From: Chryseobacterium phocaeense
Lineage (GTDB): Bacteria > Bacteroidota > Bacteroidia > Flavobacteriales > Weeksellaceae
Length of the DNA: 64,000 bases
Assembly (NCBI RefSeq): GCF_900169075.1
Contig: NZ_LT827015.1
Location: 2,992,158 to 3,056,157, forward strand
Reading direction: 5' to 3'
The position numbers and the translations under genes are program-made. Every line of letters starts with the position of its first letter. The first letter of the stretch is position 1. The notes under the pieces are model-generated. The model did no database searches. It saw only the letters and a list, made by a program, of their open reading frames with translations, and was not told the origin of the DNA. Below are positions 1-64,000 of the stretch, one piece after another.

Positions 1-196
1 CCTTATGCAGCAAAACAGAAAAATTCCCTTTCGGAAATTCTGTAGAAAACGGAAGCATATCATTGGTGATCAAAGGATCACAGGCGACCAGCTTTCCACT
101 TGAAAGGTAGAGTTTCCCAACTTCGAAGCTTTCCAGTAATGGGCTTTCCACGAAGTTTTTTGAGAATAGTTTTTTTATATTTTCCAGGTGTGTCAT
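1..196 (-). CDS. DUF4241 domain-containing protein (partial)
   Basis: Only the first 65 codons lie in the window; the gene runs off the left edge. The N-terminus has a stretch reading GKLVACDPLITND, which resembles the start of the DUF4241 family (function unknown, sometimes found near toxin/immunity loci). There is no signal peptide, so it is probably cytoplasmic. It starts 11 bases after the preceding small gene and probably shares the valS transcript. The family call rests on this short motif only. Confidence 0.6.
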   Translation of the reverse strand, partial: MTHLENIKKLFSKNFVESPLLESFEVGKLYLSSGKLVACDPLITNDMLPFSTEFPKGNFSVLLHK

Positions 197-207
197 CTTA
201 ATTTTAA

Positions 208-522
208 TTAGTCCTCACCACTCAATGTGATGTATACATTTTCATTCCCTACATTTTGACAAAATAGAATATCGTTCATTTCATCTTCCGGGCTTTCAAT
301 AATCAAAAGCTGATAGATTTTAGGGTCATTAGCCATTTCAATATTTTCTGTGGAAGTAATTTTAACAGATATTGCCAAACTTGAATTTAAAACAATATTT
401 ATATAATTATTTTCTTTCATACTTCCATCCAGCAGTTCTCCAATAAGATAAAACTCTTTTTTCCGCCTGATTGTAAAACTACTAATGACCCTAAAAGTCC
501 CAACTTTATCTTTAAAGTTCAT
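208..522 (-). CDS. hypothetical protein (104 aa), coupled to valS
   Basis: I do not recognise this 104-residue protein. It has no signal peptide or membrane segment and alternates beta-like hydrophobic stretches with acidic loops, so it is probably a small cytoplasmic domain. Its start codon overlaps the valS stop by one base (TAATG), which points to translational coupling. It is followed after 11 bases by the DUF4241 gene. The context suggests a valS-orf-DUF4241 operon, but nothing links its role to tRNA charging. Confidence 0.7.
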   Translation of the reverse strand: MNFKDKVGTFRVISSFTIRRKKEFYLIGELLDGSMKENNYINIVLNSSLAISVKITSTENIEMANDPKIYQLLIIESPEDEMNDILFCQNVGNENVYITLSGED

Positions 523-3137
523 TACAAACTTTTCAGTTTCTCTTCTAAAATAGCAATTTTATCCTGCGCATCTTTCTGTTTTTTGCGTTCTGCATCTACC
601 ACCTCAGGCTTAGCATTGGCAACAAACTTTTCATTTGAAAGTTTCTTTTCTACAGAGATCAGGAATCCTTTTAAATAAGCTACTTCCTCTTCCGTTTTCT
701 TTTTCTCTTCCGCTAAATCCAGGTTTTCGCTTAAAGGAATAGAAACTTCATTGGCTCCAACCAGGAAAGTAAAGCTTGGCTTATCAGTCTTTTCACCGAA
801 ATGAATTTCAGCAACATTGGCCAGCTTTCTGATCACGGCCTCATTGGCAAATGCTGAAGCACCGGTGTACACTTCCACCGCTTCTCTTGGAGAAATTCCT
901 TTGGTCTGGCGGTAGTTTCTGATTCCGGAAATAATCTCTTCCGCAGTTTCGAAGTTCTTAATGATGTCTTCATTAAATGCTTCCGCTTTTTTCTGCTGAG
1001 CCACAATTAATGCCTCTTCAATGCTTCTCTCAGAAATAGTCTGCCATAATTCTTCAGTTAAGAAAGGCATAAACGGATGAAGCAATTTCATTAATTCTTC
1101 AAAGAAATATATCGTCTTCTGATAAACTTCTTTTGAAATTCCTTCTCCATAATTTGGTTTGATGGCTTCCAGATACCAGCCGCAGAAATCGTCCCAGATT
1201 AATTTATAAATTAAATGCAGTGCATCTGAAATTCTGAACTTTTCAAACTGATCATTAATCTCGCCGATAGTTTTATTAAGCTTGTTTTCAAACCATTCAA
1301 TAGTCTGTGTATCTGCAGCATTCGCCGGTTTGTCTTCATGATTCCACATATTAATCAATCGGAAAGCATTCCAGATTTTTGTTGCAAAATTCCTTCCCTG
1401 CAACATCAGGTCTTTATCAAAAAGCAAATCGTTTCCGGCAGCAGAACTTAACAAAATCCCAACCCGCACTCCATCCGCACCAAACTCGGAAATTAATTCA
1501 AGCGGATCCGGTGAGTTTCCTAAAGATTTTGACATCTTTCTTCTCTGACTGTCTCTTACAATCCCTGTGAAATAAACATTTTTGAACGGAACTTCCTTTT
1601 TATATTCCAATCCTGCCATGATCATTCTGGCTACCCAGAAGAAAATAATATCCGGCCCTGTTACCAGATCAGCCGTTGGGTAGTAATAATTGATATCCTT
1701 ATTTTCAGAATCCAGAAGTCCATCGAATACAGACATTGGCCACAGCCATGACGAGAACCAGGTGTCAAGAGCATCATCATCCTGTTTAAGATCCGATATG
1801 GTAAGGCTCTGGTTTCCTGTTTTTTCTTTGGCCAGGTTTAAGGCTTCCTCGATATTTTTTGCAACTACAAAATCATTCTCTCCCTCACCGTAATAATAGG
1901 CAGGGATCTGCTGTCCCCACCATAGCTGGCGGGAAATATTCCAGTCACGGATGTTTTCCATCCAGTGCTTGTAGGTATTTTTGAATTTTTCAGGATAGAA
2001 TTTGATCTCATCATCCATTACAACATCCAAAGCTGGCTTTGCAATTTCAGACATTTTTAAGAACCACTGAACCGAAACTTTAGGTTCGATAACCGCACCT
2101 GTTCTTTCGGATGTTCCTACTTTATTTACATAATCTTCTGCTTTCAGCAAAAGATCTTTTTCCTGTAATTCTTTTGCAATCTGCTTTCTTACCTCAAATC
2201 TGTTTTGTCCGGCATAGTGAAGTCCGTACTCATTCAGGTTTCCGTCATCATCTAAAGCATCGATCATTTTTAACTGATGCTTCTGCCCGATCTCATAGTC
2301 ATTCGTATCGTGAGCAGGGGTAATTTTCAAGGCTCCGGTTCCGAATTCAATGTCCACATATTCATCTTCAATAATAGGAACTATCCTGTTAACGATTGGT
2401 ACAATTACATTTTTACCTTTCAGATGGGCATATCTTTCGTCATTTGGATTAATACATACCGCGGTATCCCCGAAAATAGTTTCGGGACGTGTAGTAGCTA
2501 CCGAAAGGAATTCTTCCGAACCTTCAATTTTATATTTCAGGAAATAGAGTTTTCCGTTCTGCTCTTTGAATATTACTTCCTCATCGGAAATATTGGTTTT
2601 CGCTTCCGGATCCCAGTTCACCATTCTGTAGCCTCTGTAGATCAATCCTTTGTTATAAAGGTCTACAAAGCTGATGATCACCTGCTCGGAAAGCTTGTCT
2701 TCCATGGTAAAGCGCGTTCTGTCCCAGTCACATGAGCAACCCAGCTTTTTCAGCTGTTCAAGAATAGTTCCTCCGTATTTGTGGGTCCAGTCCCAGGCGT
2801 GTTTTAAGAATTCTTCACGGGTAATATCTGATTTATTGACTCCTTCAGACTTCAGTTTAGCAACAACTTTGGCTTCAGTGGCAATTGAAGCGTGATCTGT
2901 TCCCGGAACCCAGCAGGCATTAAAGCCCTGCATTCTTGCACGGCGGACCAGAACATCCTGAATGGTATTGTTCAACATATGTCCCATGTGTAATATCCCC
3001 GTTACGTTGGGCGGAGGAATTACCACAGTATATGGAGGCTTATCATTCGGTTCTGAATGGAAGTATTTGTTCTCCATCCAGTAGCTGTACCACTTCTGTT
3101 CTGTTTCCTGTGGATTATACTTTTCTGAAATCTGCAT
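522..3137 (-). CDS. valS: valyl-tRNA synthetase
   Basis: This cytoplasmic class Ia synthetase charges tRNA-Val with valine. Its 871 residues are normal for the family. Visible motifs are the HIGH signature as HMGH (residues 50-53, preceded by PPPNVTG), the editing domain with TTRPET, WFSSWLWP in the catalytic core, KMSKS at about residue 534, and a lysine/glutamate-rich C-terminal coiled-coil arm that helps tRNA binding. The start gives the expected N-terminus with the KYNPQETEQKWY motif. It is the first gene of a three-gene minus-strand unit. Confidence 0.98.
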   Translation of the reverse strand: MQISEKYNPQETEQKWYSYWMENKYFHSEPNDKPPYTVVIPPPNVTGILHMGHMLNNTIQDVLVRRARMQGFNACWVPGTDHASIATEAKVVAKLKSEGVNKSDITREEFLKHAWDWTHKYGGTILEQLKKLGCSCDWDRTRFTMEDKLSEQVIISFVDLYNKGLIYRGYRMVNWDPEAKTNISDEEVIFKEQNGKLYFLKYKIEGSEEFLSVATTRPETIFGDTAVCINPNDERYAHLKGKNVIVPIVNRIVPIIEDEYVDIEFGTGALKITPAHDTNDYEIGQKHQLKMIDALDDDGNLNEYGLHYAGQNRFEVRKQIAKELQEKDLLLKAEDYVNKVGTSERTGAVIEPKVSVQWFLKMSEIAKPALDVVMDDEIKFYPEKFKNTYKHWMENIRDWNISRQLWWGQQIPAYYYGEGENDFVVAKNIEEALNLAKEKTGNQSLTISDLKQDDDALDTWFSSWLWPMSVFDGLLDSENKDINYYYPTADLVTGPDIIFFWVARMIMAGLEYKKEVPFKNVYFTGIVRDSQRRKMSKSLGNSPDPLELISEFGADGVRVGILLSSAAGNDLLFDKDLMLQGRNFATKIWNAFRLINMWNHEDKPANAADTQTIEWFENKLNKTIGEINDQFEKFRISDALHLIYKLIWDDFCGWYLEAIKPNYGEGISKEVYQKTIYFFEELMKLLHPFMPFLTEELWQTISERSIEEALIVAQQKKAEAFNEDIIKNFETAEEIISGIRNYRQTKGISPREAVEVYTGASAFANEAVIRKLANVAEIHFGEKTDKPSFTFLVGANEVSIPLSENLDLAEEKKKTEEEVAYLKGFLISVEKKLSNEKFVANAKPEVVDAERKKQKDAQDKIAILEEKLKSL

Positions 3138-3165
3138 AAATTCTATTTCTTTTGCTTACAACTTG

Positions 3166-3173
3166 CAAAAATA
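3166..3173 (-). promoter_or_regulatory. -7 promoter element for valS
   Basis: The minus strand reads TATTTTTG, a perfect match to the Bacteroidota -7 consensus TAnnTTTG, 28 bases upstream of the valS start codon. No clear -33 TTG is seen at the usual spacing. Confidence 0.5.
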
Positions 3174-3215
3174 GGCTAAAGAAAAAAAATTTTAAGTATG
3201 AATTAAAATAATTTT

Positions 3216-3223
3216 TAACTTTG
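3216..3223 (+). promoter_or_regulatory. -7 promoter element for the DUF1573 gene
   Basis: TAACTTTG matches the TAnnTTTG consensus and lies 42 bases before the chosen ATG. It argues against a start as far upstream as 3221, since transcription would begin after that point. Confidence 0.5.
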
Positions 3224-3265
3224 TTTCTCAAAATTTATCTAACAAACATATTAACATTCAAGAAT

Positions 3266-3730
3266 ATGAAAAAATTAATTGCAGGAATTGCATTATTTGG
3301 AACATTTGCACTGGCTTCTGCACAGACCATCACTTTTGACAAAACTACTTTTGATTACGGTACGATCAAGCCAAGTGCTGACGGTACAAGATTTTTCACA
3401 GTAACCAATACTGGTGACAAGCCTTTGATCCTTTCTAATGTAAAACCTTCTTGCGGATGTACAACTCCTGAGTTCAGCCAGGACCCGATCATGCCAGGAA
3501 AATCTGCTAAGATCAAAGTAGGATACAACACTACTCTTAACGGACCTTTCAACAAAATGATCGAGGTTTTCTCTAATGACCCAGCTAACAGCAGAAGCGT
3601 AATTTACATCAAAGGTAATGTAGATGCTAATGCTCCGGAACCAAAGCCGTTGACTGCTGAAGAACAGAAAGCAGCAGCTAAAGCTGAAAAGAAAGCCGCT
3701 AAACTTGCTAAAAAAGCAGCCGCGAAGTAA
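3266..3730 (+). CDS. DUF1573 domain-containing secreted protein
   Basis: This 154-residue exported protein starts at the ATG at 3266, which places a standard Sec signal peptide (MKKLIAGIALFGTFALASAQ) at the N-terminus. The mature part is one DUF1573 immunoglobulin-like (ASPM/SPD-2/Hydin-type) beta-sandwich. It shows the family features FDYGTI, FTVTNTGDKPL, the SCGCTTPE cysteine motif and the FSNDP segment near the end. The last 25 residues are an alanine/lysine-rich tail, probably helical and strongly basic. Its molecular role is unknown; a periplasmic or envelope location is inferred. It is a single-gene unit with its own promoter and terminator. Confidence 0.9.
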   Translation: MKKLIAGIALFGTFALASAQTITFDKTTFDYGTIKPSADGTRFFTVTNTGDKPLILSNVKPSCGCTTPEFSQDPIMPGKSAKIKVGYNTTLNGPFNKMIEVFSNDPANSRSVIYIKGNVDANAPEPKPLTAEEQKAAAKAEKKAAKLAKKAAAK

Positions 3731-3751
3731 TCTCTACTTTAAAAATAAAAG

Positions 3752-3783
3752 AACCGTCTTCATTTGGAGGCGGTTTTTTTATT
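3752..3783 (+). terminator. Rho-independent terminator after the DUF1573 gene
   Basis: A GC-containing hairpin (left arm AACCGTCT, right arm GGGCGGTT-like with G-U wobbles, ATTT loop) is followed by a run of seven T, 20 bases after the stop codon. Confidence 0.8.
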
Positions 3784-3905
3784 ACATTTAAATAAGATAT
3801 TAGAAATTAGAGGTTAGAAGTTAGATATTAGATTCAGATTTAGAAGTTAATGCAGACTTTCCCTTAATTTTTTAATTTCTGAATCTCTCAATTTTTTAAT
3901 TTTAA
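3784..3905. repeat. Low-complexity intergenic repeat (TTAGA word)
   Basis: The gap holds a string of near-periodic words such as TTAGAAATTAGA, GGTTAGAAGTTAGA and TATTAGATTCAGA. They are followed by partly complementary CTGAATCTCTCAA and TTTTTTAATTT segments. There is no coding potential. It resembles other short-period intergenic elements in the window, each with its own word. Confidence 0.5.
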
Positions 3906-3933
3906 ATTCTTCAATCATTAAATATAAAAAAAC

Positions 3934-4803
3934 ATGGACACCAATTTCTCAGATGATTTCCTGATCAAAGGAAAATTTTCAATCAAAAAAGTATCAACCG
4001 AATATAAAGGAAAACTGACCAAAGAAGAAGGCGGGCAGTTGCTGGTGATGGAGAAAGAAAAACTCCGTGAACTACAGGAAAAGCTTTACGCAGACGGCAG
4101 CAAATCCCTGCTTGTGATTCTCCAGGCTATGGATGCTGCAGGAAAGGACAGCCTGATAGAGCATGTTTTCGGAGGGGTAAATCCGCAGGGCTGTAATGTG
4201 ACCAGCTTTAAAACACCCAGCTCCAGAGAATATTCCCATGATTTCCTGTGGAGGCATTATCTGGCTCTTCCCCAAAAAGGAATGATCGGGATTTTTAACA
4301 GGTCCCATTATGAAAGCGTTCTGGTGTGCAAAGTCCACCCTGAATATAACCTCAGCGAAAAAACATGGTCTTCTGTAGAGGATTTTGATGCTGAATTCTG
4401 GGAAAATCGATACGAAAGCATCAGGAATTTTGAAAAACATCTGGCACAGAACGGAACCACCATTGTGAAAATATTTCTCAATGTCTCAAAGGACGAGCAA
4501 AAGAAAAGATTACTGGACCGGATCAACGAGCAGGAGAAAAACTGGAAATTTTCAACCGGAGATCTTCCTGAGCGGGCATTATTCCCACAATATATGGAAG
4601 CGTACGAAACTGCCATCAATGAAACTTCAAAGGATCACGCTCCGTGGTACGTACTTCCGGCAGACAATAAATGGTTTGCAAGAGTAGCCGCTATACAGAT
4701 CATTATTGATACGCTTGAAAAGATGGATCTGAAATACCCACAACTGAGTGAAAAAGAGAGATCCGGGCTGGCAGAAGCTAAGAAAACACTTGAAAGTGAA
4801 TAA
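3934..4803 (+). CDS. ppk2: PPK2 family polyphosphate kinase
   Basis: A 289-residue cytoplasmic P-loop kinase that transfers phosphate between inorganic polyphosphate and nucleotides. The PPK2-type Walker A AMDAAGKDS is at residues 65-73 and the Walker B-like segment IGIFNRSHYE at 118-127. The lid region, rich in arginine and lysine, includes KKRLLDRINEQEKNWKFS. One-domain length fits PPK2 class I or III rather than the two-domain class II. Nucleotide preference cannot be told from sequence alone. It stands alone between the DUF1573 gene and the L/S array. Confidence 0.93.
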   Translation: MDTNFSDDFLIKGKFSIKKVSTEYKGKLTKEEGGQLLVMEKEKLRELQEKLYADGSKSLLVILQAMDAAGKDSLIEHVFGGVNPQGCNVTSFKTPSSREYSHDFLWRHYLALPQKGMIGIFNRSHYESVLVCKVHPEYNLSEKTWSSVEDFDAEFWENRYESIRNFEKHLAQNGTTIVKIFLNVSKDEQKKRLLDRINEQEKNWKFSTGDLPERALFPQYMEAYETAINETSKDHAPWYVLPADNKWFARVAAIQIIIDTLEKMDLKYPQLSEKERSGLAEAKKTLESE

Positions 4804-4885
4804 ATTTAAACGGTAAAATATTACACAATAGCTAAGTATAGATAAATAAATTTAACTTAAAAGACACCAAAATGTGAATAATTTA

Positions 4886-4915
4886 TTGTTCATATCATTT
4901 TTTTTTATACATTTA
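4886..4915 (+). promoter_or_regulatory. Promoter of the L/S array
   Basis: TTG at 4886-4888, a 19-base spacer and TACATTTA at 4908-4915 match the Bacteroidota sigma-A promoter (TTG-N19-TAnnTTTG) with one mismatch. It lies 41 bases before the first lipoprotein gene. It is the only convincing promoter seen for the whole 9-kb array. Confidence 0.65.
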
Positions 4916-4956
4916 TCAAAAATTAATTGAGAACTACCAATCATTAAACTTTAGCT

Positions 4957-5334
4957 ATGAAAAAACATTTATTATTATCAGCATTCGCTATAATAAGTAC
5001 TATTTCCTGCAACAGTGAAGGAACAGCCGTAAATACCGTACAAAGTATGAAAACTCCGCAAATGGAGAATTTCGACAAGGCTTTCAAAAGTCTGGGTGAT
5101 CCGCAGAACAGACCTACTGAGGAAGAAAAAAAGAGAAATACCTCTGAACTGAGTGACCGAAGAAAGGCACTTCTGGTTCCTGCATCTAAAGAACTGATCC
5201 TTTCTTCCGGCGTTACAGAAGCTGAACTCACCAGAAAAACCGGTGGTGACATGAGCCAGATCATTGTCTGGGCAACCCAGATTTACATGCAAAAGAGCGA
5301 CGAGATCCGTAAAAACTTAAAGTCTGATCAATAA
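4957..5334 (+). CDS. Array lipoprotein L1
   Basis: A 125-residue protein with a lipoprotein signal and lipobox ISC, acylation expected at Cys18. The mature part from about residue 31 is the invariant L domain: MKTPQMENFDKAFKSLGDP, then charged helix-like stretches (EEEKKRNTSEL, SDRRKALL), SKELIL, TEAELTRKTGGDMSQ and a C-terminal IVWATQIYMQKSDEI helix. No named domain was recognised. L1 departs from the others at VQS for VES and KNLKSDQ at the end. It is the first gene of the array and sits 3 bases before the first S gene, so the two are probably co-translated. Confidence 0.9.
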   Translation: MKKHLLLSAFAIISTISCNSEGTAVNTVQSMKTPQMENFDKAFKSLGDPQNRPTEEEKKRNTSELSDRRKALLVPASKELILSSGVTEAELTRKTGGDMSQIIVWATQIYMQKSDEIRKNLKSDQ

Positions 5335-5337
5335 ATC

Positions 5338-5886
5338 ATGAAAAAGTTTTTACTGCTTCTCGGCATATGCTCCGTTTCTACGGCGTATGCCCAGGGAGGA
5401 ACGCTGATTATTCAGAATTTCACCACGAACTATGATTTCCACGGATCTCTTTATGCCAACAATAATGTAGGTGGTGGATGTTACCCGATGGTTATTTCAA
5501 AAGTTCCCGACGAGATCATCGTGCCTGCGGGCGCTGCTGCCAAGTATGAAAATTACAGAGACCAGTTCTCTACCTCCGGTTATCCGGTTTCTACCTGGAA
5601 CGTTTATCTGGCAGCAGGCTCTGCCGCTTCACCAAGACCGTGGAGCCATCCCAGTTTAATCCCAGGCGGCGTTATTTCCAATAACACCAGATGGTCTATG
5701 TCCAAATATCAGATGTATCATGCCGGAACTTCTGTGCCGGAGACTTACTTCAACGGAGATATCGGAGAAACAGCTCTGCCATGCAATACAGCCCCTGATT
5801 TTGTAGACTCCCCACCTTACGGAAGCGCCAAATGGTTTACCATCACTTCCGGTACAGACGTCTATACTTATCTTGTTATCCAATAA
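5338..5886 (+). CDS. Array secreted protein S1a (subfamily A)
   Basis: A 182-residue protein with a Sec signal peptide ending at about AYAQ. Subfamily A hallmarks are a beta-like start (TLIIQNF, then YDFHGS), Cys48 in GGGCYP, a VPAG turn, NYRDQFSTSGYP, TRPWSHP-like PRPWSHP, PGGVISNNTRW, KYQMYHAGT, Cys149 in LPCNTAPDF, and the C-terminal signature KWFTIT..YTYLVIQ. The two cysteines are conserved in all A members and could form a disulfide. There is no T9SS sorting domain. Function is unknown. Confidence 0.88.
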   Translation: MKKFLLLLGICSVSTAYAQGGTLIIQNFTTNYDFHGSLYANNNVGGGCYPMVISKVPDEIIVPAGAAAKYENYRDQFSTSGYPVSTWNVYLAAGSAASPRPWSHPSLIPGGVISNNTRWSMSKYQMYHAGTSVPETYFNGDIGETALPCNTAPDFVDSPPYGSAKWFTITSGTDVYTYLVIQ

Positions 5887-5898
5887 ACTTATATTACT

Positions 5899-6429
5899 AT
5901 GAAAAAGATCTCATTACTTGTATCTGTCCTGGCAGGAGTACTCTCTTTTGCCCAGACATCCCCTTTGATTATACAAAACTATAATACTTTTGATGCCGTA
6001 GGAAGGCTGCGCACGGGTACGCCGGGAGGTGTTCCGGGACCTTATATGTTTGCAGCTCCCAACGCTCCCTACGGTACTTACACAGTTCCTGCGGGCGCTA
6101 TGACCCAATACAATACGTTCAGTACTTCGGGTACAGCGGCGCTTCCCATCACGATATGGTATGTGACAGACCCTACGAACCCAGCCAATAACGGAGGCTA
6201 TCCTTACAATGATCCTTTCATTTCGTCGGTAATGAACTCTTCCAATGTATGGGGTGGATTTCATTTCTGGCTGACAGATCCTTCCAGTGGGGTAACAGAT
6301 ACATATCAATTGGGAGACCCTACGATATATTCTGGGTTTACCACTACAGGAACGGGAACTTTTTCAAGTGCTGACTGGTTCACCATCACCACACCAAGCG
6401 GCCCAACCACTTACCTGCAGATTTTTTAA
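5899..6429 (+). CDS. Array secreted protein S1b (subfamily B)
   Basis: A 176-residue secreted protein whose signal peptide ends at about SFAQ. It belongs to subfamily B: LIIQNYNTFDAVGR, a proline/glycine-rich segment ending YMFAAPNAPYGTYTVPAG, WYVTDPTNPANNGGYPYN, then F-WLTD, GDP, and a C-terminal DWFTITTPS..TYLQIF. It has no cysteine in the mature part, unlike subfamily A, but the N-terminal and C-terminal signatures show that A and B are distant homologues. It follows S1a by 12 bases and is followed by a hairpin. Confidence 0.87.
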   Translation: MKKISLLVSVLAGVLSFAQTSPLIIQNYNTFDAVGRLRTGTPGGVPGPYMFAAPNAPYGTYTVPAGAMTQYNTFSTSGTAALPITIWYVTDPTNPANNGGYPYNDPFISSVMNSSNVWGGFHFWLTDPSSGVTDTYQLGDPTIYSGFTTTGTGTFSSADWFTITTPSGPTTYLQIF

Positions 6430-6437
6430 GAAGTAAC

Positions 6438-6467
6438 GGCAGCTGTTCTGCAGCTGCCTGTTTTATT
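6438..6467 (+). terminator. Internal terminator-like hairpin in the array
   Basis: A perfect 8-bp stem (GGCAGCTG and CAGCTGCC, loop TTCTG) is followed by TGTTTTATT, 9 bases after the S1b stop. It sits in the longest gap of the array (137 bases) and could stop or thin out transcription after the first module. No strong new promoter is seen between it and L2. Confidence 0.65.
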
Positions 6468-6566
6468 GTACTTCATGAATACGGAAAGCAACCATTTTGC
6501 TTTTCCAGGATTTGTGATGCCTGAATGTAAAATTTTATTTAAACCTAATTCCAACATAATTTACTC

Positions 6567-6944
6567 ATGAAAAAACTGATTTTATCGGCTGTAATCGCCG
6601 TGGTAACGCTTGTATCGTGCAACAATGAGAATGCTGCCACCCATACCGTGGAAAGTATGAAAACCCCTCAAATGGAAAATTTTGACAAGGCTTTCAAAAG
6701 TCTGGGAGATCCACAGAACAGACCTACCGAAGAGGAAAGAAAAAGAAACACTTCAGAACTAAGTGACCGAAGAAAGGCGCTCCTTGTTCCTGCTTCCAAA
6801 GAACTCATCCTTTCTACAGGCGTAACCGAAGCTGAGCTGACCAGAAAAACTGGTGGTGATATGAGCCAGATCATCGTTTGGGCTACCCAGATCTATATGC
6901 AAAAGAGTGATGAAATCCGCAGAAATATTAAATCTGACCAATAG
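6567..6944 (+). CDS. Array lipoprotein L2
   Basis: A 125-residue paralogue of L1 with lipobox VSC and predicted acylation at Cys18. The signal peptide and the first dozen mature residues (CNNENAATHT) differ from the other copies, while from MKTPQMENFD onward the sequence is nearly fixed. Compared with L1 the domain carries EEERKRNT and an IRRNIKSDQ end. Many codons differ silently from the other copies, so the duplication is not recent. The stop is 2 bases before the next S gene. Function unknown. Confidence 0.9.
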   Translation: MKKLILSAVIAVVTLVSCNNENAATHTVESMKTPQMENFDKAFKSLGDPQNRPTEEERKRNTSELSDRRKALLVPASKELILSTGVTEAELTRKTGGDMSQIIVWATQIYMQKSDEIRRNIKSDQ

Positions 6945-6946
6945 AT

Positions 6947-7450
6947 ATGAAAAAGTTTTTAACTATTATCGGACTTTTGTTTATTTCATCTGCATTCGCG
7001 CAGGGAGGACCTCTTGTCATCAACAATTTTACGGCTTATGATTTTCATACCAGAATAACCGCAGCCAATCTTGCTACACCAGGCTGCTATTTTTATGTAA
7101 CCCTGGAAAATCCTGAGCTCGTCATTCCGGGCAATACCAATGCAAGCTACAATAGCTACAATATTCCGGGGACTTTCTGGAAAGTATCGTTATCCCCTAC
7201 CAATGCAACTACCAGAGCCGGAAGTCATGCAAGTCTTGCTTTGAACGGCGTAATTTCCGTGAATACAAAATGGGTGGTTTCTGAGTTCCAGTTTCATCAG
7301 TCGGGAACACCTATGTCCTCCGGAGCTGTAGGAGATACCTCTTACACATGTAATCCTGTCCCGAATACTTATTTCGCTCCGGAAGCTACTGTAGAATGGT
7401 TTACCATCACCAGCGGAGGAACCTCCTATACTTATCTGCAGGTTCTGTAA
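6947..7450 (+). CDS. Array secreted protein S2 (subfamily A, divergent)
   Basis: The shortest S protein at 167 residues, with a signal peptide ending at about SAFAQ. It keeps the A framework: LVINNFTAYDF, Cys47 in PGCYF, NGVISVNTKW, EFQFHQSGT, Cys135 in YTCNP, and the EWFTITSGG..YTYLQVL end. The NYRDQF-SSLYP block is replaced by a shorter NSYNIPGTFW segment, a clear loop deletion relative to other members. Tight 2-base spacing after L2 suggests coupled translation. Function unknown. Confidence 0.87.
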   Translation: MKKFLTIIGLLFISSAFAQGGPLVINNFTAYDFHTRITAANLATPGCYFYVTLENPELVIPGNTNASYNSYNIPGTFWKVSLSPTNATTRAGSHASLALNGVISVNTKWVVSEFQFHQSGTPMSSGAVGDTSYTCNPVPNTYFAPEATVEWFTITSGGTSYTYLQVL

Positions 7451-7502
7451 TGACCATATATAATTCAATTTTAAAATTTAAAACTAACATCCAATTCCTA
7501 TT

Positions 7503-7880
7503 ATGAAAAAACTTTTTTTATCGGCCGCTTTTGCTGCTTTAACCCTGATTTCATGTAATAATGAAAGTTCTGCCGTGAATACGGTGGAAAGTATGAAAAC
7601 GCCTCAGATGGAAAACTTTGACAAGGCATTTAAAAGTCTTGGCGATCCACAAAACAGGCCAACTGAAGAGGAAAGAAAAAGAAATACTTCCGAACTGAGT
7701 GACCGAAGAAAAGCACTGCTGGTTCCTGCTTCTAAAGAGCTGATCCTTTCCACTGGTGTAACTGAAGCTGAACTGACCAGAAAAACCGGCGGAGACATGA
7801 GCCAGATCATCGTATGGGCCACCCAGATCTATATGCAGAAAAGCGACGAGATCCGTAAAAATATTAAGTCAGATAAATAA
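7503..7880 (+). CDS. Array lipoprotein L3
   Basis: A 125-residue L paralogue with lipobox ISC at Cys18 and early mature residues CNNESSAVNT. The invariant domain is the majority form (VESMKTPQMENFD, EEERKRNTSEL, ILSTGVTEAEL, IRKNIKSDK). It heads the only module whose single S partner is of subfamily B, 26 bases downstream, so the same L protein pairs by position with both S subfamilies. Confidence 0.9.
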   Translation: MKKLFLSAAFAALTLISCNNESSAVNTVESMKTPQMENFDKAFKSLGDPQNRPTEEERKRNTSELSDRRKALLVPASKELILSTGVTEAELTRKTGGDMSQIIVWATQIYMQKSDEIRKNIKSDK

Positions 7881-7906
7881 ACACTAAACATTAAATCCAT
7901 TATGCT

Positions 7907-8452
7907 ATGAAAAAATTAACTGTTATTCTCGGGATAATAGCCGGAACCGCTATTTCCGCTCAATCTTCCTCACTGGTTATCAACAACTACAGCGCTTATG
8001 ATGCAGAGGGCAGATTTATGACCGTGGGGTCAATGGGCCTGGGATCATCCCAGCCGTATATGTATGCTCTTCCTAATCCTCCTTACTCCGTATATACCAT
8101 TCCTGCGGGAGGCTTTACCAAGTATGATAAATTTGACAATACAGGAATTCCAAATCCTATTCCGATTCCGGGATGGAATTATATTGATCCTTTAAACAGC
8201 GCCAATAACGGAAATTATCCCTACAATCATCCTATGATTACGGCAGTGACCGCTATTGATGAGTGGATGGGATTTGCCTTCAGACTTACCGATTCTACAG
8301 GATACACGTATGATACTTTTGAGGTTGGGGATCCGATTCTCTCCGGCGGCTTCTTAAGTTCTACCCAAACCGGTCCCAATACTCTGGTGACTGCAGACTG
8401 GTTCACCATCACCACACCGGGAGGACAGGTGACTTATTTCCAGATTTACTAA
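7907..8452 (+). CDS. Array secreted protein S3 (subfamily B)
   Basis: A 181-residue secreted protein with a signal peptide ending at about AISAQ. Subfamily B signatures are LVINNYSAYDAEGRFMT, YMYALPNPPYSVYTIPAGG, a proline-rich turn (NPIPIPGW), DPLNSANNGNYPYN, F-FRLTD, GDP, and a C-terminal DWFTITTPG..TYFQIY. No cysteine is present in the mature chain. It resembles S1b and S10 more than any A protein. It is 42 bases upstream of L4. Confidence 0.87.
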   Translation: MKKLTVILGIIAGTAISAQSSSLVINNYSAYDAEGRFMTVGSMGLGSSQPYMYALPNPPYSVYTIPAGGFTKYDKFDNTGIPNPIPIPGWNYIDPLNSANNGNYPYNHPMITAVTAIDEWMGFAFRLTDSTGYTYDTFEVGDPILSGGFLSSTQTGPNTLVTADWFTITTPGGQVTYFQIY

Positions 8453-8494
8453 ATCTTCAAATCCATTTAAAATTTAACACTATACGATTTAATT

Positions 8495-8872
8495 ATGAAA
8501 AAACATGTATTACTAACCGCTTTTGCCATTCTAAGTCTGGTTTCATGCAGCAACGAAAATGCCGCAGTCAATACGGTGGAAAGTATGAAAACCCCACAGA
8601 TGGAAAATTTCGATAAAGCGTTTAAAAGTCTTGGTGATCCGCAAAACAGGCCTACGGAAGAGGAAAGAAAAAGGAACACTTCCGAGCTGAGCGACAGAAG
8701 AAAAGCACTTCTGGTTCCTGCTTCTAAAGAATTGATCCTTTCTACCGGCGTTACCGAAGCTGAACTGACCAGAAAAACCGGCGGAGATATGAGCCAGATC
8801 ATTGTCTGGGCTACGCAGATCTACATGCATAAAAGCGATGAGATCCGTAAAAACATTAAATCCGATAAATAA
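8495..8872 (+). CDS. Array lipoprotein L4
   Basis: A 125-residue L paralogue with lipobox VSC and acylation expected at Cys18. The early mature region is CSNENAAVNT. Its only change in the conserved domain is YMHKSDEI in place of YMQKSDEI. It sits 8 bases before its S partner. As in the other copies, third codon positions vary freely while the amino acids do not. Confidence 0.9.
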   Translation: MKKHVLLTAFAILSLVSCSNENAAVNTVESMKTPQMENFDKAFKSLGDPQNRPTEEERKRNTSELSDRRKALLVPASKELILSTGVTEAELTRKTGGDMSQIIVWATQIYMHKSDEIRKNIKSDK

Positions 8873-8880
8873 TTACTGCT

Positions 8881-9447
8881 ATGAAAAAAATACTATCCCT
8901 GCTGGGACTGGCCGCTTTTTCTTTTGGGTTTTCCCAGGGAGGAACGCTTATCGTGAACAATTATACCCCTTATGATTATTACGGAGCACTCATCGCCAAT
9001 AATTTTGCGGGAGGATGCTACCCCATTGTTACTCCAACAACTCCGGGCAGTATGGTTACTGTTCCTGCCAATTCCAATATGGGGACCGGCACTGAGCTGA
9101 GGTATGACAATTACAGGGATCAGTTTACTTCATCACTATATCCGGTAACGCAATGGCAGGTCATGCTTTCTGCTACCAACGGACAGCCAAGATTGTGGAG
9201 CCACCCTGCTATAATGCCCGGTTCAGTGGTCGCCAATAATACAAAATGGGGATCTACCAAGTTTGAAATGCGTATTGCAGGGACCACGACCAATGCTCCC
9301 GATAATTTTCACGCCAATTTAAGTGTGATTGGAAATCCATGTAATACTGCTCCTGACTTTTTTAGTACGCCTTCGGGAAGTAACAGCGCCGAAATGTTCT
9401 CCCTGACCAGTGGAGGAATTGTATATACCTATATTCAACTTTATTAA
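8881..9447 (+). CDS. Array secreted protein S4 (subfamily A)
   Basis: A 188-residue secreted protein and the most typical subfamily A member. The signal peptide ends at about FSQ, followed by GGTLIVNNYTPYDYYG. Cys46 lies in GGCYP, then VPANSNMGTG, YDNYRDQFTSSLYP, RLWSHPA, VVANNTKW, KFEMRIAGT, Cys154 in NPCNTAPDF, and SAEMFSLTSGG with the YTYIQLY end. Predicted mostly beta. The aromatic last residue is shared by nearly all S proteins. Function unknown. Confidence 0.88.
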   Translation: MKKILSLLGLAAFSFGFSQGGTLIVNNYTPYDYYGALIANNFAGGCYPIVTPTTPGSMVTVPANSNMGTGTELRYDNYRDQFTSSLYPVTQWQVMLSATNGQPRLWSHPAIMPGSVVANNTKWGSTKFEMRIAGTTTNAPDNFHANLSVIGNPCNTAPDFFSTPSGSNSAEMFSLTSGGIVYTYIQLY

Positions 9448-9459
9448 TCCTGCTTCATT

Positions 9460-9831
9460 ATGAAAAAATATTTTTTATCGGCTGCCATAGCTGTTTTAAC
9501 ATTAGCATCATGCAACAATGAAGGTTCTGCCGTGAATACGGTGGAAAGCATGAAGACTCCACAGATGGAGAATTTCGACAAAGCTTTTAAAAGTCTTGGT
9601 GATCCCCAGAACAGACCTACCGAAGAGGAGAAAAAGAGAAATACTTCTGAACTGAGTGACAGGAGAAAAGCCCTTCTGGTTCCTGCTTCCAAAGAGCTGA
9701 TCCTTTCCACAGGCGTAACTGAAGCTGAACTGACCAGAAAGACAGGTGGTGATATGAGCCAGATCATCGTGTGGGCCACGCAGATCTATATGCAGAAAAG
9801 TGAAGAAATCCGTAAAAACATTAAATCTTAA
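9460..9831 (+). CDS. Array lipoprotein L5
   Basis: The shortest L copy, 123 residues: it ends ...KNIKS and lacks the last two residues of the others. The lipobox is ASC at Cys18 and the early mature region CNNEGSAVNT. It has EEEKKRNT like L1, and KSEEIRKN where others have KSDEIRKN. It heads the largest module, with three downstream S genes of subfamily A, the middle one frameshifted. Confidence 0.9.
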   Translation: MKKYFLSAAIAVLTLASCNNEGSAVNTVESMKTPQMENFDKAFKSLGDPQNRPTEEEKKRNTSELSDRRKALLVPASKELILSTGVTEAELTRKTGGDMSQIIVWATQIYMQKSEEIRKNIKS

Positions 9832-9843
9832 AATATAATCAAC

Positions 9844-10410
9844 ATGAAAAAAGTATTAACATTACTGGGCCTTGCAGCCTTTTGCTTCGGATATTCCCAG
9901 GGAGGAACCCTTATTCTGAATAACTATTCCCAATATGATTTTTCAGGATTTATTATTGCCAACAATATGGCGGGAGGATGCTATCCGTATATAAGCTCCA
10001 ACAATCCGGAAATGGTAAAGGTCCCTGCCAATTCCCACCAGGGCAACGGACTGGAGCTGAAATATACCAATTACAGGGATCAATATACTTCTTCTTTGTA
10101 TCCGATGACCCAGTGGCACGTCAGTACATCCTCTGCTCCCGGCATAACAAGATTGTGGAATCATCCTTCTATGATGCCGGGCGGAGTTTTTTCAAACAAT
10201 ACCAAATGGGCTACTACAAAATTTGTGATGTATTATCCGGGAACGACCAATCTTGCTCCTGATAATTTCAATGGCGCCATCACACTTGCAGGGAATTCCA
10301 ACTGCTACACTGCCTCTGACAATATGATGAGCTCTACCGGAAACAACAGCGCAGAAATTTTCACGCTGAGCAGCGGAGGAACTGTTTTCACGTACATCCA
10401 ACTCTACTAA
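9844..10410 (+). CDS. Array secreted protein S5 (subfamily A)
   Basis: A 188-residue secreted protein, alignable end to end with S4. After a signal peptide ending at about GYSQ come GGTLILNNYSQYDFSG, Cys46 in GGCYP, VPANSHQGNG, YTNYRDQYTSSLYP, RLWNHPS, PGGVFSNNTKW, KFVMYYPGT, Cys154 in NSNCYTASD, NNSAEIFTLSSGG and YIQLY. Differences from S4 are scattered rather than clustered, mainly in predicted loops. It is 12 bases from both neighbours. Confidence 0.88.
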   Translation: MKKVLTLLGLAAFCFGYSQGGTLILNNYSQYDFSGFIIANNMAGGCYPYISSNNPEMVKVPANSHQGNGLELKYTNYRDQYTSSLYPMTQWHVSTSSAPGITRLWNHPSMMPGGVFSNNTKWATTKFVMYYPGTTNLAPDNFNGAITLAGNSNCYTASDNMMSSTGNNSAEIFTLSSGGTVFTYIQLY

Positions 10411-10422
10411 TATGATTTAATT

Positions 10423-10952
10423 ATGAAAAAAATCTTAGCGATACTGGGAACAGCAGGGGCGTCTTTGGTATATTCACAGGGGACCATCATTGTGAATAAT
10501 TATTCGAAATTTGATTATTACGGATTTTTAATAGCAACCAATTCTACCTCCGGCTGCTACCCCCGTGTAGGAAATGACGGCGCAATTGTGGTTCCTGCAG
10601 AATCTCGCTTGAACTTGTATACAAGGACTATATGGGCCAATTCTCTTCTTCCCTGTATCCTACTGCGAACTGGGTAGTCACACTAAACCCTACATCATCT
10701 TCAATCATGGCGTGGAATAATGTGAACCTTTCACCGGGCGGCACCATTGCAACCACCACAAAATGGTATGCCACGAAGTTTGATATGATGGACGCAGGAA
10801 CAACAAATTCAAACACTGAAAATTTCCGGGTCAATATGAATATCGCCAACGCCTGTGGTACCGGTATCAATGACTATTTCGTTACTCCTTCAGGAAACAA
10901 CAGTGCGGAAATGTTTACTATTTCCGGCATTATATACCTGCAGCTTTACTAA
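10423..10952 (+). pseudogene. Array secreted protein S6 (subfamily A), frameshifted
   Basis: The first frame (from 10423) gives a normal signal peptide and A-type start (TIIVNNYSKFDYYG, Cys in SGCYP, VPAES). It then leaves the family alignment and stops at 10677. The second half continues in another frame, where LELVYKDYMGQFSSSLYP, PGGTIATTTKW, KFDMMDAGT, NACGTGINDYF, NNSAEMFTI and YLQLY match the other A proteins. The shift falls near 10600-10612, at the loop where relatives carry NMGTG-type residues. No slippery heptamer or homopolymer is seen there, so a real disruption or a base-call error is likelier than programmed frameshifting. Confidence 0.85.
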
Positions 10953-10978
10953 TCTTCAATCACTTTAATACTAAAAAC

Positions 10979-11536
10979 ATGAAAAAAATACTAACTATCA
11001 TTTCACTCGCATTATTTTCATCAGCATTCTCCCAGAGCAGCCTGATGATTGTCAATAATTATTCCACAACGTTTGATTTTAAGGGAAATATAAGCGCCCA
11101 TAATTTTGCAGGCGGCTGTACTCCCTTTGTAACCTCCAGCACACCCACAGCTATTACTGTGCCTGCCGACTCACATACAGGGAACGGGCACGAGCTCGCT
11201 TATAAGAATTTCAGAGATCAGTTTACAGGATCACTGTATCCTACAACCAACTGGACCGTGCAGCTGAGCCCGACTGTTTCTCAGATCCGGGCCTGGAATC
11301 ATGTAAGCATAGCACCCGGCGGTGTGATCTCGTCCAATGTGAAGTGGGCATCCTCTCAGTTTCAGATGTATTATACGGGAACCTCCACACCGGAACCGTC
11401 TTTCAGCGGTCTGATTGGCGAACCTGCTGATCCGTGCACGGGTGCCAATTCCTATATTTCCACATCCTACGGAGATGCCGAATGGTTTAATATCACCACA
11501 GGGAATGTGGATTATTCTTATTTGCAAATTTATTAG
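10979..11536 (+). CDS. Array secreted protein S7 (subfamily A)
   Basis: A 185-residue secreted protein, signal peptide ending at about AFSQ. The A framework is complete: LMIVNNYSTTFDFKG, Cys47 in GGCTP, VPADSHTGNG, YKNFRDQFTGSLYP, WNHVS, PGGVISSNVKW, QFQMYYTGT, Cys153 in DPCTG, and AEWFNITTG with a YSYLQIY end. Its AEWF end is closer to subfamily B than the AEMF end of S4 and S5. It follows the frameshifted S6 by 26 bases. Confidence 0.88.
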   Translation: MKKILTIISLALFSSAFSQSSLMIVNNYSTTFDFKGNISAHNFAGGCTPFVTSSTPTAITVPADSHTGNGHELAYKNFRDQFTGSLYPTTNWTVQLSPTVSQIRAWNHVSIAPGGVISSNVKWASSQFQMYYTGTSTPEPSFSGLIGEPADPCTGANSYISTSYGDAEWFNITTGNVDYSYLQIY

Positions 11537-11563
11537 TCAAATCCAACCTAAATTAAATTAATC

Positions 11564-11941
11564 ATGAAAAAACTAATTATACCGACATTATTTGCTGCTT
11601 TAACTTTAGTATCCTGTAACAACGAGAGTGCTGCTGTGAACACAGTGGAAAGTATGAAAACCCCTCAAATGGAAAACTTTGACAAGGCATTCAAAAGTCT
11701 TGGAGACCCGCAGAACAGACCTACTGAAGAAGAAAGAAAAAGAAATACTTCTGAACTGAGCGACAGAAGAAAAACGCTTCTGGTTCCTGCTTCCAAAGAA
11801 CTGATCCTTTCCACAGGCGTTACTGAAGCTGAACTGACCAGAAAAACAGGCGGCGATATGAGTCAGATCATTGTTTGGGCTACCCAGATCTATATGCAAA
11901 AAAGTGACGAAATCCGTAAGAACATAAAATCTGACAAGTAA
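11564..11941 (+). CDS. Array lipoprotein L6
   Basis: A 125-residue L paralogue with lipobox VSC (Cys18) and early mature region CNNESAAVNT. The conserved domain has one change, DRRKTLLVP for DRRKALLVP. Its stop lies 3 bases before the next S gene. Function unknown; an anchored envelope location is inferred from the lipobox. Confidence 0.9.
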   Translation: MKKLIIPTLFAALTLVSCNNESAAVNTVESMKTPQMENFDKAFKSLGDPQNRPTEEERKRNTSELSDRRKTLLVPASKELILSTGVTEAELTRKTGGDMSQIIVWATQIYMQKSDEIRKNIKSDK

Positions 11942-11944
11942 GGT

Positions 11945-12496
11945 ATGAAAAAGATTCTGTCACTACTAGGTTTTGCAGCCTCCATAGCTGCTTATGCACA
12001 GGGAGTTCTTGTGATCAACAATTATACACCCTATGATTTCAGAGGCGATGTGATTGCACACAATATGTTTGCGCCCTGCTACCCAAGGGTTGTAAACAAT
12101 GTTCCTATTATAGTTCCCGCCAATTCCAATACGGGAACGGGAACTCAACTTCAGTATGATAATTTCAGAGACCAGTTTACTTCTTCTCTGTATCCGATGG
12201 CTGCATGGAGTGTTGCAACATCGCCAAACTCAACCAATGTAAGACCTTGGGATCATCCTGCTTTGGTGCCGGGAGGCACATTTGCAAACAATACCAAATG
12301 GGGGATCACTAAATTCGGGATGGTATACGCAGGAACCAGTACCGGCGTAGTTGGTTTTGGCGGTAATATAGCGATAGCAGGAAACCCATGTTATACATAT
12401 CCTGATTATTACACCACTTCAAGCGGACTGAACAGCGGGGAGATGTTCAGCATCACCAGCGGAGGTACTGTAACGACCTATATTCAGCTTTATTAA
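11945..12496 (+). CDS. Array secreted protein S8 (subfamily A)
   Basis: A 183-residue secreted protein with signal peptide ending at about AYAQ. Features: VLVINNYTPYDFRGD, Cys45 in APCYP, VPANSNTGTG, YDNFRDQFTSSLYP, RPWDHPA, PGGTFANNTKW, KFGMVYAGT, a glycine-rich GFGGN, Cys149 in NPCYTYPDYY, NSGEMFSITSGG and TYIQLY. It keeps every A landmark and differs mainly in loops. It sits between L6 (3 bases) and L7 (25 bases). Confidence 0.88.
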   Translation: MKKILSLLGFAASIAAYAQGVLVINNYTPYDFRGDVIAHNMFAPCYPRVVNNVPIIVPANSNTGTGTQLQYDNFRDQFTSSLYPMAAWSVATSPNSTNVRPWDHPALVPGGTFANNTKWGITKFGMVYAGTSTGVVGFGGNIAIAGNPCYTYPDYYTTSSGLNSGEMFSITSGGTVTTYIQLY

Positions 12497-12521
12497 TCAG
12501 GAAAATTAAATCTAATTACTT

Positions 12522-12899
12522 ATGAAAAATCTTTTTTTAACGGCAGCTTTTGCCTCTCTGACCCTGATTTCATGTAACAATGAAGGAAGTGCTGTCAATA
12601 CTGTGGAAAGTATGAAAACCCCTCAGATGGAAAATTTTGATAAAGCTTTCAAAAGTTTGGGAGATCCGCAAAACCGGCCTACTGAAGAGGAAAGAAAGAG
12701 AAATAGTTCTGAACTGAGTGACAGAAGGAAAGCGCTTCTGGTTCCTGCTTCCAAAGAGCTTATTCTTTCTTCGGGGGTGACTGAAGCCGAACTGACCAGA
12801 AAAACCGGTGGTGATATGAGCCAGATCATTGTTTGGGCTACCCAGATTTATATGCAGAAAAGCGATGAGATCCGTAAGAATATCAAATCTGAAAAATAA
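12522..12899 (+). CDS. Array lipoprotein L7
   Basis: The last L copy, 125 residues, starting MKNLFL rather than MKK. The lipobox is ISC at Cys18 and the early mature region CNNEGSAVNT. Changes in the fixed domain are RNSSEL for RNTSEL, ILSSGV for ILSTGV, and an IKSEK end. It heads a module with one A and one B gene, like L1, so the array begins and ends with the same arrangement. Confidence 0.9.
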   Translation: MKNLFLTAAFASLTLISCNNEGSAVNTVESMKTPQMENFDKAFKSLGDPQNRPTEEERKRNSSELSDRRKALLVPASKELILSSGVTEAELTRKTGGDMSQIIVWATQIYMQKSDEIRKNIKSEK

Positions 12900-12902
12900 A
12901 TC

Positions 12903-13457
12903 ATGAAAAAGATCCTAACCGTATTGGGAATAACGGCAGCTTCGTTCGTTTATTCTCAGGGGATGTTTATGCTTAACAATTATTCCCCTCATGATTATTA
13001 TGGAAACCTTATGGCCATGAATCTTAGCGGCTGTGTTCCTGCGGTCATCAATAATGACCCGGCTATCATTATAGTTCCAGCCAATTCACATATGGGAAAC
13101 AGTCTTGCCTTGAAGATCGATAATTACAGAGACCAGTTCACCAATTCCCTCTATCCGATTACCAGCTGGCGTGTCACCCTTGGGCCATCACCTTCAACAG
13201 TAAGACTGTGGAACAATCCCAGCCTTATGCCGGGTGGGGTAATTGCCAACAATACCAAGTGGGTGACCTCTAAGTTTTCCATGTATTATGCAGGAACAGG
13301 TAACCAGGTGACCGGCTTCAACACCAACCTGGGAGATGCTACTCCGAATACATGTGTAACGAGTATTGACTATTTTTCTACCCCGAACGGTTCGGCAGAA
13401 TGGTTTACCATTTCATCAGGTACAACAACAACAACTTATCTTCAAATTTACCCATGA
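12903..13457 (+). CDS. Array secreted protein S9 (subfamily A)
   Basis: A 184-residue secreted protein, signal peptide ending at about VYSQ. Features: MFMLNNYSPHDYYGN, Cys44 in SGCVP, VPANSHMGNS, DNYRDQFTNSLYP, RLWNNPS, PGGVIANNTKW, KFSMYYAGT, Cys151 in NTCVTSIDYF, and SAEWFTISSG with a TYLQIYP end. Its TGA stop overlaps the next start in the ATGA arrangement (13454-13457), so translation of S9 and S10 is probably coupled. Confidence 0.88.
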   Translation: MKKILTVLGITAASFVYSQGMFMLNNYSPHDYYGNLMAMNLSGCVPAVINNDPAIIIVPANSHMGNSLALKIDNYRDQFTNSLYPITSWRVTLGPSPSTVRLWNNPSLMPGGVIANNTKWVTSKFSMYYAGTGNQVTGFNTNLGDATPNTCVTSIDYFSTPNGSAEWFTISSGTTTTTYLQIYP

Positions 13458-14011
13458 AAAAAACAGCAGCTTTATTACTGGGCTTAGCAGGAATACTTTC
13501 TTCTGCACAGACGTCTTCCTTTGTATTTAATAACTACAATGTTTACGATGCAGTGGGGAGATTTATGACCTGCAGCCCTACTCCGGGAATGGTTAAGTAT
13601 ATGTACGCTTCCCCAAACGGAACTTATGGGACCTATACCATGCCGGCGGGGATTTCTTCCTCTTATTCATCTTTTGGAACTACGGGCCTTGCCCCATTCC
13701 CAATGAATGTGATGCAGTGGTATGTAACCGACCCGTCCAATACAGCAAATAACGCATCCTACCCTTACAACCATAATTTTATAACATCTACCATGTCTGC
13801 CATCAATGAATGGGCATCATTCCATTTTGTGCTTCGTGACAGTGCTGGAAATGGTATTGATTCTTATCTTGTAGGAGACCCGGCTGTTGCCATTAATGCA
13901 GGTGTTACAGCAAATGCCTACCAGATAGGGGCTAACAGCGGTATAGAAGCCGAGTGGTTTACCATTACCACAGCTTCCGGAAAGATTACGTATTTCAGTA
14001 TTTATCCATAG
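13454..14011 (+). CDS. Array secreted protein S10 (subfamily B)
   Basis: A 185-residue secreted protein. The ATG at 13454, inside the stop of S9, gives a clean signal peptide (MKKTAALLLGLAGILSSAQ). Subfamily B signatures follow: FVFNNYNVYDAVGRFMT, YMYASPNGTYGTYTMPAG, WYVTDPSNTANNASYPYN, FHFVLRD, GDP, and EWFTITTAS..TYFSIYP. There is one cysteine (MTCSP), so no A-type disulfide. It is the last gene of the array and ends 5 bases before a strong terminator. Confidence 0.88.
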   Translation: MKKTAALLLGLAGILSSAQTSSFVFNNYNVYDAVGRFMTCSPTPGMVKYMYASPNGTYGTYTMPAGISSSYSSFGTTGLAPFPMNVMQWYVTDPSNTANNASYPYNHNFITSTMSAINEWASFHFVLRDSAGNGIDSYLVGDPAVAINAGVTANAYQIGANSGIEAEWFTITTASGKITYFSIYP

Positions 14012-14015
14012 AAAA

Positions 14016-14047
14016 AAGCGGAGATCAGTCTCCGCTTCTTTATTTTA
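14016..14047 (+). terminator. Terminator of the L/S array
   Basis: A perfect 9-bp stem (AAGCGGAGA and TCTCCGCTT around TCAG) is followed by CTTCTTTATTTT, just after the S10 stop codon. Together with the promoter at 4886 it delimits the array as a transcription unit. Confidence 0.88.
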
Positions 14048-14069
14048 AAGCTTTATGTGTCCATAAAAA

Positions 14070-14398
14070 TCACGAGAAAATCTGTAAGCCGGATTTTGTG
14101 CTTCCGAAGAAGTGCCTGTTATTTATCTGCGTCTTACATTGCTGCAAAACTTGAGCTGATTACCCCTCGGCTTTCAGGACGAGCCGCCCCTATTTTCATT
14201 ACTGAAAAGAACCGATATACTTATCATTGCACCGCAAAGAGTTTACCTGGTTTCACTACAGCCGAACTGTACCTGCTTTCTGTTGCACTTGTCCTACCCT
14301 CACGGGTGACGGATGTTATCCGCTTTGCTGCTCTATGGTGTCCGGACTTTCCTACCCCTGCCGAAACAGGAATCAACAAGCCGATTTTCTCGCGGTGG
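14070..14398 (-). ncRNA. rnpB: RNase P RNA (bacterial type A)
   Basis: On the minus strand, starting near 14398, the transcript shows the conserved RNase P signatures in order: AGGAAAGTCCGGAC, GTGCAACAGAAAGCAGG, CCAGGTAAACTC and the terminal AAATCCGGCTTACAG. The two ends pair through GAGAAAATC at 14383-14391 (5' side) and its complement at 14074-14082 (3' side), forming the closing helix. This is the catalytic RNA that trims pre-tRNA 5' leaders. Ends are approximate. Open frames crossing this stretch are not genes. Confidence 0.95.
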
Positions 14399-14420
14399 CA
14401 AAGATACGTAAATTTTAGAG

Positions 14421-14539
14421 AGGCAAAATAGCGAAAGGGCAAAGAATGCTAAGGAAGATGAGAAGGCAAATAAGCTAATTTGTCCATTTGCTGTTTATCT
14501 TTCGCTGTTTTGCCTTTTTGCCCTTTCGCTATTTTGCCT
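14421..14539. repeat. 23-bp inverted repeat between rnpB and the sigma gene
   Basis: A 23-base word beginning AGGCAAAATAGCGAAAGG at 14421-14443 recurs as its exact reverse complement at 14517-14539. A third, weaker copy (TTTCGCTGTTTTGCC) lies at about 14500-14514. The 70-base interior has no gene. It could fold as a long hairpin upstream of the sigma-factor promoter. Confidence 0.75.
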
Positions 14540-14602
14540 TCTGCTTCCTCCGCTTTTTCACTATTTTCCATTATAATTCTTCACCAATTACCGCATTATT
14601 AT

Positions 14603-14610
14603 TATCTTCG
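14603..14610 (+). promoter_or_regulatory. -7 promoter element for the ECF sigma gene
   Basis: TATCTTCG matches TAnnTTTG with one change and lies 15 bases before the chosen ATG at 14626. It excludes translation starts further upstream, such as one inside the inverted repeat. Confidence 0.45.
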
Positions 14611-14625
14611 TGCCATTATATCACT

Positions 14626-15117
14626 ATGAGTTCCAGAGAAAAAGAATTTGCGCAGCTTATTAAAGATAATCAGGGTCTGATTATTAAAGTTTCGCGTCTT
14701 TATACGAACGCTCTTGAAGATGAAGAAGATCTGTTTCAGGAGATTGTATTGCAACTTTGGAGAAGCTACGATTCCTTTAAAGGAAATTCTAAAATTTCTA
14801 CGTGGATGTACCGTGTAGCCCTTAATACAGCCATTACTCTTTTCAGAAAAAAAAGCAAAAGCCTTCCTACGAATGAGCTGGATATCAACCACAGGGATTT
14901 TGTGGAAGATGATGATGAAAAGCAGCAGCAGATCTCGCTTCTGTACACGGTGATCAAAACTCTGCCCAATGTAGAAAGAGCCATAGTGATGATGTATCTT
15001 GACGACCTGCCTTATAAGGATATTGCAGAAAACCTCGGAATCACCGAAGTTAATGCCCGCGTGAAAATGAACAGACTAAAGAAAACCCTTAAAGAACAGA
15101 TGGAAAAATATGCCTGA
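14626..15117 (+). CDS. ECF-type RNA polymerase sigma factor
   Basis: A 163-residue sigma-70 family factor of ECF size. Region 2 contains EDLFQEIVLQLWRSYDSFKG and STWMYRVALNTAI (core and -10 binding). Region 4 contains VERAIVMMYLDDLPYKDIAENLGITE followed by MNRLKKTLKEQM, the helix-turn-helix for -35 recognition. The ATG at 14626 was chosen because the region before it is repeat sequence and a promoter lies just upstream. It overlaps the next gene by 8 bases, as sigma/anti-sigma pairs often do. Confidence 0.93.
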   Translation: MSSREKEFAQLIKDNQGLIIKVSRLYTNALEDEEDLFQEIVLQLWRSYDSFKGNSKISTWMYRVALNTAITLFRKKSKSLPTNELDINHRDFVEDDDEKQQQISLLYTVIKTLPNVERAIVMMYLDDLPYKDIAENLGITEVNARVKMNRLKKTLKEQMEKYA

Positions 15118-15784
15118 TTTTGATTTAGACAGCTTTAAGAAAACATGGCAGGAACAGCCTGTTCAACCGAAATACGACAGCACTGAAATTCTCCAGATGC
15201 TAAACAGAAAGTCACGTAATTATGTGAAGTATATTTTCTGGATCAGTGTGGTGGAATTTTTGTTTTTTTCCGTTTTGGGATTATTTTATTTCTTTCAGGA
15301 TGATGAATCCGACAGCTTCCGTAAAATACTGGAAAAACTGGGTGCCCAGAAAACCCCTGAGATTGAAACCAATTTTGACCATGCCTACCTGGCCATAAAA
15401 ATAGTAAGCCTGCTGATTACCGCCTATTTCGTCCTTAAATTTTATCAGAATTACCGTAAAATAAAGATCGAGGAAAACCTTAAAGGCCTTATCACCAGAA
15501 TTATCAAATTCAAGAAGACTGTCAATGCTTTTATTCTCATCAGTATTGCGTTGCTGGTAGCTTTTATGTTTGTATTTACAGCATTCATTTTCTATGTATT
15601 GAATTCACAGAATATACAGCCTACCAATTCGAATCTCATCATCGTTATTATCGGAATTATTGTAAGCACCATATTGTGTGTGCTGCTGATCTGGCTTTAC
15701 TACAGACTTGTGTACGGAATTATCATCAGCAAGCTGGACAAAAACCTGCAACAGCTCAGAGAGATTGATTCTCAGGAGAGTTAG
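15110..15784 (+). CDS. Membrane protein, probable regulator of the ECF sigma factor
   Basis: A 224-residue protein that starts inside the sigma gene. The N-terminal 40 residues are soluble (MPDFDLDSFKKTWQEQ). About four membrane helices follow, at roughly residues 43-63, 93-113, 140-165 and 175-200. No zinc-binding HxxxCxxC anti-sigma motif is present. Overlap and gene order suggest an anti-sigma role; this is inference. Flavobacterial homologues of this kind have often been mislabelled beta-carotene monooxygenase, for which the sequence gives no support. Confidence 0.7.
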   Translation: MPDFDLDSFKKTWQEQPVQPKYDSTEILQMLNRKSRNYVKYIFWISVVEFLFFSVLGLFYFFQDDESDSFRKILEKLGAQKTPEIETNFDHAYLAIKIVSLLITAYFVLKFYQNYRKIKIEENLKGLITRIIKFKKTVNAFILISIALLVAFMFVFTAFIFYVLNSQNIQPTNSNLIIVIIGIIVSTILCVLLIWLYYRLVYGIIISKLDKNLQQLREIDSQES

Positions 15785-15788
15785 GATA

Positions 15789-15863
15789 GTGAATGGTGAT
15801 TTATGCTTCGCTGGTCACTGGTGAATTCTGATTATAAAATTCACTAGTGACAATTCACCATTC
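15789..15863. repeat. Imperfect inverted repeat after the sigma operon
   Basis: GTCACTGGTGAATT at 15814-15827 faces AATTCACTAGTGAC at 15838-15851. An outer pair, GAATGGTGA at 15791-15799 and TCACCATTC at 15854-15862, extends the structure. There is no T-run, so it is a less convincing terminator and more like a palindromic intergenic element. Confidence 0.65.
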
Positions 15864-15948
15864 GCTTTAGCATTTTCATTTCAAATTCGTCTGAAACAGG
15901 CATCAGTTCAAGATTTTTCATTAATTTTATCCAACCAAATCTTAAACT

Positions 15949-17577
15949 ATGCCATTATCTTATGTCTATGGAGCTTCCTCAGTTCCATTATTAGGACAAA
16001 CTATCGGAGGAAATCTAAAAAAGACTGTTGAAAAATACCCTAACCAGGAAGCATTAGTATGCGTTCATCAGGGGTACAGGGCAACCTATCAGGAATTTTA
16101 TAATCAAACAACGGCAGTAGCCAAAGCATTGATTTTTTTAGGAGCCAAAGCCGGCGACCGGATCGGAATCTGGTCTTCAAACCGCTATGAATGGGTCCTG
16201 CTTCAATATGCAACCGCCAGAATAGGGACCATCCTGGTCAATATTAATCCTGCCTACAGAACCCACGAACTTACCTACGTTATCAATCAGTCCGGAATCC
16301 GCAATATTTTTTCTTCCTTAAGCTTTAAAACCAGCAATTATAAAGAAATGGTAGAATATGCAAAGGAAGTATGCCCAAGCCTGGAGCATGAAATTTTCTT
16401 TGATGACAACTGGGAGGATTTTTTAAACAAAGGACAGGATATCTCGGATGATACGCTTCACAGCTTTGAAGAACACGTACAGTTTGATGATCCGGTGAAT
16501 ATTCAGTATACCTCCGGGACTACCGGCTTTCCAAAAGGTGTTACGCTTTCGCATCATAATATTTTAAATAACGGATATTTCATCGGGATACGTTTAAAGT
16601 ATTCGGAAAAAGACCGGGTGTGTATTCCGGTACCTTTTTATCACTGTTTCGGAATGGTAATCGGGAATATCTGCTGTACCGCCCATGGTGCCTGTATGGT
16701 GATTCCCCATGACAGCTTTGATCCCGATATTACCTTAAAAACCGTTTCTGAGGAGAAATGCACTTCTTTGTACGGAGTTCCTACCATGTTTATCGCGGAA
16801 CTGGCCGTTAAAAATTTTGACACCTATGATTTTTCAAATTTAAGAACGGGAGTCATGGCCGGATCAGTGTGCCCTCCCGAGATTATGAAAAAGGTGGAAA
16901 GCCTTATGAATATTAAAGAAATGAGCATTTGCTACGGAATGACGGAAACCTCTCCTGTTTCTACCCAAACCTTAATAGGAACCACTCTGGAAAAGCAGGT
17001 GAGTACCGTAGGAACTGTACAGGACCATCTTGAGATTAAAATTATTGACGAAAACGGAAAAATACTGCCACGCGGGGAACACGGGGAACTTTGCACCAGG
17101 GGCTATTCCGTCATGCTGAAATACTGGAATGATCCCGATAATACAAAAAAGGTCCTGGATGACGCCCGCTGGATGCACACCGGAGATTTGGCTGTAATGG
17201 ATGAGGATGGCTATATTACCATTTCCGGGAGAATTAAAGACCTTATTATCCGTGGCGGAGAAAATATTTCCCCAAAAGAGATTGAGGACTTCCTATACAC
17301 CTATCCGAATATCCTGGATGTCCAGATCATTGGAATTCCGAGTGAGAAATTCGGGGAGGAAGTGATGGCCTGGGTGAAAGTCCGGAAAGGTTTTGAAGTA
17401 TCGGAATCTGAGCTTCTGGAATACTGCCAGGGAAGAATTGCCCATTATAAAGTTCCGAAATACTGGAAGTTTGTGGATGAATTTCCGATGACTATTTCCG
17501 GGAAAATAAGGAAGGTAGAAATGCGTGAAATTTCGATTAAAGAATTACAGCTGGAGGGGATCAAACAAAGGTCTTAA
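15949..17577 (+). CDS. Acyl-CoA synthetase (AMP-binding, ACSF2-like)
   Basis: A 542-residue ANL-superfamily enzyme that activates fatty acids via acyl-AMP to acyl-CoA. The P-loop YTSGTTGFPKG is at about residues 186-197, YGMTETSPVS forms the adenine site, and HTGDLAVMDEDGYITISGRIKDLIIRGGENI is the hinge and A8 region. The catalytic lysine sits in the C-terminal SGKIRKVEMRE. The N-terminal SSVPLLGQTIGGNL and overall pattern resemble the medium-chain ACSF2 group. Substrate range is not readable from sequence. Cytoplasmic, single-gene unit. Confidence 0.92.
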   Translation: MPLSYVYGASSVPLLGQTIGGNLKKTVEKYPNQEALVCVHQGYRATYQEFYNQTTAVAKALIFLGAKAGDRIGIWSSNRYEWVLLQYATARIGTILVNINPAYRTHELTYVINQSGIRNIFSSLSFKTSNYKEMVEYAKEVCPSLEHEIFFDDNWEDFLNKGQDISDDTLHSFEEHVQFDDPVNIQYTSGTTGFPKGVTLSHHNILNNGYFIGIRLKYSEKDRVCIPVPFYHCFGMVIGNICCTAHGACMVIPHDSFDPDITLKTVSEEKCTSLYGVPTMFIAELAVKNFDTYDFSNLRTGVMAGSVCPPEIMKKVESLMNIKEMSICYGMTETSPVSTQTLIGTTLEKQVSTVGTVQDHLEIKIIDENGKILPRGEHGELCTRGYSVMLKYWNDPDNTKKVLDDARWMHTGDLAVMDEDGYITISGRIKDLIIRGGENISPKEIEDFLYTYPNILDVQIIGIPSEKFGEEVMAWVKVRKGFEVSESELLEYCQGRIAHYKVPKYWKFVDEFPMTISGKIRKVEMREISIKELQLEGIKQRS

Positions 17578-17819
17578 TCGATCTTGTGTAAATATAAGAG
17601 AAACTGTTTATGTAACTTTTTACAAATAAAATATCCCGCAGATTGAGCAGATAAAGCAGATCTACAGTTACACATAAAAATCTCTGTTTTTTTTAACTGA
17701 AGTGTACTTTATCGCAATAACAATCTAATATTCAGTGTTCAAAACTTTTGTGACTTTTGTGGTTATTTTTTTAACTCAGATTAAGCAGATTTGACAGATT
17801 TCATCTTTTTAAAAATACA
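17578..17819. repeat. Intergenic region with GCAGAT-type words
   Basis: No gene is seen. Short repeated words include GCAGATTGAGCAGAT, AAGCAGATCTAC and AGATTAAGCAGATTTGACAGATTT, with a spacing of about 8-10 bases. A related word occurs in reverse orientation near 62530. Confidence 0.45.
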
Positions 17820-17845
17820 AAAGCCCGGAAATTCCGGGCTTTTAA
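17820..17845. terminator. Bidirectional terminator (acyl-CoA synthetase / rpoN)
   Basis: A hairpin with arms AAGCCCGGAA and TTCCGGGCTT is flanked by A-runs and T-runs on both sides. It sits between two convergent genes and can serve both. Confidence 0.88.
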
Positions 17846-17863
17846 ATTATTATTTTCAACTTA

Positions 17864-19327
17864 TTAAAGTTCTTTTCTTAGTCTCGCAACCGGAATATTA
17901 AGCTGTTCACGGTATTTAGCGATGGTTCTTCTTGCAATATTGTATCCCTGTTCTTTCAGGATCACCACCAGTGCATCGTCGGTAAGCGGTTTTCTTTTAT
18001 TTTCCTTTCCGATTACTTCCTGAAGATGGGTTTTGATCTCTTTGGTAGAAACTTCTTCACCATCATCATTCGTCAGACTATCGGAGAAGAGGTCTTTCAG
18101 ATAAACAATTCCGTTCGGGGTATCGGCATACTTGCTTTTTACCACCCTTGAAATCGTGGAGATATCAAATCCTGTGATATCTGCAACATCTTTAAGGATC
18201 ATTGGTTTCAGTGATTTTTCGTCACCGGTGATAAAATAATCTTTCTGGAATTTTACAATAGCGGTAATGGTTTGAAGCAGGGTATTCTGACGCTGGTTAA
18301 TGGCATCTATATACCATTTTGCAGCATCCAGTTTCTGTTTGATAAACAAAGCCGCCTGCTTATGCTCTGAAGAGTTTTTATCATGGGAATACGTGGTCAG
18401 GATATCTTTATATTCCTCGGACACTCTTAAAGTAGGTGCATTTTTACTGTTAAGCATCGGAATTACCACCCCATCCTTCACCTGGATTACAAAATCCGGA
18501 ATAATTTCCTGGTTAATGGTGATGGTCTGCGTATCAAAGTTTCCGCCTACTTTTGGTGAAAGTTTGGAAATTTCTTCCAGCGCATCTTTCAGATCATCTT
18601 CCTCGATATCGTATTTCTGAATAATCTTGTTGTAATGCTTATTGGTAAGGGCATCAAACTGATGTCTCAGGATATTGGCGGCCAATGAAACGGCTTTATC
18701 CGAGCTTACTTTCTTTTCGATCTGAAGCAGCAGGCATTCCTGAAGGCCTCTTGCTCCCACACCTGGCGGATCAAGCTTCTGGATGTAGTTTTCCAGAATA
18801 TCTTCTACTTTTTCTCTGGTGGTATAAATTCCCTGTGAGAAAGCCAGATCGTCCACAATAGCTTTGATCTCCCTTCTAAGGTATCCGTCTGTATCTAAAT
18901 TCCCGATGACATATTCAGCGATCTTCTCATCTTCTTGGCTGATATTCACCAGATGGATCTGCTCCAAAAGGTAGTCATACAGCGACTGCCCTTCCGTCAG
19001 AAGACTTTCGTTATCGAATTCTTCATCATCCGGAGAATAGTTACTGGAGGCAGTTTTATAGCTGGGTTCGTCATCGTAGATATACTCGTTGACATCAAAA
19101 TCTGTTTGAATGCTATCCGTTCCCTCATCCTGATAAGCATCTTCCAGTGAAGAGAAGTCATCTTCTTTGGAATCTTCCTTTACAATTTCCAAAGCAGGAT
19201 TTTCTTCCAGCTCTCTTTCCAGCTCCTCTTCAAATTCCAATGTGTGAAGCTGAATCAGCTTCATCAACTGGATCTGCTGAGGGGCCAGCTTCTGTCCCAG
19301 CTTGAGTTGTAAGTGTTGTTTAAGCAT
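17864..19327 (-). CDS. rpoN: RNA polymerase sigma-54 factor
   Basis: A 487-residue sigma-54 that directs polymerase to -24/-12 promoters with AAA+ activators. Region I is glutamine/leucine-rich (MLKQHLQLKLGQKLAPQQIQ), an acidic region II follows to about residue 120, then the core-binding domain, the helix-turn-helix (LKDVADITGFDISTISRVV) and the RpoN box ARRTIAKYRE at about residues 465-474. All expected domains are present. It is a single-gene unit. Confidence 0.97.
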   Translation of the reverse strand: MLKQHLQLKLGQKLAPQQIQLMKLIQLHTLEFEEELERELEENPALEIVKEDSKEDDFSSLEDAYQDEGTDSIQTDFDVNEYIYDDEPSYKTASSNYSPDDEEFDNESLLTEGQSLYDYLLEQIHLVNISQEDEKIAEYVIGNLDTDGYLRREIKAIVDDLAFSQGIYTTREKVEDILENYIQKLDPPGVGARGLQECLLLQIEKKVSSDKAVSLAANILRHQFDALTNKHYNKIIQKYDIEEDDLKDALEEISKLSPKVGGNFDTQTITINQEIIPDFVIQVKDGVVIPMLNSKNAPTLRVSEEYKDILTTYSHDKNSSEHKQAALFIKQKLDAAKWYIDAINQRQNTLLQTITAIVKFQKDYFITGDEKSLKPMILKDVADITGFDISTISRVVKSKYADTPNGIVYLKDLFSDSLTNDDGEEVSTKEIKTHLQEVIGKENKRKPLTDDALVVILKEQGYNIARRTIAKYREQLNIPVARLRKEL

Positions 19328-19445
19328 ATTAGTCTTTGTGTTTTAACATAACATATTCCACGAATTTAATAAATTTATTCGACAAAAAACACATTTAGCA
19401 TGATTTTTGCATTAACTTATTAACATAATAAACTATTGGAAAATA

Positions 19446-19481
19446 AAAAAAGCCTTAATTTTTACATTAAGGCTTTTTTAT
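19446..19481 (-). terminator. Terminator of asnS
   Basis: A hairpin with arms AAAAAAGCCTTAAT and ATTAAGGCTTTTTT around TTTAC lies 5 bases beyond the asnS stop. Read on the minus strand it ends in a T-run. Confidence 0.88.
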
Positions 19482-19485
19482 TGTT

Positions 19486-20934
19486 CTAGAATTCAGCACT
19501 CTTCGGTGTTCTCGGGAAAGGAATCACATCTCTGATGTTCGTCATCCCTGTTACGAAAAGAACCAGTCTTTCCAATCCTAAACCAAAGCCTGCATGCGGT
19601 ACAGAACCAAATTTACGGGTATCCAGGTACCACCATAATTCGTGCTCATCTACATGCATATCTGCCATTTTCTGTTTTAATACGTCTAATCTTGCTTCTC
19701 TTTCCGATCCTCCGATGATCTCCCCGATTCCCGGGAAAAGAACGTCCATAGCGGCTACGGTCTTATTATCCTCGTTCAGCTTCATATAGAAAGCTTTGAT
19801 CTCTTTAGGATAGTCGAACAGAACCACCGGGCTTTCAAAATGCTTTTCCACCAGGTATCTTTCATGTTCAGACTGAAGATCTGCTCCCCATTTCTCTACC
19901 GGATACTGGAATTTTCCTTTTTTATTTTCTTTTGAGTTCAGCAGGATCTCAATAGCTTCGGTGTAGCTTACACGCTTGAAACGTTTTGCAATCACATTCT
20001 GAAGCTTTTCGATAAGCCCTTCTTTTGCTCTTTCTTTTTCTGGTTTTGATTTCTGCTCTTCTTCAAAACGCTTGTCCAGGAATTCAAGATCATCCTTACA
20101 GTTGTCAAGAACATACTGGATCACATATTTTAAGAAATCTTCCGCGAGGTCGATGTTATCTTCAAGGTTGTTGAATGCCACTTCCGGCTCTATCATCCAG
20201 AATTCTGCAAGGTGTCTTGTTGTGTTTGAGTTTTCTGCACGGAACGTAGGTCCGAATGTATAAATTCTTCCCAATCCCATAGCTGCAGTTTCTCCTTCAA
20301 GCTGTCCTGAAACCGTTAGGTTGGTTTTCTTTCCAAAGAAGTCCTGTGCAAAATCAATTTCTCCGTCCTCAGTTCTTGGAATATTGTTCAGATCAAAGTT
20401 GGTTACCCCGAACATTTCTCCTGCTCCTTCCGCATCAGCTCCCGTGATCACAGGCGTGTTGATGTAGAAGAACTGGTTTTTGTTAAAGAATGCATGCACG
20501 GCGAAGCTAACGGCGTGACGTACTCTAAACACAGCTCCGAATAAATTCGTTCTGAATCTTAAATGCGCCTGGTCTCTCAATACTTCCAGTGAGTGTTTCT
20601 TAGGCTGAAGGATCGTTTTGTCGCGGTCTTCTGTAAAGTTATCTCCTAAAATAACAATCTTTTTAGCGACAATTTCCACACTCTGCCCGGCTCCCTGGCT
20701 TTCCACCACTTCACCTATTACTTTTAAAGAGGCAGCTGTACTGATTTTGCTGATAATCTCCTCGTCGAAATTTTCAAAATCAACTACTATCTGCAAATTA
20801 TTGATCGTAGAACCATCATTAAGCGCTATAAAGCGATTTGCACGGAAGGTTCTTACCCAACCGTAAACCGTAATGTCATGATGTAATACTTTCTTGTAAT
20901 CCTGTAGGATTTCCTTAATGGTCTGCTTTTTCAT
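19486..20934 (-). CDS. asnS: asparaginyl-tRNA synthetase
   Basis: A 482-residue class IIb synthetase that charges tRNA-Asn. The N-terminal OB fold ([19 protein letters not shown]) binds the anticodon. Motif 2 lies in [21 protein letters not shown] and motif 3 in [15 protein letters not shown] close to the C-terminus. The insertion before motif 3 and overall length fit bacterial AsnRS rather than AspRS. A -7 element lies 38 bases upstream. Confidence 0.97.
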
Positions 20935-20972
20935 TTGTTGATTATAAATTTTCGTTTAAAAATTAACGACTG

Positions 20973-20980
20973 CAAAGTTA
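20973..20980 (-). promoter_or_regulatory. -7 promoter element for asnS
   Basis: The minus strand reads TAACTTTG, a perfect TAnnTTTG match, 38 bases upstream of the asnS start codon. Confidence 0.5.
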
Positions 20981-21045
20981 CAAAAAAACAGCGCAACTTC
21001 ATGATTACGCTGTCTTTTTAAAAAAATCATTTATCAATTAATCAT

Positions 21046-21675
21046 CTAAAACTTAAAATATATCCCGGCTTCTACGGAAAAAGAATTAAACCCTTCCGGC
21101 ACCGTATTCTTATACCACAGGCGGTAGGGCATGTACGAAGCCTGTACGCCCAAGCCTACATTATTTCTCCAGAACCTTATCCCCTGCCCAATCTTCACAG
21201 TGGCAACACTTTCTGCATCTACATTCACATATACTGTATTTTCATCTTCTTCCTCTTCAGGCTCATCGGGAATTCCTTTTCCGTCAAAGAACAGATTATG
21301 AAAACTGAGTTCCGTTACCCATTCTATCCTGGTTTTTCCGGAAGTATATCCCTGAATCATCCTGGCACCCAGATTCAAAATATATTCCTGAGAATGTACA
21401 GGATAGAACCTGTCTCTCTTGCCATAATCAAAATTATATACGCTTGAACTGTAACCGAAATTCCCTCCCATCTCCAGATGAATTCCGGTTTCATCTTCAG
21501 GAAAACGATACCAGGAGCCTATATAAAATCCGGGACTCTGTTTTGTCTTTGCAGGGGAAAAAGTGAGATAACTTCCAGCCTCAATCAACCATTTTTTACG
21601 ACTCTGATGAGTTCCTTCAACCTGTGCCATCATCTGCGTACAGACTAACAGCAAACAAAGAATAACTGCTTTCAT
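21046..21675 (-). CDS. Predicted outer-membrane beta-barrel protein
   Basis: A 209-residue exported protein. A Sec signal ends at about MMAQ. The mature chain has alternating amphipathic strands (FYIGSWYRF, IHLEMGGNFGYSSS, NLGARMIQGY, WVTELSFHNLFF, VGLGVQASYMPYRLWY) and ends FSVEAGIYFKF, a typical beta-barrel C-terminus with terminal phenylalanine. An acidic insert (PEEEEDENTVY) looks like an extracellular loop. It lies 4 bases after the next gene upstream in the same operon. Substrate unknown. Confidence 0.7.
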   Translation of the reverse strand: MKAVILCLLLVCTQMMAQVEGTHQSRKKWLIEAGSYLTFSPAKTKQSPGFYIGSWYRFPEDETGIHLEMGGNFGYSSSVYNFDYGKRDRFYPVHSQEYILNLGARMIQGYTSGKTRIEWVTELSFHNLFFDGKGIPDEPEEEEDENTVYVNVDAESVATVKIGQGIRFWRNNVGLGVQASYMPYRLWYKNTVPEGFNSFSVEAGIYFKF

Positions 21676-21679
21676 ATCT

Positions 21680-22372
21680 TTAAAAATTAATTAACGGCAG
21701 TGTTCTTTTCCCGTTCTTATTCCAAAATCCAATCTGAAGGCCTTTATTTTTATCGGTTTTATTGACCAGACCAATCTGTACGCCTTTGTTTTGCTTGCTT
21801 ATATTGACTGCACCGGCCTGAACTCCCTTCATCACGTGGGTATTATTATAAACTCCGACCTGAGCGCCCCCAAAGGTATCTGCCGTATTGCTGAAAGAAA
21901 TTAAAAGCCCGTGGCCCTGACGCGCAGAATTATTAAGAAACGAAACATGAAGCCCGTTCAGTTTACCGGAATGGTTATTAAATCCATTGACCGTGATTCC
22001 GTTGGTTACCTGGGCGATATGATACATGGAAATTCCGATACCATTCAGTTTTTTGGCATCTGCCATTCCTCCTGTTGAAATATGAAGACCGTTGACAGAA
22101 ACCGTTGCCGCCTCATCACCTGGTATTTCTATAGCGTGCGGAAGCAGGAGATATAATAAAGAAAAAGGATTTCCCTGCAGATTAAAACCATTGATCTTTT
22201 GGGAATTGTAATCATCCATAACCCCCAGATTGATGCCCGCTGTATTTTTTACTTTAGTTTTTGGGTTGAAGGTAATAATGCCTGTTTTTATATTTTCAAT
22301 CTGTATGCTGTCCTGTGCCTGGATAATATTTGCGATAAAAAGTCCGGTTATCCATAAAAATTTTGTTTTCAT
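21680..22372 (-). CDS. Exported protein with GxQxGxxN surface repeats
   Basis: A 230-residue exported protein, signal ending at about IIQAQ. The second half is a regular series of short repeats: KLNGLHVSFLNN, GHGLLISFSN, GGAQVGVYNN, KGVQAGAVNI, KGVQIGLVNK, KGLQIGFWNK, about 20 residues apart. This looks like the LA_2272-type surface repeat fold (from recognition, not a search), which would form a beta-solenoid or membrane-associated sheet. It is first in an operon with the beta-barrel protein and is divergent from an HTH regulator. Confidence 0.7.
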   Translation of the reverse strand: MKTKFLWITGLFIANIIQAQDSIQIENIKTGIITFNPKTKVKNTAGINLGVMDDYNSQKINGFNLQGNPFSLLYLLLPHAIEIPGDEAATVSVNGLHISTGGMADAKKLNGIGISMYHIAQVTNGITVNGFNNHSGKLNGLHVSFLNNSARQGHGLLISFSNTADTFGGAQVGVYNNTHVMKGVQAGAVNISKQNKGVQIGLVNKTDKNKGLQIGFWNKNGKRTLPLINF

Positions 22373-22397
22373 AACTCATTGTTTTAAAATTATGATT

Positions 22398-22405
22398 CAA
22401 AATTA
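22398..22405 (-). promoter_or_regulatory. -7 promoter element for the surface-repeat operon
   Basis: TAATTTTG on the minus strand matches TAnnTTTG, 25 bases upstream of the start codon at 22372. Confidence 0.45.
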
Positions 22406-22454
22406 TCTGTGGAAAACACAAATCCGAATGCGAAAAAAAATTAAAATAATTGAG

Positions 22455-22475
22455 TACATTTGTGAAAATCACAAA
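22455..22475 (+). promoter_or_regulatory. -7 element overlapped by a palindrome, HTH regulator promoter
   Basis: TACATTTG at 22455-22462 is a perfect -7 element. Overlapping it, TTTGTGA-AAA-TCACAAA at 22459-22475 is a perfect 7-bp inverted repeat lying over the expected transcription start and ending 3 bases before the start codon. It is a good candidate operator for autoregulation. Confidence 0.55.
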
Positions 22476-22478
22476 AAC

Positions 22479-23411
22479 ATGGGTCAGGAGCTTTTACTTA
22501 AAGAAATCCGGAAAAAAATAGGTGACAAATCTTTAAATGATGAGATCGCGAATATTCTCAATATAAGTTATGATGCAGCCCACAGAAGAACGTCGCTGAA
22601 AGCCAAATTCAGTTTTGAAGAAGCTCTGGAACTGGCGAAATATTACCAGATCTCCCTGAATCAGTTTATCACTTCAGACCAGCAATTGGTCGTTAAGAAA
22701 ACCTCAGCAGTAAATACCACGGAAGATCTGCAGTTCTTTTTCCAGAATAATCTCAGCATTTTTGAAAACCTTCCGCTTTCTGATGAAATGACCATTTATT
22801 ATTCCGCAAAGGATATTCCCTTCTTTTATACGTTATCTGATACGTTGCTTTCCCGTTTTAAGATCTATGTCTGGATGAATTTGCTGAATGCCAAACAGGT
22901 TTTCGTCCCTTTTCTGCAGTTTTCACCGCCCTATTTAGAATCCAATACCCAGGAGCTTAAGAAAAAATACGAAGCGCAGCAGGTAGTAGAACTGTGGAAT
23001 GACCGCACTATTTCCAGCATCCTGCAGCAGATCCTTTTTTACTATGAAACCGGACTTTTACAAAAGAAAGAAGCTGAAATTATCCTGGAAGAACTTCGTG
23101 AAATTATAGAACACATCGAACTCAAAACAGAAAACAATCCAAAATTCCAGTTGTATGAAAATGAACTGATGCATCTTTCCAATGACATCTTTTTCCATCA
23201 TCCGCAGCAGTCGCTTTTTGCAATTCCTACCAATATGTTCGGTTACATACTTGTTAATGACGCGCAAACCTGCACTGAAACACGGAATTATTTTGAACAC
23301 CAGATCAAAAACTCAAAATCCCTGAACACTTCCGGAAACCGGGACAGAAAGGTATTTTTCAATAAAATGTATACTCAGATCGGGGATTTGAAGAGGAAAA
23401 TTTTGAAGTGA
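22479..23411 (+). CDS. Helix-turn-helix transcriptional regulator
   Basis: A 310-residue protein. The ATG at 22479 was chosen because a promoter lies at 22455; upstream in-frame codons would be untranscribed. The N-terminus (LLLKEIRKKIGDKSLNDEIANILNISYDAAHRRTSLKA, split here as LNDEIANILNISYDAAHRR) is a phage-repressor-like HTH, followed by a large helical domain with no recognised ligand motif. Proteins of this shape are common in Flavobacteriia. It is divergent from the surface-repeat operon and could control it. Its 3' end is duplicated in the following intergenic region. Confidence 0.75.
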   Translation: MGQELLLKEIRKKIGDKSLNDEIANILNISYDAAHRRTSLKAKFSFEEALELAKYYQISLNQFITSDQQLVVKKTSAVNTTEDLQFFFQNNLSIFENLPLSDEMTIYYSAKDIPFFYTLSDTLLSRFKIYVWMNLLNAKQVFVPFLQFSPPYLESNTQELKKKYEAQQVVELWNDRTISSILQQILFYYETGLLQKKEAEIILEELREIIEHIELKTENNPKFQLYENELMHLSNDIFFHHPQQSLFAIPTNMFGYILVNDAQTCTETRNYFEHQIKNSKSLNTSGNRDRKVFFNKMYTQIGDLKRKILK

Positions 23412-23730
23412 ATTGTGAATTAAATTTTGAATTGTGAATTGTGAATCGTGAATTTCAACCGTGAATTCACAATTGACCTGCGAAGCAGAAATTGACCTTT
23501 CACATTTAAAAGCCGTGAATTATAAGTTGTGAAAAATAGGTGAATTATGTAAAATATAAGATTTGAAAAGGGAGATTTTGAAGTAAATTGTGAATTAAAT
23601 TTTGAATTGTGAATCGTGAATTTCACAACCGTGAATTCACAATTGACCTGCGAAGCAGAAATTGACCTTTCACATTTAAAAGCCGTGAATTATAAGTTGT
23701 GAAAAATAGGTGAATTATGTAAAATATAAG
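23385..23730. repeat. Tandem duplication of about 175 bp including a gene end
   Basis: Two copies, 23385-23560 and 23560-23730, follow each other directly. The last 100 bases of each (23461-23560 and 23631-23730) are identical. The first copy begins inside the regulator gene (its final GDLKRKILK codons), so the second copy carries a decayed duplicate of that gene end. Within each copy the word GTGAATT recurs in both orientations. The rest of the gap has no gene. Confidence 0.9.
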
Positions 23731-23765
23731 TAAAGCAAGGCCCATTTGCCTTTTCGCCAAAAAAA

Positions 23766-24308
23766 CTATTCGTCCTTTTTAGAAGGTACTAAGAAAACAT
23801 CGATCAGTCCTTCCGGGAGCTGCATTTTGATGAATCTTTCTTCTCTGTTTACTTCAAGGATCCAGTCTTTGATGATCGGGATCACTACTTCTTTTCCGTC
23901 CAGGTTGGTCACGAAATAGTTTTGGGCAGTCTGATCGTTTACAGATCTTATAACTCCGCAATTGCTGTCATTTTCATCCAGGATATCGAAACCGATGATT
24001 TCATGATAATAGAACTGCTTTCCTGAAAGTTTCGGAAGGCTGGCAAGCGGCAGGTAGACATTTTTTCCTAAGGACTGGTCTACCAGTGCTTCGGAGGAAT
24101 TTTTAAACGCAATATTCAGCGCGTCGTTTTTACTCCATGCTGATTTTGCAATAAAAAAAGGAACCAATAATCCGTTGATTTCAACGAATATTGATTCCAA
24201 TTTATTGTAAAGCTCGGGTTGATCGGTATCCAGTTTAAGGATAACATTTCCCGCAAGGCCGTGTCTGCGTGTGATTTTTCCTAATAAATAGCAATCTTCT
24301 TTACGCAT
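23766..24308 (-). CDS. rimM: Ribosome maturation factor RimM
   Basis: A 180-residue protein that binds ribosomal protein S19 and helps mature the 30S head. The N-terminal RimM beta-barrel (LLGKITRRHGLAGNVILKL) is followed by a PRC-barrel domain (IGFDILDENDSNCGVIRSV, VVIPIIKDWILEVNREERFIKMQLPEGL). Length is normal. It lies 12 bases after rpsP, the classical rpsP-rimM gene order. Confidence 0.95.
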   Translation of the reverse strand: MRKEDCYLLGKITRRHGLAGNVILKLDTDQPELYNKLESIFVEINGLLVPFFIAKSAWSKNDALNIAFKNSSEALVDQSLGKNVYLPLASLPKLSGKQFYYHEIIGFDILDENDSNCGVIRSVNDQTAQNYFVTNLDGKEVVIPIIKDWILEVNREERFIKMQLPEGLIDVFLVPSKKDE

Positions 24309-24320
24309 ACAGCGGTATTC

Positions 24321-24890
24321 TTAAGCTTCAGTGTTTTCTTCAGTTTCAGCAGCAGGAGCTTCTCCTTCTGTAGCTTCAGCAACAACTTCTTCTTCAGCAG
24401 GTGCGTTGGCAGCTTCTTCAGCAGCTTTGGCATCAGCTTCAGCTTGTGCAGCAGCAGCAATTCTGGCTTCGTTTACTTTAACTTCAGCTTCTAAAGCAGC
24501 TTTCTTAGCGTCAGCCTGAGCTTTAGATAAACCTTCTACTTTACCTTGTACTTTTTGTTCTTTAGATTCTACCCAAGCATTGAATCTTTTTTCAGCTTCA
24601 GCCTCATCAAAAGCTCCTTTAGCAACACCACCTTGTAAGTGTTTTTTGTAAAGGGCTCCTTTGTAAGAAAGGATCGCTCTTGCAGTATCAGTTGGCTGAG
24701 CACCGTTGTTTAACCACTTTACAGCAGAATCAACGTTCAAATCGATAGTTGCAGGGTTAGTAATTGGGTTGTAAGTTCCAAGCTTTTCGATGAATCTACC
24801 ATCTCTTCTAGCTCTTGAATCTGCAACCACGATGTGGAAGAAAGGCTTACCTTTTTTACCGTGTCTTTGTAATCTGATTTTTACTGACAT
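24321..24890 (-). CDS. rpsP: 30S ribosomal protein S16 with C-terminal extension
   Basis: The first 80 residues are canonical S16 (VKIRLQRHGKKGKPFFHIVV, RDGRFIEKLGTYNP, VKWLNNGAQPTDTARAIL). Bacterial S16 is usually 80-90 residues; here it is 189, with a long tail rich in alanine and glutamate that is probably helical then disordered. Such tails are usual in Flavobacteriia. First gene of the rpsP-rimM operon, with a strong promoter and a small leader hairpin. Confidence 0.96.
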   Translation of the reverse strand: MSVKIRLQRHGKKGKPFFHIVVADSRARRDGRFIEKLGTYNPITNPATIDLNVDSAVKWLNNGAQPTDTARAILSYKGALYKKHLQGGVAKGAFDEAEAEKRFNAWVESKEQKVQGKVEGLSKAQADAKKAALEAEVKVNEARIAAAAQAEADAKAAEEAANAPAEEEVVAEATEGEAPAAETEENTEA

Positions 24891-24906
24891 AATGTTGTGA
24901 ATTTTA

Positions 24907-24921
24907 TGGGAACTCGTCCCA
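24907..24921 (-). promoter_or_regulatory. Leader hairpin upstream of rpsP
   Basis: TGGGA and TCCCA around a 5-base loop form a small hairpin in the 5' untranslated region of rpsP, between promoter and start. Autoregulation by S16 is possible but only inferred. Confidence 0.3.
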
Positions 24922-24939
24922 GTTAAATATTTAAGAGTG

Positions 24940-24969
24940 CAAAGATAAACAAAAAATTCAATCTATCAA
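24940..24969 (-). promoter_or_regulatory. Promoter of rpsP-rimM
   Basis: On the minus strand TTG (24967-24969), a 19-base spacer and TATCTTTG (24940-24947) match the Bacteroidota housekeeping promoter perfectly, giving a leader of about 45 bases. Confidence 0.75.
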
Positions 24970-25090
24970 TGCTAAAAATACAATTATTGTAAAATGCTGT
25001 AAAAGCAGGTGCCCTGAAATTGCTTGGACTGCGTGTTTTAATGATTCCGGATGGCAAATATGCTTTATCTTTAACTCAAAATTGATCGAA

Positions 25091-25564
25091 ATGAGAAGCA
25101 TTTATATTACAGGAATGTCAGGGACAGGAAAGTCATCCGTTATTCAAAGCCTCAGCGAAAAAGGTTTTACGGCAATTGATACCGATTATGGGGATTGGAA
25201 AGAACTTTCCGTATCAGGTGACACCCAGGAATGGCTGTTAAAAGAAGAGAAAATTAAAAAATTACTTTCAAAACCGCTTACATCACCCGTTTTTATTGCC
25301 GGGTGTTGTTCTAACCAGGTTGCTCTCTATCCTTTTTTTGATTACATCCTGTTGCTTTCCGCCTCTCTTGAAACTATTCTTGAAAGGATTTCCAGGAGAA
25401 CTTCCAATCCCTATGGACAACTTCCGCATGAGCGCAACGAGATTATCCTGAATTTTGAAAATATCCAGCCTTTATTACAGGAAGGTGCCCATTTTGAATT
25501 TAATACTGAAATGATGGCTGTTGATGAAATAGCAGCATCGCTGGAACAACTGGCCACCACCTGA
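25091..25564 (+). CDS. P-loop kinase-like ATPase (157 aa)
   Basis: A small cytoplasmic nucleotide-binding protein of the shikimate/adenylate-kinase type. Walker A is GMSGTGKSS (residues 8-16), followed by the switch AIDTDYGDW. SPVFIAGCCSNQ and DYILLLSAS resemble the Walker B strand, and ERISRRTSNPYGQ is a lid-like segment. ATG at 25091 is preferred over the TTG three codons upstream. Substrate unknown. Its last 115 bases were duplicated downstream at 27218-27323 as part of a segmental duplication. Confidence 0.85.
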   Translation: MRSIYITGMSGTGKSSVIQSLSEKGFTAIDTDYGDWKELSVSGDTQEWLLKEEKIKKLLSKPLTSPVFIAGCCSNQVALYPFFDYILLLSASLETILERISRRTSNPYGQLPHERNEIILNFENIQPLLQEGAHFEFNTEMMAVDEIAASLEQLATT

Positions 25565-25571
25565 TAAAAAA

Positions 25572-25595
25572 GACTGTCTCATCAGTGAAACAGTC
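25572..25595 (-). terminator. Terminator of lectin gene 1
   Basis: A hairpin with arms GACTGT and ACAGTC, extended by TCA/TGA, is followed on the minus strand by TTTTTT. It lies between the convergent kinase and lectin genes. The duplicated copy is at 27330-27353. Confidence 0.75.
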
Positions 25596-25620
25596 CCGGT
25601 TATTTTAGAAATAAAACTCT

Positions 25621-26514
25621 TTACTTATTGCTCTTGATCACCTTGTGCTGAGAAGCAGTTTTATCCTGATACTCTATGTTTACAAGATAAACACCATCCG
25701 GCAGAGACGTACAGTCTATCCTTTCAGAGGATTTTCCTGTACCGGAAACGGTTTTTACTTTTTTCCCCGATGCATCGGTCATATGAACTGAAGAAATTCC
25801 CTTTTTACTTTCAATGGTCAGGAAATCAGTAACAGCGTTGGGATAAATTCTTACTGAGCTTTTATCTGTCTTAGCTTCGTCTGTTGAAAGAACCCCGTCA
25901 TATTCAATAACAAAAAACAGAATGTTTTGACCAGACAGATCATTCCACTGTCCTAGGTTTCCGAACGGCCATTGAGTAAGAGCCATCGCTACGAAGTCCT
26001 GGTTTCCATTGAAATTGTCCGGTTCAACAGGCGGCTGGTTCATTGGAAAGCCCCAGTTAGCATAAGCACTGGCTACCGGCATTCCCCCGTTCATAGGCGA
26101 CCCACCGCTCCAAAAAGGAGTTCCAGGATCCATGTTGTTGCCATTCATATTTCCATCCCACACCCATCTATTTGGATTTTGAATTTCACGTCCCCCAATC
26201 CACACATAAGAAGCATCCCCTCCATCCGGAGCTGTGGTATTAGCCAGAACAATTCCCGCCTGTGGAGACTGCAGTGCGGCAAGTATTCCATTTTGTTCTG
26301 CAGCATTGTTGATTTCTGCCAGATATCCCTGTCTGGATGCAGCGCAACTTGCGGCTATAGACCAAGGCCTTCCCTCCCTTACAAGGTGATAATTTTTCCC
26401 CCCCGTGCTAAATGAGTAAAAAGCAGATGTTGCAGGGCACTGGGCTTTCAGATTAGATTGACCAATGCTCATCAGACTGATGAGCGCCATCATAAGAAAA
26501 TTGTTTTTTTTCAT
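25621..26514 (-). CDS. T9SS-exported C-type lectin domain protein 1
   Basis: A 297-residue secreted protein; the ATG at 26514 gives a normal signal peptide (MKKNNFLMMALISLMSIG). The middle is a C-type lectin fold: AFYSFSTGGKNYHLV, SRQGYLAEINNAAEQNGIL, YVWIGG, EPDNFN, GQWNDL and FVIEYDG, with EPD and WND at the calcium/sugar-site positions. The last 75 residues are a type A T9SS sorting domain (VRIYPNAVTDFLTIES, DGVYLVNIEYQD), so it is probably attached at or released from the cell surface. Compared with lectin 2, the ends are nearly identical but the ligand-site half differs. Confidence 0.9.
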   Translation of the reverse strand: MKKNNFLMMALISLMSIGQSNLKAQCPATSAFYSFSTGGKNYHLVREGRPWSIAASCAASRQGYLAEINNAAEQNGILAALQSPQAGIVLANTTAPDGGDASYVWIGGREIQNPNRWVWDGNMNGNNMDPGTPFWSGGSPMNGGMPVASAYANWGFPMNQPPVEPDNFNGNQDFVAMALTQWPFGNLGQWNDLSGQNILFFVIEYDGVLSTDEAKTDKSSVRIYPNAVTDFLTIESKKGISSVHMTDASGKKVKTVSGTGKSSERIDCTSLPDGVYLVNIEYQDKTASQHKVIKSNK

Positions 26515-26537
26515 AATATTTGGTTTTAAATTCAGGG

Positions 26538-26570
26538 CGAAGATAAATACTTCCTGCCACAAAATCAAAA
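26538..26570 (-). promoter_or_regulatory. Promoter of lectin gene 1
   Basis: On the minus strand TTTTG (26566-26570), a 20-base spacer and TATCTTCG (26538-26545) resemble the Bacteroidota promoter. The same arrangement is kept in front of lectin 2. Confidence 0.5.
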
Positions 26571-26718
26571 ATCCAAAAGCCAACTAAAGCAATATAAAAA
26601 ACTGGTTTTTAACCATTTAAATCAATTTTCAGTAATTAAAAATATACATTTTAAGTTTTGTATCAATTTATATTTTGAAAAAAAACAATGTGATAATAAT
26701 ATTTTTTTGAAAAAACTT

Positions 26719-26821
26719 TTAATTAACAGTTCCCATATAGAAAAGCCCAAGACACTTTTGGTTTTCTTCAATGGTCAGAGACGCTTTCAAATGGTTCACG
26801 ATTGCCGGGGAACTCCAATTG
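26719..26821 (-). pseudogene. Nitroreductase remnant
   Basis: About 33 codons match the C-terminal end of the intact nitroreductase gene at 28432-28531, including the stop codon region. The remnant then stops matching at the deletion that joins it to the DoxX remnant. It is a by-product of the segmental duplication. Confidence 0.85.
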
Positions 26822-27220
26822 ATTAGTTATCGCTAAAAAGAGACATCAGCTTATGATGATCCCAGATCAGCAATATGATAACCGCAATCATCATCAGAGA
26901 GGTGATGATCCAGGTTCCGGTAAAGGAAAGGCTGATGGTGATGATCCAGATATTACTCAGTATAGTCAGAAACATAAGGGCGGCCCAATAGGGCATACCG
27001 CTGCATTATAAGTAAAATTCCGGCTATTATCTGACAAAGCCCTAAAAAATTCCAATACACCCTGTCTGGTACATCACTTCAAAAAAAGCCCCTATCGGAG
27101 TATCAGTAGAAAGCACGGTAAATCTGTTTCCCAATAATTTGGTAAGTCCTGAGGGGAAAAACGCAAAGCCCACCAGATACCTCAGGTTGATAATGATCCA
27201 TTGATTCCGTCTGTTTGTCC
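26822..27220 (-). pseudogene. DoxX-family gene remnant
   Basis: This stretch matches 29207-29604, the first two thirds of the intact DoxX gene. Small insertions and deletions (for example around 26980-27010) break the frame. It lacks the true start codon and the C-terminal third, and runs into the duplication junction at 27218-27221. It is a non-functional duplicate. Confidence 0.85.
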
Positions 27221-27221
27221 T

Positions 27222-27323
27222 GAATTTTGAAAATATCCAGCCTTTACCGATTTTGAATTTAATACTGAAGTGATGGCTGTTGAGGAAATAGCAGCATCGC
27301 TGGAACAATTGGCCACCACCTGA
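27222..27323 (+). pseudogene. Kinase 3'-end remnant
   Basis: The sequence matches the last 115 bases of the P-loop kinase gene (25450-25564), including its TGA stop, with a 13-base internal loss. No start codon or Walker motif is present. It marks the left boundary of the second duplicated unit. Confidence 0.85.
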
Positions 27324-27329
27324 TAAAAA

Positions 27330-27353
27330 GACTGTCTCATCAGTGAAACAGTC
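27330..27353 (-). terminator. Terminator of lectin gene 2
   Basis: This is the duplicated copy of the hairpin at 25572, with the same arms (GACTGT and ACAGTC) and a T-run on the minus strand. Confidence 0.75.
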
Positions 27354-27378
27354 CCGATTATTTTAGAAAGAAAACTCT

Positions 27379-28227
27379 TTACTTACTGCTCTTGATCACC
27401 TTGTGCTGAGAAGCAGTTTTATCCTGATACTCTATGTTTACAAGATAAACACCATCAGGCAGAGACGTACAGTCTATCTTTTCAGAGGATTTTCCTGTAC
27501 CGGAAACGGTTTTTACTTTTTTCCCCGATGCATCGATCATATGAACTGAGGAAATTCCCTTTTTACTTTCAATCGTCAGGAAATCAGTAACAGCGTTGGG
27601 ATAAATTCTTACTGAGCTTTTATCTGTCTTAGCTTCGTCTGTTGAAAGAACCCCGTCATATTCAATAACATAATATAATTCATTCGACCAACGTAAGTCA
27701 TTCCATTCTCCTGCATTACCTCCAGGCCAAGACGTTAAAGCCAACGCTAAATAATCCTGATTATTGTTGAAGTTATCTGGTTCGGCCACTCCCCAATGAA
27801 AATAAGCTCCATTAATTGGGTGCCCTCCACTACCGGGAGTTGCACCTTGCCAAAATTCTACATTAGAATTACTCCATTGCCAGGAGTCACTAGTTGTATT
27901 GACTCCTCCCAGCCATACATAGGATGCATTGCCTCCATCCTGAGCAGTGGTATTAGCCATAACAATTCCAGCCTGTGCAGATAACAGGGCAGCAAGTATT
28001 CCATTTTGTTCCGCCGCACTGTTAATTTCCGCCAGATATCCCTGTCTCGATGAAGCACAACCTGAAGCATCAAACCAACTACTTTGCTGTTTTACAAGCT
28101 GATAATTTTTCCCACCCGTGCTAAATGAGTAAAAAGCAGATGTTGCAGGGCACTGGGCTTTCAGATTAGATGGACCAATGCTCATCAGACTGATGAGCGC
28201 CATCATAAGAAAATTGTTTTTTTTCAT
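27379..28227 (-). CDS. T9SS-exported C-type lectin domain protein 2
   Basis: A 282-residue paralogue of lectin 1, with start at 28227. Signal peptide, first lectin strands and the T9SS sorting domain are almost identical to lectin 1. Between about residues 115 and 190 the sequence differs: YVWLGGVNTTSDSWQWSNS, a shorter loop, FHWGVAEPDNFNNNQDYLAL, GEWNDLRWSNELYYVIEYDG. The EPD and WND motifs are kept. The lectin fold recognises sugars or proteins through this loop region, so the two copies may bind different ligands. Confidence 0.9.
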   Translation of the reverse strand: MKKNNFLMMALISLMSIGPSNLKAQCPATSAFYSFSTGGKNYQLVKQQSSWFDASGCASSRQGYLAEINSAAEQNGILAALLSAQAGIVMANTTAQDGGNASYVWLGGVNTTSDSWQWSNSNVEFWQGATPGSGGHPINGAYFHWGVAEPDNFNNNQDYLALALTSWPGGNAGEWNDLRWSNELYYVIEYDGVLSTDEAKTDKSSVRIYPNAVTDFLTIESKKGISSVHMIDASGKKVKTVSGTGKSSEKIDCTSLPDGVYLVNIEYQDKTASQHKVIKSSK

Positions 28228-28431
28228 AATATTTGGTTTTAAATTCAGGTCGAAGATAAATACTTCCGGCCACAAAATCAAAAATCCAAAAGCCAACTAA
28301 AGCAATACAATAAACTGGTTTTTAACCATTTAAATCAATTTCCAGTAATTAAAAATATACATTTTAAATTTTGTATCAATTTATATTTTGAAAAAAAACA
28401 ATGTGATAATAATATTTTTTTGAAAAAACTT

Positions 28432-28944
28432 TTAATTAACAGTTCCCATATAGAAAAGCCCAAGACACTTCTGATTTTCTTCAATGGTCAGAGACGCTTT
28501 CAAATGGTTTACGATTGCCGGGGAGCTCCAGTAGCAACCTACATTATGGGCTGTACAGGTAAGATACATATTCTGAACTGCCATAGAGACGGCAGCAATT
28601 TCTTCCCATTCCGGCACCATACCACTGAAATTAACCACGATAGAAACCACGGTATCCGCTTTATTGATTTTAAAGCCAATATCCTGGTATTTTTTTTCTA
28701 AAAAGGTCTGTTCAGATTGGGTTGCTTTATAGATGGACTGCATTTCTGCAGCGAGCTGAGATTTTTCTTCTCCCCTGAATACCTTAAACCGCCAGGGTTT
28801 TGTACGCTTATGATTGGGAGCCAAACTTGCTGAATGTAAGATTTCATCCAGGATTTCCTGTGGTATTGCAGTTTCTGTATAATCTTTCGGAAAAATACTT
28901 CTCCTTTGTTCTATGATTTCTTTTAAAATTTCCGCTTTATTCAT
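28432..28944 (-). CDS. Nitroreductase family protein (YdjA-like)
   Basis: A 170-residue flavin-dependent oxidoreductase of the minimal nitroreductase type. Visible features are IIEQRRSIFPKDY (FMN-phosphate contact), HSASLAPNHKRTKPWRF, the MAVQNMYLTCTAHNVGCYWSS helix and ENQKCLGLFYMG at the C-terminus. Physiological substrate unknown; FMN-dependent NAD(P)H oxidation is expected from the family. It lies 41 bases after the DoxX gene on the same strand. Confidence 0.88.
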   Translation of the reverse strand: MNKAEILKEIIEQRRSIFPKDYTETAIPQEILDEILHSASLAPNHKRTKPWRFKVFRGEEKSQLAAEMQSIYKATQSEQTFLEKKYQDIGFKINKADTVVSIVVNFSGMVPEWEEIAAVSMAVQNMYLTCTAHNVGCYWSSPAIVNHLKASLTIEENQKCLGLFYMGTVN

Positions 28945-28985
28945 GATGCAAATTTACAACATGAAAGTGAATGCATAGTGGTAAT

Positions 28986-29624
28986 TTACACCTGATTCTT
29001 TACATGTAAGTTAAGTTTTTTATACATTCTATAATTAGAGATTAAAAAGGTAAAGATTATCAGAATTACCAGCGTTCTTACAATCCATTGCTCCGGACCT
29101 TTTTCCACCGGCCCCGGCACTGATAAACCCAGGAGACAAACTGTGTAGATAATCCCGGCATTGATCCAGATACGGCCCGGATCCGGATAAGATTCTATAG
29201 TCATTGAATGGTTATCGCTAAAAAGAGGCATCAGCTTATGATGATCCCAGATCAGCAATATGATAACCGCAATCATCATCAGAGAGGTGATGATCCAGGT
29301 TCCGGTAAAGGAAAGGCTGATGGTGATGATCCAGATATTACTGAGTATAGCCAGAAACATAAGGGCGCCCAAAAGGGCATACCGCTGCGTCATCAGTAAA
29401 ATTCCGGCTATTATCTGACAAAGCCCTAAAAAATTCCAATACACCCCTGTCCGGTACATCGCTTCAAAAAAAGCCCCTATCGGAGTATCAGTAGAAAGCA
29501 CGGTAAATCTGTTTCCCAGTAATTTGGTAAGTCCTGAGGGGAAAAACGCAGAGCCCACCAGATACCTCAGGTGAATAATGATCCATTGATTCCGTCTGTT
29601 TGTCCTTAGTTTTTGAAATACCAT
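28986..29624 (-). CDS. DoxX-family membrane protein
   Basis: A 212-residue integral membrane protein. The N-terminal half shows the DoxX pattern (RYLVGSAFFPSGLTKLLGNRF, LGLCQIIAGILLM, ALLGALMFLAILSNI, IITSLMMIAVIILLIWDH). A second part has two more helices near residues 150 and 185. Family members are linked to thiol/redox functions of membranes, but no catalytic residues can be assigned. Probably co-transcribed with the nitroreductase. Confidence 0.75.
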   Translation of the reverse strand: MVFQKLRTNRRNQWIIIHLRYLVGSAFFPSGLTKLLGNRFTVLSTDTPIGAFFEAMYRTGVYWNFLGLCQIIAGILLMTQRYALLGALMFLAILSNIWIITISLSFTGTWIITSLMMIAVIILLIWDHHKLMPLFSDNHSMTIESYPDPGRIWINAGIIYTVCLLGLSVPGPVEKGPEQWIVRTLVILIIFTFLISNYRMYKKLNLHVKNQV

Positions 29625-29635
29625 GGGGTTCTGGG

Positions 29636-29672
29636 TTGTAGGGTTTTAGAGTTTTAGAGTTTTAGAGTTAAA
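29636..29672. repeat. GTTTTAGA short tandem repeat
   Basis: The 9-base unit GTTTTAGAG is repeated about three times (GGGTTTTAGA, GTTTTAGA, GTTTTAGA) upstream of the DoxX gene. It is non-coding. Confidence 0.6.
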
Positions 29673-29769
29673 AAAACCTCTTTAGATTTTCAAAACGTTC
29701 TGCAAAAGTCTCTGAAATTATACTTTCGTCTCACATCTGATATCTGATATCTTGCATCTTGATTCCAAT

Positions 29770-30219
29770 CTAAATCACCTCCACAATCTTCTGGTGAATA
29801 TTATTCAGCGTGAATGCATCACCCGGCTTCATCCCCATCATCTTTTTAGCCATGGGACTTTCCGGAGAAATAGCGTAGAAACGGTCGCCTTCGAAAAAAA
29901 ATTCACCTAATGAAACAGAGATATAAAACCTTGCCTTATTGGTTATCACCAGAGACCCGAGCTGTACCCGAGCTGTAGTGGTATTCAAAACTTTTGACAT
30001 ATTTCTCTTAAGATCATTCAAGGCGCCCAGCTGACGCTGCATCTGGTAGATCTCTTCCTGCATTTCCTCCCTCATACTGTCATATTTAGGAGTCTTCTTA
30101 ATATCACGGCTTGCTTCCAGCGTAAATTCAATAAAGTTTTTAAGTTTTTCTATTTTTTCAGAGATCACGGTTTTCACGTAATCCCGTATGTCACTTTTCT
30201 CAAATACGATCTTCTCCAT
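29770..30219 (-). CDS. GreA/GreB-family transcription factor-like protein
   Basis: A 149-residue protein with the Gre layout: an N-terminal helical coiled-coil hairpin (residues 10-75, rich in K, E, M) and a C-terminal FKBP-like domain ending AISPESPMAKKMMGMKPGD, the Gre signature around SP-x(5)-ll-g-k-GD. Gre factors enter the polymerase secondary channel and rescue backtracked complexes. The coiled coil here lacks an obvious acidic tip pair, so cleavage activity is uncertain. Confidence 0.8.
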   Translation of the reverse strand: MEKIVFEKSDIRDYVKTVISEKIEKLKNFIEFTLEASRDIKKTPKYDSMREEMQEEIYQMQRQLGALNDLKRNMSKVLNTTTARVQLGSLVITNKARFYISVSLGEFFFEGDRFYAISPESPMAKKMMGMKPGDAFTLNNIHQKIVEVI

Positions 30220-30370
30220 AAATCTAATCTTTACATAAAGATAATAATTTTTTAAAACAATAATTGATATTTTCGTTCTTCATTCGTGAAGCTGAGGCCT
30301 AAATACCGGGATGAAAAATTTTAAAAATCCGGAAGCTACAGGTTTGTGGATCATTCCGAAAAATACATTA

Positions 30371-30400
30371 AAAAAGCCCTGTATTTCTACAAGGCTTTAT
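30371..30400 (-). terminator. Terminator of the SRPBCC gene
   Basis: Read on the minus strand: AAAGCC, TGTA, loop, TACA, GGCTTT with one internal mismatch, then TTTTTAA, 3 bases after the stop. Confidence 0.7.
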
Positions 30401-30403
30401 TCT

Positions 30404-30934
30404 TTACTGTTCAGAGACCTTTTTAAGGTCTGCCAGTCCCTGGTCAAACATTGTGGTCATATTTCTGTCCATCATGGGTTTCATAATCTTCATCATGGTA
30501 TTCAGCTCATTATCCATTGCCCAGGTTACTTTGGTCCCGTTTCCTTCCGGAGTTAAGGTAAAAGTAGCCACAGCATCTCCTTCAAACGGCTTGATAAAAT
30601 GAAGTTTGGTGATCATTTTTTCATTGGGCACAAGCTCACTGATGGCATGCTCACCCTCTCCCACCTGATTATTTCCTTTCCAGTGATAAGAGTCGCCTAC
30701 TTTGTCGCCCGCACCGGAATACGTGATCACAATATCTTTATCTGCCTTGGAGAAAGGATCCCATACATTATATTCTTTCAAAGAACCTAAATGCTGCCAC
30801 ACTTTTTCTTTCGGGGCATTGATGACCACAGATCTTTCAAAATGATTCTTTTTATCGAAAGCAAATATGGCAATAAGGGCATAAAGTGCCACTAAAATAA
30901 TGATGCCTACAAGAATTTTTAAGAATGTTTTCAT
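30404..30934 (-). CDS. SRPBCC (polyketide cyclase/START-like) family protein
   Basis: A 176-residue protein: one N-terminal membrane segment (residues 5-25, ILVGIIILVALYALIAIFAF), then a helix-grip domain. Typical SRPBCC features are RSVVINAPKEKVWQHLGSL, YNVWDPFSKAD, a WKGN strand, and TKVTWAMDNELN before the long C-terminal helix. The fold binds hydrophobic ligands; ligand unknown. A membrane-anchored location is inferred. Confidence 0.85.
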   Translation of the reverse strand: MKTFLKILVGIIILVALYALIAIFAFDKKNHFERSVVINAPKEKVWQHLGSLKEYNVWDPFSKADKDIVITYSGAGDKVGDSYHWKGNNQVGEGEHAISELVPNEKMITKLHFIKPFEGDAVATFTLTPEGNGTKVTWAMDNELNTMMKIMKPMMDRNMTTMFDQGLADLKKVSEQ

Positions 30935-31030
30935 AGTTTTTTATATTTGGGTTTTAATTTTTGTATGAATTACAGATGATGTCAAAATTAATTATTCCAT
31001 CCTCATTTCAACTTCTCCTATGACAAGATA

Positions 31031-32485
31031 TTAGACTTTTGCTTTTTTATAAAGTCCCAATTCACTTAACGTAACAGGAACCGGTGATTTTGTAATATTA
31101 AGCCTGAGTTTACGAACAGTTAAAGGTTCATCCAACTTAATCAGCCGCTTCGCGCCAATGCTTGTTCCATCATAAATCCTTTTCCAGGCATTATCTTTAA
31201 AAACTTCAATAGTATAAGCTTCAATCCTCTGGCCTAAAGGAATATACTCCTGCAGGCTAATAATATCAAATGTCTGAGGTGACGGAAGACTTACCTCCAG
31301 GCTTGCTTCATGAATAGTATCCTGTGTGATCCAAAAACTTCGTTTATCCCCATCCAATACAGCGGCCGGCTCATGGTTTTTATCTCTGGTACTCGTAGAT
31401 TGGATGGTGGCCCCCTTTGCCAGATTATGGGCAAAAGTCTTCTTTAGCATAGTTCCGAAGGACTTCAGGGCTGCCACATCATCTGCATGCATCTGTCCTG
31501 TAGTGTCCGGTGCCAGGCCTAAATCCAGGCTTGCTCCGCGCCCTACGCTTTTGAGATAAAGCTCGAATAAAACCTCCGGGGTTTTGGGCTTTTCCCGTGC
31601 ATGAAAAAACCAGCCTTTTCTAAGGGGAACATCACATTCTGCCGGCATCCAGTATTTTCCATTTCTGATGCCCGCAGGACTTTGCGGATAATTAGCCTGC
31701 CCGGGAACCGCCTCGCTTTTCCCTTCTGCAGGCATGGGCGTAAAAGTTGCCCAGCTGGTTTCCGCAGCATATCCCTCTTCATTGCCTACCCATCTTACAT
31801 CCCAGCCCACATCACTGAATATATTGGCCATGGGCTGCATTTTGCGGGTGATAGCCCAGGTATTCTTCCAATCGTAATACACCGTATTGTCAATGCTTCT
31901 TGTTTCCCTGGCACCTCCGTAATAGCCGTCTCCTCCATTTGCCCCGTCATGCCAGCTCATAAAAAGATTCCCGTAATTGCTGTATAGTTCTTTTAGCTGA
32001 TCCTGATAAATACTGAGGTACTCTGCCTTTCCATATACGGGATTGTTTCTGTCCCAGGGAGAACAATATACCCCGAACGCCAGTCCGTATTTTTGGGCTG
32101 CAAGCTGAATCTCTTTCACCATATCTCCTTTACCGTTTTTAAAGGGGCTTTTCGAAATATTATAGGAAGTTGTTTTCGTGGGCCATAAGGCAAATCCATC
32201 ATGATGTTTTGCTACTAAAATGATCCCTTTCAGTCCTCCTGATCTGGCGGCTTTTACAATTTGTTCGGCATCAAAATCGGTAGGATTGAAGATCTGAGGA
32301 TCAGCATCACCATACCCCCATTCTTTATCTTCAAAGGTTGTTGGTGTAAAGTGGATCAGCCCGTACATTTCTATATCATGCCAGGCTAATTGTCTTTCGG
32401 AAGGAACAGCTCCATAGGGCTTGATAGCTTGCTGTGCATTCACAGAGCCAGACAGGAAAAGACAGTAAAAAAGAATTTTCTTCAT
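31031..32485 (-). CDS. Alpha-L-fucosidase (GH29) with discoidin-like C-terminus
   Basis: A 484-residue secreted glycosidase; the ATG at 32485 gives a signal peptide ending at about VNAQ. The GH29 barrel shows WHDIEMYGLIHF, AKHHDGFALWPT, FGVYCSPWDRN and SWHDGANGG, whose Asp is at the usual nucleophile position. The last 120 residues (TSTRDKNHEPAAVLDG, SFWITQD, LEVSLP) resemble an F5/8 type C (discoidin) carbohydrate-binding module. It removes terminal fucose from glycans outside the inner membrane. No sorting domain is present. Confidence 0.93.
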   Translation of the reverse strand: MKKILFYCLFLSGSVNAQQAIKPYGAVPSERQLAWHDIEMYGLIHFTPTTFEDKEWGYGDADPQIFNPTDFDAEQIVKAARSGGLKGIILVAKHHDGFALWPTKTTSYNISKSPFKNGKGDMVKEIQLAAQKYGLAFGVYCSPWDRNNPVYGKAEYLSIYQDQLKELYSNYGNLFMSWHDGANGGDGYYGGARETRSIDNTVYYDWKNTWAITRKMQPMANIFSDVGWDVRWVGNEEGYAAETSWATFTPMPAEGKSEAVPGQANYPQSPAGIRNGKYWMPAECDVPLRKGWFFHAREKPKTPEVLFELYLKSVGRGASLDLGLAPDTTGQMHADDVAALKSFGTMLKKTFAHNLAKGATIQSTSTRDKNHEPAAVLDGDKRSFWITQDTIHEASLEVSLPSPQTFDIISLQEYIPLGQRIEAYTIEVFKDNAWKRIYDGTSIGAKRLIKLDEPLTVRKLRLNITKSPVPVTLSELGLYKKAKV

Positions 32486-32631
32486 ATCAGTATAATTACT
32501 GTTAATCATAGTTTTTGTCAAACTTATCTTTTCCTCCTCATGCCACTATGCTCCCGTGACAAAATCAATTAAAGATAATGCATTTTTGTCATATCCTGAT
32601 ATCCGGGCATTATTTTTGTGCATTTCAGCTT

Positions 32632-32648
32632 TGATTCACGATGAATCA
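32632..32648. promoter_or_regulatory. Palindrome between the fucosidase and M3 peptidase genes
   Basis: TGATTCA-CGA-TGAATCA is a perfect 7-bp inverted repeat in the divergent intergenic region, 28 bases before the M3 peptidase start. No regulator gene is adjacent. Confidence 0.4.
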
Positions 32649-32676
32649 TTAAATTTACCTACCTAAAAATCAAAAA

Positions 32677-34725
32677 ATGAATATTCTAACAGAAAAATTT
32701 ACGACACCATATCATGCAGCACCCTTTGATGGGATTAAAAATGAGGATTTTCTTCCGGCATTCCGGGAACTGATCAAAAAATCCGAAGAAGAGATTAATG
32801 GTATTGTCAGTAATTCTGAAGCCCCTACATTTGAAAATGTCATTGAAGCACTGGCCTATTCAGGCGAACAGCTGGATGTGGCATCCAATATTTTTTTCAA
32901 TTTAAATTCTGCGGAAACCAGCGATGAAATTCAAAAGATCGCTCAGGAAGTTTCTCCTCTTCTGACGGAGTACTCTTCAAAAATTTCTCAAAATGAACCG
33001 CTTTTCAATAAAATCAAAACAGTATACGACGGAAAAGCTCAGTATAAACTGAATGAGGAACAGGAAATGCTACTGAATGAGACCTACAAAGGCTTTGTAA
33101 GAAGCGGTGCACTCCTGAATGCACAGGATAAGGAAAAATTACAGAAGATCAATATGGATCTGTCTTTGAAATCGCTTCAATTCGGTCAGAATGTTCTGGC
33201 TTCCACGAATGCCTATTTTAAACATATCACGAATAAACAGGATCTGGCAGGGATTCCGGAGGCTGTTATTGATCAATATGCGGAAGAAGCTAAAGAACGA
33301 GGATTGGAAGGCTGGGTGGTCACTTTGCAGTACCCAAGCTATATTCCGTTTATGACCTATGCTGAAAACCGTGAGTTAAGAAAGGAAATTGCCCTGGCCA
33401 ACGGTAAAAAATCTTTTGACGGCGGCGAATTTGACAATCAGGAGCTCATTAAAGAGCTTCTTCAGCTCAAGCAGGAAAAAGCTGAATTATTGGGCTATAA
33501 AAATTATGCAGACTATGTTCTGGAAGAAAGAATGGCAAAATCCCCGGTAAAGGTTTTTGATTTTCTGAATGAACTTTTAACGAAAGCCAAACCTTATGCA
33601 GACCAGGAGATTGATGAACTGAGATCTCTGGCCAAAGCAGACGGAATTGAGGAATTACAGGGCTACGACCATACTTTCTATGCAGAAAAACTAAGAAAGC
33701 AAAAGTATGATTTCAATGATGAAGAACTCAAACCCTATTTTCCTCTTGATCAGGTGCAGGATGCCGTTTTCGGATTGGCCGGTGAACTTTTCGACTTAAG
33801 CTTTGAAGAAAGAAATGATATTCCAAAATATCATGAGGACGTTAAGGTATATGAAGTAAGCGAACTTATTGCAGTATCTACCGGTGGAAAGACAGAACAT
33901 GCCTTCAAAGCACTTCTGTATGTGGATTATTTCCCAAGAAAAGGGAAAAGAGCCGGGGCATGGATGACGAGCTATAAAAACCAATATAAAAAAGACGGTG
34001 AAAACTCCCGTCCGCACATTTCCATTGTCTGCAATTTCAGCAAACCGACCAAAGATACGCCAAGCTTACTGACCTTCCAGGAGGTGACTACCCTGTTCCA
34101 TGAGTTTGGGCATGCCCTCCACGGAATGATGGCTGATACACAATATCCGAGTCTTTCCGGAACTTCTGTGAAATGGGATTTCGTGGAACTTCCGTCGCAG
34201 TTTCTGGAAAATTTCTGCTATGAGCCGGAATTTTTAAAGACTTTCGCCAAACATTATAAAACAGGAGAAGTTCTTCCTGACGAAAAAATTGAAAAAATAG
34301 AGCAGTCCAAAAACTTTATGGAAGGTTACCAGACGATGAGACAGCTTGGTTTCGGACTTCTGGATATGAACTACCACACAAAAGTCGGAGAGTTAGAGGG
34401 TGAAAGTGTGAAGGCATTTGAAGATAAGTATACCAAGGCAACTTCCCTGTATCCTGTGAATCCTGAAACGGCGATGAGCCCAAGCTTCTCCCATATTTTC
34501 CAGGGAGGATATTCAGCCGGATATTATTCTTACAAATGGGCGGAGGTTCTGGATGCAGATGCTTTCCAGTATTTTAAGGAAACGGGAATTTTCAATCCGG
34601 AAACAGCTGCCAAATATAAAGTTCTTCTTTCTTCCGGCGGTACCAAAGATCCAATGGAGCTGTACAAAAGCTTCAGGGGAAGCGAGCCGAAAGTGGAAAG
34701 CCTATTGAAGCGCGCATTTGGATAA
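32677..34725 (+). CDS. M3 family metallopeptidase (oligopeptidase A / Dcp type)
   Basis: A 682-residue zinc oligopeptidase. The active-site helix HEFGHALHG is at about residue 474, with the third zinc ligand downstream in the FVELPSQFLENF helix and substrate-binding tyrosines in FSHIFQGGYSAGYYSY. Length and sequence fit the PrlC/Dcp group, which degrades short peptides in the cytoplasm or periplasm. No signal peptide is seen, so a cytoplasmic location is likely. A terminator follows. Confidence 0.94.
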   Translation: MNILTEKFTTPYHAAPFDGIKNEDFLPAFRELIKKSEEEINGIVSNSEAPTFENVIEALAYSGEQLDVASNIFFNLNSAETSDEIQKIAQEVSPLLTEYSSKISQNEPLFNKIKTVYDGKAQYKLNEEQEMLLNETYKGFVRSGALLNAQDKEKLQKINMDLSLKSLQFGQNVLASTNAYFKHITNKQDLAGIPEAVIDQYAEEAKERGLEGWVVTLQYPSYIPFMTYAENRELRKEIALANGKKSFDGGEFDNQELIKELLQLKQEKAELLGYKNYADYVLEERMAKSPVKVFDFLNELLTKAKPYADQEIDELRSLAKADGIEELQGYDHTFYAEKLRKQKYDFNDEELKPYFPLDQVQDAVFGLAGELFDLSFEERNDIPKYHEDVKVYEVSELIAVSTGGKTEHAFKALLYVDYFPRKGKRAGAWMTSYKNQYKKDGENSRPHISIVCNFSKPTKDTPSLLTFQEVTTLFHEFGHALHGMMADTQYPSLSGTSVKWDFVELPSQFLENFCYEPEFLKTFAKHYKTGEVLPDEKIEKIEQSKNFMEGYQTMRQLGFGLLDMNYHTKVGELEGESVKAFEDKYTKATSLYPVNPETAMSPSFSHIFQGGYSAGYYSYKWAEVLDADAFQYFKETGIFNPETAAKYKVLLSSGGTKDPMELYKSFRGSEPKVESLLKRAFG

Positions 34726-34756
34726 TATCATTAAAGTATTGCAATCAATCATATAA

Positions 34757-34787
34757 AAAGAACAGTCACTGGCTGTTCTTTTTTTGT
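34757..34787 (+). terminator. Terminator of the M3 peptidase gene
   Basis: Arms AAAGAACAG and CTGTTCTTT around TCACTGG are followed by a T-run. Confidence 0.88.
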
Positions 34788-34893
34788 TTTAATTTCAGCT
34801 GTATTTAAATTGACCGGTTCAGCTTATCCTTTTGTGAAAATGTGTAAATTTAGCCTGTACATGTAAGAGAGATACGCGTACCCTGCATCAACC

Positions 34894-35439
34894 ATGAAAA
34901 AAAGCTTAATTTTAATTTGTATTGTAGCTGTTACCATTGCTTTGGTGTACGCTCTGGTTCACTTTATCGGAATGAAAGGCTTTGCCTTTGCCATGGCCCT
35001 AAATTTCCTGCTGATGGCCTGTGTGCTTGTTTTTACAGAAGCGTTAAAAAGTGATTTCAATTCCTCTTACTTTAAGGAGAAAACCTGGGAAAAGAAAGGA
35101 AAAATCTATGAATCTCTGGGTATCAACTTATTCAGGAAACTACTGGTCGGGATTGGTTGGGAAAAGCTGAACAAAAAATCCAAACCGGTAGAAAAGAATG
35201 GAAAAGCTTTAACCTTTCTGCATCACCGGACCAAACAGGACGAGTTGGGACATCTTATTATCATGTTGATTGTTCTGGGATTTAATATCTATGTGGCCTG
35301 GAAGTTCGGTATTCTTCAGTCGCTATGGCTGTTGGTGCTTAATATTGTATTAAACCTGTATCCTATTTTTCTGCAAAGGTATAACCGGCCACGACTGGAA
35401 AGGGTGATACAATTAAGTAAACTCAGACATCCGATTTAA
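34894..35439 (+). CDS. Membrane protein resembling CrtO-type acyltransferases
   Basis: A 181-residue protein with two N-terminal helices (residues 5-23 and 28-48) and two C-terminal helices (about 128-165). The segment FKEKTWEKKGKIYESLGINLFRKLL resembles the K-x-WE-x2-G-x2-Y-x2-LG-x6-K pattern of glycosyl-4,4'-diaponeurosporenoate acyltransferase (CrtO) proteins. No other carotenoid gene lies nearby, so the substrate is open. The call rests on one motif. Confidence 0.5.
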   Translation: MKKSLILICIVAVTIALVYALVHFIGMKGFAFAMALNFLLMACVLVFTEALKSDFNSSYFKEKTWEKKGKIYESLGINLFRKLLVGIGWEKLNKKSKPVEKNGKALTFLHHRTKQDELGHLIIMLIVLGFNIYVAWKFGILQSLWLLVLNIVLNLYPIFLQRYNRPRLERVIQLSKLRHPI

Positions 35440-35488
35440 ATTCATGCATAAATCTCCAGATAGTATCTTATCTGATTGATGGAATGTA

Positions 35489-35496
35489 TACATTTG
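35489..35496 (+). promoter_or_regulatory. -7 promoter element for the lipoprotein at 35524
   Basis: TACATTTG is a perfect TAnnTTTG match, 27 bases before the start codon. Confidence 0.45.
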
Positions 35497-35523
35497 GTCC
35501 CTATATAGCAAAACCAAACACCT

Positions 35524-36315
35524 ATGAAAACTGTAGCCTCTTTTCTGCCGTTCCCTATTAGAACATTTTCTATTTTAGGATTATTTATTTTTATTTCGTG
35601 CCAATCCCAGGACAATAAATCGGTTGATCTGGGAACACTATCAGACGGATTTGATGTCTCCGGATTTTATCAGGAACGGTTGAAAAATACGGCAAAAACT
35701 ATTTCAACTGATCCTAAAAAGCTGGATAAGAAAACAGCCTCAGAACTGCTGGATCAGCCTTTTTTTGAAAAGGATACCCTAGGATATTATCCGTCAGAAG
35801 GAAGATTTCCAACCGCACAGTACCTGGGATCTAACCATGACTGGATGACCAGAAATAAAAAGCCAACAGAGTTGTTTGGTTATGCCTACAGGACCGTGGC
35901 CTGGAGCGAAGACAAGGATACTTTAGCTATTCTCAATAAGGTATCATTCCCGAAAATAGATATGACTGAGAACCGTAATGGAAATCTGGCTTATCTTAAT
36001 GTAGAAAAAACCTCAAAAAATAAAGAAGACTACAGCAGAATTCTGGAATATCTGAAAAAAAACTGCAAGCCAATAGCAGTCGATCATGGTGATGCAGATA
36101 CTACTTACTGGGAAAATAGCAGCTCCTTTTACAGTCTTTCCAATGAAGAAAAGAAGGAGGAAGTCTCTTCCTATGATCTTCAGGGAAATAAGAATTCCAA
36201 ATGGGTAAATATTACTGAAATCAGACTGGAGATCTATCAAAAATCCTATGTCACTGATATGGAAAAACTGAATATGTATTCCCCGGGCCAAATATTCTGG
36301 AAAAAACCGTTTTAA
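35524..36315 (+). CDS. Hypothetical lipoprotein (263 aa)
   Basis: I do not recognise a family. The N-terminus (IFISCQSQ, Cys at about residue 27) is a lipoprotein signal. The mature chain is hydrophilic, with a central GYAYRTVAWSED strand and a C-terminal WVNITEIRLEIYQKS. It sits 27 bases upstream of a DUF1801 gene on the same strand, with no evidence of shared function. Confidence 0.65.
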   Translation: MKTVASFLPFPIRTFSILGLFIFISCQSQDNKSVDLGTLSDGFDVSGFYQERLKNTAKTISTDPKKLDKKTASELLDQPFFEKDTLGYYPSEGRFPTAQYLGSNHDWMTRNKKPTELFGYAYRTVAWSEDKDTLAILNKVSFPKIDMTENRNGNLAYLNVEKTSKNKEDYSRILEYLKKNCKPIAVDHGDADTTYWENSSSFYSLSNEEKKEEVSSYDLQGNKNSKWVNITEIRLEIYQKSYVTDMEKLNMYSPGQIFWKKPF

Positions 36316-36342
36316 ATTACATTCATTAATCCCAAGGTATAT

Positions 36343-36768
36343 ATGACCATACAGGAACAAATCCAGGACTATATCACCAGCCAGCCTGAACCCAAACGCA
36401 GCGATATGCTGAAACTGCACCACATCATCCCGGAGCTTATGCCGGACTGCAAACTGTGGTTCTTAGATGGCAAAAACACCGACAATAAAACGGTTTCCAA
36501 TCCAAATATAGGTTATGGGCACTATACCATACACTATGCAGATGGCAAAACGAGAGAGTTTTATCAAATTGGTCTGAGTGCCAATACCACTGGAATTTCT
36601 GTTTACATCCTTGGTATTAAGGATAAAACCTACCTGGCTGAAACGTATGGAAACAAAATAGGCAAGGCAAGCGTCAGCGGATATTGCATTAAGTTTAAAG
36701 CATTGAAAGATATTGACATTGAGGTTCTTGAGGCCGCCATACGGGATGGGTTTCAATCTAAGTCATAA
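36343..36768 (+). CDS. DUF1801 domain-containing protein
   Basis: A 141-residue cytoplasmic protein of the DUF1801 (YdhG/YjbR-like) type. Typical features are an N-terminal helix ending in LKLHHIIPELMPDCKLWF, the GYGHYTIHYADGKTREFYQIGLS strands and a C-terminal CIKFKALKDIDIEVLEAAI stretch. Function of the family is unknown. Confidence 0.8.
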   Translation: MTIQEQIQDYITSQPEPKRSDMLKLHHIIPELMPDCKLWFLDGKNTDNKTVSNPNIGYGHYTIHYADGKTREFYQIGLSANTTGISVYILGIKDKTYLAETYGNKIGKASVSGYCIKFKALKDIDIEVLEAAIRDGFQSKS

Positions 36769-36875
36769 AACGTCCTGATTTTCACTGAAAAATCACGAAA
36801 ATTATCGTAAATAATACCCTCATCACGGTTTCGTACTATTATGGTTTTCCGTTATGAAATTCAGTTTCGATTTCC

Positions 36876-36883
36876 TAACTTCG
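36876..36883 (+). promoter_or_regulatory. -7 element for the DUF2130 gene
   Basis: TAACTTCG resembles TAnnTTTG with one change, 63 bases before the start codon. Confidence 0.35.
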
Positions 36884-36945
36884 CTTTCCAGCCGGAAAAA
36901 CCGGCAACAGTTTCCAGCACTTAAAATACGATTAGCCTTATTGAT

Positions 36946-38397
36946 ATGAACGAGATCAAATGTCCTCATTGCCACAAAATTTTTAAAGTAGACGAAGCAG
37001 GTTTTGCAGATATTCTTAAACAAGTGAGAGACCACCAGTTTGAAGAAGAACTTCAGAACAGGCTACATCTTGCAGAACGAGAAAAGCAAAATGCAGTACA
37101 GCTTGCGGAAGAAAGGTTTAAAAATTCATTACATATTGAACTGACCAGTAAGGATAAGGAGATCACAGAACTGAGAGCCTCCAGCGAAAACAGATTGATA
37201 CAGCAGCAGACTGAATGGGATCGTTTACTCGCTGAGATGAAAGCCAGGCTTGAAAATGCTGAAATCGACAGGAAGCTTTCCGTAGCAGAAGCCGTTCAGA
37301 AAATTGAAAGGGAAAGAGATGAGAAAGATAGAGAATTAATTCAGCTGAAAGCCGTTAGCGAACGGAATTTATCTGAAAGATTAAACGAAAAAGACAGTGA
37401 GCTTATAGAATTGAGATCCAGGCTTGAACATACAGAAATTGAAAAGAAACTTTCGGTAACTGAAGCTGTTCAGAAGATTGAAAAAGAAAGGGACGATCTG
37501 GCCAATAATATAAAACTCAAAGAAGCGGAAAAGCTGCTGCTGGAAAAATCCCTGAGTGAAAAGTATTCCGCAGAACTGAAGACAAAAGATGACATCATTA
37601 AGATGAAAGATGATGAAATAGCCCTTAGGAAGGATATGAAGCTGAAACTTTCAACTAAAATGATTGGTGAAACGCTGGAACAACACTGCGAGATAGAATT
37701 CAATAAACTCCGTGCCACTGCATTTCAGAAAGCCTATTTTGAAAAGGATAATGATTCCAGATCAGGCAGTAAGGGAGATTATATTTACAGAGAAACGGAT
37801 GATCTGGGAAATGAAATCATCTCCATTATGTTCGAAATGAAAAATGAAGGTGATGAAACAGAAAAGAAGAAAAGGAACGAGGATTTCTTCAGAGAGCTGG
37901 ATAAAGACAGAACTGAAAAGAAATGTGAGTATGCAGTGCTTGTTACCCTTCTGGAAGCAGACAACGAGCTTTATAATGCCGGAATTCTGGATGTTTCTCA
38001 TAAATACGAAAAAATGTACGTGATCCGTCCGCAATTTTTCATCCCGATCATCACCCTTCTTCGCAATGCAGCGATGAATTCCATGAAAGCTAAGGCAGAA
38101 CTCGCTTTGGTGAGAAGTCAGAATGTGGATATTACCAATTTTGAAGAAAACATCGAGACTTTTAAAAAAGGTTTTGCTTACAATTATGATCTGGCCAGCA
38201 GAAAATTTAAAACAGCCATTGATGAAATAGACAAAACAATCACCCATCTTCAAAAAACTAAGGATGCTCTTCTTTCTTCTGAAAATAATCTCCGCCTTGC
38301 CAATAACAAAGCCGAAGATCTGACGATTAAAAAACTTACACGGGGAAATCCTACCATGACGGAAAAGTTTGATGAACTGAGAAAAAAAACTGAATAA
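36946..38397 (+). CDS. DUF2130 coiled-coil protein
   Basis: A 483-residue protein. It begins with a zinc-ribbon-like knuckle ([14 protein letters not shown]). Residues 30-225 are a long coiled coil with two internally similar halves, each containing [11 protein letters not shown] or [11 protein letters not shown]. Residues 240-400 are the DUF2130 domain ([56 protein letters not shown]), which has a nuclease-like pattern of conserved D, E and K. The catalytic role is unproven. It is followed by a GNAT gene 14 bases later. Confidence 0.85.
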
Positions 38398-38411
38398 AAA
38401 AATTACGCATC

Positions 38412-39011
38412 ATGAATTTAGATTTTACAGAAAAATATACTTTAGAAAACGATTTTGTTTTATTACGCCCTTTAGAGCCTTCGGATTTTGACCTTTTACT
38501 GGAATATGCTGAAAATGAAGCAGAAATATGGTCATACAATTCCGGTGGGCCGGCCGGAAAAGAGGGTCTTCAGAAATATCTTGACAATGCCATAAACCAG
38601 AGGACTCATGAAAATGAATATCCGTTTATCGTATTTGATAAAGCAACTCAGAAATATGTGGGCAGTACAAGATTTTATGCCATTTATCCCAACAATAAAA
38701 CATTGGAAATCGGGTATACCTGGTATGGGAAACAGTATCAGGGAACGGGAATTAATAAAAACTGTAAATATTTACTTTTAGAATTCGCTTTTGAGCAGCT
38801 TCAAATGGAACGCGTGGGATTCCGGGCCAATAGCCTCAACAACCGAAGTATTGCTGCTATGAAAAGCATTGGATGCGTTGAAGAAGGAATTTTAAGAAAT
38901 TTTGCTACAGATGCCAAAGGAAACAGAATGGATGCCATTGTGCTGAGTATCATCAGAAATGAATGGTTTGATACGGTAAAACAGAAGTTAAAAGATAAAA
39001 TCGCGAAATAA
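38412..39011 (+). CDS. GNAT N-acetyltransferase (RimJ/RimL-like)
   Basis: A 199-residue acetyltransferase. FVLLRPLEPSDFDLLLEYA is the first strand-helix unit, IGYTWYGKQYQGTGINKNCKYLLLEFAF the acetyl-CoA pyrophosphate loop (here QGTGIN), and VGFRANSLNNRSIAAMKSIG the final motif. The group acetylates protein N-termini or small molecules; substrate unknown. It follows the DUF2130 gene closely. Confidence 0.88.
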   Translation: MNLDFTEKYTLENDFVLLRPLEPSDFDLLLEYAENEAEIWSYNSGGPAGKEGLQKYLDNAINQRTHENEYPFIVFDKATQKYVGSTRFYAIYPNNKTLEIGYTWYGKQYQGTGINKNCKYLLLEFAFEQLQMERVGFRANSLNNRSIAAMKSIGCVEEGILRNFATDAKGNRMDAIVLSIIRNEWFDTVKQKLKDKIAK

Positions 39012-39133
39012 TAAAAAAATAAACTTCCATTTCATCAAAAATTCTTACTTAGTTTTAATTTTGAAGGGAAAAGAGACCGCTATTTTGAGAATGATAACAG
39101 TACAAAAATTCTTAGAGCAAAAAGGAAAGAAGA

Positions 39134-39724
39134 ATGATGGAAGAAGAATTTACAGCGTGGATTATTAAATATAAATCCCCCAAATTTATCGAAGGTATTT
39201 ATTTGATCTGGTATCCGGATATTAACGATATTGATCAATTTCTGACCTTGGACAATGGAAAAATTTTCATGTCAACGTCCCTTAAAAATCTACCTGCCGA
39301 AATGGGTCATACATCCATATCAATTGAAAACCGGGAAAAGATGATTTCATGGCTTAACAGAGAATTCGCTCCTGATCAAAAAGAAATTGCAGAAGATAAT
39401 TTTTATGACTTAAACATACTATTAAAAGAACTTGAACTTGATGTTTATTCTGTTGAAACCATAGAAAATTTCACAAATTTCATTAATCTTTTCGGAGATT
39501 ATGCACGACAAAGTAAAAAGAACAATTTTCTGCTCGAGTATGAAAATAACGGATCTATCAATGAATTGTGGACCTATTTTTATGAAGCCATCTTTTGGCC
39601 CAGGTTTAAAGACAAAGAAAAATTTGATCCCGGTCAATTACCACCGTTGAAAGTCAATAAGCAGATATTATTAGAGAAATTTAAAGAAATTGTTTCTGTC
39701 TTTGATGAGCAAATAGCACCATAA
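39134..39724 (+). CDS. Hypothetical protein (196 aa)
   Basis: No family recognised. The protein is acidic and hydrophilic, without signal peptide or membrane helix, with aromatic-rich patches (GIYLIWYPDIND, TYFYEAIFWPRF). An overlapping 25-codon frame starts at 39091 in another phase; it may be a short leader or a chance frame. The ATG at 39134 is kept because of its strong AAGGAAAGAAG upstream purine tract. Size and composition resemble immunity-type proteins, but no toxin partner is present. Confidence 0.65.
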   Translation: MMEEEFTAWIIKYKSPKFIEGIYLIWYPDINDIDQFLTLDNGKIFMSTSLKNLPAEMGHTSISIENREKMISWLNREFAPDQKEIAEDNFYDLNILLKELELDVYSVETIENFTNFINLFGDYARQSKKNNFLLEYENNGSINELWTYFYEAIFWPRFKDKEKFDPGQLPPLKVNKQILLEKFKEIVSVFDEQIAP

Positions 39725-39748
39725 TAAGTTAAAAAACCAACCTGAACA

Positions 39749-40870
39749 TTGAAGCAAACACTAAGCCTGATCAGCCTCTTTTTAATTTACATCCATTTAT
39801 ATTCACAGAATACTTTTGTATTTTTCGGATCATTTAACCGGGATAAAACCACTGAAGGAATTTACGTCTACCAGCTCGACACTATTAAGGGGAAACTTTC
39901 TAAGGTAAGTTCATTAAAGGGAATTTTAAATCCATCTTTCCTCACGCTTTCGACGGACGGTCAATACATTTATGCCTGCACTGAAAGCAAAACGCACGGC
40001 GCAGGAAGTGTAAGCAGCTTTAGATTTGATCCTAAAAATAAAAAGCTCACCTTCATCAACAGCCAGAAAAGCGGCGGCGAGAATCCTGTTTACGTATCGG
40101 TTCATAAAAACGGCCGGTGGCTGGTGAATGCCAACTACACGGAAGGAAGTGTCTCTGCATATCCCATCGCCGGAAACGGAACGATACATCCGGCGGTACA
40201 GAATTTTCAGTTTTCAGAAGGAAGCATCAACAAAAACAGACAGGACAGATCCCATGTTCATGCTGCTGTTTTTTCACCGGACTTCACCCAGGTATTTTTT
40301 CCGGATCTTGGGGCTGATACAATCAGAATGTACAATTTTGAAAATGATTCAACCGAACCTCTGCAGCCGGCAAAACAATCCTTTGTAGCCGCCACTCCGG
40401 GAAGCGGCCCGAGGCATTTCACCTTCCACCCCAACGGAAAATTCGCCTATTGCATTGAAGAGCTGGGGGGCGCTGTTACTGCTTACCGGTATGATAATTC
40501 CAGCCTGAAAAGTATTCAGAGAATCAATACCCACACGGATCAATATAAAGAAGATTTCGAAAGTTCTGATGTTCATATCTCCCCGGACGGGCGTTTTTTA
40601 TATGCATCCAACCGCGGAGCCGAAAATAATATTGCTATTTTTTCAATCCTTGAAGACGGAACTTTAAAAAACATAGGGTATCAGCCCACTTTCGGCAAGC
40701 AGGCAAGAGTGTTTGCTTTGGATGAAAGCGGTAAGTTCCTTATTGTAACCAGTGCATCCAGTGGCGATGTTGTGGTATTTAAGCGTAACCCTGAAACAGG
40801 TTTATTAAAAAAAGTAGGAAGAAAGACCAGGATTTATGGAGTTTCTTGCGTGAAGATCAGAAAGTATTGA
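39749..40870 (+). CDS. Exported lactonase family beta-propeller protein
   Basis: A 373-residue seven-bladed propeller of the YbhE/6-phosphogluconolactonase type. The frame begins with TTG, giving a signal peptide (MKQTLSLISLFLIYIHLYS); no ATG fits before it. Landmarks are NPSFLTLSTDGQYIYACTE, GENPVYVSVHKNGRWLVNANY, RSHVHAAVFSPDFTQVF, TPGSGPRHFTFHPNGKFAYCIEELGG and SDVHISPDGRFLYASNRG. Export suggests a role on extracytoplasmic lactones rather than the pentose phosphate pathway. Confidence 0.88.
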   Translation: MKQTLSLISLFLIYIHLYSQNTFVFFGSFNRDKTTEGIYVYQLDTIKGKLSKVSSLKGILNPSFLTLSTDGQYIYACTESKTHGAGSVSSFRFDPKNKKLTFINSQKSGGENPVYVSVHKNGRWLVNANYTEGSVSAYPIAGNGTIHPAVQNFQFSEGSINKNRQDRSHVHAAVFSPDFTQVFFPDLGADTIRMYNFENDSTEPLQPAKQSFVAATPGSGPRHFTFHPNGKFAYCIEELGGAVTAYRYDNSSLKSIQRINTHTDQYKEDFESSDVHISPDGRFLYASNRGAENNIAIFSILEDGTLKNIGYQPTFGKQARVFALDESGKFLIVTSASSGDVVVFKRNPETGLLKKVGRKTRIYGVSCVKIRKY

Positions 40871-40914
40871 TTTTTTTCCTAAATTTCTAACCCATAAGTC
40901 TAAATTCAAATTGA

Positions 40915-41541
40915 ATGTTGATAGACCCACTAGACCATATCAATTACTTTAAGTATCATACTCCGGATGAGAAAAAGGAGTTTGAAAACGCCATACAACT
41001 CTACTCTTCCAACCGGAAGGGATTAAATAAGATCATTAATAAATTTACTTTCCGTCATGACAGGCGAAGTTTTCTGATTGAAGAAAGTATTGATTATGAC
41101 ACTTTAATGATTGACGGAAACGGAAGAGATGATAAGTGGACAGAGTTTGCTCTGAGTGCAGAATCCGTGAACAAAGCTGATTTTATTGAATTTCTCCGGA
41201 CCTTAGGACTCATTATTCTTTTTGGAGAAACAATAGAATACGACGGGAAAAATGAGTTGAAAATCTTAACAGTCACTATTAACGACCTGGTGCATACAAT
41301 AGAATATCCGTATCTGGAAGATGAGCTGCTGTTATACAGATTTGTAGAAGTTGTCAATCAGGAACTGAAAAAAATAAACTCCCCGGAAAACGTGTATATG
41401 ATCGAAAGGTTTCCTACCATTCTGCTGGTTACTACTGAAAAAATATACCAATATTTGACTGAATTGGATTCTGAAGATCATTTTGAGCTCCTGAAGCCGG
41501 AAGAATGGATTGAAAAATATAAAAGCTCCGCCATTGAATAA
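40915..41541 (+). CDS. Hypothetical protein (208 aa)
   Basis: No family recognised. A soluble, acidic protein without signal peptide. Strand-like hydrophobic stretches (ELKILTVTINDLVHTIEYPY, DELLLYRFVEVVNQEL, RFPTILLVTTEKIYQYL) suggest an alpha/beta fold. It lies 44 bases downstream of the lactonase on the same strand. Function unknown. Confidence 0.65.
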   Translation: MLIDPLDHINYFKYHTPDEKKEFENAIQLYSSNRKGLNKIINKFTFRHDRRSFLIEESIDYDTLMIDGNGRDDKWTEFALSAESVNKADFIEFLRTLGLIILFGETIEYDGKNELKILTVTINDLVHTIEYPYLEDELLLYRFVEVVNQELKKINSPENVYMIERFPTILLVTTEKIYQYLTELDSEDHFELLKPEEWIEKYKSSAIE

Positions 41542-41660
41542 AAAAACAAAAACTTTTAAACAATATTTCCTTCAGCCATCGTCTAGAATTAAGGCCTACC
41601 CGAAGTACAGCAATTTCCAATGTTATTTTTTTCACCGCGCTTTTACTGAATTTAGTCAAT

Positions 41661-42101
41661 ATGAAACTGTTTGAGAAAACAATCATCCGCTTAGAAATTA
41701 TTGCTGTTTTGTATTTTTTAGGGGCTTGTTCTTTCTTCTTATTCAAAAAGAAACTGAAAGAATTAAGCTCATGGAATAACTTCAATGCTGCTATTTTTTG
41801 TCTTTTCGTAAGCGGAAGTTATTTAACCACATTCATGTTGGGAATAAATTATTGTTTTGCGGAAAAGAAAACTGAGAACAGAATTTATAAAATTGTCAGA
41901 AAAACTGAAATTATTGGCCCCAAATATGACCGGAAAAGAAAAAAGCCTGCTGCAATTATTGAAACCGGAAAAAACCAGACGAAAAGAATGGAATTTAAGC
42001 GTGCTATGAAAGCCAGGCTAGATCAGGCAGAGTTTCTGGAATTGGAAACATCCAAAGGCTTTTTTTATTTTGAGGTGATTCGTGGTTCAAAGCTTATATA
42101 A
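41661..42101 (+). CDS. Hypothetical membrane protein (146 aa)
   Basis: No family recognised. Two predicted membrane helices (about residues 10-30 and 46-68) are followed by a basic cytoplasmic tail (KYDRKRKKPAAIIETGKNQTKRM) and a small strand-rich C-terminus. Function unknown. Confidence 0.6.
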   Translation: MKLFEKTIIRLEIIAVLYFLGACSFFLFKKKLKELSSWNNFNAAIFCLFVSGSYLTTFMLGINYCFAEKKTENRIYKIVRKTEIIGPKYDRKRKKPAAIIETGKNQTKRMEFKRAMKARLDQAEFLELETSKGFFYFEVIRGSKLI

Positions 42102-42115
42102 CTGTCACTCATTGT

Positions 42116-42217
42116 ATGGAAAGGCTGAATACCCGAGGCAATCTGGGCTGCTTCAATGCCAGAGCTGACCGCGGGAATGACAAACTGATCCGTGCCATGA
42201 AAGAAAACCGGCGATAA
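42116..42217 (+). pseudogene. Short GNAT-like remnant (uncertain)
   Basis: A 33-codon frame reads MERLNTRGNLGCFNARADRG then NDKLIRAMKENRR, which loosely resembles the last strand and helix of GNAT acetyltransferases (NARADRGNDKLIRAMKENG-like). No upstream part of such a gene is present. It may be a decayed fragment or a chance frame. Confidence 0.25.
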
Positions 42218-42276
42218 TTAAAAAGAAAGCTTCTGTTTATCTTCCCGCAACATCATCATGAAATTTTTTTACTAGA

Positions 42277-42291
42277 GAAACGTAACGTTTC
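42277..42291. promoter_or_regulatory. Palindrome upstream of serine hydrolase 1
   Basis: GAAACGT-A-ACGTTTC is a perfect 7-bp inverted repeat about 77 bases before the start codon at 42368. Candidate operator; no adjacent regulator. Confidence 0.4.
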
Positions 42292-42367
42292 CCTACAAAA
42301 CAGAACTAATAATTTGAACCAAAACAATGCTCAGAATAACAGCGGCTATGTTTACAAATTATTAATC

Positions 42368-43663
42368 ATGAGATATTTAAGTTTTTTTTTCATTTTTATT
42401 TTCACGATTCATCTTCAGGCCCAGAAAAATTCTGAAAAGCATAAAAAGGAACTGAACCGGTATTTCACCGCATTGACAGATCTGAAAAAATTCAACGGGA
42501 ATGTACTGGTTACCCAAAATGGAAAGATTCTTCTGGATCAGACCTATACGATTTCCAGCGGACCCGCGGCTTTACGCGTCAATAAAAACAGTGCATTCAT
42601 CATTGCATCCGTCTCCAAGGTCTTTATTAAATATGCCATTCTGAAACTCGAGGAACAGGGAAAGCTTAAACTTTCGGATAAGCTCAGTACCATTATTCCT
42701 GATTTTCCCGACGGAAACAAAATTTCAATTGAAAACCTGCTGTATCACCAATCCGGACTTCCACGGGAAATCAGGGATTATGAGAAATATGAAAATCTCA
42801 GCCTTGAAAAAACGGTAGAACTCGCGAAAAAAGAATCCCTCCAGTTTGAGCCGGGCACACAAAACCTCTACTCCAATGTGGGTTATTTCATTCTTCATTA
42901 TATTATCGACCGTTCTTCTGATAAAGGATATCAGGAATTTATAAAAAATGAAATCATCAAAAAGTATCAGTTTAAAAATACGGGAGAATTCAATAACACC
43001 GGAACAGTCTCTAATTTCGCGTATGGATTTACCCAGGATGATAGCGCTAAAACGGTTCCTGTTTCAAAAACCAGCATCAACAGGTTTGAAACGGGAAATT
43101 ACTATTCTACAATTGATGACCTCTATTCTTTCAGTAAAAACCTCTTTTCCGGAAAAAATATAAAGAAAGAACAGGCGCTTAAAATGTTTGGGAAAGACAG
43201 CCTGCTGGTTCAGGCCGGCGGAAGACCTGGGTACAGAGCTTATTATTACCAGAATTTAAAAACGAAGACCACATTTATTTTTACTGCTAATTTTGATGAT
43301 ATTCCAATCCAGAAGGTTACAGAAGATATTATTAATCTTTTGAAAGATAAGCCGTATACCATTCCTCAAAAAATCAATAAAAAACAGGTAGCTGTTTCTG
43401 ATGACATTTTAAAACAGTACACGGGAAAATTTGCTTTGGATGTGGATAAATCCCAGGAATTTACAATCTCCCTGGAAAATAACGTTCTGTATATCGCCGA
43501 TAAAAGCGGTGAGAAAACAAAAATTTATCCGGAATCTGAGACCTCTTTCTTCGATAATCCTGAATCCGCAGACGGCTACCAGTTTACCAAACAAGCTGAC
43601 GGAAAATATGGCCTGATCATTATCTCTACAGGCATTACCCTGAAAACAACCCGGCTGGAATAA
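42368..43663 (+). CDS. Beta-lactamase-family serine hydrolase 1
   Basis: A 431-residue exported protein; ATG at 42368 gives a signal peptide ending at about LQAQ. The penicillin-binding/class C fold is shown by SVSK (Ser-x-x-Lys, near residue 81), YSNVGY (Tyr-x-Asn) and GGRPGY in place of the usual Lys/His-Thr-Gly. A C-terminal lipocalin-like domain (TGKFALDVDKSQEFTISLEN) follows. These enzymes act on D-peptides or esters rather than drugs; substrate unknown. Confidence 0.87.
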   Translation: MRYLSFFFIFIFTIHLQAQKNSEKHKKELNRYFTALTDLKKFNGNVLVTQNGKILLDQTYTISSGPAALRVNKNSAFIIASVSKVFIKYAILKLEEQGKLKLSDKLSTIIPDFPDGNKISIENLLYHQSGLPREIRDYEKYENLSLEKTVELAKKESLQFEPGTQNLYSNVGYFILHYIIDRSSDKGYQEFIKNEIIKKYQFKNTGEFNNTGTVSNFAYGFTQDDSAKTVPVSKTSINRFETGNYYSTIDDLYSFSKNLFSGKNIKKEQALKMFGKDSLLVQAGGRPGYRAYYYQNLKTKTTFIFTANFDDIPIQKVTEDIINLLKDKPYTIPQKINKKQVAVSDDILKQYTGKFALDVDKSQEFTISLENNVLYIADKSGEKTKIYPESETSFFDNPESADGYQFTKQADGKYGLIIISTGITLKTTRLE

Positions 43664-43960
43664 GTATGAATATAGTCAGGAAGCTGGAAGTCCGAAGCGG
43701 GAAGTTATTGAAGTTTATAATAGAACTTTAGCTCTTTATTCATTTTTTAATTGCCTGATCAATTTCATGCAGATGTTTAATATTAGCGTCTGCCAGTAAC
43801 TTCCTGCCTCCAGCTTCCCTCTTCCCTCTTCCCTCTCCCAGCTTCCATCCACCTGATTCTGAATTTCTATCCTGAGTAAAGGTTATTTTGTAAAATTTAT
43901 TACATTGCATAACATAGTAATGAAATTAAATTATATCTTTGCATAACAAATAACACCATT
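43664..43960. repeat. Intergenic inverted repeat (GGAAGCTGGAAG word)
   Basis: AGGAAGCTGGAAGTCCGAAG at about 43678 faces CTCCAGCTTCCCTCTTCC at about 43810, with a further tandem CTCTTCC series. The same word recurs at 61847-61882. A promoter for the next gene is at 43934. No gene is seen. Confidence 0.6.
43905..43948 (+). promoter_or_regulatory. Promoter with direct repeat, serine hydrolase 2
   Basis: TATCTTTG at 43934-43941 is a perfect -7 element 19 bases before the ATG. TTGCATAACA occurs twice (43905-43914 and 43939-43948), flanking it, as a direct repeat that could bind a regulator. Confidence 0.5.
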
Positions 43961-45037
43961 ATGCAATTAAAACCTATTTTTTTATCGCTTCTTTTTTTGC
44001 TGTTATCTTTTCAGACTACTGCAGCACAGGCTTATGAAAAAAAGATCGACAGCCTTATACTAACCGGATTTGGAAATACCAATGAACCGGGCGGTGCCTT
44101 CCTCGCAACAAAAAAGGGAAAAGTTATTTACCGTAAAGCATTTGGAAAAGCCAATCTGGAACTGGATGTCAATATGACCCCGGACAATGTGTTTCAAATC
44201 GGTTCCATGACCAAGCAATTTACAGCCGTTGCCATTCTCATGCTGGAGCAGCAGGGAAAACTGAATGTAGACGACCCGGTTTCAAAATACATCAAAGATT
44301 ATCCGTCAGGAGATAAAATCACCATTCATCATCTGCTGACGCATACTTCCGGGATCAAGGATTTTACAAAAATGAAGGCTTTGTCTACCATTGCCCAAAA
44401 AGAGATGAAACCTGAAATGATGGTTGATTTTTTCAAAAATGAACCGGTTGATTTTGCGCCGGGAGAGAAATTCGAGTATAATAATTCCGGGTATGTGGTC
44501 TTAGGCTATATTATTGAGCTGGTTTCGGGACAGACTTACGAAGATTTCATTAAAAAGAATATTTTTGAAAAAGCCGGGATGAGCCATTCCTATTATGCTA
44601 CCGACCGCCTTGTGATTCCTAAAAGAGCGTACGGCTACCACCAGAAAGAATATGGATTTGTCAATAAAACGGTGATCAGTTTCAGTGTTCCTTTTTCATC
44701 CGGTTCCCTGATGTCTACCGTAGACGATATGCTGAAATGGCAGCAGGCTCTGAATCAGAATATACTGCTTAATGCCGCTGAAACCAAAAAAGCTTTTCAG
44801 AAATACAAATTAAATAACGGTGAGAAATTTACATACGGCTACGGATGGCATCTGAAAGATATCAACGGAACGCCTGACAGAGAGCATGGCGGAAGTGTTT
44901 TCGGGTTCAAAAGTATGGGCGTGTACATTCCATCTGAAGATATTTATGTGATTGGATTCAGCAACTGTGACTGCCACTCACCTACCGAGATTACAAGAAA
45001 TATTGCAAAAATTGTTTTACAGTCAGGAAAAAAATAA
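43961..45037 (+). CDS. Beta-lactamase-family serine hydrolase 2
   Basis: A 358-residue exported protein with signal ending at about TTAAQA. The class C/PBP motifs are complete: SMTKQ (Ser-x-x-Lys, about residue 86), YNNSGY (Tyr-x-Asn, about 176) and HGGSVFG (His-x-Gly, about 308). Length equals a single catalytic domain. It is not a close copy of serine hydrolase 1, so the two represent separate members rather than a fresh duplication. Confidence 0.9.
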   Translation: MQLKPIFLSLLFLLLSFQTTAAQAYEKKIDSLILTGFGNTNEPGGAFLATKKGKVIYRKAFGKANLELDVNMTPDNVFQIGSMTKQFTAVAILMLEQQGKLNVDDPVSKYIKDYPSGDKITIHHLLTHTSGIKDFTKMKALSTIAQKEMKPEMMVDFFKNEPVDFAPGEKFEYNNSGYVVLGYIIELVSGQTYEDFIKKNIFEKAGMSHSYYATDRLVIPKRAYGYHQKEYGFVNKTVISFSVPFSSGSLMSTVDDMLKWQQALNQNILLNAAETKKAFQKYKLNNGEKFTYGYGWHLKDINGTPDREHGGSVFGFKSMGVYIPSEDIYVIGFSNCDCHSPTEITRNIAKIVLQSGKK

Positions 45038-45097
45038 TAAGCAGGAAGATAAAGAAAAACTGTTGAAAGAAAATTTAAAATAATTATATTTAAGAAC

Positions 45098-46498
45098 TTA
45101 TTTCTTCACAGGAAGTGCATGGTCCGGAACTTTCGCAATACAATACAGGACGGCAAAAAGGCAGATCATATTAACTCCCAAAGCTACAGAAAAGGCATTG
45201 TAATACTGCGGCCATGACGGTTTTGTGCCCAGAAAGTAATAGTAAATACTTCCTACCACAATAATTCCGGCTATGGCTGCCACCTGTTGAAAAGTATTGT
45301 AAACGCCTGAAGCATTTCCGGCAAGCCTGTCCGGAAGCCCGGACAAAGCAATATTGGCAAGCGAAGGAATAATGGAACCAACTCCCGCGCCATGAAAGAA
45401 CAGCAATAAGCACAAAACAAAAAAAGGAGTTTCAGTATTGAACAAAAAAATCTGTGTGATAAGTACCAGTATGATGAGGGTTAAACCTACCATTAAAAAT
45501 TTTTTACCATATTTTAAAATAAATTTTGCCGAAAACAGGGAAGCCAGAATAAAACCTACTCCCTGAAAAACAATGACCTCACCGGAATCCAGCGGCCCGA
45601 TATTCAGCCCATCCTGAAAAAATACAGAGAGAATATAAAAGTAAGAATCCAGCATGATGAAGAAAAAAGAAACGGCCAGAATCCCAAGATTGAAATTTTT
45701 ATATTCAAACAGGGTAAAATCAATCAGGTAAGGTTTTCCGTCCTTTAACCTTATCTTTTGGTCTTTAACAAAGTACATTAAAACGGCACCTGAAGCAAGC
45801 AGCCAAAAAATATTTTCCATATGGACCCCGTGATGCTCCGAAAGGGTGAGCGCATACGTAAAGAGAAAAAGTCCGGCTGCCAGAACAAAAACCCCAAAAA
45901 AATCAAATCCCTTTTTTTTGTCCGGAATTTTTGATTCACTTACAAATCTTTTACAGAAAAATACCGCCAGCAGGCAAATTGGGATATTTATCAGGAAAAT
46001 AAGCCTCCAGGATTCTTCCATGATGGTCACCGATGAAAAATATCCTCCCAGAAACTGTCCTGAAATAGTTCCCGCTCCAATGGTAATTCCATACCAGCCC
46101 ATAGCTTTTGTCCTCTCCTCATGCCCGCTAAAAAGGATCTGTATCATCGAAAGCACCTGCGGAGACATCAGCGCAGCACAGATTCCCTGGATAAAACGGG
46201 CAACGACGAGCAATACGGCTCCGCATGAAATACCGCATGCAGCAGAACTCAGCATAAAGAAAACCAGCCCTGTCATAAAGATTTTTTTTCTTCCATACAG
46301 ATCCCCCAGCCTTCCGCCTGTAATCAGAAATGAAGCAAAGCCTATAAGATAGGACGCAATCATCAGCTGCATCTCTCCGTTTGAAGCATGAAGATCCCTT
46401 TGAATGGATGGTATGGATACATTGATGATGAAAATATCCATGATGGTAAGGAACTGGCCCGATAATATCACCAGCAGTTTAAGATATTTGGAATTCAT
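45098..46498 (-). CDS. MFS drug-exporter-like transporter (DHA2 type)
   Basis: A 466-residue inner-membrane protein with about 14 helices, the DHA2/EmrB-QacA layout. Motif A is GGRLGDLYGRKK (residues 61-72), helix 1 carries LTIMDIFIINVSIPSI, and the helix-5 motif C region GITIGAGTISGQFLGG fits antiporters. It exports an unknown compound by proton antiport. A TetR gene lies 39 bases upstream on the same strand, and an operator-like site lies 7 bases before its start, so drug-type induction is likely. Confidence 0.92.
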   Translation of the reverse strand: MNSKYLKLLVILSGQFLTIMDIFIINVSIPSIQRDLHASNGEMQLMIASYLIGFASFLITGGRLGDLYGRKKIFMTGLVFFMLSSAACGISCGAVLLVVARFIQGICAALMSPQVLSMIQILFSGHEERTKAMGWYGITIGAGTISGQFLGGYFSSVTIMEESWRLIFLINIPICLLAVFFCKRFVSESKIPDKKKGFDFFGVFVLAAGLFLFTYALTLSEHHGVHMENIFWLLASGAVLMYFVKDQKIRLKDGKPYLIDFTLFEYKNFNLGILAVSFFFIMLDSYFYILSVFFQDGLNIGPLDSGEVIVFQGVGFILASLFSAKFILKYGKKFLMVGLTLIILVLITQIFLFNTETPFFVLCLLLFFHGAGVGSIIPSLANIALSGLPDRLAGNASGVYNTFQQVAAIAGIIVVGSIYYYFLGTKPSWPQYYNAFSVALGVNMICLFAVLYCIAKVPDHALPVKK

Positions 46499-46504
46499 TT
46501 TTAT

Positions 46505-46518
46505 ATAGATATATCTAT
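46505..46518. promoter_or_regulatory. Putative TetR operator in front of the MFS gene
   Basis: ATAGATATATCTAT is a perfect palindrome 7 bases upstream of the MFS start. It matches 12 of 14 positions of the site at 47131-47144 upstream of tetR itself, with the half-site ATAGA-N4-TCTAT in both. Confidence 0.65.
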
Positions 46519-46537
46519 TTTTAACTGATTAAAAAAA

Positions 46538-47101
46538 TTAAGGCAATTGCGCCTCAATCATTTTTCGGATCTGATCAAAAGAAGTGGTATTCTTTTGAAT
46601 GGTAGACGTCACAACTGCACCTTCAATCAGCAGAAAAATATTTTCCGTTGTTAAATTCACATCAATATGAGTATGATTTTCTGCAAATTGTTCCACCATT
46701 TCCCGGATCATTTTCTTCTGTCTGTCTTTATGCTGTTTTACAAAATCAGAAATGACAGGGCTACTTTCCCCTGTTTCCGAAATAATTTTAATGAAATGGC
46801 ATCCTGCAAACTCTGAAGACTGCTGCAGCGTTTTACGATAGTCTATCAGGGACAAAATCTTTTTCCTGCTATCTGAAATGTTGGCGGAAAATTCATCAAA
46901 CCCTTTGAACCATTCTATTTCTTCTTTGGCAAGGTAAGCCAGAAGAAGGTCGTTCTTGGATGAAAAATGATTATACAGAGACCCTATGGCAATATCTGCC
47001 TCAGCAATGATCTGGTTAATCCCTGTGGAATTAAAGCCCTGTCTGTAAAAAAGGTCCGAGGCAACCCTGATGATTCTTTCCTGTACTTTTTCCTTTTTCA
47101 T
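46538..47101 (-). CDS. TetR/AcrR-family repressor of the MFS gene
   Basis: A 187-residue regulator. The N-terminal HTH is typical (RIIRVASDLFYRQGFNSTGINQIIAEADIAIGSLYNHFSSKNDLL, residues 8-52); the C-terminal ligand domain is helical and variable. It precedes the MFS exporter and both genes carry a shared operator sequence, so it probably represses itself and the exporter until a ligand binds. Confidence 0.92.
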   Translation of the reverse strand: MKKEKVQERIIRVASDLFYRQGFNSTGINQIIAEADIAIGSLYNHFSSKNDLLLAYLAKEEIEWFKGFDEFSANISDSRKKILSLIDYRKTLQQSSEFAGCHFIKIISETGESSPVISDFVKQHKDRQKKMIREMVEQFAENHTHIDVNLTTENIFLLIEGAVVTSTIQKNTTSFDQIRKMIEAQLP

Positions 47102-47114
47102 TCTTAATTTTTTA

Positions 47115-47151
47115 CAAATGTAGACAAAAAATAGATAAGTCTATCTATTTT
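47115..47151 (-). promoter_or_regulatory. tetR promoter and operator
   Basis: The minus-strand -7 element TACATTTG is at 47115-47122. Just upstream, 47128-47151 holds an inverted repeat (AAAATAGATA-N4-TATCTATTTT) containing ATAGATAAGTCTAT at 47131-47144. A repressor bound there would cover the -33 region. Confidence 0.65.
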
Positions 47152-47197
47152 ATTTCAACCTGAAATCATTTAACTTTATCTTTTAAATCTAAAGATT

Positions 47198-47665
47198 ATG
47201 TTTAGAACTTTCTTCCTGTTCTTTTGTTTATTTTTGTTAGTGATCAACTTATCCTGCCAACCATCTAAAAAAGAAATTATGTTACCCTCCAACCCTGCCG
47301 TATATTTTGAGATTCCTGTTAACGACATGAAACGGGCCGAAAAGTTTTATAGCCATGTATTTGGCTTTTCGTTTGAAAAAGAAATGATTGACGGATATGA
47401 AATGGCCCTGTTCCCGTTTGAAGAAAAAAACAGCGGGATCACGGGAGCTTTGGCAAAAGGAGATGTCTATAAACCCACAAAGGATGGGGTCATTATTTAT
47501 CTTAAAACCACAGATATTGATGAAAGTTTATCAAAAGTGCTGAATCGTGGCGGCAAGACGCTGTACCCTAAAAAAATTAATGAAAAATACGGCTTTGCAG
47601 TAGCAGAATTTGAGGATTCCGAGGGAAACAGGATTGCCCTTCATGAGACGCTCGACAACCCATAA
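47198..47665 (+). CDS. VOC (glyoxalase-fold) lipoprotein
   Basis: A 155-residue protein with a lipoprotein signal (VINLSCQ, Cys at about residue 23) and one vicinal-oxygen-chelate domain: VYFEIPVNDMKRAEKFYSHVFGF, then ALFPF, IIYLKTTDIDESLSKVLNRGG and FEDSEGNRIALHE. Most VOC proteins are cytoplasmic, so export is unusual, though known in Bacteroidota. Divergent from tetR. Substrate unknown. Confidence 0.85.
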   Translation: MFRTFFLFFCLFLLVINLSCQPSKKEIMLPSNPAVYFEIPVNDMKRAEKFYSHVFGFSFEKEMIDGYEMALFPFEEKNSGITGALAKGDVYKPTKDGVIIYLKTTDIDESLSKVLNRGGKTLYPKKINEKYGFAVAEFEDSEGNRIALHETLDNP

Positions 47666-47683
47666 AGTATATTGCTCTAAAAA

Positions 47684-47716
47684 AGAAATCCGGAGAAGCA
47701 TGTTTTCCGGATTTCT
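47684..47716. terminator. Terminator between the VOC and M64 peptidase genes
   Basis: AGAAATCCGGA and TCCGGATTTCT form an 11-bp stem between convergent genes, with an A-run on the left. Confidence 0.75.
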
Positions 47717-47739
47717 ACAACATCACTTATACGGCTTAA

Positions 47740-49101
47740 CTATTCTTTTATAATTTTCTGTGAAATAATCAGTGTCTTATCTTCTGTTATGTTTAACATG
47801 TAAGTTCCGGACGGAAGGTTGTTGGTATGAACAAGAAGTGCATCAGGTTTCAGCCTTTCGAATCCGGCAGCAATCAATTTTCCAGACATATCATAAATAT
47901 TGACATCAATTTTCCCGGAAAAATTCTGCTTACCCTTAATGACAAATTCGCTTTGAAATGGGTTAGGGTAAATCCCAAAATGCCTCTCCTGTGCCTTAAT
48001 TTCGGCTACTCCTAACACTGTCTTGTTCAACGTCCATGTTATATTGGTAAAATGGACTGTGTGATGATTATCTACTTTGACCAAAGTAGTGTTATCGGTT
48101 ACAGAGAAAAGCAGAGTATTGGTACCGGTGTTCAACTGTCCTGGTGAAATAGTTATTGAATTTCCGGTGGCTGCCAGCATAGTTCCGTTTAGCTTCCATG
48201 AATTTACAAGCGTATTGGGGATTGGCAGGATTTCGTTCACTGTAAAAGTAACATTGGAATTTCCGTCTACCGCTGTGCTATTGGTTGGTGTATAAGATTC
48301 AATGGGTGAAACCAGTGAATGTATCTTCTCAATAATTGTTTCTCTGCACACAGCGCAAAATTGTCTGTTAAGGAATCTCATTTCACAATTTTGATGAGGC
48401 CTGTACCATGTGTTATCTTCCGGAAACGGATAGATCCCAACTCCATCGGTACCTACCCAATTCTTCCATTTTACAGTTGCAGGATTAGAATTTTGTGTTT
48501 TATTATGACTTTCACCTGTAGTTATCCAGTATTCATCGGCAAGCCTTCCAAATGAGTGTCCCAATTCGTGGACGAGAATCTCATTTGATGAATTATTAAG
48601 CGAGGCAAATGCATAAGCTCCTCCACATCCTCCATACTGGGTAGAATTACTCAGAATATAAGCAACATCGTAGTCCGGAACATTGGCAGACAAAACCTGT
48701 CCTACTTTTGTGTTGTTACCATACATACATCTATGAGTTCCACCTATGTCAAAAGAAGAGCCCAGAAAGTTATTCGGGTTAGATACGGGAAATATAGGCT
48801 CTGCACTGTTTGCTGCCGTTCCCGGATGTTTCACTCCACTCTCCGCAGAAATCACCTTTACTGCATATACATTAAAATAATTTTTATACTCCAGATAAGG
48901 ACTCTTATTAAAAAGATAATTCATTGAAGCCTGCGCAGAGGTGATGAATTCTGTTTGTTGCACATCTGTAAACCCATCTCCTAAAATAACCATATTAATA
49001 CGCTTATCATTCGCACCGTTTTGTAATAAAGGCAGTGTTTCAAAGGTTTGTGAATAGCACAAGACACCAGACAACATCAGCAATACAATTTTTTTCATCA
49101 T
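47740..49101 (-). CDS. T9SS-exported M64-family metallopeptidase
   Basis: A 453-residue secreted zinc protease. After a signal ending at about CYSQ comes the M64 (IgA-peptidase-like) domain: INMVILGDGFTDVQQTEFI, NVYAVKVISAESGV, and the zinc site HELGHSFGRLADEYW (two His, Glu, then Asp). Then a short beta domain and a type A sorting domain at the end (FGIYPNPFQSEFVIKG, LPSGTYMLNITEDK). It is exported to the surface or medium through T9SS. The start codon overlaps the previous stop by one base. Confidence 0.9.
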   Translation of the reverse strand: MMKKIVLLMLSGVLCYSQTFETLPLLQNGANDKRINMVILGDGFTDVQQTEFITSAQASMNYLFNKSPYLEYKNYFNVYAVKVISAESGVKHPGTAANSAEPIFPVSNPNNFLGSSFDIGGTHRCMYGNNTKVGQVLSANVPDYDVAYILSNSTQYGGCGGAYAFASLNNSSNEILVHELGHSFGRLADEYWITTGESHNKTQNSNPATVKWKNWVGTDGVGIYPFPEDNTWYRPHQNCEMRFLNRQFCAVCRETIIEKIHSLVSPIESYTPTNSTAVDGNSNVTFTVNEILPIPNTLVNSWKLNGTMLAATGNSITISPGQLNTGTNTLLFSVTDNTTLVKVDNHHTVHFTNITWTLNKTVLGVAEIKAQERHFGIYPNPFQSEFVIKGKQNFSGKIDVNIYDMSGKLIAAGFERLKPDALLVHTNNLPSGTYMLNITEDKTLIISQKIIKE

Positions 49102-49583
49102 TAAAGGTTTTGATTAAATAACAGTCTTTTCCCCATCAGGGTTATTTTCTCAATTTTTACCCCAGCAATTTCTTTTGTATAGGAAAACCTTACATTGAAT
49201 TCTGCCTTTTGCAAGGATAATTTCTTTCTGCTGATCTTATCTTCGTACACTTCCATTTCGGGATTCAGCGGATCTTCCAAATGCTGCTTTACAACTTCTT
49301 TGCCATCCGGTCCTAGTAAAGAGATAATATAATCTCCTTCTTTAAGACTGTTTTCATCACAGTCCTCAATATTTTTCAGCTTACCATTTGCAATTTTTTT
49401 TTCTTCAAGAGTGAATGCTTCCATTCCCAAAGGATCTTTCTCTACTTTAAAGAAAAGATACAGAATCTGAGGCCCGTTCTCCGGCTGTCCGCAGTTTTCC
49501 CTACGAACTCCAGAACTGCTTATATGCAGGAAAATATTGCATATAATACAGGAAAAAATAAAAAAACTATATCTTTTTTTCAT
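49101..49583 (-). CDS. Hypothetical secreted protein (160 aa), coupled to the M64 peptidase
   Basis: No family recognised. An N-terminal hydrophobic segment (FFIFSCIICNIFLHI) is a signal peptide or anchor with a possible lipobox-like cysteine. The rest is hydrophilic with strand patterns (GPQILYLFFKV, DYIISLLGPDG). Its stop overlaps the protease start (TAATG), so it may assist or regulate the protease; this is inference from coupling only. Confidence 0.65.
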   Translation of the reverse strand: MKKRYSFFIFSCIICNIFLHISSSGVRRENCGQPENGPQILYLFFKVEKDPLGMEAFTLEEKKIANGKLKNIEDCDENSLKEGDYIISLLGPDGKEVVKQHLEDPLNPEMEVYEDKISRKKLSLQKAEFNVRFSYTKEIAGVKIEKITLMGKRLLFNQNL

Positions 49584-49953
49584 GATGTATACAATTAGAT
49601 TGTTTATATTAAGTAAATCAATTCCAAAAAATGGATCTTAAAACATATACTCTTATCATTCAATTTTGTTGTAAAGCAAATAAAACACAGTCTAAAACAA
49701 TAAAAAAAAACGTTACAAAATGTTAACTAATATTACTTATGACAAACAAAAATATTATCTCAAACAAAATAACACACTAAATAACAGTTAGTTAAATTTT
49801 AAAACCTGTTAATTTCAAGACTCTTACATAAAATTCTATTTTACCTGCTCTTATTCAGATAATTAATTCACTGCATAACATTATTAGCTTTAATCAGTAC
49901 ATATTTCGTATCTTTAGGTACGTAATTACAAAAGATTATACGGTACAAGAGCA
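49584..49953. other. AT-rich intergenic region
   Basis: No convincing gene is seen in these 370 bases. The content is very AT-rich with A-runs. A 31-codon frame near 49631 has no supporting features. A -7-like TATCTTTA lies at about 49910, 40 bases before the next gene. Confidence 0.4.
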
Positions 49954-50574
49954 ATGGCAGAAGAACTTTATTTCATTAAAACCAATCCTAATATTGCGAA
50001 AATCAATTTGTACAATAAACTCTCCCGTGAAGAGGAAAGTATTATGAAATTTCTTCAGGATGACGCGAGGGTAAGCCTGGAAATCATTAAAAATAAGGTC
50101 AAAGATTCCGTAGAAGAGCTTTCCAAAGAAGAGCTTTCCAGTATTTTCAACTGGTTCAGTCATACCTATCCTTCGGGTGGTGAAGAAAACAAAACCCAGC
50201 TTTTCATTCATGGAATTGATGTTTTTTATGAAATTCCTGAAACAAGCAATGTAAAATCTTTCCAGGAACTTCTTTCGGATTATGAAAATTTTTCCAAACA
50301 GCATCTGGACTTTAAGCTGAATTCCCAAAACTTTAATCAATTCCTGATTTACGGCTTATTTTTTACGGATATCGCCCTGAAAGAAAAAGGGAACTGCACT
50401 ATTCTTTCGCATTATTTAAAAACCGATAATCCTTCTCTATATGCCTTTGCGGAAGAACAGTTCCGGGAAAAGGGCTCAGAACAGGATAATGATTCCGAGC
50501 TTCAGCATTATTTCGGGGATCTGTATGACCTTACGAAATTTTACAAAGGTCCTATTATAAAGCTTGATCACTAA
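49954..50574 (+). CDS. Hypothetical protein (206 aa)
   Basis: No family recognised. A soluble acidic protein, largely helical by pattern (KEELSSIFNWFSH, SFQELLSDYENFSKQ, LYAFAEEQFREKG). No signal peptide. It precedes a lipoprotein gene by 11 bases, and the two may form an operon. Function unknown. Confidence 0.65.
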   Translation: MAEELYFIKTNPNIAKINLYNKLSREEESIMKFLQDDARVSLEIIKNKVKDSVEELSKEELSSIFNWFSHTYPSGGEENKTQLFIHGIDVFYEIPETSNVKSFQELLSDYENFSKQHLDFKLNSQNFNQFLIYGLFFTDIALKEKGNCTILSHYLKTDNPSLYAFAEEQFREKGSEQDNDSELQHYFGDLYDLTKFYKGPIIKLDH

Positions 50575-50585
50575 GAAATTTAATC

Positions 50586-51329
50586 ATGTTGCTACAGAAA
50601 ATACAATCCGGTGCTCTTCTGATATTGTCAGCATTGATTATGGTTTGCTGTTCAAAAACCTATGACGCTTCCTTTTTCAAAGGTGAGTGGCTTTCCGATT
50701 CGCTGGTGAGCAAAGAAAATGATCATTGGAGAGAGTTCCTGTATTTTGATAACGGATATGCCGCACGTACAACTGTGTGGGGCAGACAATATCTACTCAA
50801 TAAAAATCTCAAAGTAAAGGATTTACAACTGTATGAGCGGGACAAGGCATTATTCCGTATTAAAGTCATTGATTCCAACAAAATTACTGTAGAAGGAAAG
50901 GATTATTACGGAAGCTTTAGAAGGAGTAATTATCAGCCCGATGAGATGAGAACAGCTGTAGCCATTGCGGAAAAAACAGAAAGCCAGCGTAAAAAATTAT
51001 TAGGTCAATGGAAGGCAATTAATTTCAGCATCGTTTCACTACAGGATCCAAAAGATACATTCACCATTCATCTTCCTGAGCATAGGAAAATAGCAGTAAT
51101 TTCAACCGATGAGATAACTGCCGTTAATGTTGGCTATAATCAACTTTCATTTCATACCAACAACCATATTAGATCCTTTGAATATAATGCTGAGCCAGAT
51201 AAAATAAATTTTATTTCCGGAGATGTCATTTTTTCATTAAAATACTATTTTCAAAATGAAAGGCTGATCATTGAATATCGGACTTTCAGAAATATTTTAA
51301 ATTCTGTCACTTTCGAAAAAGTGCGATAA
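50586..51329 (+). CDS. Hypothetical lipoprotein (247 aa)
   Basis: An N-terminal signal with lipobox MVCC (Cys at about residue 22-23) is followed by a two-part beta-rich chain: FKGEWLSDSLVSKEND and, later, LLGQWKAINFSIVSL, which look like two lipocalin-like repeats. No named family assigned. Located 11 bases after the preceding hypothetical gene. Confidence 0.65.
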   Translation: MLLQKIQSGALLILSALIMVCCSKTYDASFFKGEWLSDSLVSKENDHWREFLYFDNGYAARTTVWGRQYLLNKNLKVKDLQLYERDKALFRIKVIDSNKITVEGKDYYGSFRRSNYQPDEMRTAVAIAEKTESQRKKLLGQWKAINFSIVSLQDPKDTFTIHLPEHRKIAVISTDEITAVNVGYNQLSFHTNNHIRSFEYNAEPDKINFISGDVIFSLKYYFQNERLIIEYRTFRNILNSVTFEKVR

Positions 51330-51484
51330 TTCATTATCCAAAAAGTAAAGGCATTCTTATCGCACAAATACATCCATAAAATCAAATACCAACACAAATT
51401 TACTAACAATCAGCATGTAAAAAGATTCTTCACGGCCTTTGTAATATCAGGGATCCGATAATTGTCTTGTATAAAAAACAAACC

Positions 51485-53854
51485 ATGAAGCTAAAGATTG
51501 CTTTTCTCCTGAGTCTTATTTCCTCTTCTTTTATTTTGGCGCAGAGTGTTGAAGGAACTATTACCAACAAGGATCATCAACCGGCATCGGAAACTGAAGT
51601 ACTTATTATCAGAAATGATTTAAAATTTTCTGCGATTACAGATGATAAAGGCATGTTTAAAATCCCTTTAAAGGAAGATGGAGATTACTTATTTGAAATC
51701 ATAAAAGACGGGGTAAAGACCAATAGTGAAAAAATTACGGTTAAAGGAGCCTACAGGAAGGATGTGCTTCTCACAGAGCCACCTGCGGAACAAAAAATAG
51801 AAGGCGTAACGGTTACAGCAAAGAAAAAATTATTCGACAGAAAAGTAGACCGCCTGATCTTTAACGTTGAGAATTCCGTAGCCTCCCAGGGAATTGACGC
51901 GGTAGAAGCATTAGCGAAAACCCCGCTGGTGAAAACCAGTGACGAAGCCATAAGCATTGCAGGAAAAAGCAACGTAGGCATTATGATTAATGACCGGCTC
52001 CTGAACCTGAACGGGCAGGAACTGATCAACTACCTGAAAACCATACGTTCCGATGATATTCTTAAGATTGAAGTGATCACTACACCGCCAGCAAAATATG
52101 ATGCGGAAGGAAAAAGCGGGCTCATCAATATTATCCTGAAAAAGAATGCCAATCTGGGCTGGAACGGTTCTATCCAGACTTCGGGAAATTATTATTGGGG
52201 AAGACCTACTGTAGCGTCAAGAAGTGGTGCCACCTTTAATTATCAGGGCGAAAAGCTGTCCTTAAGCACCAATTTATCCGTAGGTGATAACTACTGGTAT
52301 TATACAATCAAGAACTATCTGTATGGAACCACAAACAATGACTACTGGAACAGGGAGAGCCAGAACCTCAACAATTACAAATACAAAGGGGGAAATGTAA
52401 AGGCGGAATATAAACTGAATGATAAAAATCTTTTAGGGATCAATTATAACTACTCATACAGTAATCCTCTGGAACAGGGAGAAAGCCAGTCGGCCAGATT
52501 CAATGATAAAGGCTTACTGAACATTATTGCGGATTTCCGGAACAGAAACAGCAGGGATGTTCACAATGCCACGGCATTTTATGAAACCAAACTGGACAGT
52601 GCAGGTGGCAAGATGACCCTTACCGCAAATATGATGCTTAATAATTCCAATGCCAGAAATTTCTCCAATACCATCACTTCAGAGACTATTTCCACAATGG
52701 CAAACCCGATCAGCAAATACAGGATTTATTCCGGGCAGGCAGATCTTGAAAAAACTTTCGCCAAAATCAAGACCGAATCAGGACTAAAGTATACCAAGAT
52801 TAAAAATGATTCCGAATTTAATTTCTTTGATATTCAAAACGGCCAATATCTTCTGAATACATCCAGAACCAATACGTTCTTTTACAATGAGGAAAACTAT
52901 GCTGCCTATTTTTCCACCAATTTTAAAATCAGTGAAAAGTGGGATGCAAAAGCCGGTCTCCGTTATGAATATACCACCTTGGAAGGTATTTCAATGAATG
53001 ATAATACTTCCGCAAAGATAAAGTATGGCAAATTATTTCCAACTGCCTATATAAGCTATAAGCCTAATGAAAATCATTCATTCTCCCTTAATTATTCCCG
53101 CAGAATTTCACGCCCGTACTTCGGGAACCTGAATCCGTTCAAATATTTTACTTCCGAGTACGAATACACCACCGGGAATCCTTACCTGCTGCCGTCATTT
53201 TCAGATAATTTTGAATTCGGATATGTGTTAAACAGCAATCTTAATATCACTTTATACTATAATTACAACAAGGACAACTGGGACCGGATTCAGATGGTAG
53301 ACGGTGACTACCGGTACAGCGTAGCCAAAAATTTTTATAACGAAGACCAGGCAGGTATCAACATCAGCTACAATTACAACAAACTAAAATGGCTGGAATC
53401 CACGCTTTTCGTTAACGGATATTATACCAAATCGAAATCTTATGATCCTTTGATCCTTCCGGTTCCGGCCGGCTACAGTGCCAATTTTAATTTTGACAAC
53501 AACTTTTTCCTGAATAAAGAGAAAACAGTCACCTTCATGCTCGGCCTCTGGACCAGCCTTCCCAACCGGAACGGAAATACCTATTACTATACCAGCGCTT
53601 CACTCTACTCCGGATTGAAACTCGCGCTTATGGATAAAAAAATACTTGTGAATCTGTATCTGAATGATATTCTGAACACCAACCGTGAAAAAGGAATAGA
53701 ATATTATCCTTCCTACAATATTGACTATCAATACAAAGGAATTACCCGAAACGTTTATCTTTCTTTCACATACAAATTTGGAAATAATAATGTAAAGGGA
53801 GCAACCAAGCAGGTAAAATTTGAAGAATCCAGCAGGGCAAACGGAGGCAACTAA
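51485..53854 (+). CDS. Outer membrane beta-barrel receptor-like protein
   Basis: A 789-residue TonB-receptor-like protein; ATG at 51485 gives a signal ending at about FILAQ. A carboxypeptidase-regulatory-like beta domain (SVEGTITNKDHQPASETEV) is followed by a plug-like domain (VEALAKTPLVKTSDEAISI, IEVITTPPAKYDAEGKSGLI) and a barrel of about 22 strands ending VYLSFTYKFG near the C-terminus. It belongs to the outer membrane beta-barrel family without an obvious TonB box. Substrate unknown; no SusD partner. Confidence 0.88.
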   Translation: MKLKIAFLLSLISSSFILAQSVEGTITNKDHQPASETEVLIIRNDLKFSAITDDKGMFKIPLKEDGDYLFEIIKDGVKTNSEKITVKGAYRKDVLLTEPPAEQKIEGVTVTAKKKLFDRKVDRLIFNVENSVASQGIDAVEALAKTPLVKTSDEAISIAGKSNVGIMINDRLLNLNGQELINYLKTIRSDDILKIEVITTPPAKYDAEGKSGLINIILKKNANLGWNGSIQTSGNYYWGRPTVASRSGATFNYQGEKLSLSTNLSVGDNYWYYTIKNYLYGTTNNDYWNRESQNLNNYKYKGGNVKAEYKLNDKNLLGINYNYSYSNPLEQGESQSARFNDKGLLNIIADFRNRNSRDVHNATAFYETKLDSAGGKMTLTANMMLNNSNARNFSNTITSETISTMANPISKYRIYSGQADLEKTFAKIKTESGLKYTKIKNDSEFNFFDIQNGQYLLNTSRTNTFFYNEENYAAYFSTNFKISEKWDAKAGLRYEYTTLEGISMNDNTSAKIKYGKLFPTAYISYKPNENHSFSLNYSRRISRPYFGNLNPFKYFTSEYEYTTGNPYLLPSFSDNFEFGYVLNSNLNITLYYNYNKDNWDRIQMVDGDYRYSVAKNFYNEDQAGINISYNYNKLKWLESTLFVNGYYTKSKSYDPLILPVPAGYSANFNFDNNFFLNKEKTVTFMLGLWTSLPNRNGNTYYYTSASLYSGLKLALMDKKILVNLYLNDILNTNREKGIEYYPSYNIDYQYKGITRNVYLSFTYKFGNNNVKGATKQVKFEESSRANGGN

Positions 53855-53950
53855 GCTTTCTGCAGCGAATTTTAAAGAGGATAAAAACTATAATACGGCC
53901 GGCAGTTTTCTTATCCAACTTCAAGAAACCAACTGACGGAACTGTAGATG

Positions 53951-53980
53951 AAAAAGATTAGCAAAAATGCTAATCTTTTT
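53951..53980. terminator. Terminator overlapping the GLPGLI stop codon
   Basis: AAAAAGATTAGCA and TGCTAATCTTTTT form a 13-bp stem between convergent genes. The right arm contains the stop codon (53970-53972) and last codons of the minus-strand GLPGLI gene, so the coding region ends inside the hairpin. Confidence 0.85.
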
Positions 53981-54839
53981 CTAATTCTATCGGGTTTTCA
54001 TATTTTTTATTTTCTTCTCTTTCTTTTTCTCTTTGCCGTAACATTTCCTGTCCTTTTATGATACTGGTGCCATAGCTTGCAAGTACGGCAGCGGCATTGG
54101 CACTGGCATTTCTGACTGCCTGTTTCAATTTTGGTTGTGTTGTTTCTATAGCCTCAGTGTATCTGCTTTTCTTAATGTTGATTAATTTGCCTTTTAATTT
54201 AGATTCAGATATAGATTTTATCAGTTCAAAATCAAATTCTCCTTTATCATCTGTTATTTTAATTATTAACCCAGGCAGTCCACTGAATTTATACGGACCA
54301 TAAGGTAAAGGAATTTCAGGAGAATACCATGCTATCCAGTTTCGTCCTTTAAAAGTAACTTCTGCTTTTTTACACTTAATTGTATTGATTACTTTTGTTT
54401 CATTCACAAGCTTCCAATTCCTTATTACTGGATCTTTATAAGTAAGTAAAGACAGTCCGGCTGATCTAAAATACTGCGTATTTTCATTGGATTGAATTAT
54501 GGTGAAGGACAGATTTGTTTTTGGAATGACAACTCCTTCTTTATAACTAAGAGTGATGCTTCTATCAGAATTTTTTGTCGTTATTCTTGAATTCTCCATT
54601 ACCGAATCACCTTTCAATGATATACTGCTTGCAAAAAATGCACGTTTATCCCCTATCTGTAATAAAAACTGTTCTTCATATCTATGATCAGTTCTTGTAT
54701 CAAATTTAGCTTTTAGCAGGTAAGTAAATTCGCCCCGTAAAGTATCCTGTTTGTATGATTGAGCACAAAACAAGACACCATAAAATAAGATGAATATTTG
54801 AATCAGATTTTTACAGTAATGCATAAAGTATGTTTTCAT
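53970..54839 (-). CDS. GLPGLI-family secreted protein
   Basis: A 289-residue exported protein, signal ending at about LFCAQ. It carries the family name motif FSGLPGLIIKITDDKG near residue 195, preceded by AWYSPEIPLPYGP. The start is strand-rich and the end is a charged helix (REKEREENKKYENP). GLPGLI proteins are Bacteroidota-specific and often sit beside small double-glycine peptides, as here (54901-55110). A role in peptide export or surface display is a guess from context. Confidence 0.9.
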   Translation of the reverse strand: MKTYFMHYCKNLIQIFILFYGVLFCAQSYKQDTLRGEFTYLLKAKFDTRTDHRYEEQFLLQIGDKRAFFASSISLKGDSVMENSRITTKNSDRSITLSYKEGVVIPKTNLSFTIIQSNENTQYFRSAGLSLLTYKDPVIRNWKLVNETKVINTIKCKKAEVTFKGRNWIAWYSPEIPLPYGPYKFSGLPGLIIKITDDKGEFDFELIKSISESKLKGKLINIKKSRYTEAIETTQPKLKQAVRNASANAAAVLASYGTSIIKGQEMLRQREKEREENKKYENPIELEKD

Positions 54840-54900
54840 TATAAAAATTGCACTAATAGTGTAATAATTCCCACTTCAATAAGTGCTTAAATTTACTTAA

Positions 54901-55110
54901 TTATGCTAAATCATCACTAGGACCAATGTGCGTAGGCGTCTTACAGTAATTTTTTTCAATTTCATCTACCCAGGCATTTGCTTGCTGTGGAGTCCAATCC
55001 TGAGTTGTTGTAGCTGTAAAACCACACTTAGTTATTGCTATCCAAGTCTGTTTTTCTCCTCCTGTTAATGTTTTAAGATCATTTCGAGATAATTTTTTAA
55101 AATTCTTCAT
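54901..55110 (-). CDS. Double-glycine leader, bacteriocin-like peptide
   Basis: A 69-residue precursor. The leader MKNFKKLSRNDLKTLTGG (18 residues) is the Bacteroidota double-glycine type; cleavage after GG by a C39-peptidase transporter would release a 51-residue peptide with two cysteines, rich in T and W. The ATG at 55110 is preferred over the TTG three codons upstream. It precedes the GLPGLI gene by 61 bases. No transporter or modifying enzyme lies in the window. Whether it is antibacterial is unknown. Confidence 0.75.
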   Translation of the reverse strand: MKNFKKLSRNDLKTLTGGEKQTWIAITKCGFTATTTQDWTPQQANAWVDEIEKNYCKTPTHIGPSDDLA

Positions 55111-55328
55111 TGTGTTCAATATTTAAATTAAGCAATAAATATAAGTGTATAAGTCATACAAAAGAGAAAAATTTTATTATGTTAAACCCTCTCTAACATT
55201 GAATAAAACCATAATAATAAGTGAAAATATTTGTATCAAATTTTAATTAATTTTTCATTTCTACTTAAAGAAAAAAGCATTTTTTCATGAATGTTTTTAT
55301 TATTTTTTTTGATGCCAAATAATTAATA

Positions 55329-55700
55329 TCAGACAGATGTTTTTGTTTGATTATTAAATAGCCAGACTTTAGCCAGATAATAAATCATTCCACCGGCAGA
55401 ATACGCCAGCACATCCCAGAAATCTCCTGTAAATTTTTCTGAAAGCATCGGACAAACCACTTCAAAAAGGAGCGAAAGATAAACGGTGGATGTGCTAATA
55501 AATTTAAGATCCGGCTGCCAGTGATAACCAAGCAGATCATTCATGATGTATTCCACAAGATAAGCATACATTGGAAGGGTAATAAAGTCCGTCAGGTGAT
55601 TGCTGATGAGCGGAATAATGATTCCTTTTTTTCTCAGACCGGTAATGAGCAACCAGACTACCAGCCCCAGCAGAAAACCAAATGAAGCTTTGACCTTCAT
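55329..55700 (-). CDS. Small integral membrane protein (123 aa)
   Basis: Starts at the ATG at 55700, overlapping the preceding stop (TGATG). About four helices: FGFLLGLVVWLLIT, ITLPMYAYLVEYIM, TVYLSLLFEVVCPML, DVLAYSAGGMIYYLA. The DVLAYSAGGMIYYL segment resembles the last helix of VanZ-like proteins. Relatives have been labelled magnesium/citrate transporter, without support here. Function unknown. Confidence 0.65.
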   Translation of the reverse strand: MKVKASFGFLLGLVVWLLITGLRKKGIIIPLISNHLTDFITLPMYAYLVEYIMNDLLGYHWQPDLKFISTSTVYLSLLFEVVCPMLSEKFTGDFWDVLAYSAGGMIYYLAKVWLFNNQTKTSV

Positions 55701-55834
55701 CACATATGGAGTATGGCCATTACCAACCCGATGATCACCTGCAGGATTTTCACCAGGGTTTCCTGTATATCTTTTCCTTCGCCGGATTCTTTGTTTCCGG
55801 GAGTTTCGTAATTGAATATTTGCTTTCCTTCCAT
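55700..55834 (-). CDS. Small protein with one membrane helix (44 aa)
   Basis: A 44-residue protein: a hydrophilic start (MEGKQIFNYETPGNKESGEG) and a C-terminal helix (LVKILQVIIGLVMAILHM). Its TGA overlaps the ATG of the next membrane protein, and a perfect -7 element lies 20 bases upstream. The coupling supports a real gene. No family recognised. Confidence 0.65.
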   Translation of the reverse strand: MEGKQIFNYETPGNKESGEGKDIQETLVKILQVIIGLVMAILHM

Positions 55835-55853
55835 CCTTCAAGATTTACTTGTG

Positions 55854-55920
55854 CAAATATAATTAAAAATTAGAACAAATGTTCTAATTTTGAAGTTTAA
55901 TTTAAACTCTCTTATATTTG
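55854..55920. promoter_or_regulatory. Divergent promoters with central palindromic operator
   Basis: A minus-strand TATATTTG (55854-55861) serves the small membrane genes. A plus-strand TTTG (55889-55892), 20-base spacer and TATATTTG (55913-55920) serves the TetR gene. Between them AAAATTAGAAC-N4-GTTCTAATTTT (55866-55891) is a perfect 11-bp inverted repeat overlapping the TetR -33 region. Confidence 0.75.
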
Positions 55921-55924
55921 ACCC

Positions 55925-56545
55925 ATGAAAACGAAGGAAAGAATTTTATCCAAAGCGCTGGAGCTCTTCAATGAAAAAGGCTACAACAATATCACCACAA
56001 GACATATTGCAGCTGACCTGGACATAAGCGCAGGAAACCTGCACTATCACTTCAAACATTCTGAAGATATTATCAAGATTCTTTTCTCTGAGCTGATCCT
56101 TAAAATGGATGTCCTGCTGAATGATCTGCAAAAAATAGACAATAAAACACTGGAAGACTTATATCATTTTACGTTTTCAACCTATGAGGTCTTCTACTCC
56201 TTCCGGTTTATTTTCATGAACTTTTTTGATATCCTGAAAAAAATTCCTGCCATAGAATCTCAGTACGAATCCATCAATATCAGCAGAAAAGGTGAGTTTC
56301 AGGCGATTTTCAAAGGTTTTCAAAAAAATAATATCTTCAGAGACGATGTTCCGGATTTCATCCTGAAAAGCCTCACTACCCAGATTTTCATTATTGCAGA
56401 CAACTGGATCATCCACAACAGCCTTGCTTTTAAAATGAATAAAGATGAGGCGGTGAAGCATTATGCACTGATCCAGATGAACCTGTTTTATCCTTTGCTT
56501 ACTTCGGAACAACAGAAAATTTATGAATTAAACTATATTCAGTAA
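55925..56545 (+). CDS. TetR/AcrR-family regulator
   Basis: A 206-residue regulator with N-terminal HTH (RILSKALELFNEKGYNNITTRHIAADLDISAGNLHYHFKHSEDII, residues 5-49) and a helical ligand domain. The start lies only 4 bases after its -7 element, implying a nearly leaderless transcript, or a slightly later start of transcription. The divergent palindrome at 55866-55891 is the likely operator for both directions. Confidence 0.92.
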   Translation: MKTKERILSKALELFNEKGYNNITTRHIAADLDISAGNLHYHFKHSEDIIKILFSELILKMDVLLNDLQKIDNKTLEDLYHFTFSTYEVFYSFRFIFMNFFDILKKIPAIESQYESINISRKGEFQAIFKGFQKNNIFRDDVPDFILKSLTTQIFIIADNWIIHNSLAFKMNKDEAVKHYALIQMNLFYPLLTSEQQKIYELNYIQ

Positions 56546-56547
56546 CC

Positions 56548-57576
56548 ATGAAAAAACTTCTTCTACTTTGTTTTATTACAGTATTTCAACTCATCTTTTC
56601 ACAAGATACCATCGCTTTGAGCCAGGATCATTTCATAGATGCCACAGGTCTGGTAGAAGGAAAACTGGTTTTGAAAAAATGGACGAAAGACGCCAATGAA
56701 AACGGTGAAAAAAATCTCTGGAATGTCATCTACTGTGATGAAAAATGCATGGAAGAATCGATGGCAGCTGAAATAAAAGGGAAAGTAAAAGATGCTGAAA
56801 AAAAATACCTGGAAATCAAAGAAAAATATCTTTCCGAAACGGTACAATTACCCTCAGGAACTTATAATATCACCAGAAAGCAATATGATATCCCCATGGA
56901 ACGGATTGTTTTCAAAATAGATTCCAACGGAAATTTTGAAAATCTGATGCACAAAGATATGCAGAACCATGCAGCCTATATTTTTAAAAACGGTATGCTG
57001 GTCAGTGCCAAAAGCCTTTCCAAGGACCAAACCAAAACTCAATTTAAAGAAGTTTGGGAAAAGAATATCTACACCCGCACCCAGTATCATAAAAATGGGA
57101 ACGTATACGAAATAATAAAGGCAAACAATTCCATTAAAGATAAAAACAGTAAAACCATTACTACCACATATTCTTCATCTGTTCCTGATCAGGTTTCAAC
57201 GGTAAACAATACGATAACCAAAGTCCTTCAGGAATATTACCGCAACGGAAAGCTTTGGAAAGAACATGATGAAAAAAAGGATGTTCACACCACTTATAAA
57301 GAAGATGGCTCCAAAACCATTATCCGCTACCATTTTGCAGAAAATAATTCTTCAGATCCCAAAGATCAGTATAATTGTCAGGAAGAATACAACAGCAGTA
57401 ATATCCTGATTTCAAAACTCTGCAAAAATTCAATGCTGAAAAAGGAATATACTTATAATCAGGGAAAACTGGCGAGATTAAAGGTTTCAGAAAATGCAGT
57501 AAACTATAAAGTGTATGACGGCAAAGGAAATCTTTTAGAAAATGTAGAGACACCCATTGCTCCATCTTACCGGTAG
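56548..57576 (+). CDS. Hypothetical secreted protein with MORN-like motifs
   Basis: A 342-residue exported protein, signal ending at about IFSQ. Several short motifs resemble the MORN/YwqK repeat: QYHKNGNVYEI, EYYRNGKLWKEHDE, YDGKGNLLEN. Function unknown. It follows the TetR gene by 2 bases and is probably controlled by it. The next gene is 12 bases away. Confidence 0.7.
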   Translation: MKKLLLLCFITVFQLIFSQDTIALSQDHFIDATGLVEGKLVLKKWTKDANENGEKNLWNVIYCDEKCMEESMAAEIKGKVKDAEKKYLEIKEKYLSETVQLPSGTYNITRKQYDIPMERIVFKIDSNGNFENLMHKDMQNHAAYIFKNGMLVSAKSLSKDQTKTQFKEVWEKNIYTRTQYHKNGNVYEIIKANNSIKDKNSKTITTTYSSSVPDQVSTVNNTITKVLQEYYRNGKLWKEHDEKKDVHTTYKEDGSKTIIRYHFAENNSSDPKDQYNCQEEYNSSNILISKLCKNSMLKKEYTYNQGKLARLKVSENAVNYKVYDGKGNLLENVETPIAPSYR

Positions 57577-57588
57577 AAAATCAGGATC

Positions 57589-58053
57589 ATGATCATCAGA
57601 AAAGGTACCCTTAATGATTTAGCAGAAATGCTCACGCTTTTTACAGATACGATCACTACTGTCTGTAAAAATGACTATGACAATGATCAGATCAATGCCT
57701 GGAAATCCGGAGCAGAAAATGAAGCAAGATGGCTTATGGTGATGGAAAATCAAAAAGTGTATATTGCAGAAATTAATCATAAAATAGTTGGATTCTGTAC
57801 CCTTGACCAGGGGAATTATATCGATTTGCTTTTCGTTCACAAAGATTTTCAGCACCGTGGAATTGCAGGAAAATTGTATACCTTTACGGAACAGGAAGCC
57901 AGAAATTAGAATGAGAAGAGGCTTACGGCCCATGTCAGCAAAACAGCAAGATCTTTCTTTGAAAAAATGGGTTTCAAAGTAATCAAAGAGCAAACTGTGA
58001 ATATAAAAGGAACTGATCTCATCAATCATCAAATGGTGAAAGAACTGAATTAA
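57589..58053 (+). pseudogene. GNAT acetyltransferase with in-frame stop
   Basis: The frame from 57589 reads a GNAT domain (MIIRKGTLNDLAEMLTLF, VGFCTLDQGNYIDLLFVH, QHRGIAGKLYTF) and meets TAG at 57907. The same frame continues without shift: NEKRLTAHVSKTARSFFEKMGF and more, to TAA at 58051. So a complete 154-codon GNAT gene is interrupted by one amber codon. Without the second half the acetyl-CoA fold lacks its last strands. It is either a recent pseudogene, a base error, or a readthrough case. Confidence 0.88.
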
Positions 58054-58063
58054 AACTCATCCC

Positions 58064-58885
58064 ATGCAGGAATCACATCCGGAATACCGCCAGCTTAAAA
58101 TCCCGGTTCCCCAGGAATTCGAAGATGTATTCACCTACTTTTATTATGCTGAAAACGGCTCTTCAGATCCTGTTACGAAAACACTCCTGCCCTCCTACCA
58201 GACCATTATGCTGTTTTGTTTTGGAGACCATGCTTTTATGACCACTCACGAAAAAAACACTGTGGAAGTACACCAATGTATTATTTTGGGACCTGTCCGT
58301 CAGACCTTTGAATATACGCTCCCCGCAGGAACTTCTATTCTGGTGGCCAATTTTAAAGATGATGCTTTTTACCGGTTTTTCGGAAAAACTGTAATCGCTG
58401 CTCATGGAACCCATCCCAATGAAATTCTCCACGACAACTGTTTTACAGAACTCTGGCAGCAGATATCAGCGCTTCCATCACCGGAAGAAAAAACGGCTCA
58501 TATTCTTGAATTCTGCAGACCCTATCTTCAGGATCAGGATGAAATAATCCGGCTTTTAAGTAATTTTAATGACGATACTCTGAATCCCGTTAAAACCATT
58601 GCGGAACAAACCCGCCGGAGCGAAAGAACCATCCAGCAGAAACAGAAAGAACAGCTCGGCTATTCAGCTAAGGAAATGATCCGCTATACCCGTTTTCTTA
58701 AAGCCATCAAGCTGATTGAGAAAGAGCTGGAACATCAGAAAAAAATCGAATGGTTCAATATTATTGACGAGTGTGGCTATTATGACCAGAGCCAGCTCAT
58801 CCATGATTTTAAGCATTTCATTAACCTTTCCCCGTCACAATATCTGAAATTCCAAAGCGATATCTGCCGTTCCGGATCAGATTAA
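58064..58885 (+). CDS. AraC-family transcriptional regulator
   Basis: A 273-residue regulator: an N-terminal cupin-like sensor region (FEYTLPAGTSILVANFKDDAFYRFFG) and a C-terminal AraC double HTH (VKTIAEQTRRSERTIQQKQKEQLGYSAKEMIRYTRFLKAI, then IIDECGYYDQSQLIHDFKHF and LSPSQYLKF). Ligand unknown. It lies 75 bases upstream of the flavodoxin-like oxidoreductase, a likely target. Confidence 0.9.
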   Translation: MQESHPEYRQLKIPVPQEFEDVFTYFYYAENGSSDPVTKTLLPSYQTIMLFCFGDHAFMTTHEKNTVEVHQCIILGPVRQTFEYTLPAGTSILVANFKDDAFYRFFGKTVIAAHGTHPNEILHDNCFTELWQQISALPSPEEKTAHILEFCRPYLQDQDEIIRLLSNFNDDTLNPVKTIAEQTRRSERTIQQKQKEQLGYSAKEMIRYTRFLKAIKLIEKELEHQKKIEWFNIIDECGYYDQSQLIHDFKHFINLSPSQYLKFQSDICRSGSD

Positions 58886-58927
58886 CTGCATTTCGTTTTC
58901 TTACAATTTTTGAGATTCGCGCTTCTC

Positions 58928-58935
58928 TACATTTG
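58928..58935 (+). promoter_or_regulatory. -7 element for the flavodoxin-like oxidoreductase
   Basis: TACATTTG is a perfect TAnnTTTG match, 25 bases before the ATG at 58961. It supports that start over an in-frame one at 58910. Confidence 0.5.
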
Positions 58936-58960
58936 TCTTATAATTTTAAATACAAAAACA

Positions 58961-59551
58961 ATGAGACATCTAATCATTTATGCACATCCTAATGAAAACA
59001 GCCTGAACCACAGCCTTTTTCAAACGGTAATTGAAAGTCTAGAAAAAGAAAATCATGAGATACAGATAAGGGATCTCAATAAAATGGGATTTGACCCGGT
59101 CTTTTCCCTGGAAGATATGCAGGGGCAGTTTGCCGGAAAGATTTCGGATGATGTGAAAACAGAGCAGGATTATATTTCCCGGGCAGAACAGATCACGTTT
59201 ATCTATCCTATCTGGTGGACCGGAATGCCTGCGATAATGAAAGGTTATATCGACCGGGTTTTCAGCTACGGGTTCGCCTACCGTTACGACCAGGGCATTC
59301 AAAAAGGTCTGTTAAAGGGGAAAAAAGCAGTGATTATCAATACCCACGGAAAATCACATGAGGAATATGAACGGATGGGAATGGACAAAGCCCTTACTCT
59401 CACCTCAGATAACGGTATTTTTCTGTACAGCGGTTTTGAGATTATTCAGCACTTCTTTTTCGACCGGGCAGACAAAGCCACTCCCGAAGATCTGGAGATC
59501 TGGAAAGAGCAGATCAGAAATACATATTCACAGCCTGTTTTTAACCTCTAA
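58961..59551 (+). CDS. NAD(P)H-dependent quinone oxidoreductase-like flavoprotein
   Basis: A 196-residue flavodoxin-fold enzyme (KefF/MdaB/NQO1 group). HLIIYAHPNENSLNHSL is the FMN/FAD phosphate loop, FIYPIWWTGMPAIMKGYIDRVF the substrate and flavin-ring region, and VIINTHGKSHEEYER the third loop. It reduces quinones or nitro compounds with NAD(P)H in the cytoplasm. It follows an AraC regulator. Confidence 0.92.
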   Translation: MRHLIIYAHPNENSLNHSLFQTVIESLEKENHEIQIRDLNKMGFDPVFSLEDMQGQFAGKISDDVKTEQDYISRAEQITFIYPIWWTGMPAIMKGYIDRVFSYGFAYRYDQGIQKGLLKGKKAVIINTHGKSHEEYERMGMDKALTLTSDNGIFLYSGFEIIQHFFFDRADKATPEDLEIWKEQIRNTYSQPVFNL

Positions 59552-59563
59552 AACTGATAAGTA

Positions 59564-59701
59564 ATGGAAAAAATTACCGCAAAACAAACTTCTAGTCCTG
59601 CTTTATTCATAGGTTATCAGGTGTTAAAAAAAATCATTAAATACAGTTTATTTATAACGATTCTTTATTTCGCATACAAAGGATTTATGGCATGGAATTA
59701 G
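59564..59701 (+). CDS. Small single-helix membrane protein (45 aa)
   Basis: A 45-residue protein: polar start (MEKITAKQTSSPALF) and one membrane helix (IIKYSLFITILYFAYKGF). It starts 12 bases after the oxidoreductase and probably shares its transcript. No family recognised; size and position are the only evidence. Confidence 0.5.
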   Translation: MEKITAKQTSSPALFIGYQVLKKIIKYSLFITILYFAYKGFMAWN

Positions 59702-59836
59702 CTTCAGAAGCGATAAGTAAAATTGTTTTGAAACCTTTATTTTAAGCCATTAAGACAGATAATCTGTTGAGAACAGTAAGTTTTTTATAAACTCAACTGG
59801 TATGGAACTTTACAGCAAGTCTTAATGGTTTAAATA

Positions 59837-59867
59837 TTGGATCTACATGAAAAAGCTTTTATATTTG
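59837..59867 (+). promoter_or_regulatory. Promoter of the tyrS leader
   Basis: TTG at 59837-59839, a 20-base spacer and TATATTTG at 59860-59867 fit the Bacteroidota promoter almost perfectly. Transcription would begin at or very close to the leader start codon at 59873. Confidence 0.75.
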
Positions 59868-59872
59868 CATTA

Positions 59873-59968
59873 ATGAAACATTTAAACAGCATATTGCGTC
59901 TTCCGTTTTTCAATGCGTATTACTCCCCAGCGAATCGTTCGGGAAGACCTTCTATATCTGTAATTTAA
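59873..59968 (+). CDS. Putative tyrS leader peptide (31 aa) with tandem Tyr codons
   Basis: A 31-codon frame begins 5 bases after the -7 element, so its mRNA may be nearly leaderless. Codons 12-13 are Phe-Phe and 16-17 are Tyr-Tyr (TAT TAC, 59918-59923) within PFFNAYYSPANRSGRPS. A hairpin (CC..CGAA-UCG-UUCG..GG, 59925-59942) follows the Tyr codons, and a strong terminator follows the stop codon by 24 bases, upstream of tyrS. The arrangement is that of a ribosome-mediated attenuator. Confidence 0.65.
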   Translation: MKHLNSILRLPFFNAYYSPANRSGRPSISVI

Positions 59969-59992
59969 AAAGAATAATCAACATTTATATAG

Positions 59993-60022
59993 AGCCCGGA
60001 CAGTATTGTCCGGGCTTTTTTC
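59993..60022 (+). terminator. Attenuator-type terminator upstream of tyrS
   Basis: AGCCCGGACA and TGTCCGGGCT around GTAT form a perfect 10-bp GC-rich stem followed by TTTTTT, only 19 bases before tyrS. CCCGGA in its left arm can instead pair with UUCGGG at 59938-59943 inside the leader frame, giving an alternative antiterminator. Confidence 0.85.
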
Positions 60023-60041
60023 GTTTTAAAATCAAACCAAT

Positions 60042-61241
60042 ATGATCAGTACATTACAAGAAAACACAGCCATTATCCTGCCGGAAAACGGTCTGGAACA
60101 AAAACTTAAACAGGCTGAAAAAGAGAACAGAAAATTAATTGTCAAGCTGGGTTTTGACCCTACCGCTCCGGATCTTCATCTGGGACATGCTGTAGTGCTT
60201 AAAAAGCTAAAACAGTTTCAGGAACTGGGACACCAGGTTGTGATTGTTGTAGGAAGTTTTACGGCAAGAATCGGGGATCCTACAGGGAAAAACAAAGCCC
60301 GGAAACCTCTAAGTGCAAAAGACGTGGAGCTTAATGCAAGGACGTATATTAACCAGCTTTCAAAAATACTTGACATGGAAAAAACAAGAATCGTTTTCAA
60401 CTCGGAATGGCTGGATGCCATGAGCTTTCCGGAGATTATCCAATTGATGTCCAAAGTAACGGTAGCCCAGCTGATGCACCGGAATGATTTTAATAAAAGG
60501 TTTACAGAAAATACCCCGATTGCGATGCACGAGCTTGTATACCCAATCCTACAGGGTTTTGATTCCGTACAGATTGAATGTGATATCGAAATGGGTGGAA
60601 CAGACCAGCTTTTCAACTGTACCATGGGAAGACAGCTGCAGGAAGTTCATCAGATGCCTGCTCAGACTGTCATCTGCATGCCGCTCCTGAAAGGTCTTGA
60701 CGGTAAAGAGAAAATGAGCAAATCCCTGAATAATACTATCGGCCTTACGGATGAACCGAATGAGATGTTTGGAAAAACCATGTCGATTCCGGATAGCCTT
60801 ATTGATGAGTTTATTGAGCTTGCCGCTGATTTTTCTGCCGGAGAAAAGAAAAATTTACAACTAAAACTGGAAGGTGGTGAAAATCCGATGAACATCAAAA
60901 AACTGATCGCTAAAAACATTATTGCCCAATACCATGATCAGGAAGCCGCAGATCTGGCAGAGGAATTTTTCAGCAACCAGTTTCAGAATAAAAATTCTGA
61001 AGAGAAAGTCTATGAGGCTGTTTCTTTAGCCTCATTTCAATTACAGGAAAACAGAATGAAAGCGGTGGAACTGTGCAGCCGGCTTAAAAGTGACCTCAGC
61101 AAATCGGCGGTCCGCAGACTGATCCATGGCGGAGGTATTCAGATTAATCATCTGAAAATAACGGATCCTGATCAGGAAATAGAACTGCTGGCACAGACAA
61201 AGATCAGAATCGGAAGAAGGGATTTTTTTGAACTGCTCTAA
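60042..61241 (+). CDS. tyrS: tyrosyl-tRNA synthetase
   Basis: A 399-residue class Ic enzyme that charges tRNA-Tyr. HIGH is HLGH (residues 46-49) in KLGFDPTAPDLHLGHA, the second signature is KMSKS at about 224-228 (KEKMSKSLNNTIGL), and the C-terminus carries an S4 RNA-binding domain (SKSAVRRLIHGGGIQIN). The sequence is the long bacterial TyrRS type (TyrZ-like). Expression is probably controlled by the attenuator upstream. Confidence 0.97.
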   Translation: MISTLQENTAIILPENGLEQKLKQAEKENRKLIVKLGFDPTAPDLHLGHAVVLKKLKQFQELGHQVVIVVGSFTARIGDPTGKNKARKPLSAKDVELNARTYINQLSKILDMEKTRIVFNSEWLDAMSFPEIIQLMSKVTVAQLMHRNDFNKRFTENTPIAMHELVYPILQGFDSVQIECDIEMGGTDQLFNCTMGRQLQEVHQMPAQTVICMPLLKGLDGKEKMSKSLNNTIGLTDEPNEMFGKTMSIPDSLIDEFIELAADFSAGEKKNLQLKLEGGENPMNIKKLIAKNIIAQYHDQEAADLAEEFFSNQFQNKNSEEKVYEAVSLASFQLQENRMKAVELCSRLKSDLSKSAVRRLIHGGGIQINHLKITDPDQEIELLAQTKIRIGRRDFFELL

Positions 61242-61315
61242 GTAGAGGTGTTTTTAATATATTTGTTTTGCTAACAAACGTATTGACTACGAGAAATATA
61301 AAATTTGATTAAACA

Positions 61316-61837
61316 ATGAGCTATTTTATGGTTGACATTGAATCCGATGGTCCTATTCCCGGAGATTTTTCGATGATCTGCTTCGGGGCAGTCCTTGTGA
61401 ATGAAGAACTGAATACCACGTTTTACGGAAAGCTGAAACCCATCTCAGAAAAATTTAATCCTGATGCGTTGGCCGTATCTGGCTTCAGCAGGGAAGAAAC
61501 CATGGGTTTTGATGATCCGGAAGAAGTGATGCTGGCTTTTGAAACATGGATTAAGGAGAACTCTTCGGGAAGGCCTATTTTCATCAGTGACAATAATGGT
61601 TTCGACTGGATGTTTATCTGCTGGTATTTTCATCATTTTATAGAAAGAAATCCTTTCGGGTATTCATCCAGAAGGCTTTCGGACCTGTACTGCGGCCTGG
61701 AAAAAGATACTTTCGCGCAATGGAAACACCTCCGGAACACGGAACATACCCATCATCCCGTAGACGATGCCAGAGGAAATGCTGAAGTTCTTTTACATAT
61801 GAAAAAGGAAATGGGTCTGAAAATTGGATTGAAATAA
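61316..61837 (+). CDS. DEDDh 3'-5' exonuclease
   Basis: A 173-residue RNase T/DnaQ-like nuclease. The acidic residues are visible: DIESDGP (residues 7-9), SDNNGFDW in the middle, and HHPVDDARGNAEVL near the C-terminus (His-x4-Asp). It degrades single-stranded RNA or DNA from the 3' end using two metal ions. Substrate not assignable. Confidence 0.85.
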   Translation: MSYFMVDIESDGPIPGDFSMICFGAVLVNEELNTTFYGKLKPISEKFNPDALAVSGFSREETMGFDDPEEVMLAFETWIKENSSGRPIFISDNNGFDWMFICWYFHHFIERNPFGYSSRRLSDLYCGLEKDTFAQWKHLRNTEHTHHPVDDARGNAEVLLHMKKEMGLKIGLK

Positions 61838-61846
61838 TTTAAATAG

Positions 61847-61882
61847 CGGGAAGCTGGAAGGGAGAAGCCGGAAGTTGCTAGT
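61847..61882. repeat. GGAAGCTGGAAG intergenic word
   Basis: AGCGGGAAGCTGGAAGG and GAGAAGCCGGAAGTTGC repeat the word found at 43678 and, inverted, near 43810. Non-coding. Confidence 0.6.
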
Positions 61883-61991
61883 AGTCAATGATAGTAACCA
61901 ATATCTTTAAATTTGTAGTACAACAACAGTCTTACACCGAACTCCTGTTAAATTAATTACTGATCATTCCATTGAATCTTACAAACAACCT

Positions 61992-62423
61992 ATGAATACC
62001 ACCGTAACATTCAGAAAAGCCACAGAAAACGACCTTGATTACCTTCTCGATTTAAGGATAAAAACCATGAATCCGCATTATGCCGATTCCAATCTTCCGA
62101 CGGACCGGGAAACCACTCTCCAAAGAGTTCTCTATCAGTTTGATAAAGCCCATATCATCCTTTTAAACAATGAGCCTGCTGGATTATTAAAGATCAGCAA
62201 AACTGATGATAAAACAGAGGTTCTTCAGCTTCAGATAGATCCCGACCAGCAGGAAAAAGGGCTCGGAAAAATGATTTTAACCGATATCCTGAAGGAAGCC
62301 TCTGCTGAAGAGAAAACAGTAAGCTTAAGCGTCTTAAAAACCAATAAAGCTCAACATCTGTATACCAGTTTAGGTTTTAAAACTGTGGATGAGGATGAGT
62401 ATTCTTTTTTTATGGAATATTGA
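61992..62423 (+). CDS. GNAT N-acetyltransferase (143 aa)
   Basis: A 143-residue single-domain acetyltransferase: FRKATENDLDYLLDLRIKTM at the start, VLQLQIDPDQQEKGLGKMIL as the acetyl-CoA loop (Q-x2-G-LG), and LSVLKTNKAQHLYTSLGFK at the end. Substrate unknown. It has its own upstream region and stands alone. Confidence 0.88.
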   Translation: MNTTVTFRKATENDLDYLLDLRIKTMNPHYADSNLPTDRETTLQRVLYQFDKAHIILLNNEPAGLLKISKTDDKTEVLQLQIDPDQQEKGLGKMILTDILKEASAEEKTVSLSVLKTNKAQHLYTSLGFKTVDEDEYSFFMEY

Positions 62424-62785
62424 GGAGCTTCGAGAGCCCCCGTCACCTATTTTTTTTAACCAGAAGAGTCCCAAAAGTTTTTTACACTTAAGCTAAAAAA
62501 TCAAAGATTTTTATCCATCATCCTAAAAATCTGCACGATCTGTTTGATCTGCGAGAGATAAAAAAATCGAAACATTAAGATTAGTTTAAGCTTTTAAGAA
62601 TATTAAGTTTAAGCTTCGCTTTAAGAAGTATAGCTTAAAAATTTTTAGATTTTCCTTTATTATTCTTATTTATGGTTGAGGAACAGCTTAGATTCTTCAT
62701 TGATTTTACATGTTTCAAAATATACATAATCATCTGAGAAAATCTGAGAAATCCGTAGGAAATAAAAAAACAAGAGACTTCGGGA
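62424..62785. repeat. Intergenic region with short repeated words
   Basis: No gene is seen. Words include AATCTGCACGATCTG and TTTGATCTGCGAG (reverse of the family at 17640), and a palindromic TTTAAGCTT cluster (TTTAAGCTTTTAAG, TTTAAGCTTCGCTTTAAG) at about 62585-62635. A 90-codon minus-strand frame here overlaps the kinase end and has no features of a gene. Confidence 0.5.
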
Positions 62786-64000
62786 TTACTGATTCGCCAG
62801 CGTAACAAATATGAATCTTCCGCCTTCTTCAGCAGAAAGCAGGATCTTTTTTCCATCTGTAAGCTCAACCATTGATCCGGGCGGAATTTCTTTCTGTTCG
62901 GTGACATCCTTCATGCTGGTCAGGCTCTGATTCACAAACACCCATTTTTCCTGGTGAAAAGTAAAATATCCTACTGGCATTTTATCCTGCATGGTCAGGT
63001 TTTCGTTTCTGATCACCTTTCGGGAAACATGCCATTTGAATAAATACTGATTGTTATACACCATCAGCCTGTGGTTTTCAGGTTTCCATACGTCATCATC
63101 AAATTTATAATACAAATCCAGCACGGGAAGTGTTCCTTTATGTGAAGTGCCGCAGAACGGGCATTTGGGGTGGCTGGTGTTATCAAATACATACCATTTT
63201 TCCGTACATTCCGGATTGTGACAGGGTTGTACAAGATCGGCGGTTTTCAGTAATGCGGTTTCCCATTCATTGGCCGTGGGACGGCGGATGGGATCGTGAA
63301 GCCCTTCTACAAAAGCTTTTTTAAAAAGTTCAGTAAGATAAGGGCCTGCTGCCGTGTATGGAATCTTTTGAGGATCGCCCCAGAAAGCATCCCATTTCCT
63401 AAGATGATCTGCCCTCACCTGGTTGCTCGGATCTGTGGAATGTTCCACAAACAGGGCTTTTTCGCCCATAGAAATCACTTCGTCTTTTTCAGAATCCAGG
63501 TCCCAGATCTTTCCGCCCCTCAGCGGATGCCTTCTGAAGAGGTACATATACACCAGTACGGCCAGTGCATGAAGATCAGTCTTCTGGTTGGGCAGCTGTC
63601 TTCCGGGATCCTGCATGCTCAGATGCTTGGTCTTTAAAACCTCCGGGGCAATAAAATCTGCGGTACCGATCACTTCCGGCGGGAATAATTTCGGAACTAC
63701 CAATCCGTCTATATCAATGATGCAGGCGGATTTTGTAACAGGATCTATCAGAATATTGTTGTAGGAAAGATCCGAGTGTGCCAGTCCCATCTGATGAAGC
63801 TTCTTCACGCCTCTGCTGATGTTAATCGTGATCTGGAAATAGCTTAGCCAGTCCCCAAGCTCGGAATGATCCAGTCTTAGAGGATATTGCTGATGCCTGA
63901 ACATCGGGGCGGTAAACCATTTTCCTACTTTATCCTCGCCTTTGATATTATCTGACCCGATATAGCCTTTCGCAAAGAAGAATTTATCATGATAAACAGG
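62786..64000 (-). CDS. Ser/Thr protein kinase with zinc ribbon (partial)
   Basis: The frame is open to the right edge, so the N-terminus lies outside; 404 codons are visible. The kinase core has HSDLSYNNILID (catalytic loop, His-x-Asp...Asn), IIDIDGL in place of DFG, and IGTADFIAPEVL (APE motif). A C-terminal zinc ribbon follows (CHNPEC, CPFCG), then a beta-rich end. This kinase-plus-zinc-ribbon design is found in TerY-phosphorylation triads with a vWA protein and a PP2C phosphatase; whether these lie next door cannot be seen. Confidence 0.85.
   Translation of the reverse strand, partial: PVYHDKFFFAKGYIGSDNIKGEDKVGKWFTAPMFRHQQYPLRLDHSELGDWLSYFQITINISRGVKKLHQMGLAHSDLSYNNILIDPVTKSACIIDIDGLVVPKLFPPEVIGTADFIAPEVLKTKHLSMQDPGRQLPNQKTDLHALAVLVYMYLFRRHPLRGGKIWDLDSEKDEVISMGEKALFVEHSTDPSNQVRADHLRKWDAFWGDPQKIPYTAAGPYLTELFKKAFVEGLHDPIRRPTANEWETALLKTADLVQPCHNPECTEKWYVFDNTSHPKCPFCGTSHKGTLPVLDLYYKFDDDVWKPENHRLMVYNNQYLFKWHVSRKVIRNENLTMQDKMPVGYFTFHQEKWVFVNQSLTSMKDVTEQKEIPPGSMVELTDGKKILLSAEEGGRFIFVTLANQ

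Follow-up and report, generated by a model that had tools for sequence, protein, structure and literature searches.

The window analysed here, a stretch of 64,000 nucleotides from Chryseobacterium phocaeense, carries at positions 4957..14011 of its plus strand an array of about nine kilobases. The array consists of seven genes for a lipoprotein, L, and eleven genes for proteins with an export signal, S, all on a single strand, and it is flanked by a gene that is presumably PPK2-like and by the RNase P RNA gene. An earlier note on this DNA had given the gene order as L-A-B, L-A, L-B, L-A, L-A-A-A, L-A, L-A-B, with A and B standing for two types of S, and the coordinates of the open reading frames confirm it:

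3934..4803, plus strand: left-hand neighbour, presumably PPK2-like; all 13 stretches that lie at this site have this gene on their left
4875..4892, plus strand: palindrome TGAATAATTTATTGTTCA, a candidate operator upstream of the first L gene
4957..5334, plus strand: lipoprotein L1, with lipobox Cys18 and Glu at +4
5338..5886, plus strand: S, A type, orthogroup L1S1
5899..6429, plus strand: S, B type, orthogroup L1S2
6438..6458, plus strand: intrinsic terminator behind the first L-A-B trio, a terminator-like hairpin in 16 of 18 arrays
6483..6506, plus strand: second hairpin in the same gap (GGAAAGC...GCTTTCC), from the consensus fold of 16 aligned arrays
6567..6944, plus strand: lipoprotein L2
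6947..7450, plus strand: S, A type
7503..7880, plus strand: lipoprotein L3
7907..8452, plus strand: S, B type
8495..8872, plus strand: lipoprotein L4, the query of the L searches
8881..9447, plus strand: S, A type, the copy used for structure prediction
9460..9831, plus strand: lipoprotein L5
9844..10410, plus strand: S, A type
10423..10952, plus strand: S, A type, a frameshifted copy in two overlapping reading frames of 84 and 106 aa
10979..11536, plus strand: S, A type
11564..11941, plus strand: lipoprotein L6
11945..12496, plus strand: S, A type
12522..12899, plus strand: lipoprotein L7
12903..13457, plus strand: S, A type
13454..14011, plus strand: S, B type, with 13454 as the likely start
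14016..14037, plus strand: intrinsic terminator closing the array
14069..14392, minus strand: RNase P RNA (rnpB), the right-hand neighbour converging on the array (RF00010, 198 bits; scan limited to the window)

Gaps between genes of the array measure 2-52 nt, with two exceptions: 137 nt behind the first trio and a 4-nt overlap. This overlap joins the last S gene, whose start is most likely 13454 and not 13400, to the gene before it. Judged by position, the frameshifted S copy would belong to an orthogroup whose members in 12 other arrays are intact. An Rfam scan of the window returned the RNase P RNA as its sole match, with none inside the array.

The earlier description of the array as one transcription unit is made doubtful by the intrinsic terminator behind the first L-A-B trio. 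Given this terminator, the products of the first trio are probably more abundant than those of the remaining array. Both hairpins in this gap show a few pair-keeping changes across the 16 aligned arrays. Searched for as a possible regulon signal, the palindrome upstream of the first L gene has one exact copy in the genome; sites with 2 or 3 mismatches number 45, versus 10 for a backwards control. Its 16-base core, AATAATTTATTGTTCA, is identical in 10 of 18 aligned array rows and sits in a conserved stretch.

Constancy of L and the position-kept types of S

The L copies had been called nearly identical. This holds for the mature protein, in which the core (residues 31-123) reaches 97.1% identity over the 21 pairs formed by the seven window copies, but not for the DNA (79-85%) or the signal peptides (56.6%). 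In the core, 85 of 93 columns are invariant, and 65 of those 85 use more than one codon; across the 21 pairs, codons for the same residue differ in 39% of cases. The median dS of these pairs is 1.31 (range 0.90-2.01, values above 1 being near saturation), and dN/dS lies between 0.003 and 0.019. Protein identity is thus high in spite of extensive synonymous divergence, which indicates that the sameness of L in this genome is due to selection. Recent gene conversion or fresh duplication, considered as the source of the alike window copies, is ruled out by a dS of at least 0.90 in every pair. Constraint on the core of all copies is what would be expected if all seven L proteins contact a common partner or a shared region of S.

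Among the arrays analysed, with array L070 set aside, L cores within a genome are 95.8% identical (median; dS 1.00), while first-position L proteins compared across genomes have 91.6% identical cores at a dS of 1.11. When the genes of 18 arrays were placed on a DNA tree, 35 of 102 L genes and 13 of 161 S genes had their closest relative within their own genome; L thus evolves partly as a set and S much less so. The L copies cluster by genome in arrays L056, L063, L066 and L070, a pattern indicating that partial homogenisation of L occurs there. Database comparisons gave little for L. The Pfam family Rota_NS26 matched 3 of 23 members (best 4.9e-7) and was set aside as a presumed chance similarity, the family being viral; one member each matched LPAM_1 and DUF7292, which are uninformative on function, and a PDB sequence search gave only three weak matches (best E 0.65).

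The division of S into A and B turned out to lie within one family, since a profile finishes with 98 ORFs whether it is begun with A or with B. The two sets agree in every stretch listed, and 4 of the 98 are false members admitted via the signal peptide. Two beta-barrel outer-membrane proteins drawn into the S profile in this way were excluded from the clean alignment (A4). Within the window, A types share 36-61% identity (frameshifted copy excluded) and B types 49-50%.

Across the 18 arrays, the 161 S genes group by position and type into eleven orthogroups, each present in 7-17 arrays, and the ten intact window copies fall into ten different orthogroups. Outside these eleven lie one group of five genomes and some single-array S genes of L063 and L070, the two arrays in which S also clusters partly by genome. 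Within orthogroups, the median identity is 68-87% and the median dN/dS 0.070-0.165, as calculated without the L063 and L070 rows and without second copies within a genome. Averaged over the gene, each S type is therefore under purifying selection. The earlier picture of S as fast-diversifying partners is not upheld by types that are mostly kept by position at such rates, and the low dN/dS counts against both antigenic variation and an arms race of the toxin kind. As far as these comparisons can tell, S is mostly an old, fixed repertoire.

Pairing, chromosomal sites and a third gene

The regular co-occurrence of L and S that the earlier note named as support was found: in a sample of 296 genomes of the family, at a presence threshold of E 1e-8, L is present in 60, S in 61 and both in 58. 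Copy numbers in these searches are lower bounds (14 L and 11 S candidates scored per genome), and weak matches to L (E 1e-3 to 1e-5) were treated as signal-peptide matches and left uncounted. Only genomes G078 and G288 have L without S at this threshold; in G078 a weak S adjoins L, and G288 holds remnants of both. Conversely, G238 has an intact S, flanked by two proteins with CHU_C type IX tails, and no L. A strict need of S for L is countered by G070 and G097, in which L has an in-frame stop and S is intact. S lies directly behind L in 104 of 106 cases (median gap 9 nt) in 27 named loci, all of Chryseobacterium and including one, L076, that yielded no complete L or S, and in 34 of 35 cases (median gap 6 nt) in another 22 stretches, which include the window.

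The expected spread across Flavobacteriia was not found. In 345 genomes of the class, with ten candidates scored per genome, S was present in the window's own genome and in one other of its genus, and outside the genus there were just three short N-terminal matches. None of the literature matches listed describes the L-S arrangement, in agreement with the earlier statement that no named system is known.

In thirteen stretches from 13 genomes the L and S genes occupy the same site, with the PPK2-like gene on one side and a sigma-factor gene on the other; their number ranges from one L and one S up to eight L and twelve S. This constant site argues against a mobile element, as does the lack of any match of one window L among 72,556 plasmids and of any L in viral contigs. 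Other L-S pairs lie between what we take to be clpC and mnmA, and near presumed malate dehydrogenase and heme oxygenase genes; the last of these is also present in the window's own genome (L029).

In several genomes a third gene, P, of about 600 codons, follows S or an S remnant (G033, G070, G072, where it is broken, G078, G097 and G288) or adjoins L-S at the clpC site (G028 and G286). Genomes G104 and G081 have a partial S and a broken P. The P protein combines weak similarity to an SBBP-type propeller with a type A tail of the type IX secretion system (T9SS). TIGR04183 scored above its cut-off in all three P proteins scanned; of six scanned with PF18962, three were above the cut-off, two below, and the sixth, a broken piece, had no match. 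A strong P match (E <1e-40) occurs in 54 of 296 genomes, 20 of which have L, an association with a Fisher p of 0.0013 that ignores shared descent. The seven best P matches all stand beside L-S or remnants, G286 being the single independent case, as six of those seven sequences built the profile. P is often found without L-S, and at E 1e-12 it is absent from the window's genome. The presence of such a T9SS-tailed propeller protein next to L-S in part of the genomes suggests a role in the envelope or at the surface.

Export signals and the predicted fold of S

A usual Bacteroidota surface anchor, one of the roles proposed earlier for L, carries a lipoprotein export signal, described in PMC5080379 as at least two acidic residues just after the lipobox cysteine with a positive or polar residue ahead. 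Among 164 L proteins with a recognised lipobox, 163 have a single acidic residue at +2 to +6 and fall short of this minimal signal, and one has two. A periplasmic location is favoured by the missing signal, and L most likely sits on the periplasmic face of the outer membrane. Glu stands at +4 in all 164, a regularity set against just 6 other lipoproteins. The lipobox was recognised by a regular expression that left out 11 of 175 L proteins from two overlapping sets; of the six unrecognised ones shown, five have Glu at +4 and one (L078:7397) has Asp, as does the distant L117 of G078, which once processed begins C-A-E-D-D and is nearer to an export signal.

The S proteins obey the Bacteroidetes Q-rule for Sec/SPI export, as outlined in PMC5837995 and PMC10653852, with Gln19 in 104 of 104 rows and an A-x-A^Q-type site in 135 of 167. 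The statement that S has no T9SS sorting domain is supported by the absence of any such Pfam match at E 0.01 in 30 members. One S homolog, P0136, bears the source label 'T9SS C-terminal target domain'.

A search for a well-known family to which S might belong returned none above any family cut-off, Pfam and NCBIfam among the searches, and the PDB sequence search with S gave no match. The structure predicted for the copy at 8881..9447 (pLDDT 89.6, pTM 0.83) offers a first hint. Seven of the best nine PDB entries matching this model are aegerolysins, representing four distinct proteins (ostreolysin A, pleurotolysin A, Cry34Ab1 and RahU), followed lower in the list by Nakanori, actinoporins, fungal lectins and TDH. 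S is thus predicted to be a beta-sandwich of aegerolysin- or actinoporin-like shape. With the aegerolysin profile PF06355, none of 30 S members matched at E 0.01 and nothing in the window's own genome at E 1, and hhalign of the S alignment A5 against two Bacteroidia aegerolysins, a profile of two sequences only, gave a probability of 0.2 over 4 columns.

A proposed constant partner for a kept repertoire

The preferred reading, given a probability of roughly 0.4, is that L serves as the unvarying lipoprotein partner of a conserved set of secreted S proteins that probably bind membranes or glycolipids. The array would be a stack of two-part L-S modules. In each, L would act as a small outer-membrane lipoprotein facing the periplasm and serving as a docking, folding or holding factor, and S would be a Sec-exported, aegerolysin- or actinoporin-like beta-sandwich binding membranes or glycolipids, each type with its own target. 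With the L gene just upstream of its S genes, both would be made together. The roughly ten S types may have arisen by in-place duplication of one L-S module and then been kept type by type across species. This reading draws on the array, the pairing, the selection on L, the orthology of most S types, the site and the predicted S fold; the location of L, physical binding of L to S, lipid or glycolipid binding by S and a biological target are what it would add. A broader proposal is doubtful: a new envelope system in which invariant L is receptor, chaperone or exporter for position-coded beta-sandwich binders, each with its own lipid or glycan, joined by an ancestral T9SS-exported propeller.

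Surface display, a reading offered in the earlier note, with L as an outside lipid anchor and S as adhesins or coat proteins held by it, would suit a lipoprotein paired with an exported protein, the T9SS-tailed propeller protein adjoining L-S in several genomes and the N-terminus of the distant L117. It is unlikely, given that nearly every recognised L misses the minimal export signal and that S, having no T9SS tail, is left with an unexplained route across the outer membrane. A lectin repertoire, in which S would recognise glycans, either on the surface of the producing cell or from plants and fungi, with L helping to hold it, for nutrition or colonisation, is improbable, as the S model matches aegerolysins better than lectins.

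Cytolysin-like effectors are hardly probable. The predicted resemblance of S to membrane-binding toxins and the tight placement of L beside S would be compatible with S damaging the membranes of other cells and L acting as an immunity lipoprotein, yet immunity proteins normally vary with their toxin, and here the L core is constant and S diverse. Moreover, the S types are conserved by position with no arms-race pattern in their rates, and PADLOC and PHROGs gave no S or L match of note. Least probable of all is a tandem expansion of two envelope genes for dosage, for which contact between L and S would be unnecessary. The range of one to eight L genes at one site and the partial homogenisation of L within genomes are in line with it; against it, the pairing is also kept elsewhere in the chromosome and in further genera, L without S is confined to two of 296 genomes (one with a weak adjacent S, the other with remnants), and the S copies are split into kept types instead of being alike.

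Compared with the earlier note, the evidence goes further on conservation and pairing and is weaker on breadth and surface location. The array is a clean natural experiment in which one partner is fixed by very strong selection and the other forms some ten types, the majority of them conserved between species. Should L and S bind, it would show how a secreted binding repertoire can widen while the machinery that handles it stays unchanged. It also brings two families without a Pfam or NCBIfam match above cut-off into connection with type IX secretion in some relatives.

Among known systems, the aegerolysins (PF06355; OlyA, PlyA, RahU, Cry34Ab1) are nearest by the predicted fold, but S showed no sequence or profile similarity to them in these comparisons, carries a Sec signal peptide, is slightly longer, and has a lipoprotein gene as its neighbour and up to 12 copies per array. 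Actinoporins, fungal fruit-body lectins and TDH have folds akin to aegerolysins; they are membrane- or sugar-binding beta-sandwiches that match the S model with lower Z (4.2-5.2) and not in sequence. Polymorphic toxin-immunity loci (PMC3482391) likewise place a secreted variable protein in neighbouring genes, with the constant and variable roles reversed relative to L-S, and no known toxin domain was matched. The P protein resembles SBBP-type beta-propellers with a T9SS type A sorting domain, but at E 1e-12 the window's genome has no P. Finally, the staphylococcal lpl genes and the mycoplasma variable lipoproteins are tandem lipoprotein paralogs, as in this array, but there the lipoprotein itself varies, whereas L is the invariant part here.

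Borders of the array and the lipoprotein N-terminus

Two features border the array of L (near-constant small lipoprotein) and S (variable exported protein) genes:

4875-4892, near-perfect palindrome, 5' of the first L
14069-14392 (-), RNase P RNA gene, convergent with the array end

The palindrome core upstream of the first L has the same sequence in 10 of the 18 aligned array rows. At the other end, mechanically called open reading frames overlying the RNase P RNA gene, such as 14057-14431 (+), are probably not real genes. Within L itself, glutamate occupies position +4 from the lipobox cysteine in every recognised copy (164/164), while the remaining N-terminus is variable; aspartate replaces it in a few unrecognised or distant copies.

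Departures from the usual pairing

At locus L140 (G295), the gene order L, P, L, S, P, in which P is the propeller-family protein, is apparently a duplication of the three-part module. Beside a ClpC-like gene, a site occupied by L-S in other genomes lacks the pair in G034 (L130; G034:C19:310772-316142), and a tandem of three P genes adjoins the ClpC-like gene there.

An intact S without any L is found in G238 (L111:6346-6867), on the strand opposite that of its large neighbouring genes. Both flanking proteins were scanned, and both carry CHU_C type IX tails.

A genuine aegerolysin within the genus

G100 belongs to the window's genus and yielded no L and no S; in this genome, L151:1489-1893 (-) encodes a genuine aegerolysin, matching PF06355 with an E-value of 9.9e-40.
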